Below, piece after piece: positions 1-35,790 of a stretch of 35,790 nucleotides of DNA. Numbering within the stretch: the stretch's first letter is position 1; each line of letters begins with the position of its first letter. This stretch comes from an uncultured bacterium (GTDB lineage Bacteria > Oederibacteriota > PGYV01 > Palsa-1178), in the NCBI GenBank assembly GCA_937889595.1, contig CALAOR010000093.1, positions 1 through 35,790 of the forward strand, read 5' to 3'. The position numbers and the translations under genes are program-made. Below the pieces are notes generated by a model. The model ran no database searches and was not told the origin of the DNA. It worked only from the letters and a program-made list of their open reading frames with translations.

Positions 1-852
1 GCCAGCAGGATTATACGTTCTTTCCCCAACGCTCTTTGGATCTGCCTGGCATTCAGAAGCATTATGCGCCTGCCTATGGTCACAAAATCGTGTTCAACCA
101 CATAGTTATTAAAAGTAGTTTTCTGGGGAAGGATGGTTTCGAGAAGTTCCCTCAGCTTGGGGATATCCCACTGCTTGTTTCCAAGGTCATATATAAGCTG
201 CCCCACAGTCTCAGCGGGTTTTACCTTAAAAAATTTATAAAAAGAACGGCTGGCTGTGACTATCCTTAAATCCTGATCCAGCGCGATTAAGGGTTCGCGT
301 ATGGTGTTAATCATGCTCTCCGCGTATTCGCGCGCCGCATCTTCGGATATTTTGGTTGTGACCAGTTCTTTGCGGGCTTTTTCCAGCCCATTTTCTATTT
401 CCCTGCGCTCGGTAATGTCTTCAATGGCCAGCAGGATTATACGTTCTTTCCCCAACGCTCTTTGGATCTGCCTGGCATTCAGAAGCATTATGCGCCTGCC
501 TATGCCGGCAAAATCGTGTTCAACCACATAGTTATTAAAGGTCGCCTTTTGGGGGAGGATTGTTTCGAGGAGTTCCCGCAGTTTGGGGATATCCCACTGC
601 TTGTTTCCAAGGTCATAAATAAGCTGCCCTATGGTCTCAGCGGGCTTTACCTTAAAGAATTCATAAAAGGAACGGCTGGCTGAGACTATCCTTAAATCCT
701 GATCCAAGGCGATCAGGGGTTCGCGTATGGTATTGATCATGCTCTCGGCGTACTCGCGGGCCGCGTCTCCGGATATCTTTGTGGCCGACAGTTCTATGCG
801 GGTTTTTTCCAGCCCGTTTTCTATTTCCCTGCGGCCGGTTACGTCTTCTCCC
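1..852 (-). repeat. Tandem 426-bp repeat encoding duplicated PAS modules
   Basis: The sequence starting at 1 recurs at 427. The first 77 bases of the two units are identical; after that many mostly synonymous changes appear, while the encoded 142-residue modules differ at only a small number of positions (for example VTASRSFYKFF against VSASRSFYEFF). The repeat may continue beyond the left edge. Confidence 0.9.
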
Positions 853-1247
853 GAACTTATGAAAGCTGTTATCTTACCATCATTGTCCCTTATCGGGTTA
901 TTATGCCACGCGATCCTGCGTTCTTCCCCGGATTTTGTAAGCATGCAGCTCTCAATAAACTCAGCACCCACCATATTGCCGGCCATTATTTTCAAAAATG
1001 CCTGTTTTGCGGCCGGCCTGTCCTTTACGCACACGTAATTATCAAACCAATTTTTTCCTATGATGCCTTCCCTGGAATAACCCAGTATTTCGCAGCCCGT
1101 CTTATTGACAAAAATTATATTCTGCTCCGGGCCGATCATGACCATGATGGCCCCGGTTAAGTCAAGGTACTGCTGCAGTTTTTCTTTTTCCTTGTTTATC
1201 CCGAAAAAATCTGTGTTCCCCCCCCTAAAAACGGAGTTATCATGCAT
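1..1247 (-). CDS. Multi-PAS signalling protein, C-terminus beyond window edge
   Basis: The reading frame is open from an ATG at 1247 to the left edge, so only about 415 N-terminal residues are seen. The ATG follows the upstream regulator's TAA directly (TAAATG), which implies translational coupling; an AAGG lies upstream. Residues about 20-140 form a first PAS domain (VMIGPEQNIIFVNKTGCE, then GEDVTGRREIE at its end). Two nearly identical PAS modules follow, each with ESMINTIREPLIALDQDLRI, SRSFY, IYDLGNKQWDIP, VEHDF and IGRRIMLLNAR. This PAS type is known from CheB/CheR hybrids and from sensor histidine kinases. The output domain is not visible, so kinase, methyltransferase and other outputs all remain possible. 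No membrane segment is seen, which suggests a cytoplasmic sensor. Pairing with the response regulator suggests a two-component pair (inference). Confidence 0.85.
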   Translation of the reverse strand, partial: MHDNSVFRGGNTDFFGINKEKEKLQQYLDLTGAIMVMIGPEQNIIFVNKTGCEILGYSREGIIGKNWFDNYVCVKDRPAAKQAFLKIMAGNMVGAEFIESCMLTKSGEERRIAWHNNPIRDNDGKITAFISSGEDVTGRREIENGLEKTRIELSATKISGDAAREYAESMINTIREPLIALDQDLRIVSASRSFYEFFKVKPAETIGQLIYDLGNKQWDIPKLRELLETILPQKATFNNYVVEHDFAGIGRRIMLLNARQIQRALGKERIILLAIEDITERREIENGLEKARKELVTTKISEDAAREYAESMINTIREPLIALDQDLRIVTASRSFYKFFKVKPAETVGQLIYDLGNKQWDIPKLRELLETILPQKTTFNNYVVEHDFVTIGRRIMLLNARQIQRALGKERIILL

Positions 1248-1994
1248 TTATATTACCTTTTTCTTTTTTGCGCCCTGTTTTTTTACTTTCATTTCCTTTT
1301 TCCTGAATTCCGCCGGGGTCAACCCCTTGAATTTCTTGAAAGTGCGTATAAAAGATTCCGCGTTCTGGTACGCCAGCATATCCGATATCTGGTTTATGTT
1401 ATAGCCCTGTTTCAGGAATTCCCGGGCTTTTTTTATTTTAACGCCAGATTTGTAATCGCTGAAACCCGTGCCTGTCACGTCCTCAAAAACCCTGCTTAGG
1501 TATTTCGGGCTTAAGCCCGTGTGCGCGGCCGCGTCCGCGAGGCTTACCTTTTTGTCAAAATTACGCTCCAGGAATTTTTTCACTTTATCGATCTTTGATT
1601 TCATGTTGCCCGTGTCCGGCGCGCCCGCGGACTCCTTTTGTCCGAGGAGCTTTATTATTATTTCCCTGGTTTCCTCCACGTTCATGGGTTTTTCTATGAA
1701 TTCATCCGCCCTGTTCTTCAAAGCTTCTATGACCACATCCTTGGAACTGCTGCCGGTTAACATAACTATTTTAATATCCGGTTTCAGCCTTTTCATCTCA
1801 GCCAGCACTTCGGTGCCTTTAAGCCCGGGCATCATGACATCAAGCATCACAAGGTCTATGGTGTTCGGCTTTTTAAGGATATTCAGGGCCGTTTCCCCGT
1901 CAGGCGCCTGTGTTATCTCATAGTCGTCAAAACATTCGCAGAACTCATACCTGAATTCCGTGTCGTCATCAACAAGCAGTAAATTATAGGACAT
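1248..1994 (-). CDS. Response regulator, REC plus AraC-type HTH
   Basis: The product is 248 aa. Residues 1-120 are a receiver domain: acidic pair in LLLVDDD, phospho-acceptor Asp about 52 in VMLDVMMPG, the conserved Thr in IVMLTGSS and the Lys in FIEKPM. After a short linker, residues about 130-235 form an AraC/XylS two-helix-turn-helix domain (VSLADAAAHTGLSPKYLSRVF, then INQISDML and ESFIRTFKKFKGLTPAEFR). The tail is Lys-rich. It is expected to bind DNA when phosphorylated. I chose the ATG at 1994 because AGAAGGGA sits just upstream; an in-frame start at 2027 lacks this. The stop codon abuts the start of the PAS-repeat protein, so the two are probably one transcript and act in one pathway. 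The target genes are unknown. Confidence 0.93.
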   Translation of the reverse strand: MSYNLLLVDDDTEFRYEFCECFDDYEITQAPDGETALNILKKPNTIDLVMLDVMMPGLKGTEVLAEMKRLKPDIKIVMLTGSSSKDVVIEALKNRADEFIEKPMNVEETREIIIKLLGQKESAGAPDTGNMKSKIDKVKKFLERNFDKKVSLADAAAHTGLSPKYLSRVFEDVTGTGFSDYKSGVKIKKAREFLKQGYNINQISDMLAYQNAESFIRTFKKFKGLTPAEFRKKEMKVKKQGAKKKKVI

Positions 1995-2191
1995 AATTCC
2001 CTTCTTTCTACAAACGGGATTTTTCATTATTTTACTTCAATATCCACCAATTAAATATACCAAATTTGCGCGCCCAAACATCGTATTGGGATGCTTATTT
2101 TATCGACTTTTTTCCACCTGGAGGGGGCGCTTAATAATAACAATATTAAACCGGCAAATCCACAAAAAAAACAACTCTTTAACGGCGGGGT
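1995..2191. other. AT-rich leader upstream of the response regulator
   Basis: This is the presumed promoter region of the regulator/PAS operon. I see a TATATT-like element near 2055 (minus strand) but no convincing -35 partner, no gene and no clear operator. Confidence 0.3.
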
Positions 2192-2215
2192 GGCGGCATA
2201 ATATGCCGCCACTAC
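2192..2215. repeat. Short palindromic repeat, GGCGGCAT stem with CTAC tag
   Basis: GGCGGCAT-aat-ATGCCGCC forms an 8-bp stem and is followed by ACTAC. Nearly the same sequence occurs at 17430-17453. It lies between two convergent-end intergenic features and not in a gene. Confidence 0.75.
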
Positions 2216-2264
2216 ACAGACTTTTTTACCCTTCTACTATCTACTCTCTCGCGCCTTTGACCTT

Positions 2265-2292
2265 AAAAAAAAAACGGGGCCAAATGGCCCCG
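2265..2292 (-). terminator. Rho-independent terminator of the 1281-aa gene
   Basis: On the minus strand ACGGGGCC-attt-GGCCCCGT is followed by an uninterrupted run of ten T. It lies about 55 bases after the stop codon of the large surface-protein gene, so this gene probably ends its transcript here. Confidence 0.9.
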
Positions 2293-2346
2293 TGGTATTA
2301 AAACTGTTAAATCAATAAACAGGATAAAATCAATATGCCGGTTTGC

Positions 2347-5300
2347 TTATTTTACAACCGCGATTTTTATCTTTTTGGTCTGCGTGTGCCCGTCGTCGCC
2401 GCGGGCTTCCACTACGGCTATATATACGCCCGCGGAGCATGTTTTGCCCGAGTCATTGCGCAGGTTCCACTTTGCTTTGCCTGTTTCAAGCCTGGTCGTT
2501 ATCGTTAGAACGTGGTCCCCTGTCATATTTAATATTACGACATCGGCAAACCCGGGCTTTGGCGCGGCCCCTCCAAAATCCCACCTTATTTCTATGCCGT
2601 CGCCTGTGTGGTAACATGGATTTGGCACAGCGCTTAAGTTACCCAGGTACTGGTTTCCTTCCTTAAGTATCATGATCGATTTTGCGGTTGTTATTACCCT
2701 CCCGCTTTCTGTGCTGACCGTGATAACAAATTCATACACCCCCGGGTTAACAGCCACGCCAAAACTATTCTTGCCGTCCCACGCCATAGAATCCGCGGCA
2801 TTGGGTCCGTACGATATCGAAACCAGCGTGTTATTGTCCTTTCCTATCACGATCATATCAGGCGCGCTTAATACCACGGGCTGCGTTGAATCTTTGCTGT
2901 AATCCCTTATCTGCCTGACCAGTTCCCCGGCTGCATTATATATGGTAAGCTCCACATAATTGTTGCTCTGGATCATGGTAATATCTTTTGTCAGTGTCAG
3001 CACATGCCCGTATGTATCTATCTGTTCTATTTTTATATAATACGGCCCCGATGCGGCCTTCTGTCCGGCGTCAGTTGTGCCGTCCCAGGTAAATACCGTG
3101 TTATGCTGCCCGAGGGTCTGCGGAGTCTCGACCCCCGCAAATAAAATACTGAGCACCGAGTTCTGCCCCATAACACTTGCGTCAATATTCCCGGTTACAT
3201 TAAAGTTAACTTCCGTCATGGCGTTTGATGAAGGCGCGGTTATTATGTGCTTCACCACCTCGCCGGCCTCATTGAGCACTGAAATAATGATTGCATAAGG
3301 GTAAAGCTGTGACGTCGGCGTTATGGTCGGCGTGTAAGTGTATGTGGAAGTCTGGGTTATAGTCGGGGTTGCCGTACTGGTAAATGTGGGCGTGAAAGTC
3401 GGCGTGTGCGTCGGCGTCACAGTACGAGTAAACGTAGACGTGTAAGTCGGCGTGAAAGTCGGGGTTACGGTAAAACTCGGCGTTGCGGTATAAGTCGGCG
3501 TATTTGTAAATGTCGGCGTGTCTGTAGGGGTGATCGTTGGGGTATTTATCGGCGTGTCTGTATATGTCGGCGTGTTGGTCCTCGTGTATGTAACTGTCGG
3601 GGTTGCGGTATAAGTCGGAGTTGCGGTTGAAGTGTCGGTAAATGTAAAGGTCGGGGTATCAGTCGGGGTCGCGGTATAAGTGAAGGTATATGTCGGCGTT
3701 GCGGTGCTTGTATATGTGGCGGTAAAGGTCGGCGTCGCTGTATAAGTCGGGGTAAAAGTCGGCGTAGACGTCGGGGTATTTGACGATATAGTGATGGTAT
3801 CGGTAAATGTTGAAGTATACGTAGGCGTCGCAGTGAAAGTGGGGGTGTCGGTACGTGTCGCGGTCGGCGTGAATGTAGACGTAAAAGTCGGCGTGGCTGT
3901 AAAAGTCGGCGTGGCAGTCGGCGTGTCTGTCGGCGTGTTTGTCGGGGTATCAGTAGGCGTACTTGTGGGTGTGTATGTCGGAGTATAAGTCGGCGTAAAG
4001 GTCTTTGTCGGCGTATCAGTCGGCGTAAAGGTCGGCGTATCAGTCGGCGTAAATGTCCGCGTAAATGTCGGCGTGTATGTGGGTGTGTTTGTCTTTGTAA
4101 ATGTCGGCGTCACGGTGTAAGTAGGGGTGAAAGTCGGCGAACCGCAGCCCATTATGTTCAGCGATGTCTTGTTTGAATAAACCGGGAAATTCGCATTGCT
4201 GTCTATCATAGCCTGGTTTATAGCCGGGTTAGCCAGACAGTTTGCCGTCCCCCACCATGTAAAAGACCCGCTTGTGTTTGATATGTTGTTTCCCAAATCC
4301 CAGCGAAGCGGAGTTCCGGGTGTGCAGCCCCCGCATCCGACGTAATTCACGCTGATAGGCACGGTATCATTGATAAACGCGCCGCCGACAACACGCTGTT
4401 CATAAACTGTAAAGTTATCATAGGTATCCTTGACGCTTCCGTCCGAGCCGACCTGTTCATTGACTCCCGGCCTCCAGTCAGTAGATGTGCCTGTCCCATC
4501 GCATTTCCAGTCCGGAGTGCCCAGGTTCGTATCAGCATAATTAATATCCCAAGTTGATGGCTCGGGATCGCCCCTCGCCCATATTCTTGCCTGTATCTGC
4601 TGTCCGCCAGCGATATTGGTTACCTGTATCCTTATCCTGTACCATTTATTGGCAGATACCGCGCCTACAGTCGGCGTGACACCCGTGCCAGCGGGCCCTT
4701 TGCCGTCTCCGCACCAATCATTTGGTAAACCAACGCCGCCAGCGCATTTCTGATAAAATAAAAACCCTGGTCCGGGGTAGGTGTCTATGGAAGCTACTAT
4801 GCCCAAACTTCTCTCTGCCGCGCCTGTGAGGCCGTTGGTCCTGATTATGATCTGCGCATCAGCGCCTGCAAATGTTCCGGGATTTATAAAAAAATCCGAA
4901 ACTATTATTCCCGAACAGAACTGATCGGAAACGTTTGTGGAACTGCCGTCATCCAAAACAAGTCCGGGGTAATTCCCATTTTGAGCGGCTCCTGTGATTA
5001 TTTTATCGCCCGTGCCGCAGGCGTCGCTTATCACCCATGTGCCGTTGCCGCCGGTGCCCGACTTGAATTTCCAGCCAAGGGGGGGCGATGATGTATATGT
5101 AGCGGCAGTATTATTATCCAGCGCCTGGTAATTCCTCAGGGCATAACCATTCACGCTGTATGAAAGATAGTATGTTATCGGGTCCCCGACATTTACAGAA
5201 TTTGCGCTCTGGTCCTTGTATATATTTATCGCGGGTTGGCCGACTGTAGCCGCAACAGTGCTTGTCTGGTCCGTCATTCCATCCATCTTAGCTGTGGCTG

Positions 5301-6192
5301 TATTGGGATACGACGGGGTTCCTGACGGCGTAGTCACCATCTGAAGAAGCATCCAGACTGTGCCATCTGCCCTGCCAGGCGCGTTTATCCTGGGAGGAAA
5401 TGTCCAGGTAAATGTCCCTGAAAAGGCGCCCACAGCCGGGCCCGTTACTGTTCCCGCAGGCGGCCCGGGTATTGACATTGGTCCGGCTGACAAAAGCTGT
5501 AAATTCCCTCCGCCCGGTATGGAATCGATTATCTGAAAACCGGAACCATTCGCGTAATTATAATCAACAGAGTAAAGTATTTTATCGCCTGCCACCTGAA
5601 GAACGCCTTCATATCTTTTTGCTATGTTAAATGATGTTGGCGGAGCCGATATGGGCAAAGTTATTATATTGGATGAGCACAATGGCAAACCCATCCAATC
5701 ACTGGCATTCAGGTTTGAATATTTTGCCGCGACATGAAGGTATAAAGCGGATATGTTGCAACCTGTAAAATCTTCAGCCTTTGGGATATGGACAGTATAA
5801 GTTTGTACCACTACCTTGCTTTGATTACCGCCTCCGCAGTCGGCGCAGTTTGTGAGGCCGCCTATGTCCGCAAAAAGCGCGCCCATTTCAGTAGGCATAT
5901 TGACCAACGGTATGTCAATAATTGGGGGTACAGGCTTGTTATTACCGTACACAACAAAAACCTGTCCGCCTGAACCCGGAGTCTGGCGTGTTGCAAACGA
6001 ACTTACGGCAATATCCATGTAAGTAGTGTTATTAACACCCACGCACATGGACACACTTATGGAAACCACATCGCCGAAACTTGGATTGGGAGGAATCATA
6101 GTGACAGATAATATATTGGGATCAGCATATGAAAAAGAAAATAACAATAAGGAAATTACCGTGAAAAGCCCAACCCGGTACAGTCGTTTCAT
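2347..6192 (-). CDS. Giant secreted surface protein with DUF11-like, Thr-Pro stalk and FlgD-Ig domains
   Basis: The product is 1281 aa with a signal peptide ([23 protein letters not shown]). Residues about 190-320 resemble a DUF11 conserved-repeat domain ([19 protein letters not shown]). A second DUF11-like unit begins about 322 ([21 protein letters not shown]) and seems to resume about 604 ([22 protein letters not shown]) after about 245 residues of a Cys-containing, LamG-like beta sandwich. Residues about 686-961 are an almost pure T-P-T-x stalk. Residues about 962-1281 hold FlgD-like Ig units with WDG motifs ([21 protein letters not shown]), then AVPNP and the end KKIKIAVVK. An AGGAG precedes the ATG. 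It is expected to be exported and displayed or anchored by its C-terminus; its ligand is unknown. Its C-terminus is clearly homologous to the partial gene at 35242. Confidence 0.88.
3312..4136 (-). repeat. Low-complexity Thr-Pro coding repeat (stalk 1)
   Basis: About 275 codons alternate Thr with another residue and place Pro at every second gap (T-P-T-x). On the plus strand this gives runs of GTCGGCGT-like hexamers. Thr codons vary among ACA, ACT, ACC and ACG, so the pattern is kept at protein level and is not only fresh slippage. Confidence 0.95.
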
Positions 6193-6753
6193 TGTTTTCT
6201 CCTATTTTAAATCATAAAGTAGCCCGAATAACGGTAACACATTTTCATAGGTAAAAATAAAGTTCAAACACTGTTTAAACGTTTACACTGCTTATCAATA
6301 CAAACATTTTCAGCCACATTCATCCATATGCAAACGTGTTCGCTAGTATTATAATGATACTACAAAATCCGCAAATGTCAAATTTCATCGCATTGACAAA
6401 ATATTTGCACGTAAAATAACGGCAATAATAAGGGAAATTAACGTAAAAACATGGCAAAAATATTGAAAATACGTTTATTTGATTAAATGGTTAACCAGAC
6501 AGAAAAATCACGATTTTATGACCCGTTTGGACAGGCAAAAACAGCGATAATACCACTACCGAAAAATGCTTAAAGTTACCAACACCGTATCACCTGCCGG
6601 AATAACCATGTGCATTCAAAATATATTTGTATATTTAAAAGGAGGGGGATCCGGTTACATTAACGCAGTTTGCGGGAAATTGCAGGAAAATCTGAAATGA
6701 ATAATTATTCAACTCGCCTATATTGCGGGTGACTTATATACAGTTTTCAACAT
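6193..6753. other. 560-base intergenic region between two giant genes
   Basis: It is AT-rich with no open frame of note. It holds a candidate promoter for the downstream 1281-aa gene and the tail of the 2015-aa gene. I looked for a riboswitch (c-di-GMP type) and for a T-run terminator and found neither in convincing form. Confidence 0.5.
6354..6381 (-). promoter_or_regulatory. Candidate sigma70-type promoter for the 1281-aa gene
   Basis: The minus strand reads TTGACA, a 16-base spacer, then TATCAT. It would give a leader of roughly 150 bases before the ATG at 6192, long enough for post-transcriptional control. Prediction by eye only. Confidence 0.4.
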
Positions 6754-9700
6754 TCAACGTACTATTGCTATTTTCTTTTTCACCGTTTTATTGTCAGCCT
6801 GAATTACAAATAAATATATCCCATTTGCCGCTTGTCTGCCAAAGTCATTTTTGCCATCCCAAATTATCCTGTTAATTCCCGTCGCTGTATTCTGTGCGCT
6901 CAAATCATGCGACCACACCTGCCTGCCGTTAATATCCATGATAATAAAATGCACCTCTTGCTGTGCCGCAAGCGGAAATCGGATGGTTGTTTCGCCTTTG
7001 CTTGGATTGGGATAAGAGTAAACTTCCTTTTCAGACAGCGTTTGATACGTTATGGTAGGCGTCGGGGTCGGAGTGCTTTTCGCGGTGGAAAGTATTCCCA
7101 CGCTGTTGTTGCTGCTGCCCGAACCTGACGCGCAATCATATTTCATGACAGAAGCAAGTCCTCCATTTGCACCATCGCCGTAAGCAACGTACGGTATATT
7201 ATTATATACATTTAAAGAAGTAGAACCCCCAACTTCTGATGCAAATCCAGCATTACCTACCGTTGACCAACTGCTGACATTATCGTATACCTTAACCGTA
7301 ATTTTATTGCTATTATTCCAATCGAGATAACTTACATATTGAGTACCGTTGTTATCAACAAACAATGAAATATATTGCCCGCCTCCATCTGATGCGCCTG
7401 ATGCGCCTTCAACATCCCAATTTGTTTTTGTGCTGTTAAGTTTATTAACCATTACTTTGTACCCATTTCCAGCATCAATATATGCGACATATAAACTGCC
7501 TGTTTCTGAATATAATGAAATGTTTTGGACCGCACCTGATGAGAAATAATTATTGCCAATAATTCCCCAGCCTGTTATCGAGTTGTATCCGATCACACTT
7601 ATTTTGTTATTTCCAGCATCCTGGTATGCAAGATACGGTGTTCCCGTATTGTCGATAACCATTGATATATTATGAGCATCGTTATTTACTCCTGTATTTC
7701 CAACCGTGATCCATCCGGATACATATTTTTTAACAGTAAGCATATTTGCATTATTTGTATCACTATAAGCCACGTATGGGGTGCATGTGCTGTCATCCAT
7801 GGCAAAAGCAAAAAGCGCACAACTACTGCCAATTCCCAGATTTCCAAACGGAGAATGCCAAGCTAAATTATAATATTCTAATACGGTTAAATACGAACTA
7901 CTTCCATCATTAAATGCAATATATGTATTGCCTCCGCAATTATGAATTGCTGTTCCAGAACCACAAAACTGATAATTAATATTTCCTACCTGCGTCCAAC
8001 CCAAACCGGTATTATTTGTATCATATACCTTGACCGTCACTCCAGTTGATGAATCATAATATGAAACATATAATTTTCCGTTACTATCCATATATGATGA
8101 AACATATCCTGCCGACCCTGCGGATATGCCTCCATGGTCCACATATTGCCAAACACATGTTGTTGCCGTAGTTGTTGCTGTGGGGGTCGCTGTCGGCGTT
8201 GGCTGCGGACAGGCGCACAGGTCCTTGTATTTCCATATCTCTGTACCAGAAGTGTTCACGCCCGACAGCAGTATGTTTGCTTGAAGCGCGTAGTATTTTA
8301 TATCGTACCCATAGTATGAGTATACAGAGAAGTTGTTTGAACCTGAATTAAAACTATTATCCGGGCTGCCATCGCTAAGGTTATATCTCCATACAATCAT
8401 TTTGGGATCGCCTTGTTGATTTGACTGTCCGGCTATCAGCACCCTCTGGCAGTTGTCAACATCAACAGCATAGCCAACATAATTTTTGTCACCCGGATCA
8501 TATGTATTATAACCACCGTTAAAGTTTGTATCCAAGAATCCACTGCTTAAAACTTTCCAGATTGCCATACCCCAGTCAGGCGCTTTTCCCGTGACTATAA
8601 AACCATCTCCTGGCAGCATTTTCATGCCGAAACCTGTTGAATAACTACCTATCAGCTGTGTTACTATTCCTCCGCCGTTAAAACTGCTGTCTATCACCCC
8701 CGCGCTGGTCAGCCTGGCATAGAACATGCGCGTATCGACGCTGTTCTGGCTATATCCTGTTATGATTAATCTTCCGAGCGAGTCTATACCGAGATCCGAT
8801 GCAAAATCATTACTGCCCGGGGCCGTGATATTATCCAGCACCACATACCCGGTACCGGATCCAAAATTTGCGGTGTCCAGCGTTCCATTAGGCAGGAACC
8901 TCCATACAACCGCATCCCAGTTCCCTGATGTGTTATAATGGTAACCCGCAACAATAATTCTATCCTGACTGTCTATTGCCACACTTTGGCCATAAGTACT
9001 GCCGCTGTCCCCGCCCAACCCGTTCACAGGAGTATTCCATAGTATAGAATTGCCATTTCCCATGATTTTCCAAACCTGCATCACCGCACCTGTTTGGGCA
9101 CCTCCTCCCCCCGCTATTGTTCCCGTTGTTATTACCATATCCCCATTTGAATCAATTGCTACGCTGCTCTTGCTAAATACAGACCCCCACGGGATATTGA
9201 AATATCCGGGTGTTCCTGAAAAATTAAAAGTCGTATCATGCGAACCATTCATCAGTATTCTCTCCACACCGAATCCGTTACTTGTCTGACCGGTCACAAC
9301 TATCCTGCCGCTCGAATCCAGAACAAGATCATTGCCATTAGTTGTGCCATTCACGGTCAACTCAAGCGTAACGCAAGGCGTGGCAGCAGTTGTGAATGTG
9401 GGAGTTGGTGTCAGCGTTGGTGTCAGCGTTGGTGTCAGCGTTGGTGTCAGCGTTGCGGTTATTGTTGCCGTATTAGTATAGGTCGATGACAACGTGTTTG
9501 TCGGGCTGAAGCAACCGTACCCGGTCTCATGGCCGCCGCGGTCTACATTGGATATTATCAGTCTGTCAAGCCCAGATCCTGCCGGGATGCCATAAATGCC
9601 GTACGTGTTCCCAAAATACGATCCGAGTTCAAATGTATTGGTCGCCGACGTAAAAACATTCACGGAAGAACTTATACTTCCTATGTTTGCGCCGTCCATA

Positions 9701-12700
9701 TATAAATTATAAGCTGCGCCGTTCCAATCAATACTAAAATGATGCCATCCCGTGGCCGGATAACTCGGCGATGGCGGATACAGGAAAATTTGTTGTGTCC
9801 CGATTTTAAAATTGATCCATGCGCCGTTCCACGGGTCCCAGGCGCTGTCGGTGCTGGTTTTAAGCTGGAGCATTATACTATCGGGCTGGCCCTCTGTGGT
9901 TCCCCGGGTTATGGGTATAAGGTCGTGGAATCCCGTTGTTTGCTGGGGTGGCATATAAACCCAGAATTCAATTGTAAAACCGGTTACACCGGTCAAACCG
10001 GCCAGTGTACTTTCGAGTGACGCCGGGAACCTGTCATAATTATTACCCGATATATCGTTATACCAGGAATAATTTCCATACTTGACTGGATATACGGGGA
10101 AAGTCTGGTATTGCCCGCCATTGCCCACAGCAGCTAAATTATGCCCATTTCCACTGGAATCATTCCTGTTATTTTCAAATTCGTAAATAGCTATAGCATG
10201 CGAATCATAACCCCCGCCGTAACCGCAGGTACATGACGGTGTGATGGTTATTGTCCTCGTCTGTGTTATAGTCGGCGTGGGTGTATAGGTAGGCGTAATT
10301 GTCGGCGTGGCTGATTTTGTCGGAAATGGGGTTCTTGTCCCGGTGCACGTGCGTGTATTTGTTATGGTAAATGTCGACGTTATTGTCTTTGTAACAGTCC
10401 GCGTTGGCGTTGCTGTAATAGATGGCGTTGCCGTACGGGTCGGAGTTATTGTGAATGTCGGGGTTATGGTCTTTGTCCGCGTATAGGTGCCCGTCGTCGT
10501 GCGTGTCGGGGTTATTGTAAATGTCGGTGTTATAGTCCTTGTCCTCGTATAGGTGCCCGTCGTCGTGCGTGTCGGGGTTATCGTGAATGTGGGTGTTATG
10601 GTCTTTGTTTGTGTATAAGTAGGTGTTGCTGTTCGTGTATATGTCATCGTAAAAGTCTGTGTAATTGTCCTGGTTACCGTATAAGTTGGAGTAGCCGTTA
10701 ACGTATTAGTTACTGTAAATGTAGGAGTACTCGTCGGCGTAACGGTAGCTGTTGGTGTTGCGGTTTTTGTCACTGTAAATGTCGGCGTAACAGTAAAAGT
10801 CGCTGTTATTGTGTAAGTCGGGGTTATGGTTTTAGTCCATGTTCCAGTCGGTGTCCTTGTAAATGTGCGTGTTCCAGTCATTGTTATAGTGGGGGTATTT
10901 GTTCTGGTTGCTGTCCTTGTGACTGTAGGTGTACTTGACGGTGTATATGTACGAGTTGCAGTAGGTGTAATAGTAGGGGTTATTGTCCTGGTTCCTGTTT
11001 TCGTCACAGTAGCAGATACCGTAGGTGTGCCGGTCTTAGTTGCAGTAAAAGTTGAGGTTCCAGTTCTTGTTGGGCTTAATGACTTTGTTGGCGTAAAAGT
11101 CGGGCTAATTGTTAATGTAGGAGTTACCGTCTTTGTGACCGTAAATGTTGGAGTTACTGTTTGGGTGTTTGTTTGGGTTATAGTATATGTTGGTGTGTTC
11201 GTATTTGTTATTGTATAAGTCGGCGTCATTGTGCCAGTGATTGTTTTTGTAGCTGTAAAAGTGGGGGTTGATGTAATGGTAAAAGTCGGTGTTCCTGTAT
11301 TTGTAACTGTATAGGTGGGTGTGTTTGTGGCCGTAAAGGTGGGGGTACTTGTTGAGGTTGGTGTGCTTGTATTTGTCTGTGTTGGCGTAATTGTTTTAGT
11401 TATTGTAAGAGTACTTGTAACCGAACTGGTTATTGACGGTGTCGCAGTTGGGGAAAAAGTAGGTGTTGCCGTATTTGTCCCGGTATAAGTTGAGGTGCTT
11501 GATATCGTAAAAGTTGGTGTAAAGGTCATTGTTAGGGACATTGTTATGGTAATAGTTATGGTAGGAGTTATACTTGGAGTTGAGGTAGGGATAGGCGGAC
11601 ATAAATCTTCCCTCCATACGCCCGCATGAACATAACTTTGAGCATAGTTTTCTAAAATCAATCCCGCCCAAAGATATCCATTTGTGCAATCAGGAAAAAA
11701 TGAAGCAATACCATTTGGTAACCCGGTATCGTAATTACTCCAGGTTCCATTTTGATATTTCCTTAAAAAATCCCCAGGATTGCCGGTATAAGGCACGCCA
11801 TAACCTCTGCCACCTAGCCCGTCAGGATGTGTTCCAAATCCCCAACCTGAAACAAATAGAATGGGGCCACTGGAGCAACAGCAGACTTTTTCTATTTTTG
11901 AAACACAACCCACTGACGAAGCAGGATTTCCCATATCTATAACAGCGGGAATTGTTTTATCATAGTACCAGATTTCTCCTCCAGAACTGACAAAATAGAA
12001 ATTATTGCCATTATTAGTTTCACAATCAAAAGTTAAATCTACGATATCACTATCCCCTGACGGATCGGGTGATGATTCAGTATATATGTTTGTAAAACTG
12101 GGTCCGCTGGAATCGTACAAAAAGACTCCACCAATCGAATAGAGTTTATCAATGGAAGTTACGTAAAAATAATTTGCGTTAGCTGGCGATTGATAGATTT
12201 TATAATAAAAATAACCTACAGCTGTATTGAGACTGCCAGGAACTGCGCGCCAATTATTACCCCCATCAAAGGTTTCACCTATAAAATTAGCGGTAGCGGC
12301 TAAAATATGATTTGAATTAGTTCTGTCAATAACCATTGAAAACGGAAATCTATCTGTTGTTGAATTTAACGAAGGGCTAGAAGCTTGATAATTTTTAAAA
12401 CTCACTCCTGGTGATGTTACTTGTGTAAATGGCGGCCCTGAAAGAACAGAATTATATGTGGATATGTGTGGACTGTAACCATAAAGTCCTTCATCTGCTA
12501 CCCATAGGTTATTACTAATTGGTGTAATTTTTAAATCCTGTATATTGTATGTTTCCCCAATGTTACCACCTATTGGTAACAATGTAAGCATTGTATTTGA
12601 GAGTCCTGTGGCTCTATATATACCATTATTAAACCACTCACGAAAACCTGTTCCTACAAAGAGTGTGCCTGCTGTCATTGTTATAGCAGTAACTTCGTCG

Positions 12701-12801
12701 GTATCTAACTCCGTTCCCAGGCTTACATCTTGCCAAGCATTTAATGGCATATAGAATATGACAAATATAATGAAAAATAATATACTAATATTTTTTTTCA
12801 T
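6754..12801 (-). CDS. 2015-aa secreted multidomain surface protein (LamG, delta-60, Thr-Pro stalks)
   Basis: A signal peptide (MKKNISILFFIIFVIFYMPLNA) is followed by a propeller-like N-terminal region to about residue 398. Residues about 400-854 are a Thr-rich stalk. Residues about 860-1095 resemble a LamG/concanavalin-type domain (IAIYEFENNRNDSSGNGHNL, GFTIEFWVYMP, WHHFSIDWNG, YNLYMDG). A short TLTP stalk follows. Residues about 1142-1400 carry delta-60-type repeats (VAIDSQDRIIVAGY, NGTLDTANFGSG). Residues about 1410-1800 carry repeats of the form TPYLAYQD...ITVKVYD...WSTVGNAGF, a likely beta propeller. The end (YPNPSKGETTIRF, IIWDGKNDFG, NGIYLFVIQAD, KKKIAIVR) is a FlgD/type-A-sorting-like domain. 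Its ATG overlaps the previous gene's stop by one base (TAATG). It is likely displayed on the surface; adhesion or glycan binding is plausible but unproven. Confidence 0.88.
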   Translation of the reverse strand: MKKNISILFFIIFVIFYMPLNAWQDVSLGTELDTDEVTAITMTAGTLFVGTGFREWFNNGIYRATGLSNTMLTLLPIGGNIGETYNIQDLKITPISNNLWVADEGLYGYSPHISTYNSVLSGPPFTQVTSPGVSFKNYQASSPSLNSTTDRFPFSMVIDRTNSNHILAATANFIGETFDGGNNWRAVPGSLNTAVGYFYYKIYQSPANANYFYVTSIDKLYSIGGVFLYDSSGPSFTNIYTESSPDPSGDSDIVDLTFDCETNNGNNFYFVSSGGEIWYYDKTIPAVIDMGNPASSVGCVSKIEKVCCCSSGPILFVSGWGFGTHPDGLGGRGYGVPYTGNPGDFLRKYQNGTWSNYDTGLPNGIASFFPDCTNGYLWAGLILENYAQSYVHAGVWREDLCPPIPTSTPSITPTITITITMSLTMTFTPTFTISSTSTYTGTNTATPTFSPTATPSITSSVTSTLTITKTITPTQTNTSTPTSTSTPTFTATNTPTYTVTNTGTPTFTITSTPTFTATKTITGTMTPTYTITNTNTPTYTITQTNTQTVTPTFTVTKTVTPTLTISPTFTPTKSLSPTRTGTSTFTATKTGTPTVSATVTKTGTRTITPTITPTATRTYTPSSTPTVTRTATRTNTPTITMTGTRTFTRTPTGTWTKTITPTYTITATFTVTPTFTVTKTATPTATVTPTSTPTFTVTNTLTATPTYTVTRTITQTFTMTYTRTATPTYTQTKTITPTFTITPTRTTTGTYTRTRTITPTFTITPTRTTTGTYTRTKTITPTFTITPTRTATPSITATPTRTVTKTITSTFTITNTRTCTGTRTPFPTKSATPTITPTYTPTPTITQTRTITITPSCTCGYGGGYDSHAIAIYEFENNRNDSSGNGHNLAAVGNGGQYQTFPVYPVKYGNYSWYNDISGNNYDRFPASLESTLAGLTGVTGFTIEFWVYMPPQQTTGFHDLIPITRGTTEGQPDSIMLQLKTSTDSAWDPWNGAWINFKIGTQQIFLYPPSPSYPATGWHHFSIDWNGAAYNLYMDGANIGSISSSVNVFTSATNTFELGSYFGNTYGIYGIPAGSGLDRLIISNVDRGGHETGYGCFSPTNTLSSTYTNTATITATLTPTLTPTLTPTLTPTPTFTTAATPCVTLELTVNGTTNGNDLVLDSSGRIVVTGQTSNGFGVERILMNGSHDTTFNFSGTPGYFNIPWGSVFSKSSVAIDSNGDMVITTGTIAGGGGAQTGAVMQVWKIMGNGNSILWNTPVNGLGGDSGSTYGQSVAIDSQDRIIVAGYHYNTSGNWDAVVWRFLPNGTLDTANFGSGTGYVVLDNITAPGSNDFASDLGIDSLGRLIITGYSQNSVDTRMFYARLTSAGVIDSSFNGGGIVTQLIGSYSTGFGMKMLPGDGFIVTGKAPDWGMAIWKVLSSGFLDTNFNGGYNTYDPGDKNYVGYAVDVDNCQRVLIAGQSNQQGDPKMIVWRYNLSDGSPDNSFNSGSNNFSVYSYYGYDIKYYALQANILLSGVNTSGTEIWKYKDLCACPQPTPTATPTATTTATTCVWQYVDHGGISAGSAGYVSSYMDSNGKLYVSYYDSSTGVTVKVYDTNNTGLGWTQVGNINYQFCGSGTAIHNCGGNTYIAFNDGSSSYLTVLEYYNLAWHSPFGNLGIGSSCALFAFAMDDSTCTPYVAYSDTNNANMLTVKKYVSGWITVGNTGVNNDAHNISMVIDNTGTPYLAYQDAGNNKISVIGYNSITGWGIIGNNYFSSGAVQNISLYSETGSLYVAYIDAGNGYKVMVNKLNSTKTNWDVEGASGASDGGGQYISLFVDNNGTQYVSYLDWNNSNKITVKVYDNVSSWSTVGNAGFASEVGGSTSLNVYNNIPYVAYGDGANGGLASVMKYDCASGSGSSNNSVGILSTAKSTPTPTPTITYQTLSEKEVYSYPNPSKGETTIRFPLAAQQEVHFIIMDINGRQVWSHDLSAQNTATGINRIIWDGKNDFGRQAANGIYLFVIQADNKTVKKKIAIVR
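9404..9451 (-). repeat. Perfect 12-bp tandem repeat, four copies
   Basis: The plus-strand unit GTTGGTGTCAGC occurs four times in a row without change, encoding TLTP repeats in the short stalk between the LamG-like and delta-60 domains. Identical copies suggest recent slippage and possible length variation between strains. Confidence 0.95.
10240..11605 (-). repeat. Low-complexity Thr-rich coding repeat (stalk 2)
   Basis: About 455 codons alternate Thr with Pro, Ile, Phe, Tyr, Arg, Lys, Val, Gly and others. It is less strictly T-P-T-x than the stalk at 3312-4136 and richer in Lys and Arg (TRTKT, TKTITPT). Confidence 0.93.
10438..10635 (-). repeat. 66-bp higher-order repeat inside stalk 2
   Basis: A 22-residue unit (TITPTFTITPTRTTTGTYTR plus two residues) occurs about three times with few base changes, the third copy diverging at its end. 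It is a local duplication within the Thr stalk. Confidence 0.8.
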
Positions 12802-14132
12802 TAGGGCACCACAAGAAATACGCTATCAGACAAACCTTGATTCAAACCAGTAGTATTATAAATTTCGCTTGATATTGTATTACCATTAGAATCAATCATA
12901 TATCTGGAAGAAGGAATTAATGTTCCACTATTCAAAGTATAATAAAAATTCGTAGTTTTTACTGTCGTCCCATCAGAATTAAGAATTATTTGCCTTGTTA
13001 CTCCTTCGGTATAATCGAACAGGACAACCTGTTCGCTTTTTGTAGATCCATTCATTAATTCAGCACTTGAATCAACTTGAAAATGCACATTTAATAAAAT
13101 GCTTTGTTGCCCTTTTTCATTAATAGTTGTTCCAGAGACGTCTATTGCTACAGTAGTCAAACTTCTGTAATTGCTCATTATGTTCAATTTATTAATAATA
13201 CGAGGACTTATCATATTCATGGATTGGACTGTATTAGATACTTTATTCCTCGTGGTCAGTACGCTTCCATTATATGCTGCTTCCAGTCCGGAAAGCGATG
13301 TGTCCAAATATTTGTATCTATTTGGTTGTTTGAAATAATATTGAGCATAGCTTATTTTGGTTCCAAATGTGTTTGTTACGTTAAAAGTAATATCACTTAT
13401 CTGCGACTGCTGTTGGTCATATCTGTTCCATACGTCCTGCAGTGTAGGTATTTGATATATCTGCACCGTTTCTGACCCGCCATTATCCCCGCACCAACCG
13501 CCGTAGACGTCGTCCGGGGTAAAGTAAAGGTAATAGTCATTCGCTGTTATGGTTACCGGGTTATATGGCGGACTGAAGCCGATCGCCTTTGCGTCGTCGC
13601 AGCTGTAAAAAACCGGGCCGTAGTTATAGGCTCCATAGCCCACGGTCGAGTACGCGCTTGTCAGGTTTGTCCCGCTCGCGTCGGTTGCCTGCCTTATTCT
13701 CAAGCGTGTGCCGTACAATGTGCCTCCATCGTCGTTTCCATATGATATACAGCCGTCCTGTAAAGTAATAAGATAGGAATATCCGGGTGTCACCTGTATC
13801 TTTACAGCGGCAGCGGCTTCTGTCGCGTGGTCAGGTTGTTCGGGGCAGTTTAACAGGCCGTCTACCGTTATAGTGCTCGATTCAGGCCCGGACAGCATGG
13901 GAGACATGGCTGCGTTGGATCTTACCTGCTGTGTTTTCGCTTTCAAAGCAAATCCTGTACCGGAATTAAGCGATTGTATAACCTGTGGAGTGGGTATCCA
14001 TACGGGCAATACTGTCGGGGATGCCGCAGGCGTGCCTGCGTATGACAGAGGAATTAAAATAAATAAAAACAGGATAATTGCGTGCGATATTTTCTGGAAT
14101 TTATTTGACGAAGCCCTCTTCATTTTCAGCAC
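12801..14132 (-). CDS. Secreted protein of unknown function, coupled to the 2015-aa gene
   Basis: The product is about 443 aa. I chose a GTG at 14132 (MLKMKRASSNKF) because GAGGGG lies 7 bases upstream; an ATG three codons later is too far from it. A signal peptide (AIILFLFILIPLSYA) is present. Residues about 80-220 include Cys pairs and aromatic stretches (GGTLYGTRLRIRQA, YYLYFTPDDVYGGWCGD). The following region (ITFNVTNTFGTKISYAQYYF, KQPNRYKYLD, TTRNKVSN) recalls LolA-like lipoprotein-carrier or DUF-type beta folds, where KQP...Y is common; this is only a suggestion. There is no Thr stalk or PNP C-terminal domain. The stop overlaps the start of the giant gene by one base, so the two are probably made together and might form a complex. 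Confidence 0.8.
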   Translation of the reverse strand: MLKMKRASSNKFQKISHAIILFLFILIPLSYAGTPAASPTVLPVWIPTPQVIQSLNSGTGFALKAKTQQVRSNAAMSPMLSGPESSTITVDGLLNCPEQPDHATEAAAAVKIQVTPGYSYLITLQDGCISYGNDDGGTLYGTRLRIRQATDASGTNLTSAYSTVGYGAYNYGPVFYSCDDAKAIGFSPPYNPVTITANDYYLYFTPDDVYGGWCGDNGGSETVQIYQIPTLQDVWNRYDQQQSQISDITFNVTNTFGTKISYAQYYFKQPNRYKYLDTSLSGLEAAYNGSVLTTRNKVSNTVQSMNMISPRIINKLNIMSNYRSLTTVAIDVSGTTINEKGQQSILLNVHFQVDSSAELMNGSTKSEQVVLFDYTEGVTRQIILNSDGTTVKTTNFYYTLNSGTLIPSSRYMIDSNGNTISSEIYNTTGLNQGLSDSVFLVVP

Positions 14133-14200
14133 TAAAATACCCCTCAAAAATATTTTTCTATTTTAGCGGAATTTAACCTGTTATATTTTTATATGGCCAA

Positions 14201-14229
14201 ACAGTAACACCATTTTAATACCTTGTCAA
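14201..14229 (-). promoter_or_regulatory. Candidate promoter for the 443-aa/2015-aa gene pair
   Basis: The minus strand shows a perfect TTGACA, a 17-base spacer and a weak TACTGT, about 70 bases before the GTG start. The weak -10 may mean that an activator is needed. Confidence 0.4.
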
Positions 14230-14290
14230 GAAAAATGATATGCCCAAACGTATAACCGGTTAAATAAAATAAATATTCCTTTTTAAAATT

Positions 14291-15292
14291 TTACTTATGT
14301 TCATGGGGGGATCTTGGTTTTTTCTTTATGGGAACAGCAACATTTGATACATAAGTTACAGATGCGGCTGTATCCTTTTCTAAAGACGCGTTAGGCAGCA
14401 CTTGCAGCTCAAGCATTTCAACAGTTTCATTCCGAAGTATTTCTGTCTGCCTATTAAATCTAAACGTCGTTCTCATTTTAGAGTTATTATGAACATGAGT
14501 AAAATATAACCTGTCATTATTTTCGTCCATTTTCACCTCCAAAATCGATTCGTCCGGAATGCCTTTAATTTCTTTCGGCTTATTTTTTTCAGAAATAATA
14601 AAATATTTATTTCCCCTTTGTGCCGCCAAGAATTCCACATCGTTATCCATTACCCGGAAAGCCAACAAACGTCCCCCGGAAGGGATGTCTATATTTTTTG
14701 AGCTTATATTGCCATTCCCATCCATAATATAAAATCTTTGTTCGCTTTGCATTAATAAATGAGTCTTTGAATTGTCGGTTTGCAGATTAAAATAATCCTC
14801 CCTGCCCAAAGGTGTGTTATCTAAATCGGCTACTTTGTCTGCCGGCTGGGGATATAACGAATAATATTTTTTAACCATTTTTAGGGAGCCCTTACGCAAT
14901 GAAAATATCATGATTAAATTACCGCAACTAAAATCTCTTCCCTCTTCCGTCAAGGCAAGATTGCCGTATATTATTAATCTTTTACCGGAATCAGTATTTA
15001 ATGTCACGTAATTAAACAAACCGACCGTTATTTCACTTCCGATCCCCGCGTTTTTATCCGCAGTAATTTGTATATAATTATCACCTTTTTTATGGAATAT
15101 CGTCAGAAAATCACTTGGTTTTTTCAAAGTTGATACCAACTCCGTATTGCCGTCGCCGTCAATATCCTCCTCCATTACTATGTTGTAATTATTTCTTATT
15201 GTTTGCAGATCAATCCCGGCGCATACAATAGCAGCAAACATAAGTAAAAACATTGCCAAAAAGATATTAGCTTTATAAACATTTATTTTCAT
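14291..15292 (-). CDS. Secreted protein with VCBS/FG-GAP-like Ca-binding motif, function unknown
   Basis: The product is 333 aa, with GGGAGG five bases before the ATG. A signal peptide (ANIFLAMFLLMFAAIVCAG) is followed by NIVMEEDIDGDGNTELVSTL, whose DxDGDGxxE loop is typical of VCBS/FG-GAP or dockerin-like calcium sites. The remainder alternates beta strands (YIQITADKNAGIGSEITVGL, RLIIYGNLALTEEGRDF, RFYIMDGNGNISSKNIDI) in the style of a propeller. The tail is basic and ends PRSPHEHK. The gene lies about 50 bases after the DUF2723 gene in transcription order, so it may belong to the same transcript. I cannot name a function. Confidence 0.75.
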   Translation of the reverse strand: MKINVYKANIFLAMFLLMFAAIVCAGIDLQTIRNNYNIVMEEDIDGDGNTELVSTLKKPSDFLTIFHKKGDNYIQITADKNAGIGSEITVGLFNYVTLNTDSGKRLIIYGNLALTEEGRDFSCGNLIMIFSLRKGSLKMVKKYYSLYPQPADKVADLDNTPLGREDYFNLQTDNSKTHLLMQSEQRFYIMDGNGNISSKNIDIPSGGRLLAFRVMDNDVEFLAAQRGNKYFIISEKNKPKEIKGIPDESILEVKMDENNDRLYFTHVHNNSKMRTTFRFNRQTEILRNETVEMLELQVLPNASLEKDTAASVTYVSNVAVPIKKKPRSPHEHK

Positions 15293-15344
15293 TGAAACCT
15301 CCCAAATTCGGAATTTTGCTTATATCTTATTTGCCCGTGTAACA

Positions 15345-17321
15345 TTATACACCGCCGTTCAGTTTTCTTAATAACGCTTTTGCGTCTTCATTATTCACGT
15401 CGAGTTCAAGTATTTCCGAAATGTTTTCGCGGGCCTTTACAGCGTCTTTCATGGTCATATAATATACGGCCATATAATAATGCGCCGGAATGCATTTTTC
15501 ATTTATTTGCAGCGCCTGTTTTAAATAACCCATGTCCGATTCATAATCCCCTTTCCTGAAATAACAGTTGCCCATGGCGGCGGCCACATCGGGATTTTTA
15601 AAGAACAGGAATGACCTTTTGTAATAAAAAAGCGCCTGGTCAATATCGCCCTTTGTGTCAAACTGGCTGCCCAATACCTGCAGGCTCAGGCCGTAATGCT
15701 CAAATGTATACAAAACAGTAAAATCATCGTATTTTATTTTGCTGTCAAAAATACCCCGGTATGAGTAAAGTTTATAATAAAAATACGGATCATAATTACG
15801 CGGTTCCCCGTTGATTAAAACTTCGTTTACCAGGCCCCTTGGCTTAAGGTCAAAGCTTAACAGGCTGCGCGTGTAAGCATTTGAGTAATATACGCCCTTA
15901 TCCCTGTTTGCATACATTAAATTCTTGATATCATCAACGGCATTTGAGCCTTTGCCGGTGACTATTAGAACGCCGTTGCCGGTTCTTTTCAGCTGTTCCC
16001 TGTACCAGTCCTGGTCCAATAATATTGTAGTTATAACATTTATATTATTTTTTTCTATGTTTTTCATATAAAGCGCTCCATACCCGTTTAAATCGCCTTC
16101 GGCAAAATATACGGCGCCTTCAGGAATGCTTTTGACCAGATTTCTTGAATAATCATAGCTTATAAAATACCGGGAATAATCAGGGGCTTTTGAATAAAGC
16201 AGGAAAATTATAAATGCCAGGGACAAACACATCACGGTAATTCTTATTGGCCCGGTTTTAAGCAAGCCAACGAGCCAATAAATACAGTAAGCTATAAAAA
16301 TGGCGGCAAATATATACGTAAATGTTAAAAATTGTTTGATTATAAATTCCAAACCGGGTTCATTGGTTGCTACAATAATGACGCTGATAACCGCGGTTAT
16401 AAACGCCGTTATAGTTATATATCCATATCTACTTTTCTTCCACGCCAATAGGCACGCCCCCGGAATTAAAACAAAAGCAAGCATCAATGGATATTGTCCC
16501 GGCAGTATATTCAGGAGGTAATATTTGAAAAGTCTTAATGTGTCTTTTAATGTATGGGCGTGTTCCAGCGGCGTATATTGCCCCCTGCTTAAAAGCCAAA
16601 TCAACCCTTTTAAGTCTTTTATGTCTCCCCATCCAAATACAGGATGCGCGGCGCTTCTTATGAACAAATATATAAGGACCGATGTCCCGGACAGGAAAAA
16701 CAAAGAACATTTCATCCATGTTTTGGCATTTATACTTTTCCCTTCCGTGATAACCGTCAGCGCCATAGCCGGGAATAACACAACAGAACTTTGCCAGTGG
16801 TTCCCAAGCGACAAGCCGAATAAAAACGAAGCAAGATAGATGTACCGCATATTTTCGCGCGTTTTGAACAGGGAAATAAAGATTACCGCGATTAAAAAAT
16901 CGTGCAAAGTGTATACGCTTCCCTTTGCCGTAAGCCCCTGGAAAAAAACAGTATTCGAGAACAAATAGAACGCCGCGGCTATTAATGCGGCGCAATAAAC
17001 TTCGGTTTTTTTCCCCTTTTCAGCAAAGATCACCAGCGCCATCATAAACAAGGCGATGGCTGTTGCTATGTTGAAAAACACGGCCATCATCGCGCTTCTG
17101 AACATTATATTTCCCAAGGGAATTAATATGAAGATCTTTCCCAACAAGGTATTTAACGCATAACCGGGCGGATGCTGGATCCCGAGGAAATTAAAGGCCA
17201 TAATGGTTTCAGGGCTGTCTCCGGCTATATAAGTCGGCGCGATTTTTGTGATGCACAATGCCCACAATGAAAGGAAGGCAAGACAAAAAAGTATTGTTCT
17301 TTTTGTATTATTGTCCGGCAT
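15345..17321 (-). CDS. DUF2723/GT117-family membrane glycosyltransferase with C-terminal TPRs
   Basis: The product is 658 aa, with GAGGGA before the ATG. The N-terminal 370 residues hold about ten hydrophobic segments. The first loop has AGDSPETIMAFNFLGIQHPP followed by GYALNTLLGKIF, the signature of the DUF2723 family (usually DSGE...HPPGYPLYTLLG), and GLSLGNHWQ matches its SLxNH motif. The family is of GT-C type; its human member TMEM260 is reported as a protein O-mannosyltransferase acting on Ig-like IPT domains. Acidic residues in the first loop (Asp about 35, Glu about 38) are candidate catalytic sites. Residues about 540-655 are TPR-like (GDIDQALFYYKRSF, GDYESDMGYLKQAL). Location among Thr-rich exported proteins suggests these as substrates (inference). 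The donor is probably a lipid-linked sugar. Confidence 0.85.
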   Translation of the reverse strand: MPDNNTKRTILFCLAFLSLWALCITKIAPTYIAGDSPETIMAFNFLGIQHPPGYALNTLLGKIFILIPLGNIMFRSAMMAVFFNIATAIALFMMALVIFAEKGKKTEVYCAALIAAAFYLFSNTVFFQGLTAKGSVYTLHDFLIAVIFISLFKTRENMRYIYLASFLFGLSLGNHWQSSVVLFPAMALTVITEGKSINAKTWMKCSLFFLSGTSVLIYLFIRSAAHPVFGWGDIKDLKGLIWLLSRGQYTPLEHAHTLKDTLRLFKYYLLNILPGQYPLMLAFVLIPGACLLAWKKSRYGYITITAFITAVISVIIVATNEPGLEFIIKQFLTFTYIFAAIFIAYCIYWLVGLLKTGPIRITVMCLSLAFIIFLLYSKAPDYSRYFISYDYSRNLVKSIPEGAVYFAEGDLNGYGALYMKNIEKNNINVITTILLDQDWYREQLKRTGNGVLIVTGKGSNAVDDIKNLMYANRDKGVYYSNAYTRSLLSFDLKPRGLVNEVLINGEPRNYDPYFYYKLYSYRGIFDSKIKYDDFTVLYTFEHYGLSLQVLGSQFDTKGDIDQALFYYKRSFLFFKNPDVAAAMGNCYFRKGDYESDMGYLKQALQINEKCIPAHYYMAVYYMTMKDAVKARENISEILELDVNNEDAKALLRKLNGGV

Positions 17322-17380
17322 ATTCCCTCATATAAAAATTGATATTGATTAAAAACATCCCTTAATAATCCCTTCCGCTT

Positions 17381-17453
17381 GTAGTGGCCGAATATCATTC
17401 GGCCATCCGTGGCTCGCTGGCCCGCGGGTGGCGGCATGATATGCCGCCACTAC
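17381..17453. repeat. Pair of oppositely oriented short palindromic repeats
   Basis: GTAGTGGCCGAATATCATTC plus GGCC (17381-17404) and GGCGGCAT-gat-ATGCCGCC plus ACTAC (17430-17453) face each other, both with their GTAG/CTAC tags outward. The second matches 2192-2215. They occupy the argS-DUF2723 gap and could fold in RNA and weaken read-through. Confidence 0.75.
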
Positions 17454-17497
17454 ATAAATCGACTGCGCGTCCGCGTGCAACACAAACGTACTTTCCA

Positions 17498-19174
17498 CTA
17501 CATCTTTTCCCTCGGCGTTATCCCTATAATACCAAAACACACTTCAAACGTACGTTTTAACGCCTTGAGTATGAAGAGCCTTTTTAGCATCAGTCCCCTG
17601 TCTTCCTGCATGACCCTGAGTTTGCCGTAAAAGCTGTGAAAAAATGACGCGAGAAAATGCACCTTTTCCGTCAGCCAGTTCGGGGCTTCGCGCTCCGCAG
17701 ACTCGCGTATATACCCTGGTATCAGAATTATGGCGCGGACAAGTTCGAGTTCTTCCTTTTCAAGGACATCAAGGCTTATCCTGTCCGCATTATATTCAGT
17801 GCTGTCTTTAACCGCTTCTTTTGCCTTTTCAAATATGTTGCACAGCCGCGCGTACGCGTACTGCAGGTAATACACGGGGTTCTTGTCCGACTGTTCCTTT
17901 GCCAGTTCCATGTCAAAGTCCAGGTGCGAAGTGTAGGAACGCATCACAAAAAAGTACCTGGCCGCATCCTTTCCCACGCTTTCCAGCAGCTCATCCAATG
18001 ACACAAAATTACCCGCCCTCTTTGACATCTTCATCTTTTCCCCGCCTTCAAGCAGGTTCACCTGCTGGAGGATGATCACACGGATGCGCTCTTTTTCATA
18101 ACCCAGACCCTGCATTATGGATTCAAGCCTTTTTACATAGCCGTGATGGTCCGGCCCGAGTATGTTTATTATAAGGTCTGTGCCGCGTTTTATCTTGTTT
18201 TGCATATACGCGATATCGCTCGCGAAGTAGGTAAATCCGCCGTCAGTCTTTTTTACAACCCTGTCCTTGTCATCCCCGAAATCCGTGGTCTTAAACCACA
18301 CAGCGTCCTCTTTTTCATAAAACAAGCCGCGCTTCTCGATTATTTTAAAAGCCCCGGCAACCTCACCGCTTTCATGCAGCGACGTTTCCGAGAACCATCT
18401 GTCGAATTTTACCCCGAATTTTTCCAGGGTCCGGTTCTGCCAGTTTAAAACATGCTTTAATCCAAATGCCCTGAACTGCGCGTATTGGGGGCATGCCTCA
18501 AGGTCAGAGACCTCGCCTATTGATTTATAGAAAATTTCCCCTTTTTCCTCTTTCATGGCTTTTGCAATGTCCGTCACATATTCGCCCTGATAACCCTCTT
18601 CAGGCACCTGGTTATTCCGTCCGTACAACTGCAAATACCTGGCCATGAGTGACAGCGCGAAAAGATGCATTTGCCTTCCAAAATCATTCACATATGTCTC
18701 GCGCACGGTCCTATAACCAGAATAATCAAGGATATTCGCGAGAGTGTCACCGTAAGCCGCTGCCCTGCCGCTAACTATATTCAGCGGCCCGACGGGATTG
18801 GCGCTTACAAATTCAATGTTGACTGTTTTCCCTTTGCCCAGATCGTTCTTAAACGCAGAGTCTGACCTTATCATATTGTCAAGTTCTGTTTTGTAGAATT
18901 CATGTTTTAAGGTTAAATTGGTGTAACCAGGCTTTATAACTTCAACATCGGCGATATGGTCCATGGTTTTCAGCGCGGCCGCTATTTCTTCCCCTATTAG
19001 AAACGGCGCCTTTTTCAGGGGTTTGGCTAGCACCATGGCGATGTTTGACCCGAAATGCCCGGGCTGGTTTTCCGGCGGCGCAGCCAGGTCAAAAGACGAA
19101 GTTTCAACATCAAGGCCGTATTTATTTTTGACGATTGCTTTTATCCCGTTCTTTAATGTTTCCACTATTGACAT
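17498..19174 (-). CDS. argS: Arginyl-tRNA synthetase
   Basis: The product is 558 aa, normal for a class I ArgRS that charges tRNA-Arg with arginine in the cytoplasm. The N-terminal Add-1 domain is followed by VEFVSANPVGPLNIVSGRAA at about 122-141, the position of the HIGH motif, where the usual HxGH is replaced by NIVSG. The KMSKS-type motif is KMSKRAGNFVS at about 380. The DALR anticodon domain starts near NPVYYLQYAYARL and runs to the end. GGAG precedes the ATG (ACGGAGAAAACAATG). All other landmarks, for example YFASDIAYMQNKI and ILGPDHHGYVKRL, are typical, so the enzyme is expected to be active. Confidence 0.95.
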   Translation of the reverse strand: MSIVETLKNGIKAIVKNKYGLDVETSSFDLAAPPENQPGHFGSNIAMVLAKPLKKAPFLIGEEIAAALKTMDHIADVEVIKPGYTNLTLKHEFYKTELDNMIRSDSAFKNDLGKGKTVNIEFVSANPVGPLNIVSGRAAAYGDTLANILDYSGYRTVRETYVNDFGRQMHLFALSLMARYLQLYGRNNQVPEEGYQGEYVTDIAKAMKEEKGEIFYKSIGEVSDLEACPQYAQFRAFGLKHVLNWQNRTLEKFGVKFDRWFSETSLHESGEVAGAFKIIEKRGLFYEKEDAVWFKTTDFGDDKDRVVKKTDGGFTYFASDIAYMQNKIKRGTDLIINILGPDHHGYVKRLESIMQGLGYEKERIRVIILQQVNLLEGGEKMKMSKRAGNFVSLDELLESVGKDAARYFFVMRSYTSHLDFDMELAKEQSDKNPVYYLQYAYARLCNIFEKAKEAVKDSTEYNADRISLDVLEKEELELVRAIILIPGYIRESAEREAPNWLTEKVHFLASFFHSFYGKLRVMQEDRGLMLKRLFILKALKRTFEVCFGIIGITPREKM

Positions 19175-19236
19175 TGTTTTCTCCGTTTGTTTTATTAATT
19201 AAAATCAAACCCTGATGTATTAACCCCAGCCCCGAT

Positions 19237-19260
19237 GGGCGGCCCAAGTGCCGCCCCTAC
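19237..19260. repeat. Short palindromic repeat with CTAC tag upstream of argS
   Basis: GGGCGGC-ccaagt-GCCGCCC followed by CTAC. It has the same architecture as the elements at 2192 and 17381 with a different stem sequence, and sits between argS and the 608-aa gene. Confidence 0.7.
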
Positions 19261-19335
19261 AAAGACGGGACTTAAACCCGCCCATCACCGGCATTAAATA
19301 ATATCAATAAAGCCTAATTCCGGCAATAATTATAT

Positions 19336-21162
19336 TTATTCGAACAGGATAAGCCTGTCCACCTTGCTCCATACTATGGTCCCTTTTTCCGCATCCTCCG
19401 CATTGATCACATAATAATACAGCCCCTTCGCCAATCCGCTGAATAGGCCGCTGTTTATCCGTAAAATATCCGTTCCCGCTAGCCTGCCCTGGGCCGACGT
19501 GTATTCCCTCATCAGCCTGAAACCTGTCGTGTAAAATTTAAATGTCATTTTCGAGGTACCGCGGTTAACATCCACTGCTATGGAAAAATCCCCGTTTGCG
19601 GGATTATACGGGTTGGGATACGGCAATACCTGCCTTATTTTTATAACAGAAGGTGTCGCTGTCAATATAGCTCCCGCTTGTGTGGATGTCACTGTAGGCG
19701 TAAACGTGTCCGTATCAAACGTCTGCGTTGCGGTTGATGACGCACCCGTTGTACCGGTGACAGTGGGAGTTATCGTCATGGTTGACGTAGGTGTAAAACT
19801 ATATGTCGGAGTAACTGTCATTGTGTATGTTGCGGTTAACTGCGGTGTTTTGCTCTGTGTGGGTGTTATGGTGGATGTTTGTGTTTTTGTTCCTGTTGTT
19901 GTGTATGTCATTGTATATGTTACGGTTATCTGCGGTGTTTTGCTCTGTGTGGAAGTTATGGTGGGTGTTGACGTAGCTGTCACGACCGGGCTGACCGTAA
20001 AACTCGGCGTAGGTGTTGACGGACATGAAACCGGACAGTAATTCACATATATGGAAGGATCAATACTTAATGATACGCCGTTCGTGAACTGATGCTCGAA
20101 TTCGCCGAATGACGCGAAGCTGTAATATGCATCCCCCGGGCTTCCGGTATCATATGAAAAACCCTGGGACGGATCATCACTTTCAATGGCCAGCCAGTAA
20201 ACCAGCCCGTTTAGCAGGAGCGTCTGCGGTATCGAGGCGGTATTCCATCCGCTTGTCACTGTAAAAGGGTCCGACTCCGCAATAAGCGCGCCCGGGCCTG
20301 TCGCGGTATTTGTCGGCGCGGCCGCATCAGCGTATATTGCCAGCCTTGCCCGGCCTGTCCCTGAAACTATATTTACAGCCATGGACGACGCGATCCCGTC
20401 CTCGTTCATTCCATACCACGTTCCGACCATAATTCCGTATAAGGATGCGCTGGACGCCCCCACGTACGGATATCCCATCACTGCCGGGCACTGGCACACA
20501 GGTATGGCAGTGGGCGTCGGGATAGGGATGACGCATATTGCGGGGCAATAATCAGCTGCTACCGTAAATCTTACATTAAATGCCGACATAACCGGCATTG
20601 TCGGAGGGAACGTGCCCATAGGCTCTGATATCCAATAAGCATCGTTAATTTGCCCCCCATTAGCCGTGTCTGTACCGACATCTCCGGGCATTAATACTCC
20701 AAGGTTCGTTTCCACTGCTATCCAGTAATTTCCCGTACTAACAGCTGTTGCGGGTATGCTCAGGACATTCCAGGCTATTACAGATGTCTGCGCAGCCGAC
20801 TGTGCTATCAATGTGCCGGGCGCGCCGGGAGTTGCTCCGTTATCCGTGTAAAGTGAGGCTATGATATTGCCGCCGGCCGTTGATGAAACATATATTTCCA
20901 GGGCGTTTATGCTCCCGTTTTCCGGCATTGTCACCATGCTTGCAAACAAGGTCACACCGCTTGTGCCTCCGTCAAGGGTCCCTGCCGTGCCTACGCTTAT
21001 CTTGCCCGTATATGTTTCGCAGCCGCAGCCTGTACCGGTAATATGAGGCGGAGGGCTTTCCAATGGAGCCGCAAATATATGCGGCCCCCGGACAGCCAGT
21101 ATAAACATAAGCGTGAGGGTTATTAATTTCAGCGCTTTAATAATGAGGTGCTTGCTCTTCAT
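19336..21162 (-). CDS. Secreted Thr-Pro stalk protein with duplicated N-terminal domain and PNP C-terminal domain
   Basis: The product is 608 aa. The signal peptide (LKLITLTLMFILAVRGPHIFA) is followed by two related beta domains at about 45-200 and 220-370; both carry a CxC entry (CGCETYTG, CQCPAVMG), a PGTLIAQS or PGALIAES motif and a YWxAxE motif (GNYWIAVE, VYWLAIES). They look like jelly-roll surface domains. Residues about 384-500 are a Thr stalk with the short recurring words TQSKTPQ and TATYTMT. The end has YPNPYNPANGDFSIAVDV, then GLAKGLYYYVIN and VDRLILFE, closely like the polygalacturonase C-terminus at 30685. GAGG lies nine bases before the ATG. It is probably surface-exposed; function unknown. 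Confidence 0.85.
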   Translation of the reverse strand: MKSKHLIIKALKLITLTLMFILAVRGPHIFAAPLESPPPHITGTGCGCETYTGKISVGTAGTLDGGTSGVTLFASMVTMPENGSINALEIYVSSTAGGNIIASLYTDNGATPGAPGTLIAQSAAQTSVIAWNVLSIPATAVSTGNYWIAVETNLGVLMPGDVGTDTANGGQINDAYWISEPMGTFPPTMPVMSAFNVRFTVAADYCPAICVIPIPTPTAIPVCQCPAVMGYPYVGASSASLYGIMVGTWYGMNEDGIASSMAVNIVSGTGRARLAIYADAAAPTNTATGPGALIAESDPFTVTSGWNTASIPQTLLLNGLVYWLAIESDDPSQGFSYDTGSPGDAYYSFASFGEFEHQFTNGVSLSIDPSIYVNYCPVSCPSTPTPSFTVSPVVTATSTPTITSTQSKTPQITVTYTMTYTTTGTKTQTSTITPTQSKTPQLTATYTMTVTPTYSFTPTSTMTITPTVTGTTGASSTATQTFDTDTFTPTVTSTQAGAILTATPSVIKIRQVLPYPNPYNPANGDFSIAVDVNRGTSKMTFKFYTTGFRLMREYTSAQGRLAGTDILRINSGLFSGLAKGLYYYVINAEDAEKGTIVWSKVDRLILFE

Positions 21163-21193
21163 AGATCATAGCCTCGCTTTTTAAGTTATGACA

Positions 21194-21202
21194 ATTATAC
21201 CA
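21194..21202 (-). promoter_or_regulatory. Extended -10 promoter for the 608-aa gene
   Basis: The minus strand reads TGGTATAAT, a perfect extended -10 (TGnTATAAT), about 30 bases before the ATG at 21162. No good -35 is seen, as expected for this promoter type. Confidence 0.6.
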
Positions 21203-21247
21203 CAAAGAAGTCTCTATAAATGTTGAATTCAAACGCACTATTTACAG

Positions 21248-21276
21248 TTGACAACAATGCCCTTTTATATTAGAAT
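21248..21276 (+). promoter_or_regulatory. Strong sigma70-type promoter of rpsT
   Basis: TTGACA, a 17-base spacer, then TAGAAT, ending about 40 bases before the rpsT ATG. The fit suits a ribosomal-protein gene and faces away from the 608-aa gene's promoter. Confidence 0.8.
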
Positions 21277-21317
21277 TACTTCATTATTTTACAAACTTCC
21301 CGGAGGTATTGCAGGAA

Positions 21318-21569
21318 ATGCCGAATTTAAAAGCTTCAATTAAGGATCTAAGGAAGACAGCCAAAAGGACCGAGAGAAGAAAAGGCGTGGTATCCAAGGT
21401 CCGCAACATATTGAAAAAGATCAGGACGGTAACGCCTGAAGAAGCGAAAAAAATGCTTCCCGACGTATATTCGACGGTTGATAAAGCAGTGCAGGCAGGC
21501 ATACTCAAGAAAAATACAGGCGACAGGTATAAAGGAAGAGCAGCAAAGAAAACCCTCGTCAAAAAGTAA
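21318..21569 (+). CDS. rpsT: 30S ribosomal protein S20
   Basis: The product is 83 aa, basic and helical, of normal S20 length. It begins MPNLKASIKDLRKTAKRTER and contains the conserved ILKKI, YSTVDKAVQAGILKKNTGDR and GRAAKKTLVKK blocks; S20 binds 16S rRNA early in 30S assembly. I chose the ATG at 21318, since S20 proteins start MPN or MAN and since CGGAGG and CAGGA lie upstream; the in-frame TTG at 21309 is unlikely. It is the only plus-strand gene of the window and is monocistronic, with its own promoter and terminator. Its position beside holA is common in bacteria. Confidence 0.95.
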   Translation: MPNLKASIKDLRKTAKRTERRKGVVSKVRNILKKIRTVTPEEAKKMLPDVYSTVDKAVQAGILKKNTGDRYKGRAAKKTLVKK

Positions 21570-21587
21570 AATTCCCTAAATAACAAA

Positions 21588-21613
21588 ACCCGCGGAGACC
21601 CCGCGGGTTTTTG
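21588..21613 (+). terminator. Rho-independent terminator of rpsT
   Basis: ACCCGCGG-agacc-CCGCGGGT forms an 8-bp GC-rich stem followed by TTTTTGTGTTTT, 18 bases after the rpsT stop. Confidence 0.92.
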
Positions 21614-21745
21614 TGTTTTAATGGCTGTCAATAAGGTTCTGTAATTATTCACGGTTGCGTGAACTGTCTTTTCGTACGTGTTCATCCATTCCTTATTAAG
21701 GCGCGGGCCCGCGACCACAAAGACGTTTGTGCCTGTTACAACGAC

Positions 21746-21789
21746 TTCGTAGTCGCACCCTCTACGATCCATCGGGGTGCGCTTGCGGG
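21746..21789. repeat. 44-bp dispersed repeat, copy 1
   Basis: It starts TTCGTAGTCGCACCCTCTAC and ends TGCGGG, with CGCACCC...GGGTGCG able to pair. It matches 21921-21964 at 42 of 44 positions. GCGCGGGCCCGCGACCAC at 21701 begins a looser upstream part shared with copy 2. Confidence 0.9.
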
Positions 21790-21920
21790 AATTAAATCAT
21801 TGTATCACACGGTTGTGTGGGCGATCTAAACGTTTGCTTGTTTAGTTTCCTCATCTAGGCGCGGGCCGATAAGACGCAGGCCCGCGACTACACGACCCTG
21901 CCGTGTGTAAAATCCGCGAT

Positions 21921-21964
21921 TTCGTAGTCGCACCCTCTACGATCCACCGGGGTGCGCCTGCGGG
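21921..21964. repeat. 44-bp dispersed repeat, copy 2
   Basis: It is a direct repeat of 21746-21789. The upstream part GCGCGGGCC...CCCGCGACTAC (21860-21891) resembles 21701-21718 but has an insertion. The stretch 21614-21976 between rpsT and holA contains these repeats and no credible gene. Confidence 0.9.
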
Positions 21965-21976
21965 CTATATTGCCTT

Positions 21977-22963
21977 TTATCCTTCCAGCCTTAAAAATAT
22001 ATTCGCCAGCATGATGGTCAGTATTGTCTTTGCCTTGTCCCTGTTTGACAGTTTTATGCTGCTGTCTGCTTCCTTGATTATGGCGACTATATCCGCATAC
22101 GGCACTTTCGCGAAGTTCTTCGCCTGTATTTTTGCCTTGTCCATATCCTTGACATAGGCGAATTTAAAGATTTTCTTAAATTCGCCTGTTGACAGGAAAT
22201 ACCTCATGATGTACAGGCTCTTTATCTTGTAAAACATGAAACCCAGCATCTGTTCGGGCGCTGTCCCGGGATATATTTTTTCAAAGACGAACATCGCCCT
22301 TTTTTCGTCTTTCGCGGCTATTGCTTCGGTGAGTTCATCGAGGTTGTATTCCCTGTTCACGCCCCTCGTTTCCGAAAAATCCGCCATTTCTATTTCCGCC
22401 TTTTCGCCTATTAAAAGCAGTATCTTGTCTATCTCGTTTTTTACGGCGGCCGGCTCGCCGTTGGCTTCGCTTATTATGTAATCCAGGACATCCGGATTTA
22501 TGGCCTTTTTCTGCTCCAAAAGGTAATTTTCAATCCATGTCTTTATGTCGGCGGACTTTGAAGATGACAGGTTTATTATGTTGGCTGACGGGATGTCCAT
22601 ATCCAGGACTTTTTTTGCTTCCTGGGAGGTTGTAAGAAGCATGACCGTGAATTCGGGTATTAAAGGCAGGAAAGAGGTGAGTTTTTCAAGCTCCTCTTTT
22701 TTGAGTTTTGTAAATTCCCGGACCAGTATGAACTTTTTCTCTGAAAAAAACGGCTGGGTTTTGGCGGATTCTATTATGGAGGATATTTCGCTTACATCCT
22801 CTTTATCGGAAAGATCATAGGTTTCCATGGATGTTTCGTCAAGCTTGCCCGCCAGGAACACCTCAAGAAGTTCCTTGATGAATTCCCCCCGGAAAAAATC
22901 ATCATCCCCGGAGAGAACGTAAAAAGGATAAAGTTTGGCGGTTTTTATGAAGTTGGCCCGCAC
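21977..22963 (-). CDS. holA: DNA polymerase III subunit delta
   Basis: The product is 328 aa, normal for HolA, the clamp-loader subunit that opens the beta clamp. It shows the family's N-terminal layout: PFYVLSGDDDFFRGEFIKEL (as in YLLHGEEPFL), then METYDLSDKE, PFFSEKKFILVREF and FTVMLLTTSQEAKK. The C-terminal collar region includes EQMLGFMFYKIKSLYIMRYF and ANIFLRLEG. The start is a GTG at 22963 preceded by AGGGA. It lies six bases after the 189-aa gene and closes a leuS-lptE-X-holA transcript, an order close to that of enterobacteria. Confidence 0.92.
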   Translation of the reverse strand: MRANFIKTAKLYPFYVLSGDDDFFRGEFIKELLEVFLAGKLDETSMETYDLSDKEDVSEISSIIESAKTQPFFSEKKFILVREFTKLKKEELEKLTSFLPLIPEFTVMLLTTSQEAKKVLDMDIPSANIINLSSSKSADIKTWIENYLLEQKKAINPDVLDYIISEANGEPAAVKNEIDKILLLIGEKAEIEMADFSETRGVNREYNLDELTEAIAAKDEKRAMFVFEKIYPGTAPEQMLGFMFYKIKSLYIMRYFLSTGEFKKIFKFAYVKDMDKAKIQAKNFAKVPYADIVAIIKEADSSIKLSNRDKAKTILTIMLANIFLRLEG

Positions 22964-22969
22964 TTTTCC

Positions 22970-23539
22970 CTAATCCTTCATCTCAAAAAACGTAACAGCC
23001 GCAAGTTCCCCGTTTATGTAAAGATTGATGTGATAAAGCCCCTGTTCGTCGGGAAGCTTTTCCTGGCCGTTTTCTTTGAACATCTGGGCTATCCCTATGT
23101 AATTGATGAAAGCATACGGCACATAGGTCATATTTTCTATGGTTACTTTGTCCGACGAGGATGTCTTGTTCCAGGAAAATGTCTTCTCCGCCACCAATTT
23201 ACCGGTCGGGGATATCCACTTATTCTCAAACACATAGTTATTCTCGTCTTTAAAGTCGCCTTTTCCGGAATAATACTCATAAGGATTCACAAAAAGGAAC
23301 GTCCTGTTTTTTACCGCAGCAAGCTCCTTTCCGTAAGGGAAAAGAAAATACGCCCAGTACTGTATAACCTTGTGCTGCGCCCTGAAAAACCAGTTTGTGG
23401 TATCAGCAGGGTAGCCGTTTATGAAGGCGGTGCAGGTTGTTATATGCCCCGCTATATAGCCCTGGTTTTCGGACCCGCAAATAAATAACGGGAACAGGCA
23501 TAAAGCCGCCAGGATCAGGATTTTTTTCAATTCTACCAC
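22970..23539 (-). CDS. Exported protein of unknown function between lptE and holA
   Basis: The product is 189 aa (or 186 from an alternative TTG). The GTG at 23539 overlaps the end of lptE by seven bases; the alternative TTG at 23530 gives MKKILILAALCLFPLFICG and has GGTGG just upstream. The N-terminus is a signal sequence; the Cys in LFICGSE is a possible but poor lipobox (Ile at -1). The mature part is rich in aromatic residues (TNWFFRAQHKVIQYWAYFLF) and includes GKLVAEKTFSW, YVPYAFINYIG and INLYINGELAAVTFFEM, a strand pattern that suggests a small beta-rich envelope protein. I do not recognise the family. Its place after lptE suggests a role in the envelope (inference). Confidence 0.75.
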   Translation of the reverse strand: MVELKKILILAALCLFPLFICGSENQGYIAGHITTCTAFINGYPADTTNWFFRAQHKVIQYWAYFLFPYGKELAAVKNRTFLFVNPYEYYSGKGDFKDENNYVFENKWISPTGKLVAEKTFSWNKTSSSDKVTIENMTYVPYAFINYIGIAQMFKENGQEKLPDEQGLYHINLYINGELAAVTFFEMKD

Positions 23540-24045
23540 CCGTTCATTGTCCTTCTGAATACGCGTCCCGCGAGGGCGTCTAAGACCCTGAGCCTGCCTA
23601 TTTCCTCCGTCTCAGCCGGCATGCCCAGGTTATTTACCACGTAGTAAGTTGTCTCTTCCCACAAGTTTTCTTCCATCCATAACTGCCTCTGATTTTTGCT
23701 GTCAAATAAATATATGGATACATATATCCTGAGGCGGTACTGCTGGGGAACCTGGTGAATATCAAAAGTTATCGGCGTCAGTATGTACTTGTCAATGTTA
23801 ACCTTGAGTACGCCGTCAGCGCTTTGTTCGTCGGCTATGGCGACCTTTCCGTCCGCGATGAACTGGTCTATGGTTTTTTGCGTGATATACTGCTCTATAT
23901 TATAGGTCTGGGTCTTATTGAAAAAAACAGGCACGGCAAGCTTTTGAATGTACGACGGCATGCTTACCTGCGGCGTATAACCCGCGCACCCCGCTCCAAC
24001 GATGACTGCAACTACCAGAATTGCCAACAGCGTGAATCTTTTCAT
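23533..24045 (-). CDS. lptE: LptE-like LPS-assembly lipoprotein
   Basis: The product is 170 aa. A signal peptide with lipobox VGAGC gives Cys at about 20. Then IQKLAVPVFFNKTQTYNIEQ fits the LptE/DUF-type pattern (I..I.VP.F.N.T.....E...T), followed by DGVLKVNIDKYILTP and YRLRIYVSIYLFDSKNQRQLW. LptE plugs the LptD barrel and helps insert LPS in the outer membrane. Sequence similarity in this family is weak, but the position between leuS and holA, as in E. coli, supports the call strongly. It starts about 39 bases after leuS, with GGAG upstream of the ATG, and overlaps the next gene. Confidence 0.85.
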   Translation of the reverse strand: MKRFTLLAILVVAVIVGAGCAGYTPQVSMPSYIQKLAVPVFFNKTQTYNIEQYITQKTIDQFIADGKVAIADEQSADGVLKVNIDKYILTPITFDIHQVPQQYRLRIYVSIYLFDSKNQRQLWMEENLWEETTYYVVNNLGMPAETEEIGRLRVLDALAGRVFRRTMNGW

Positions 24046-24083
24046 TTTGTTCTCCTTTTATCCGCCTTTTTTCAAGGCATGTA

Positions 24084-26567
24084 TTATTTGACAACAATAT
24101 TAAGCAGTTTGTTCGCCACAAATATTTTTTTGATTATTTCCCTGCCCCGGGTCCATTCCTGGACCTTTAAACTTGCAAAACCCGCTTTTTCAACTTCATC
24201 ACGGCTTAGGTCCACAGGCATCTGTATCCTGTCCCGTATTTTTCCCGAAACCTGGAACACAAACTCCACGGTATCTTCAACCAGCATCTTTTCGTCAAAC
24301 GACGGCCATTTGCATGTAAATATGCTTGATCTGTTCCCGAGCGCCTGCCATAATTCCTCCGAGAAATGCGGGACAAGGGGCGCCATTAATAATACCATAC
24401 TTTCCGAGGTAAATTTAAATAATTTTTTATCCGTTTCATCCTTCATGTCAAACTCTACGGGGTTAAATTCGTTAAAAAGTTCCATAATTGAGGCTACGGC
24501 GGTGTTAAACTGCTGTTCTTTGCCTATATCGTTTGTGACTTTCTGTATGGTCTGATGGACCTTCCGTAAAAGTTTTTTCCTCTGCGGGTCGGGCGTTTCA
24601 ATATCCGGCGCCGCGCTTTGACTATCCCCCCTGACATCGTCAATATGGGTTGAGATCTTCCTCCACACCCTGTTTAAGAACCTGCTTGCCCCTTCCACGC
24701 CTTCGTCGCTCCACTCCAGGTCCATAGGCGGAGGAGAGGCAAACAGCATAAACAGCCTTGCCGTATCAGAACCGTACTTGTCTATCATATCATCGGGGCT
24801 GACTGTATTGCCTTTTGATTTCGACATTTTAGCGCCGTCTTTTACCACCATGCCCTGCGTGAGAAGTTTTTTGAAAGGCTCGCTGCATGATATCAACCCC
24901 AGGTCCCTTAAGACATAAGTAAAAAACCTCGCGTATATAAGGTGCATGCACGCGTGTTCCGGGCCGCCCACGTACTGGTCCACGGGGAGTTCCCTGTCTG
25001 CTATTGCTTTGTCTATGGGCAGGTTCATGTTCTTCGCGTCGCAATACCTGATAAAGTACCATGACGAATCAACAAATGTATCCATGGTGTCTGTTTCCCT
25101 GCGCGCCGCCCCGCCGCACTTTGGGCATGTTACTTTCATGAATGACTGCGATCTTTCAAGCGGGTTACCCTTGCCCGTAAATTCAACGTCGAGAGGCAGT
25201 ATAACCGGCAAATTTTCGTCTTTTTCCATGACTATGCCGCATTTATCGCAGTATATGGCGGGTATCGGCGTCCCCCAGTAACGCTGGCGGGATAACAGCC
25301 AGTCCTTGAGTTTATAATTGACTTCGATCTTTCCCATGCCCTCTTTTTCCATCCAAGCGGCGATTTTCTTCTTTGCTTCTTCATTGTTCACGCCGTCAAA
25401 AACCGATGAATTAACCAGCACGCCTTCATCTTCATACGCGCATGCCATGGAATCAACTTCAAGCTTTTTATCTTCAGGCTGTATGACCACTATCATGGGA
25501 AGTTTGTAATTTTTTGCGAACTTAAAATCACGCTCGTCATGCGTCGGGACGGCCATGATGGCGCCTGTGCCGTAATCCATGAGCACGTAATTGCCTATCC
25601 ATACGGGCACCCTGCGGCCGTTGACCGGGTTTATGGCAAAAACACCGGTGTCCACACCTTCTTTTTCCATATTTATCAAAGTAAGCACGGTGATGTCACT
25701 CTTTTTTACCTTGTCCTGAAAGGCTTCGATCTCTTTTGCCTTGTCCGCACCCGAGTCTTTTTTTATCTTTTCGACCATGGGATGACCCGCCGCCAGCACC
25801 ACGTATGTGGCCCCGAATATGGTATCCGGCCTTGTCGTAAATACCGGCAGCTGTTCCCCTGTTTTTTCAACCTTAAAAAATATCCTTACGCCCTCGCTCC
25901 TGCCTATCCAGTTCTTCTGCATTAATTTTATCCGCTCGGGCCAGTCTATCTTATCATGCCCGTCAAGCAGTTCCTGGCTGTAGGCTGTGGTCTTAAAAAA
26001 CCACTGGGTCAGGTCCTTTTGCTCCACAACCGTCTCGCATCTCCAGCATTTGCCGTCATGCACCTGCTCATTGGCAAGCACCGTGCCGCAGTCCGGGCAC
26101 CAGTTGACCGCCGTTGCTTTCCTATAAGCCAGGCCCTTTTCATAGAACTTCTTAAAGAGCCACTGGTTCCACTTGTAATAACCCTCGTCACACGTCGCGA
26201 TTTCCCTGTCCCAGTCATATGACATGCCGAGCTTTTTAAACTGACCCCTGGCGTGTTCTATGTTTTTATAGGTCCACTGCGCGGGGTGAACCTTGTTCTT
26301 AATGGCCGCATTTTCCGCAGGCAGCCCGAATGCGTCGTAACCCATGGGGTGTATGACGTCGTACCCGTTCATCCTCATATAGTGCGCTATAACGTCGCCT
26401 ATGGTATATACCCGGACATGGCCCATGTGAAGATAGCCCGAAGGGTATGGGAACATCTCGAGCACGTAGTATTTGGTTCCAATCCCTTTTGCCTTGAAGG
26501 TTTTATTGGTTTCCCAGAATTTATGCCACTTGGCCTCTATTTCTTTGTAGGGGTAATGCTCTGCCAT
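24084..26567 (-). CDS. leuS: Leucyl-tRNA synthetase
   Basis: The product is 827 aa, full length for bacterial LeuRS, which charges tRNA-Leu. HIGH is HMGH at 47-50 (FPYPSGYLHMGHVRVYTIGD) and KMSKS is KMSKSKGN at about 579. The CP1 editing domain has TTRPDTIFGATY at about 242 and AVPTHDERD, the residues that remove mischarged amino acids. Two Cys pairs (CPDCG...CWRC and CDKCG...CPKCG) are probable zinc sites. The anticodon-binding and C-terminal domains (VEFVFQVSGKIRDRIQMP) are complete. GGAGG lies eight bases before the ATG. It heads the leuS-lptE-X-holA group; a repeat element separates it from the CorC-type gene. Confidence 0.98.
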   Translation of the reverse strand: MAEHYPYKEIEAKWHKFWETNKTFKAKGIGTKYYVLEMFPYPSGYLHMGHVRVYTIGDVIAHYMRMNGYDVIHPMGYDAFGLPAENAAIKNKVHPAQWTYKNIEHARGQFKKLGMSYDWDREIATCDEGYYKWNQWLFKKFYEKGLAYRKATAVNWCPDCGTVLANEQVHDGKCWRCETVVEQKDLTQWFFKTTAYSQELLDGHDKIDWPERIKLMQKNWIGRSEGVRIFFKVEKTGEQLPVFTTRPDTIFGATYVVLAAGHPMVEKIKKDSGADKAKEIEAFQDKVKKSDITVLTLINMEKEGVDTGVFAINPVNGRRVPVWIGNYVLMDYGTGAIMAVPTHDERDFKFAKNYKLPMIVVIQPEDKKLEVDSMACAYEDEGVLVNSSVFDGVNNEEAKKKIAAWMEKEGMGKIEVNYKLKDWLLSRQRYWGTPIPAIYCDKCGIVMEKDENLPVILPLDVEFTGKGNPLERSQSFMKVTCPKCGGAARRETDTMDTFVDSSWYFIRYCDAKNMNLPIDKAIADRELPVDQYVGGPEHACMHLIYARFFTYVLRDLGLISCSEPFKKLLTQGMVVKDGAKMSKSKGNTVSPDDMIDKYGSDTARLFMLFASPPPMDLEWSDEGVEGASRFLNRVWRKISTHIDDVRGDSQSAAPDIETPDPQRKKLLRKVHQTIQKVTNDIGKEQQFNTAVASIMELFNEFNPVEFDMKDETDKKLFKFTSESMVLLMAPLVPHFSEELWQALGNRSSIFTCKWPSFDEKMLVEDTVEFVFQVSGKIRDRIQMPVDLSRDEVEKAGFASLKVQEWTRGREIIKKIFVANKLLNIVVK

Positions 26568-26601
26568 TTTATGTTCCTCCGGAACGATGCAATGTTTTTT
26601 A

Positions 26602-26645
26602 GTTTAAAAGCCTGCTTTGAGAGGGGGGCTTGTCCCACTCTCTAC
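26602..26645. repeat. Direct repeat flanking the large element, left copy
   Basis: GTTTAAAAGCCTGC, a stem-like GAGGGGGGCTTGTCCCACTC, then TCTAC. It is 44 bases and nearly the same as 26851-26893. It lies between leuS and the large repeat element. Confidence 0.8.
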
Positions 26646-26852
26646 TGTCGGAAAACCCTATAAAACCATGAAATTCTTTATCGTGTCCGGTGTGGATGAA
26701 ATTTTTCTATGGCCTGTGCGCCACTAAAACCATTTATAATACAAGCTTGCCATGAACCCGAGCTCCGCGAGTGGTTCATGGCGCACAATCCATAGAAAAA
26801 TTTCATCCGCACCGGACACGACCTATCATTAAGGCCGTGTACCATTCGCAGT
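26644..26852. repeat. Large dispersed inverted-repeat element, copy 1, with nested hairpin
   Basis: Arms 26682-26712 and 26790-26820 (31 bases each, starting CGTGTCCGGTG and ending CACCGGACACG) pair almost fully, and the stem extends with GTGCGC/GCGCAC. Compared with copy 2 at 30479, this copy holds about 36 extra bases around CCATGAACC...GGTTCATGG (26750-26781), a 9-bp-stem hairpin in the loop. It carries no coding frame. Confidence 0.92.
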
Positions 26853-26893
26853 TTAAAAGCCTGCGTTTTAGAGGGGGCAAGCCCCCTCTCTAC
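26851..26893. repeat. Direct repeat flanking the large element, right copy
   Basis: GTTTAAAAGCCTGC, then a clean stem GAGGGGG-caag-CCCCCTC and TCTAC. It bounds the large element on the side of the CorC-type gene and has the same stem-plus-CTAC form as the small palindromes elsewhere in the window. Confidence 0.8.
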
Positions 26894-26904
26894 GAAATCT
26901 AAAT

Positions 26905-28188
26905 CTAAAGCGGTTTTGCGGCCGGCTCTATCTTTATCCTGGTTATTTTTCTTTCATCCGACCTGACAACCGTGAAAATAAAATTGCCGAATTTTGTGGT
27001 TTCGCCCGGTTTGGGGACGTAACCGAACAAAGCGGTCAAAAAACCGCTCATGGTATTGATATTTTCATCCTCGGGCAGGTCAAGCTTTAAGGGTTCGCCG
27101 TTTACTTTTGATATTTCGATCATGCCTCTTACCACGTACGCGCCGGAGCCTATGTCTTCGATCTCCTTTTCGTCAACATCGTACTCGTCGTGTATCTCGC
27201 CCACTATTTCCTCAAGTATGTCTTCAAGCGATACGAGCCCGGCCGTGCCGCCGAATTCATCCACAACTATGGCGACATGGAGTTTTCCTTTTTTGAATTC
27301 CTTAAGAAGGTCGCCCGCATTTTTTGTCTCGGGTATGAAGTAAGGGACCCTGATCAAATCATGGAATATGATAAGCCCCCTGTTTTTTATCATGGAAAGC
27401 ATGTCTTTTGTGTATATTATGCCGACTATATTATCCAGGCTGTCCTTGAAAACCGGCATCCTTGAGTAGCCCGCTTCCATGATGACATCGATGATCCTGT
27501 CTTCGCTCCAGTTTATGTCGACGGCGGTGATCGATGTCCTCGGCACCATGACCTGCTTAACCTGCATTTCATTGAACCCCATGATGCTTGCCATCATGGT
27601 TTTTTCCTGTTCGTCTATATACCCAGCCTCGGCGCTGACATTTAAGACTGTATCAAGGTCTTTCGCCGTGATCATGGGCACCGATGAAGACGCCTGCCCG
27701 CCGAAAAGGGTTATTAAAAAATTGCTTATTTTAAGGAATACTTCCGTGATGGGCCTGATTATCTTATATATCCTGACTATCGGGCCTATCAGTATAAGGC
27801 CGAGCTTCTCGGTATTGTGTATGGCGAATATTTTCGGCGAGATCTCGCCGAATATTATTATGATCACGGTAATGACGGCGGCCACAGCCACCGCTACAAC
27901 GGGCTCGTTTATGTTGAAAAACTTCGCTATCCTCAGCGACAGGAACGCACCGATCGTGGATGCAGCGATTGCCACCGTGTTTATGCATATTAAAAGCGTC
28001 GCGAGGAGCTTATTCGGGTCCGACACCCATACTTTCAGGTATTTTGACTTGGGGTGGTTGTTCTTTATGTTCGCTGCTATTTTTATCCTGCTCATACCTG
28101 TGATGGACGTCTCTGCCAGGGAAAAAAGGGCCGCAAGGAAGAAAAGAAAAAACAGCGAAATTAACTGCAGCTGCGTCATAAAGTCCAT
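26905..28188 (-). CDS. CorC/HlyC-type membrane protein (CNNM/DUF21 domain, CBS pair)
   Basis: The product is 427 aa. The N-terminal DUF21/CNNM domain (about 1-190) has four hydrophobic segments, starting [20 protein letters not shown], with [18 protein letters not shown] and [13 protein letters not shown]. Two CBS domains follow (about 205-330: [55 protein letters not shown]), then the CorC/HlyC transporter-associated domain ([13 protein letters not shown] to the end). Members are linked to Mg/Co or Na/Mg transport; older names are hemolysin or UPF0053. The ATG follows the TAA of ybeY without a gap, so the two are coupled; TGGAG lies upstream. A ybeY-corC pair is common in bacteria. Confidence 0.93.
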
Positions 28189-28605
28189 TTATTTTTTCTC
28201 CAGTGCTTTTTTCAGGTATTTTTTCTCTTTTGCTTCCATTTTAACCCTGTCGGAACTTTTTATGTGGTCATATCCCGTCACATGTAAAACGCCGTGTATG
28301 AGCAGCCGGTTAAGCTCCTCTTCCAGCGACACTCCGTATTCCACAGCCTGTTCTTTTGCCCTGTCAACCGATATCAGTATGTCGCCGCCGGACAAAGACC
28401 CAAATGATATGACGTCAGTGGCCGAATTCTTCATCCTGTATTCCAGGTTGATTTTTTTTATGTAAGTATTATCCGTAAATACGAGGTTAATTTCAAGCCC
28501 TGTTTTGCCTTCGCGGCTTAAAACATAAAGCGCTGTTTCTTCAGGCTTAAAATGCGCCTTTATTTTTTTTTTAAACACAATATTAACCCTGTTTACAAGC
28601 GCCAT
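28189..28605 (-). CDS. ybeY: Endoribonuclease YbeY
   Basis: The product is 138 aa, slightly short for the family but complete. The metal site HGVLHVTGYDH supplies the HxxxHxxxxxH zinc triad at about residues 107-117; the family motifs YRMKNSATDVISF and GDILISVDRAKEQA precede it. YbeY acts in 16S rRNA 3'-end maturation and ribosome quality control. I chose the ATG at 28605, since longer starts would run into the palindrome at 28637. GGAG lies about 11 bases upstream. It is coupled to the CorC-type gene. Confidence 0.95.
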   Translation of the reverse strand: MALVNRVNIVFKKKIKAHFKPEETALYVLSREGKTGLEINLVFTDNTYIKKINLEYRMKNSATDVISFGSLSGGDILISVDRAKEQAVEYGVSLEEELNRLLIHGVLHVTGYDHIKSSDRVKMEAKEKKYLKKALEKK

Positions 28606-28636
28606 ATCGGATAAAGCTCCCGCATACAAACGACAA

Positions 28637-28660
28637 GGGCCGGACAATGCCGGCCCCTGC
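28637..28660. repeat. Short palindromic repeat between LysM gene and ybeY
   Basis: GGGCCGG and CCGGCCC form a 7-bp stem over ACAATG, followed by CTGC in place of CTAC. It is another member of the stem-plus-tag family; on the minus strand it could act as an intra-operon hairpin. Confidence 0.65.
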
Positions 28661-28682
28661 GTTTTTATTTGAAATAAAGTGA

Positions 28683-29111
28683 TTAATACTTGAGCGGAAG
28701 GGTTTTCCTCGGAGCCGTGTGCGCCCTGTAAGGAGGAGTGTCTTTCGCTTTCTGTATAGCGTCTTCTTTTTCCGTCGTGGACATGTCTTTTCTTACGTCA
28801 AGTTCCTGTCCGACTTCTATCAAATCCGGATCGGCAACCTGGTCCCTGTTCGCCTTGTACAAAAGCGGCCACTGGAACGGGTCCTGATAGATCTTGTTCA
28901 TGGATGATACCGCCCATAAGGTGTCACCTTTTTTAACCACGTACTTCATTCCAGGAACCACTGTCGGCACAGGTGTTGATTCCTCTACGGCAGCCTGCAT
29001 TGTGGGCTCGGGTGTAACATCGGGTTTTACAGTCTGTCTTGCGGCACAACCAATCGAGAAAACTACAAATGAAGCTGCTGCTAATACCGGTAATACTTTT
29101 GATAATTTCAT
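28683..29111 (-). CDS. LysM-domain lipoprotein
   Basis: The product is 142 aa. I chose the ATG at 29111 because GAGGAGG lies six bases upstream; six residues of a longer frame are discarded. A signal peptide with lipobox FSIGC gives a lipid Cys at about 22. After a Thr/Pro/Glu-rich linker (VTPEPTMQAAVEESTPVPTV), residues about 55-107 form a LysM domain (MKYVVKKGDTLWAVSSM, PFQWPLLYKANRDQVADPDL, VGQELDVRK), a family that binds peptidoglycan or chitin sugars. It probably tethers the outer membrane to the wall. It lies 14 bases after the 122-aa glycine-rich gene and shares its transcript. Confidence 0.9.
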   Translation of the reverse strand: MKLSKVLPVLAAASFVVFSIGCAARQTVKPDVTPEPTMQAAVEESTPVPTVVPGMKYVVKKGDTLWAVSSMNKIYQDPFQWPLLYKANRDQVADPDLIEVGQELDVRKDMSTTEKEDAIQKAKDTPPYRAHTAPRKTLPLKY

Positions 29112-29125
29112 GCTTTCCTCCTCGT

Positions 29126-29494
29126 TCAAAATTTTTGTGTTAATTGAATTCCCATCTTTTCCGCGTTGTACTGCACGAATATCACGTTTTCGTCAATTGA
29201 TGCTTTTATGGTTGACTTGTTCCTCATATTTATATGGTCCACGACCCCGTATACGCCGTAAGCGATCCCAAGTATGGCGCCTGCCAGCGTACCCCATCCT
29301 GCGCCGACCAAAAAAGTGGTCCCGTCTTTCTGACTGCCTTCCATATATGACGGGGTGGAAAAAGCAACTCCCATGGCCGCGCCAGCCGTAATGCCCATGA
29401 TCATATCCACGCCGACTATATTGCCGATATCACCGGCAAATATTGGGGCGCCAAGCACTGCCAAAACCATGGTGAGTAATATTATTTTTTTCAT
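29126..29494 (-). CDS. Small exported glycine-zipper-like protein
   Basis: The product is 122 aa. A signal peptide (MKKIILLTMVLAVLGAPIFAG) is followed by small-residue-rich hydrophobic stretches: IVGVDMIMGITAGAAMGVAF and FLVGAGWGTLAGAILGIAYG. The spaced Gly/Ala residues recall glycine-zipper membrane helices, which pack tightly and can form oligomers. The C-terminal 35 residues are soluble (STIKASIDENVIFVQYNAEK). It resembles half of the neighbouring 256-aa protein, so the pair may come from duplication. GGGGTG precedes the ATG. The function is not known. Confidence 0.8.
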   Translation of the reverse strand: MKKIILLTMVLAVLGAPIFAGDIGNIVGVDMIMGITAGAAMGVAFSTPSYMEGSQKDGTTFLVGAGWGTLAGAILGIAYGVYGVVDHINMRNKSTIKASIDENVIFVQYNAEKMGIQLTQKF

Positions 29495-29504
29495 GTCATC
29501 ACCC

Positions 29505-30275
29505 CTAAAAACCCAGATTGCAGCTTAGAACTGTGCTGCCGTCCATGTTCTGTATGTTCATAGCCCTTAATCTTCCCGTCATACCCCTGTACTGCTCGGG
29601 AATAAAAGTTTCGATCGAGCCGAGTATAAGTCCGATTCCTGCGCCTATCGCGGTGCCATAGCCTATGCCTTCCGATACATTTTCAAGGTGCCTGGTTTTG
29701 CCGTATGATATAAGGCCGCCCGCTGTGCCCAATAAGATCCCTATAACAGTCCCGCCGGCCAGGTCATAACCGTAATCATCCGACGCCGAATACCTGCTGG
29801 ATGTAGTCTGGTATAATGATAAACCGGCGCCGAGGGCCATACCCGTAAACATCCCTATGATGGTCCCTGTCACAAGCGGTTTTGTATCCCTGTTCATATT
29901 TTTCGAATAACCTATAAGCCCGCAGCCGGCGCCAATAATGCCGCCCTCAAATAAGCCGCCTATAATGTTCATGGAAGCAAGCGTGCCAATGTCATAACCC
30001 GTGGCAATAACTGTGTCAGTCACGCTTCCAGGCACGGGTGTTTTCTTTTTATACCTGTCTATTATGATTTCTTTTTCCGTGGTTTGATCTGATTTTCCGC
30101 CCTTGGTTATGGCGTCAAGCTTATCCTGGATTTTCTTCTGGATCTCGGTCATTTTATCGGCAGTCTTGGCTGGCGCGGGTACGGCTGTTGCAGTTGGAAC
30201 ACCCGCTGCGGCTGAGAAAACAACAGGCACAAAAAGCAATGAAAAAATCATGGCGGAAATAAGCACTTTTTTCAT
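29505..30275 (-). CDS. Exported glycine-zipper protein, larger paralogue-like
   Basis: The product is 256 aa. A signal peptide (ISAMIFSLLFVPVVFSAAAG) precedes an Ala/Pro/Lys linker with a short coiled-coil-like part (MTEIQKKIQDKLDAITKGG). Four Gly-rich hydrophobic stretches follow: IIGGLFEGGIIGAGCGLIGY, GTIIGMFTGMALGAGLSLYQ, GGTVIGILLGTAGGLISYG and IGYGTAIGAGIGLILGSIE. Its last residues (MDGSTVLSCNLGF) look like an amphipathic strand ending in Phe, as seen in outer-membrane proteins, and the 122-aa neighbour also ends in Phe. AGGAGG precedes the ATG. It heads the operon of glycine-zipper pair, LysM, ybeY and CorC-type genes. An envelope role is likely; the exact one is unknown. Confidence 0.8.
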   Translation of the reverse strand: MKKVLISAMIFSLLFVPVVFSAAAGVPTATAVPAPAKTADKMTEIQKKIQDKLDAITKGGKSDQTTEKEIIIDRYKKKTPVPGSVTDTVIATGYDIGTLASMNIIGGLFEGGIIGAGCGLIGYSKNMNRDTKPLVTGTIIGMFTGMALGAGLSLYQTTSSRYSASDDYGYDLAGGTVIGILLGTAGGLISYGKTRHLENVSEGIGYGTAIGAGIGLILGSIETFIPEQYRGMTGRLRAMNIQNMDGSTVLSCNLGF

Positions 30276-30320
30276 ACTTTAAGCCTCCTGTTTATCAGTT
30301 TTCCCGAAAATGTATATATA

Positions 30321-30348
30321 ATATTACCACATATAATACTTGTGTCAA
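30321..30348 (-). promoter_or_regulatory. Promoter of the glycine-zipper/LysM/ybeY operon
   Basis: TTGACA, a 16-base spacer, then TAATAT on the minus strand, about 45 bases before the ATG at 30275. Confidence 0.6.
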
Positions 30349-30475
30349 GATATTTTACCCAAAAAGTCCTTTTGGGAACAAGGAAAAACATGGTTTACAG
30401 TCGGAACAATGATCCAAAATAAAATCGGGGTTTCTTTCGCATCCGGGTGTGTAAGTTTTCCTGCGGAATCATCTT

Positions 30476-30686
30476 GATACTGTCGGAATACCCTATAAAA
30501 CCATGAAATTCTTTATCGTGTCCGGTGCGGATGAAATTTTTCTATGGCCTGTGCGCCACTAAAACCCTTATAATACAAGCGCACAATCCATAGAAAAATT
30601 TTATCCGCACCGGACACGACTTATCATTAAGGCCATGTACCATTCGCAGTAGCTTAAGGTACATGGAATGCTTTTCCGGCAGTATC
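30476..30686. repeat. Large dispersed inverted-repeat element, copy 2, with short terminal inverted repeats
   Basis: Bases 30479-30650 match 26644-26852 closely apart from the loop insertion. The 31-base arms are 30517-30547 and 30588-30618, one mismatch. Outside them GATACTGTCGGAA (30476-30488) and TTCCGGCAGTATC (30674-30686) form a 13-base terminal inverted repeat with one mismatch, and CATGTACC/GGTACATG pair inside the right end. The right end touches the stop codon of the polygalacturonase gene. The rest of the gap 30276-30475 shows only the operon promoter. Confidence 0.88.
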
Positions 30687-32883
30687 ATCTTAGTATTATA
30701 AGCTCACTTGGTTTAGCCGCGGACTTTTTGCCTTCCGTTGATACGCCGGATATTACGGCATAATATATCCCCGCAGCAAGGGTGCCCACCTTCCCGGCGG
30801 GAATTACGAACGTGCTTTTCCCAGAAAAAACGCCCGTGAAGTTTTCCTCAGCGACACGCCTGTACGCAACCGTATATATGCGTATCCTGATGCTTTCGGC
30901 CGTACCTGTAATGAACGCCTGCATACTTAAGCCCCCATCAGCGGGCATATACGGGTTCGGGTACATCAGCGCGGCTGTTATTTCAAATCCGGCTGCCGGT
31001 GAAACAGTTTGCGTAGGGGAAACTGTAACGGTATTTGTTTGTATGGTTGTCCAGGTGCCTGTCGGCGAAGCTGTAAACGTTGTCACGGATGTCAATGTGA
31101 ATGTAACAGCCGGCGTGGCGGAATATGTGCTGACCGGGGTATTACTTTTGGTTATTGACGGTACAGCCGTGGTTGTCTGCGTCGCAGAGGCTGTTATTGT
31201 CTGTGTGCCGGTAAAAACAGCAGATGCAGTCCGGGTAACGGTGCCTGTAAATTGCATAGTTCCGGTTAAAGTGGCCGTCAAGCCCGGCGTTTTGCTTTCC
31301 GTAACCGTTGCCGTGAGAACCTGCGTTGCGGTAAGAAGCGGTGTGTATGTAATTGTGCTTATCTGTGTTTTCGTCATGGTATTTATTGTTGTAGATGTAG
31401 TTGTCACTGCAACCGTGGCGGAAAATGTCGGAGTAAATGTCCCTGTAAATGACCGCGTAATAGTCGGCGTTGACGTAACCGTTGTTGTAAATGTAAGAAC
31501 GGTTGCGGGTGTAAATGTCCCGGTAGGCGTGGCAGTTGTTGTCCGCGTGGCAGTTATTGTCCGCGTATAGGTTATTGTCGCAGTCCGCGTAAATGTCACT
31601 ATGGTAGTGGCCGTAGGCGTGTTTGTCGAACCGCAGGCCGGGTAATATATTGTGCCCGCGTCAAAGGCCCCCACATTGACCGGCGGCTGTGCCCCGTCAA
31701 CCCGGCACGTGCATGTGATGGTGACTCCCCTTGCGTGGTGAAATTCAAAATTAACTCCGCTGGGCCCGGTCACCTTGACATTATCCAGCAGGATATTCGT
31801 CATGGGCGCTTCAGTCACGGCCCACATAATACCCGGGCTCTTGGCTCCGCTGGCAGCTGTGGAAGCCGTAATATTCCTGAGGGTGATATTGCTCCAGTAT
31901 GGCGTTGTGCTTGTGACGGATTGCGTATCATCCGCCGTGGGAGGCAGTGATGATGGATTTGGATAAAAACTTGTCAGAAAAAACGGGTAAAGCATGATCC
32001 CTGTCATGGTTATATTTTGATAGGTCAGGTTGTTGTTTATCCCTCCGCGGTCCCGGCCGGTCTTCCATCGGATACCGTACTGGGTTCCGTTAAATACGCA
32101 GTTGTCCACCAGCAGGTTGCTCACCCCTGCCTGTGTGTAGCCGCCGATTGACAACCCGTGTCCTGTGCCAAATGAACAGTTGCGTATGATAACATTTGAA
32201 GTCGGGTCCGACGACCCGCCCAGCTGGATCACATCGTCCCCTCCGCTGATGTAGCAGTTTTCAATAAGGATATTATTGCCGCGCAGGTCAAACCCGTCTG
32301 TGTTGGGCGACGGCCACGCAGCTGTGATGGACAAACCCGAGGCGTAGACATTGGAAGATGTGCCTAATATCTGGATGTGAAATTTCGGGGAATCCTGCAC
32401 CGCAATGCCTGTCAGGGTCACGCCCGTGCAGCCTGAAAGATATATCATGGCCGGCGGCCGCCTTTCGACGCCGGTGGAGTTAAAATCAGCCCACCATTTC
32501 GCGCCCTGTCCGTCCATCACACCCGCGCCGGTTATGGAAATATTGGACAAATTTTTTCCGTAAAGGAAATACGCGTTATCGGTAAAAGTGTTCATGGGAA
32601 GCATTCTCAGGATGGCGCCGGATGCTATCTGGAAATTCATATTACTTTTCAGCGTTATGGGCCCGCCGCTCAAAAAAGTACCCGCAGGCACCAGCACCGT
32701 GTCCCCGCTTGCGGCCGCATTTACGGCGGCCTGTATGGCCGCGACATTGTCGGCGCTGGCGGTTGACGCGTTATATGGGGCGGAAGTAATGTTGATTATC
32801 GCGGCGTATGACGCGCCAAAAAAAACAAACATAAAGAAAAACAAAACAGCCGCAATTTTTTTCGTTAAAAAATAATTTTTCAT
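30685..32883 (-). CDS. GH28 polygalacturonase with Thr stalk and C-terminal sorting-like domain
   Basis: The product is 732 aa from the ATG at 32883, which begins a signal peptide (KKIAAVLFFFMFVFFGASYA); longer starts add a non-signal extension. Residues about 25-400 form a right-handed beta helix with all GH28 landmarks: NTDGFDLRG (about 195), GDDVIQLGG (about 214), GHGLSIGG (about 241) and RWKTGRDRGG (about 272), covering the catalytic Asp triad, the His and the Arg/Lys substrate contacts. It should hydrolyse alpha-1,4-galacturonan or a related polymer outside the cell. Residues about 420-625 are Thr-rich stalk. The C-terminus (MYPNPYMPADGGLSMQAF, AAGIYYAVISG, SELIILR) matches the 608-aa protein. 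This suggests a surface-held enzyme. A good promoter lies upstream. Confidence 0.93.
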   Translation of the reverse strand: MKNYFLTKKIAAVLFFFMFVFFGASYAAIINITSAPYNASTASADNVAAIQAAVNAAASGDTVLVPAGTFLSGGPITLKSNMNFQIASGAILRMLPMNTFTDNAYFLYGKNLSNISITGAGVMDGQGAKWWADFNSTGVERRPPAMIYLSGCTGVTLTGIAVQDSPKFHIQILGTSSNVYASGLSITAAWPSPNTDGFDLRGNNILIENCYISGGDDVIQLGGSSDPTSNVIIRNCSFGTGHGLSIGGYTQAGVSNLLVDNCVFNGTQYGIRWKTGRDRGGINNNLTYQNITMTGIMLYPFFLTSFYPNPSSLPPTADDTQSVTSTTPYWSNITLRNITASTAASGAKSPGIMWAVTEAPMTNILLDNVKVTGPSGVNFEFHHARGVTITCTCRVDGAQPPVNVGAFDAGTIYYPACGSTNTPTATTIVTFTRTATITYTRTITATRTTTATPTGTFTPATVLTFTTTVTSTPTITRSFTGTFTPTFSATVAVTTTSTTINTMTKTQISTITYTPLLTATQVLTATVTESKTPGLTATLTGTMQFTGTVTRTASAVFTGTQTITASATQTTTAVPSITKSNTPVSTYSATPAVTFTLTSVTTFTASPTGTWTTIQTNTVTVSPTQTVSPAAGFEITAALMYPNPYMPADGGLSMQAFITGTAESIRIRIYTVAYRRVAEENFTGVFSGKSTFVIPAGKVGTLAAGIYYAVISGVSTEGKKSAAKPSELIILR

Positions 32884-32950
32884 AAAATCCGCCTTTTTGC
32901 GCCGCAGCACAACACTCTGGCAATTTTCGGGTTCACGTGTACCCATAAAC

Positions 32951-32979
32951 AATATATAAAACATTTCTGTATTAGTCAA
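32951..32979 (-). promoter_or_regulatory. Promoter of the polygalacturonase gene
   Basis: TTGACT, a 17-base spacer, then TATATT on the minus strand, about 67 bases before the ATG. It separates this gene from the lipoprotein group. Confidence 0.65.
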
Positions 32980-33005
32980 GTAAATTATTTTAATTTCACG
33001 ATAAA

Positions 33006-33707
33006 CTACGGCAGTACATAGAAAACCGATAATTTCGGGTTTTTTGTGATTATGCCGTAATCCCGGGAATAAAATACCGCTGTATTCTCCCCGGATAACT
33101 GCGACGCTTTCAGGATTATTCCCGGATATTGCCCCGGGTTTTGCAGCATATTTGCGACAAACGAATTGTCCAGGGTAAAGACTACCGTGTCCTTCCCCGG
33201 GTCAACCTCCTGGGAGTTGCTGATAGGGATAGTGTTATAATCGCCTGCTGCGCCCGGGTTTGTCCAGGTGTTTATCCCGTCATAAGCATTCCATGAAACG
33301 CCTGCTTCTAAAAAACCCCTTGTCAGCGCAAAAGCCATGACAGCAGCACTGCCTGATGACGAAGTGTCGACATGCAGGGTCAGGTACGCTTCTTTAACTT
33401 TGACGTTCGACGGCATAATATAGGAAGTATCAAATGAGATCAGTCCCCTGAATTCAGCTCCCTGTGATGACGACCATCCCGCAGTGATGAACAGGTCTGT
33501 CCCGAAATTTGCCGCAGGTAAACTGCTGTTTATGTAAGCGTCCCGGGTGCCCGCGTATTCGGCCGTGGGATAAACTGAATCCTGAAAAGAAACGCTTATC
33601 AATCCCGCGCCCGGAGCGCCCGGAGCGCCTTTGTCCCCCGCGCAGGAAAATAACGCAAGCCCTGTAATTGCGGCAAATAAAGCCGTAAAAAAAATATTTT
33701 TTTTCAT
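33006..33707 (-). CDS. DNRLRE-type lipoprotein with collagen-like linker, paralogue 1
   Basis: The product is 233 aa. A signal peptide with lipobox LFSC gives the lipid Cys at about 22; then AGDKGAPGAPGAG, a short Gly-x-x run like collagen. The remainder has the DNRLRE layout: TRDAYINSSLPAANFGTD, FRGLISFDTSYIMPSNVKV, KEAYLTLHVDTSSSG, VSWNAYDG, VFTLDNSFVANML and PKLSVFYVLP. DNRLRE domains are beta sandwiches of secreted proteins, some binding carbohydrate (CBM96 is related). GGATG lies ahead of the ATG. It is the last of three tandem paralogues, 21 bases after the previous one, and is likely held on a membrane face. The ligand is unknown. Confidence 0.85.
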   Translation of the reverse strand: MKKNIFFTALFAAITGLALFSCAGDKGAPGAPGAGLISVSFQDSVYPTAEYAGTRDAYINSSLPAANFGTDLFITAGWSSSQGAEFRGLISFDTSYIMPSNVKVKEAYLTLHVDTSSSGSAAVMAFALTRGFLEAGVSWNAYDGINTWTNPGAAGDYNTIPISNSQEVDPGKDTVVFTLDNSFVANMLQNPGQYPGIILKASQLSGENTAVFYSRDYGIITKNPKLSVFYVLP

Positions 33708-33728
33708 TTGATGCTCATCCTTTGCATT

Positions 33729-34439
33729 TTATCTCAGACAATAATATATGGTCAGCCTGGGGCGCTCAATAACAACGGGTTCCTCTTTTGTTGAAAAGTC
33801 GGCGTAATTCCCGCTTCCCGTTTCATTGTCCGCCTTTATCATAAAATTTACTGGGGATCTGCTATCCATCCAGTCTTGGAAACCAACTGCGTTTATTGTG
33901 AGCGTGACATATCCTGTGCCTGTTATAGTAACGGAATCGCTTACGGCTGACGCGGCAAACGCGCCGCCCGGCGCGCTCCAGGCAATCCCTGACGCAGAAT
34001 CGTTCCATGTCGCGCTTCCTGCGGCGCCTGTGCATGCGCCTAATCCTTCATCCCACGGCACCGACATTTTATACGCGCGGATAGACACGCTTCCGGTTAA
34101 CTGCTGCACATAAAGGCTAAGGTAGGCTTTTATTGCCGTTACGTGCGGCAGCTGGTCCGATGTGTCAAATTTTACCAAAAGCCTGCTGATATTACCCGGG
34201 CCTGTTATCCCGGCTCTCATTGTAACGCATCCGCCGTAATTGCCGTCGGGAGCCCCGTTTTGTATGTATGTATCTGCTGTGAACGCGGAATCACTGAAAG
34301 GATATAATCCATCCTGCATGTTCAGCATCAATATACCTTCGGTGCCCGTCACCCCGGCAGGGCCGGCCGCGCCTTTACGGCACGATAACAGGAACACGGT
34401 TATTGCCGCTAAAAGCAGTAACATAAACTTTTTCTTCAT
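33729..34439 (-). CDS. DNRLRE-type lipoprotein with collagen-like linker, paralogue 2
   Basis: The product is 236 aa. The lipobox is LLSC (Cys about 20), followed by RKGAAGPAGVTGTEG, Gly at every third place. The DNRLRE body reads ADTYIQNGAPDGNYGGC (close to the family's DTYIxxxxPxxNYG signature), ISRLLVKFDTSDQLPHVTAI, KAYLSLYVQQLTG, VSIRAYKMSVPWDEG, SATWNDSASG, VTLTINAVGFQDWM and RLTIYYCLR. Upstream signal for ribosomes is weak (AAAGGCGG, somewhat distant). It sits 12 bases after paralogue 3 in the same transcript. Confidence 0.87.
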   Translation of the reverse strand: MKKKFMLLLLAAITVFLLSCRKGAAGPAGVTGTEGILMLNMQDGLYPFSDSAFTADTYIQNGAPDGNYGGCVTMRAGITGPGNISRLLVKFDTSDQLPHVTAIKAYLSLYVQQLTGSVSIRAYKMSVPWDEGLGACTGAAGSATWNDSASGIAWSAPGGAFAASAVSDSVTITGTGYVTLTINAVGFQDWMDSRSPVNFMIKADNETGSGNYADFSTKEEPVVIERPRLTIYYCLR

Positions 34440-34451
34440 TGCCGGCCGCCT

Positions 34452-35165
34452 TTAATTAATATTGTAATATATCTTAAGAACAGGTGCAAAAGCCACATTT
34501 TCTTTTGTATAAAATGCAATTGAGTCATATACTGAAGTATCCTCGTTATCTCCTTTTAAAAGCAGTCCGTTGTTCTGCGAAGGATCGTCAACCCATGACT
34601 GTATTATTCCGGGGTTTACGGGAAATACAACGTAGGTACCTTCATCAGCTGCCGAACAAAACACCGGCGGGCCCGCCGCAATATCAAAAGAACCACCAGT
34701 CCAGGGATTTACGCCGTCTGTCGACCAGGCCGCGCCGGCAGCGGCTATTCCGTTTGCGGAGCCTTCGAGCCAGCTTTGGGTTACCCTGTATGCTGTTATG
34801 GTATTGGAATTACCGGATCCTGTAAAGTAACAATAAAGTTCCAGGGAGGCTTTTGTTATAACCGCATTTGAGGGAAGATCATTGGACAGGTCAAATTTGA
34901 TAAGCATCCTGTTTATCCCTAAAATACCGGCAGGACCGACAGGCGCACCTGTCGAACTTCCGTAATTAAAGTTCTGGCTACCGCTTGAGATATAGCTGTC
35001 AATAGAACCCATATAAGCCAAAGTGGGCTGGGAATCCTGTTTAAAAATAATTAATACCGAACCGTTTGAGCCGTCAGGGCCAGCCGGACCCTTACCGCCT
35101 TTGCAGGAAGTAAAAAACAGACCAGCCACCAGCATCAACATTAATAAGGACGATGTTTTTTTCAA
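34452..35165 (-). CDS. DNRLRE-type lipoprotein with collagen-like linker, paralogue 3
   Basis: The product is 237 aa from a TTG start at 35165 (LKKTSSLLMLMLVAGLF read with Met first); GAGG lies nine bases before it, and no later Met would keep the Lys-Lys signal head. The lipobox is FTSC (Cys about 21), then KGGKGPAGPDGSNGS. The body has DSYISSGSQNFNYGS, INRMLIKFDLSNDLPSNAVI, KASLELYCYFTG, VTQSWLEGSANG, IIQSWVDDPSQNNGLLLKGD and LKIYYNIN. It is first of the three and lies 76 bases after the FlgD-Ig gene. Similar order and spacing point to local tandem duplication followed by divergence. Confidence 0.85.
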   Translation of the reverse strand: MKKTSSLLMLMLVAGLFFTSCKGGKGPAGPDGSNGSVLIIFKQDSQPTLAYMGSIDSYISSGSQNFNYGSSTGAPVGPAGILGINRMLIKFDLSNDLPSNAVITKASLELYCYFTGSGNSNTITAYRVTQSWLEGSANGIAAAGAAWSTDGVNPWTGGSFDIAAGPPVFCSAADEGTYVVFPVNPGIIQSWVDDPSQNNGLLLKGDNEDTSVYDSIAFYTKENVAFAPVLKIYYNIN

Positions 35166-35241
35166 TTGTCAGAACCTCATACGCTTTATAATGGCATATT
35201 CATTGCCCGTAGGGTTTACCCCGGCCACTTTAAACCTGAAA

Positions 35242-35790
35242 TTACTGCGTTGACACCGACATTCTGTTCACATATAATTTAACCTTTAAATTTCCCCTGT
35301 TGCCGCTGCTGGACACACCCTGCAGTACGGCCACATACAATCCGTTTGAGACCTGATTTCCCCTGGATGATGTAATATCCCACATTGCGCTCCCGGTTTC
35401 AAGCTTTGCATAAATCACGCGGACAAGTTCGCCCTTTAAATTATAAATATTGATCACCACGGTTCCCGTATCATTTGCGCCCCAGCGCAATTCAATGCCA
35501 TTCCCTGTGCCGTCGTACGGATTTGGCACGGCTTTAATGTCGCTTAAAAAACCGCCGTCCAGCTTCAATACTGTCACATTGCTTGATGCGACCGCTATCA
35601 GCATAGCTTCTGTCTTAATAAGGATCTTCGCCACATAAACCCCGCTGGAAACGGCCATCCCATTATTATTTTTTCCGTCCCAGAGCATGAAATCATTGGC
35701 CGGCGTTCCAAACCTGATCTGAACCGGAGCCGCATTGCCCTTATTTGACAATATGAGCGCGGGGACGTCCATATTCACTCCTGTGGCGGG
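35242..35790 (-). CDS. C-terminal part of a FlgD-Ig surface protein (cut by the window edge)
   Basis: The frame is open to the right edge, so the start is beyond it; the 182 visible residues are the C-terminus. Two FlgD-like Ig units are seen: FMLWDGKNNNGMAVSSGVYV with IKTEA, and IKAVPNPYDGTGNGIELRWG followed by INIYNLKGELVRVIYA, LETGSAMWDITSSRG and SNGLYVAVLQG. The end is KVKLYVNRMSVSTQ. It aligns well with the end of the 1281-aa protein ([27 protein letters not shown]). No Thr stalk is visible in this part. It may lead the transcript of the three lipoproteins. Confidence 0.85.
   Translation of the reverse strand, partial: PATGVNMDVPALILSNKGNAAPVQIRFGTPANDFMLWDGKNNNGMAVSSGVYVAKILIKTEAMLIAVASSNVTVLKLDGGFLSDIKAVPNPYDGTGNGIELRWGANDTGTVVINIYNLKGELVRVIYAKLETGSAMWDITSSRGNQVSNGLYVAVLQGVSSSGNRGNLKVKLYVNRMSVSTQ

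Follow-up and report, generated by a model that had tools for sequence, protein, structure and literature searches.

What kind of element is represented by two long hairpins, about 3.8 kb apart and nearly identical, in the genome of an uncultured bacterium? They lie in the window, i.e., the whole stretch of 35,790 nucleotides that was analyzed, and the initial annotation offered three readings of them: a MITE-like element, a REP-type palindrome or a structured RNA. Both copies were found again, with 96-97% identity in the parts common to them, and we refer to the repeated unit as element A. Each copy sits between two minus-strand genes and, as annotated, next to gene ends. Copy 1 is flanked by a CNNM/CorC gene and by leuS, and copy 2 abuts the stop codon of a GH28 gene, such that the terminal GA of the element completes the TGA.

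The inverted repeat, originally given as 31 bp, is real, but its arms are longer: in both copies a 32-bp outer stem is followed by a 2x2 mismatch (CC/AT) and a 7-bp inner stem. The full pairing is thus 26681-26721 with 26781-26821 in copy 1, and 30516-30556 with 30579-30619 in copy 2. Compared with shuffled sequences, folding is highly significant (z = -12.1 for copy 1 and -16.5 for copy 2), and none of 200 shuffles folded equally well. The extra bases of copy 1, about 36 with a hairpin of their own, are located at 26747-26782, where a 10-bp stem is formed by GCCATGAACC/GGTTCATGGC. Copy 1 is also flanked on both sides by another dispersed palindromic repeat. The features of the two copies, including terminal inverted repeats (TIRs) and target-site duplications (TSDs), are as follows.

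30476-30686, plus strand: intact 211-bp copy 2 of element A, which aligns with the rest of the family and has a TIR at each end and a 5-bp TSD
30471-30475, no strand: TSD ATCTT, left of copy 2, identical to 30687-30691
30687-30691, no strand: TSD ATCTT, right of copy 2, identical to 30471-30475
30476-30490, plus strand: left TIR of copy 2, GATACTGTCGGAATA
30672-30686, minus strand: right TIR of copy 2, GATACTGCCGGAAAA as read on the minus strand
30516-30547, plus strand: left arm of the copy 2 outer stem, 32 bp
30588-30619, plus strand: right arm of the copy 2 outer stem, with one G.T wobble
30548-30549, plus strand: left half of the conserved 2x2 mismatch CC/AT in copy 2 (right half, 30586-30587), seen in nearly all copies
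30557-30578, plus strand: apical loop of copy 2, with the invariant TATAATA at 30569-30575 (invariant alignment columns)
30633-30670, plus strand: palindromic module II in copy 2, CCATGTACC..GGTACATGG, absent from shorter copies and also occurring elsewhere
26643-26852, plus strand: element A copy 1, truncated (left TIR without its first bases, right TIR missing)
26681-26712, plus strand: left arm of the copy 1 outer stem
26790-26821, plus strand: right arm of the copy 1 outer stem
26747-26782, plus strand: 36-bp palindromic module I, located in the copy 1 apical loop, absent from copy 2 and found in other contexts in relatives
26601-26645, plus strand: left copy of the other dispersed palindromic repeat, AGTTTAAAAGCCTGC..GAGAGGGGG..CTCTCTAC, which is represented once at the empty site of G001
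26850-26893, plus strand: right copy of that dispersed repeat

A dispersed family with transposon ends

Element A is present in about 40 copies in its own genome (G000; 3.42 Mb, 93 contigs), about 30 in a congener (G001) and about 27 in a genome of the same family (G003); these numbers are approximate and threshold-dependent, and since copies were gathered by hairpin similarity, they favor intact hairpins. All genomes compared are MAGs, with assembly gaps (NN) within several hairpins. A covariance model detected the hairpin in these three among 45 genomes of the FCPU426 phylum, and not in the 42 others, which include G002, from a third genus of the same family. In a loop-pattern search, the loop was carried by MAGs labeled 'candidate division FCPU426 bacterium', bog_1181 and palsa_1178; no match to element A was found among the viral contigs, plasmids and phages searched.

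Intact copies are about 150-315 bp long and encode nothing. A short open frame, 19 codons on one strand of some copies (the loop strand, defined below), is interrupted by early stops in others. The standard order is TIR, spacer, outer stem of 26-33 bp, mismatch loop, short inner stem, TATAATA loop, the mirror parts and a second TIR. The 15-bp TIRs correspond to GAKACTGTCGGAAAA, a sequence with about 220 matches in G000 versus 29 for a reversed control. The two ends differ, in that one reads GATACTGTCGGAAAACCCTATAAAACCATG and the other GATACTGTCGGAAAAG; element A therefore has a direction, and we define as the loop strand the one that reads CTAAAACCCTTATAATA.

Exact 5-bp TSDs are found in 23 of the 56 copies with both ends recognizable, whereas shuffled pairings yield a mean of 1.5 and a maximum of 6; 22 of the 39 such copies from G000 and G001 have one. 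No flank matches of 4 bp or of 7-8 bp were detected among these 56 copies. The leuS/CNNM gap orthologous to the site of copy 1 contains one copy of the dispersed repeat and no element in G001; in G003 the element is likewise absent from this gap, and the two flanking matches are merely 27 bp apart. The genes that flank element A barely overlap among the three genomes, and most insertions are thus lineage-specific. Taken together, ends, TSDs, empty site and copy number provide good support for element A being a MITE, as the initial annotation had considered. A further possibility, that one hairpin was simply copied by segmental duplication within the window, would account for the proximity and near-identity of the two copies, but it is refuted by the dispersed copies with TSDs of their own and by the empty orthologous site; neither is the family confined to two copies, nor do its ends fail to recur. 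In being short, non-coding and intergenic, with TIRs, TSDs, a long stem-loop and IS-related ends, element A resembles other bacterial MITEs such as Correia/NEMIS, ERIC, RUP and Chunjie.

A candidate source of the transposition activity is found in G003. At locus L221, an IS1182-family transposase of 532 residues has GATAGTGTCGAAAAA and GATACCGTCGAAAAA on its sides, and a truncated relative of it, at L224, lies between GGTACTGTCGGAAAA and GGTACTGTCGGAGAA; these ends resemble those of element A. The IS1182-family transposases score 313 (L221) and 366 bits against NF033551, for which the cut-off is 270. No TSD was detected around L221 or L224, and no complete IS1182 element was found with exact element A ends and a TSD. 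The only IS1182 in G000 has ends GAGTCTGTCTCAAAA, with 12 of 15 matches to those of element A. Element A, unlike the IS1182 family, encodes nothing. From the similarity of the ends, we infer that element A was probably mobilized by an IS1182-family DDE transposase. The DDE transposase of G000, on contig C32, was rejected as the mobilizer because its ends differ. As a separate observation, L221, L223 (contig C130) and L224 (contig C136) of G003 contain fragments that resemble Rhs C-termini (YGHQNPVR.DPDG core), and behind each fragment come a small gene and an IS1182-family transposase. These units are arranged head to tail between element-A-like ends, and resemble transposase-associated Rhs tip cassettes.

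IS200/IS605 elements, REPs and REPINs are moved by Y1 transposases and have neither TIRs nor target duplications. Element A has in common with them a hairpin in DNA whose polarity is strand-specific at replication forks, but it differs from IS200/IS605 in its 15-bp TIRs and 5-bp TSDs, which do not fit a peel-and-paste movement. That element A is a hairpin of this type, mobilized by a Y1 (HUH) transposase that acts on the lagging-strand template, is very improbable, even though a hairpin with replication-linked orientation is the hallmark of IS200/IS605 (PMC5371812, PMC6006769) and Y1_Tnp genes are present. These genes also occur in genomes without element A, and G001 has one weak match only; given this lack of association, a Y1 transposase was rejected as the mobilizer. 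In addition, the hairpin of element A is far longer than a REP, and in the copies shown the foot of the stem lacks the GT[AG]G tetranucleotide (GTAG or GTGG) of RAYT-associated REP/REPIN hairpins. Of the three initial readings, the REP-type palindrome is the one that is not supported.

Conservation of the hairpin

Across an alignment of 34 diverse hairpins, standard pairs make up 98.3% of the paired cells, compared with 80.8% after shuffling and 37-49% in slid controls, and 21 of 26 stem pairs have changed on both sides. Between subtypes whole arms have been replaced, e.g., CGGATGAAATTTTTCTATGG, CGAACTTTAATTTTTCTATGG, CTGATAAGATTTTGACTCAGG and GGCGGGACTTTTTTAAG. The features kept through this turnover are the mismatch (CC/AT in most), GCGCC(A/G)CT and the TATAATA-like loop. 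The wholesale replacement of arms with pairing kept distinguishes element A from the MITEs mentioned above, and makes the hairpin itself the conserved unit. Gene conversion between the arms was rejected as the sole source of the pairing, since it should have eliminated the conserved mismatch.

The hairpin also outlasts the transposon ends. In the older subtype of G003, mean pairwise identity is 0.89-0.93 in the arms, 0.59-0.65 in the ends and 0.30-0.34 in the flanks; this pattern is favored by the collection of copies through their hairpins, and a search by ends yielded mostly a younger subtype with intact ends.

The structured RNA of the initial annotation is partly borne out, in that pairing is maintained by compensatory change. 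Such covariation is, nevertheless, equally expected of a DNA hairpin, and compensatory changes have also been reported for REPIN hairpins (PMC3116915). No Rfam family matched above its gathering threshold, and the sub-threshold matches were mostly to long hairpins of the miRNA type. Two other functions were rejected: an intrinsic terminator, because inspection revealed no U-tract directly after the long stem, and a promoter in the loop, because a promoter scan reported no promoter-like site there despite the TATAAT on the loop strand.

Orientation relative to replication

To assess orientation, GC skew on MAG contigs was used as a stand-in for replication direction, and gene calls were picks of the longest ORF rather than the output of a trained gene finder. 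Based on the flanking skew, 93 of the 95 copies have their loop strand on the G-poor strand (36:2 in G000, 30:0 in G001 and 27:0 in G003), and for one of the two exceptions the skew is 0.0. Context of 8-130 kb was available for 44 copies, and in 42 of these the loop strand is opposite to the major gene strand and to the GC skew; the two others are a truncated copy located where the skew is flat (contig C75, position 9926) and a copy on an 8-kb contig (C45). The G-rich strand is, by standard reasoning, the lagging-strand template. The loop strand is therefore predicted to serve as the leading-strand template, which is not the strand exposed at the fork. On the loop strand, G.T pairs outnumber A.C pairs (59:20 cells, 34:17 distinct), an asymmetry that is weak and points to the loop strand; as this strand would not be the exposed one, it counts against the reading that we favor below.

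Is this orientation a matter of replication or of transcription? Tandem gene pairs flank element A in one orientation by 60:2, according to simple ORF calls. This ratio, together with the compensatory changes, the location near the upstream stop codon in G003 and the known role of ERIC and Correia elements as RNA in intercistronic mRNA (PMC2229807, PMC2649163), would be consistent with a structured RNA, whose intercistronic hairpin might act on transcript processing or stability through RNase III or an exonuclease block. On most contigs, though, 80-98% of coding bases are on one strand, and genes that are so strongly one-stranded confound the orientations of transcription and replication. Where the two can be separated, orientation follows the GC skew rather than local genes: all 10 convergent and all 8 divergent sites agree with the skew (18/18), as does a copy between minority-strand genes (G003, contig C71, position 9204). 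The ratio of 60:2 was persuasive until gene strand and GC skew were separated in this way, and a sense-mRNA function was then rejected as the cause of the orientation. An RNA role explains the convergent and divergent sites less well than replication does; the wobble pairs favor the strand antisense to genes, and neither an Rfam family nor a U-tract after the stem was found. Thus, we regard a function in mRNA as unlikely. As an aside, on contigs C57, C64, C75 and C93 of G000, among others, a single strand carries 80-100% of the coding bases over tens of kilobases.

Does the polarity reside in the ends or in the interior? The ends of element A are shared by a second MITE family, B, which has 5-bp TSDs in several copies but a different interior, with multiple palindromes (GGGCAGCATGATATGCTGCCC..GGCCGAATATTATTCGGCC; G000 loci L061-L100). 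The orientation of family B is unbiased (8:11), as is that of another dispersed REP-like repeat (6:11). Because family B has the same ends without the bias, the polarity belongs to the interior of element A. In this respect element A differs from the MITEs compared above: 98% of copies have a fixed replication orientation tied to the interior, not to the ends. For BOX, RUP and SPRITE insertions the figure is 61-63% on the leading strand, mirroring coding bias (PMC3049150).

The fixed orientation would have arisen from replication-coupled insertion or from strand-specific selection. The reading that we favor, with a probability of roughly 0.6, is that element A is a MITE moved by an IS1182-family transposase, whose cargo hairpin, rather than its ends, sets the polarity relative to replication through recognition of one strand near the fork. 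Element A would be a non-autonomous DNA transposon with 15-bp ends and 5-bp target duplications, and its cargo a long hairpin, with an asymmetric mismatch and a loop that are both conserved, recognized on one particular strand. Either a host or transposition protein would couple insertion to fork direction, or copies facing the wrong way would be harmful and hence lost. Small palindromic modules would insert secondarily into the loop and near the right end. Recognition of the hairpin itself is favored by its conserved mismatch and loop and by its persistence once the ends have decayed; known fork-oriented transposons make fork-coupled insertion possible (PMC5371812).

Alternatively, element A might be a plain parasitic MITE, with its polarity due only to replication-coupled target choice, e.g., by a transposase bound to the beta clamp, and with no role of the hairpin after insertion. 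Replication-linked orientation is indeed known for Tn7 TnsE, IS200/IS605 and other IS families (PMC5371812), and the TSDs and ends of element A are standard. We nonetheless consider this explanation rather doubtful, as family B is unbiased with the same ends and TSDs, the G003 hairpin is kept while ends and TSDs decay, and mismatch and loop persist through complete turnover of the arms. Tn7 makes a 5-bp target duplication, as element A does; no similarity between their ends was noted. The TnsE pathway of Tn7 resembles element A in its replication-fork-linked orientation (PMC5371812). Also conceivable, if tentative, is that the hairpin is a strand-specific DNA signal, effective only in one direction relative to the fork, that spread as a MITE and was kept by the host after its ends decayed; it could serve, for example, as a landing site for a fork protein or a single-strand-binding protein.

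Fork-sensing transposases are a known cause of replication-linked orientation, whereas here orientation tracks the cargo hairpin and not the ends. The unbiased sister MITE, with the same ends and TSDs, thus offers a natural means of asking whether insertion or selection determines orientation. The same contrast can also be used to ask if a long DNA hairpin, asymmetric in its loop, is recognized on a single strand at the fork.

Nested modules and other repeats

The extra hairpin of copy 1 had been interpreted as a second small element or variable module, and it does correspond to a dispersed palindrome that is also found without element A. Module I recurs at the same position in other copies (e.g., loci L008, L022, L026 and L184-L186), and its palindrome is also present at other sites in G001 and G003, among them the interior of a third repeat, whose ends are GTCATTGCGAGGAGC. 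There it neighbors a sister palindrome, CCATGTACC..GGTACATGG, which is module II of copy 2, located near the right end of the element. In its mosaic of modules, its variable inserts within the structure and its MITE-like ends, element A resembles BOX of Streptococcus pneumoniae. At loci L225-L232 and L240 of G001, a repeat ending GTCATTGCGAGGAGC..GCTCCTCGCAATGAC carries the same two palindromic modules as element A.

The window contains further repeats. A 23-bp palindrome, GTGGCGGCATRATATGCCGCCAC, is near-identical at 2190-2212 and 17428-17450, and several such copies are found in the genome. At the start of the contig, positions 1-300 and 427-726 constitute a 300-bp direct duplication of 91% identity. 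A 65-bp direct repeat (21742-21806 and 21917-21981; 83% identical) lies near the boundary of the ORFs at 21284-21772 and 21977-22963. Lastly, two very large ORFs (2347-6192 and 6754-12801, minus strand; 1281 and 2015 residues) contain extended tracts of short degenerate repeats, which are T-P-T-like when read on the coding strand.

Follow-up and report, generated by a model that had tools for sequence, protein, structure and literature searches.

Tandem lipoproteins with a collagen-like stalk and a DNRLRE head in an uncultured Oederibacteriota bacterium

Near one end of a contig from an uncultured member of the Oederibacteriota, three adjacent genes encode predicted lipoproteins. What are these proteins, and what might they bind at the cell surface? 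A sequence-only reading had described each of them as a lipid-anchored Cys, a collagen-like Gly-X-Y spacer and a DNRLRE body, and had proposed that they may hold polysaccharide, with pectin and alginate as ligands to try, as a polygalacturonase lies nearby; it had added that the spacer could allow trimers. We compared the three proteins with their relatives in 45 genomes of the phylum, with domain families, and with solved structures.

Three tandem genes with one design

The window (the whole stretch of DNA that we analyzed) is the complete contig C93, which is 35,790 bases long and belongs to a genome of 3.42 Mb in 93 contigs that is 99% complete. Three minus-strand open reading frames of 233, 236 and 237 amino acids occupy positions 33006-35165 in tandem, with 12 nucleotides between genes 1 and 2 and 21 nucleotides between genes 2 and 3. 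The features are:

34452..35165, minus strand: DNRLRE lipoprotein 1; 237 amino acids, TTG start, lipid Cys21; DNRLRE 83.8 bits, CBM96 42 bits; fold modelled
33729..34439, minus strand: DNRLRE lipoprotein 2; 236 amino acids, lipid Cys20; DNRLRE 62.9 bits, CBM96 35.1 bits
33006..33707, minus strand: DNRLRE lipoprotein 3; 233 amino acids, lipid Cys22; DNRLRE 68.0 bits
35055..35099, minus strand: stalk of lipoprotein 1; five Gly-X-Y triplets, residues 23-37
34329..34373, minus strand: stalk of lipoprotein 2; five Gly-X-Y triplets, residues 23-37
33603..33638, minus strand: stalk of lipoprotein 3; four Gly-X-Y triplets, residues 24-35
30685..32883, minus strand: secreted GH28 polygalacturonase-type enzyme with a Thr-rich linker; Pfam GH28, E 2.1e-48
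35242..35790, minus strand: upstream neighbor, C-terminal part with a final FlgD/T9SS-tail-like Ig domain; the contig ends within the gene
32951..32979, minus strand: promoter-like TTGACT-17-TATATT between the array and the GH28 gene; 10 of 12 consensus positions, a consensus match only

All three proteins have a signal peptide and a lipobox (called by our own pattern and a hydrophobicity rule, not by SignalP), and an uninterrupted Gly-X-Y run begins 2 to 3 residues past the lipid Cys. All three bodies exceed the cutoff of the NCBIfam DNRLRE domain (NF033679, 34 bits). Lipoproteins 1 and 2 also exceed the cutoff of Pfam CBM96 (PF24517, 26 bits), and 33006-33707 is not listed for that family at E ≤ 1. 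The reading frames, lipoboxes, triplets and DNRLRE scores bear out the description of three tandem lipoproteins with a shared design, and the domain search that it had suggested is passed by three of three for DNRLRE and by two of three for CBM96. In PHROGs, two of the three match one unnamed family.

The proteins had also been said to diverge strongly while keeping their design, and they do: in our alignment, the bodies are 26.6-31.9% identical. In a maximum-likelihood tree, in which 9 of the 28 inner branches have good support, the three paralogs have long branches and do not form a clade. Given this low identity and the lack of grouping, the paralogs look old rather than freshly triplicated, and a recent triplication is not supported, with the proviso that the tree is poorly resolved. 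The array might be missing upstream members, because the end of the window at 35790 is also the end of the contig.

The GH28 gene is the next gene downstream, so the reported proximity to a polygalacturonase stands; however, a separate promoter-like sequence precedes this gene. Because of that site, it looks as if the three lipoprotein genes are transcribed as one unit and the GH28 gene separately, although the region contains 19 such promoter-like sites, as compared with 8.8 in shuffled sequences. The start of the GH28 gene is likelier to be the ATG at 32883 than the listed TTG at 32979: a signal-peptide-like stretch (judged by eye) follows the ATG, and the TTG sits in the promoter-like site. 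A perfect TTGACA-17-TATAAT (12 of 12) lies on the plus strand at 35250-35278 of the window; it faces away from the array and is antisense to the gene with the FlgD-type tail.

The design recurs and its tether is modular

Lipoproteins with a collagen-like stalk and a DNRLRE head recur in related bacteria of the order. DNRLRE matches at E ≤ 0.001 are present in 21 of the 45 genomes of the phylum. We examined 53 of these 58 matches and excluded 5 that were weak or fragmentary. By our own rule, 36 of the 53 have a lipobox and 17 do not; five of the 36 (from G038, G041, G042 and G045) have an unlike architecture and were set aside, which leaves 31 DNRLRE lipoproteins. Among these 31, 22 have at least four Gly-X-Y triplets, one has three, and eight have a Thr/Pro spacer instead. 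We aligned the bodies of 29 of the 31 (alignment A1) and the tethers of 20 of the 22 with Gly-X-Y runs (alignment A4). Other tandem arrays are found in G013:C1 (three genes), G009:C264 (two) and G010:C56 (two, with Thr/Pro spacers).

A profile of the tether, which covers the first 44 residues, has eight matches in this genome at E ≤ 1.5e-7, and the next match is at E 0.0017. Across the phylum, it has 38 matches in 18 of 45 genomes at E ≤ 1e-5. This clear drop in E values, together with the recurrence across the phylum, implies that the tether design is more than chance. The same profile had no matches in 14 genomes from other phyla, which shows little for a profile that was built from this phylum; a contig scan of genomes with one head gave a single weak locus, in Bacteroidales (L090).

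The tether is modular, with at least four kinds of body in this phylum. As assigned by reading, the 38 bodies are 24 DNRLRE, 5 LamG/ConA-like, 6 with a domain of 110 amino acids, 1 other small domain, and 2 that are beta-helix-like. (One of the 24 DNRLRE bodies is cut by a contig end, and two have no profile match, one of which is 42% identical to a member.) In this genome, DNRLRE is the body on six of the eight tethers; the other two, on C68 and C42, have another kind.

Some other proteins deserve mention. The 110-amino-acid domain, on collagen-like, lipid-anchored stalks, occurs in one taxonomic family within the phylum (L133, L135, L139, L141, L150 and L151); three of these proteins were scanned and had no convincing Pfam match except a weak one to Collagen. 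The beta-helix-like lipoproteins (L143:1501-2490 and L152:625-1620) have 10-11 Gly-X-Y triplets, the longest stalks that we counted. Four DNRLRE lipoproteins form a well-supported clade (L021:9082-11140, L052:1-2514, L056:8332-10410 and L062:17177-19230). Each lies beside a lipoprotein of about 430 amino acids (one is cut by a contig end) that has no Pfam match above the cutoff, so that this subclass and its partner are a conserved two-gene module at four loci. Beside the Thr/Pro-spacer DNRLRE lipoproteins of G010, there is a RhuM-Fic fusion (L054:8486-9646).

The stalk has a collagen-like composition

Across the 20 aligned tethers, Gly never changes at three positions and hardly changes at two others, while the X and Y positions are variable. 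The 22 DNRLRE tethers have runs of 4-8 triplets; the longest run among the other tethers has 11. We counted residues in the 215 triplets of 36 tethers (22 DNRLRE tethers and 14 others, with G002:C94 cut before its start codon), leaving out four tether matches (G002:C177, G003:C105, G017:C122 and G030:C28). Pro occupies X in 108 cases and Y in 19, and Thr occupies X in 13 and Y in 54, but these are kin sequences, so the significance is overstated. Lys and Arg together are at X 5 times and at Y 17 times, and acidic residues show no bias (27 at X and 25 at Y). Pro at X, Thr at Y, and Lys or Arg at Y are biases of bacterial collagens. Thus, the bias of the spacer is collagen-like. Pfam Collagen matches only 1 of the 29 members of A1 at E ≤ 0.01.

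Judging from the sequences, the stalks could possibly form trimers. The strict Gly phase and the bias at X and Y speak for trimer formation; the short length and the replacement by Thr/Pro spacers speak against a trimer being essential. Short Gly-X-Y runs without hydroxyproline are not expected to trimerize unaided. In Scl proteins, an N-terminal domain nucleates trimerization (review PMC8968730).

The stalk might instead be a mere flexible, low-complexity spacer without collagen-type structure, which would fit any function of the head. This is quite possible, if somewhat doubtful. The runs of the DNRLRE members are short, 8 of the 31 DNRLRE lipoproteins manage with a Thr/Pro spacer at the same place, and the stalk is a coil in the AlphaFold2 monomer. 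On the other hand, the Gly phase is unbroken amid divergence elsewhere, and the asymmetry of Pro and Thr, even if kinship overstates its significance, is strong and is unlike that of a plain flexible linker.

The head has a DNRLRE fold

We modelled one of the three lipoproteins, 34452-35165, along with 28 relatives. The AlphaFold2 model (pLDDT 90.2, pTM 0.82) is all beta. Among the matches listed, which are structures ranked by Foldseek, the nearest solved folds are two carbohydrate-binding modules, 8wab (Z 19.0, rmsd 3.1, 171 aligned, 20% identity) and 7vbo (Z 15.5, rmsd 2.7, 158 aligned), and the same two rank first in a profile search of PDB sequences (E 1.2e-8 for 7vbo and 5.5e-6 for 8wab). 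The profile scores and the model agree with the DNRLRE fold of the sequence-only reading. Some homologs also lie near carbohydrate enzymes (GH43, GH5 and GH30/59), so that neither of the two outcomes it had named as counting against it is seen.

By analogy with these two solved relatives, the heads most likely bind a glycan, although the DNRLRE fold serves other jobs too, in BamH and in TGF-beta prodomains. In CBM96, mutations point to Lys10, Lys22, Lys25, Lys27, Lys31, Arg36 and Tyr159 as the residues that bind alginate (PMC9971899). We did not find this Lys cluster across the 29 aligned members: basic residues occupy the five Lys columns in 1, 1, 4, 1 and 1 of 29 (by sequence alignment only). 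A conserved Arg (27 of 29) is one alignment column off the essential Arg36, and the Tyr159 column varies. The heads are acidic, with isoelectric points of 4.13, 4.60 and 4.47 in gene order. Because the Lys columns are not basic and the heads are acidic, the heads are unlikely to offer pectin or alginate a basic groove.

The two non-DNRLRE heads of this genome seem to have another fold. A model of the C68 head, built from five sequences only (pLDDT 65, pTM 0.70), has a ConA-type fold; its matches include a domain of sialidase BT_1020 (5mqr, Z 18.0, rmsd 3.1, 179 amino acids), lectin domains that bind sialic acid, and many lectins and glucanases with the ConA fold. The C42 head was assigned by homology to C68. 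According to these models, all eight tethers of this genome carry heads of folds that are used by carbohydrate-binding modules, and the two folds are unrelated. Of the arguments for glycan binding, this is the main new one, although fold alone shows no function.

After 8wab and 7vbo, the next folds are prodomains of the TGF-beta family (4yci_B, Z 11.8, rmsd 3.3, 150 aligned). When the A1 profile was compared to all PDB sequences, there were six matches at E ≤ 10. Two are the DNRLRE modules, and the other four, which are weak (best E 0.039), are precursor chains of the TGF-beta family (three of GDF8 and one of BMP9). The DNRLRE profile and GDF8 have in common a collinear motif, W-x-x-x-P-x-x-N-x-G. 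Pfam TGFb_propeptide matches 4 of the 29 members at E ≤ 0.01 (best 2.9e-4), and its cutoff is passed in DNRLRE genes of 3 of the 45 genomes. The likeness was noted for the bodies at 33006-35165 of the window and also at L050:5101-5802, L070, L071 and L076. The likeness in fold, together with the weak sequence matches, suggests common descent. In the open-access literature that we searched, we found general papers only, and none on this relation. The DNRLRE likeness may bear on the origin of the TGF-beta prodomain, an animal signaling module, which would then have a possible bacterial root.

What might the lipoproteins do?

The genome contains LolA and Omp85/BamA-type genes, as expected of a diderm. 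In E. coli, Asp after the lipid Cys is an inner-membrane retention signal; none of the 36 tethers has Asp at this position, where the window proteins have Lys, Arg or Ala. On balance, we favor the view that these are outer-membrane stalk-and-head lipoproteins whose heads probably hold a glycan. Three old paralogs, probably in one operon, would encode them. The signal peptide would be cleaved at the lipobox, the Cys would be lipidated, and Lol-type export would carry the proteins to the outer membrane. There, an extended collagen-type stalk, whose 4-5 triplets would measure about 4 nm at full length, would keep the beta-sandwich head off the membrane, and the head would bind a glycan, with a ligand preference that may differ for each paralog. 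We infer the single transcript, the export to the outer membrane, the surface exposure, the glycan binding and the division of labor among the three.

Do the neighboring genes reveal the ligand? The window's GH28 is the sole GH28 of its genome. Ten of the 45 genomes have GH28, with 12 loci in all, and among these only the window's shares a contig with a DNRLRE match; none of the 11 others does, including the congener's GH28, though this is a weak test since the contigs are short. Apart from the window's own neighbors (6 of the 172 listed), we scanned 20. A GH43 adjoins G000:C77, a GH30/59 with malectin is 3.6 kb from the gene in G004, and a GH5 with malectin is in the cluster in G010. A ricin-type lectin protein is near G009:C7, and a solute-binding protein is by G009:C264; the other scanned neighbors are mixed or have no assignment. 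The pairing of GH43 with DNRLRE at G000:C77 is not repeated, as none of 15 other listed GH43 places shares a contig with a DNRLRE match. Carbohydrate-enzyme neighbors are thus not conserved: GH28 and GH43 are each beside DNRLRE at one locus only.

It is therefore quite improbable that this is a pectin-capture operon, with the three heads keeping pectin at hand for the adjoining polygalacturonase. The adjacency to the only GH28 of the genome suggests it, but the pairing is absent elsewhere, a promoter-like site precedes the GH28 gene, and binding of polygalacturonate in a basic groove is improbable for heads this acidic. The proposed link to pectin or alginate is thus not supported, on three counts: the GH28 pairing, the CBM96 Lys residues, and the charge of the bodies. 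Alternatively, the heads might have a role in cell-cell or matrix adhesion instead of feeding: they would bind the cell's own exopolysaccharide or an S-layer-like coat, which may also be what archaeal DNRLRE proteins of the disaggregatase type do. DNRLRE was first described in cell-surface proteins of Methanosarcina (PMC2447325), Pfam Disaggr_repeat matches 19 of the 29 members, and no enzyme partner is conserved. However, the 20 neighbors scanned include no matrix gene cluster, and in the window a polygalacturonase is next door. Adhesion seems to be on the unlikely side.

Another idea is that the proteins are accessories of outer-membrane biogenesis, like the lipoprotein BamH at the BAM machine. 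The fold matches include 9hjm_G (Z 9.6) and 9n2d_C (Z 11.4, rmsd 9.9), a chain of the BAM complex that we take to be BamH. In Bacteroidota, the BamG-proximal domain of BamH has the same fold (PMC12611786). However, BamH is essential and has two domains (517 residues in the 9n2d chain), whereas the window proteins have one domain; there are up to eight divergent copies per genome, and fewer than half of the phylum's genomes have DNRLRE matches at E ≤ 0.001; and none of the window's scanned reading frames is a BAM gene. We consider such a role highly improbable.

If, as we favor, the heads bind glycans, and if the stalk trimerizes, then this would be a general and minimal way to display multivalent lectins in a little-known diderm phylum, and the short collagen stalk would have a function besides the one it has in known bacterial adhesins. 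Trimers aside, it may be asked what selects for 4-8 phase-locked Gly-X-Y triplets with a collagen-type bias, where Thr/Pro spacers also serve.

Comparison with known systems

In the open-access literature (titles and the starts of abstracts), we found no description of DNRLRE lipoproteins with collagen stalks, and none of the papers found there on collagen-like lipoproteins shows this design. The best fold match to the window head, 8wab, is a chondroitin-sulfate-binding DNRLRE module that, by its title, is presumably part of a chondroitinase. CBM96, as in Defluviitalea Dp0100 TM6-N4 (7vbo), resembles the window proteins in its profile (in two of three), its beta-sandwich, and the Arg near Arg36. 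However, it is a module of a lyase, whereas the window proteins are acidic, stand-alone lipoproteins without the alginate-binding Lys cluster. BamH of Bacteroidota is, as here, a lipoprotein with a DNRLRE-like domain, but it is a subunit of BAM, and the word "collagen" is absent from the paper that describes it (PMC12611786).

The bacterial collagen-like proteins Scl, Lcl and Bucl share uninterrupted Gly-X-Y with the window stalks, and Bucl8 is a predicted lipoprotein too (PMC4565658). Bucl regions have 3 to 63 triplets and vary among strains (same source), whereas the DNRLRE stalks here have 4-8 triplets and lie at the lipid end, with no known trimerization domain.

The collectins, ficolins and C1q of animals are soluble and have long, hydroxylated stalks and heads that are unrelated to DNRLRE, so we claim no membership. 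The resemblance is in how they work: a collagen stalk joined to a recognition head. A bolder reading, which we think rather unlikely, is that the window proteins are independent bacterial counterparts of the collectins. Their stalks would form trimers, giving three-headed, multivalent glycan receptors on the outer membrane, and the stalk would be a cassette that is fused in this phylum to several unrelated heads of sugar-binding type (including DNRLRE and sialidase-lectin-like ones), so that one genome might hold a small set of interchangeable surface lectins.
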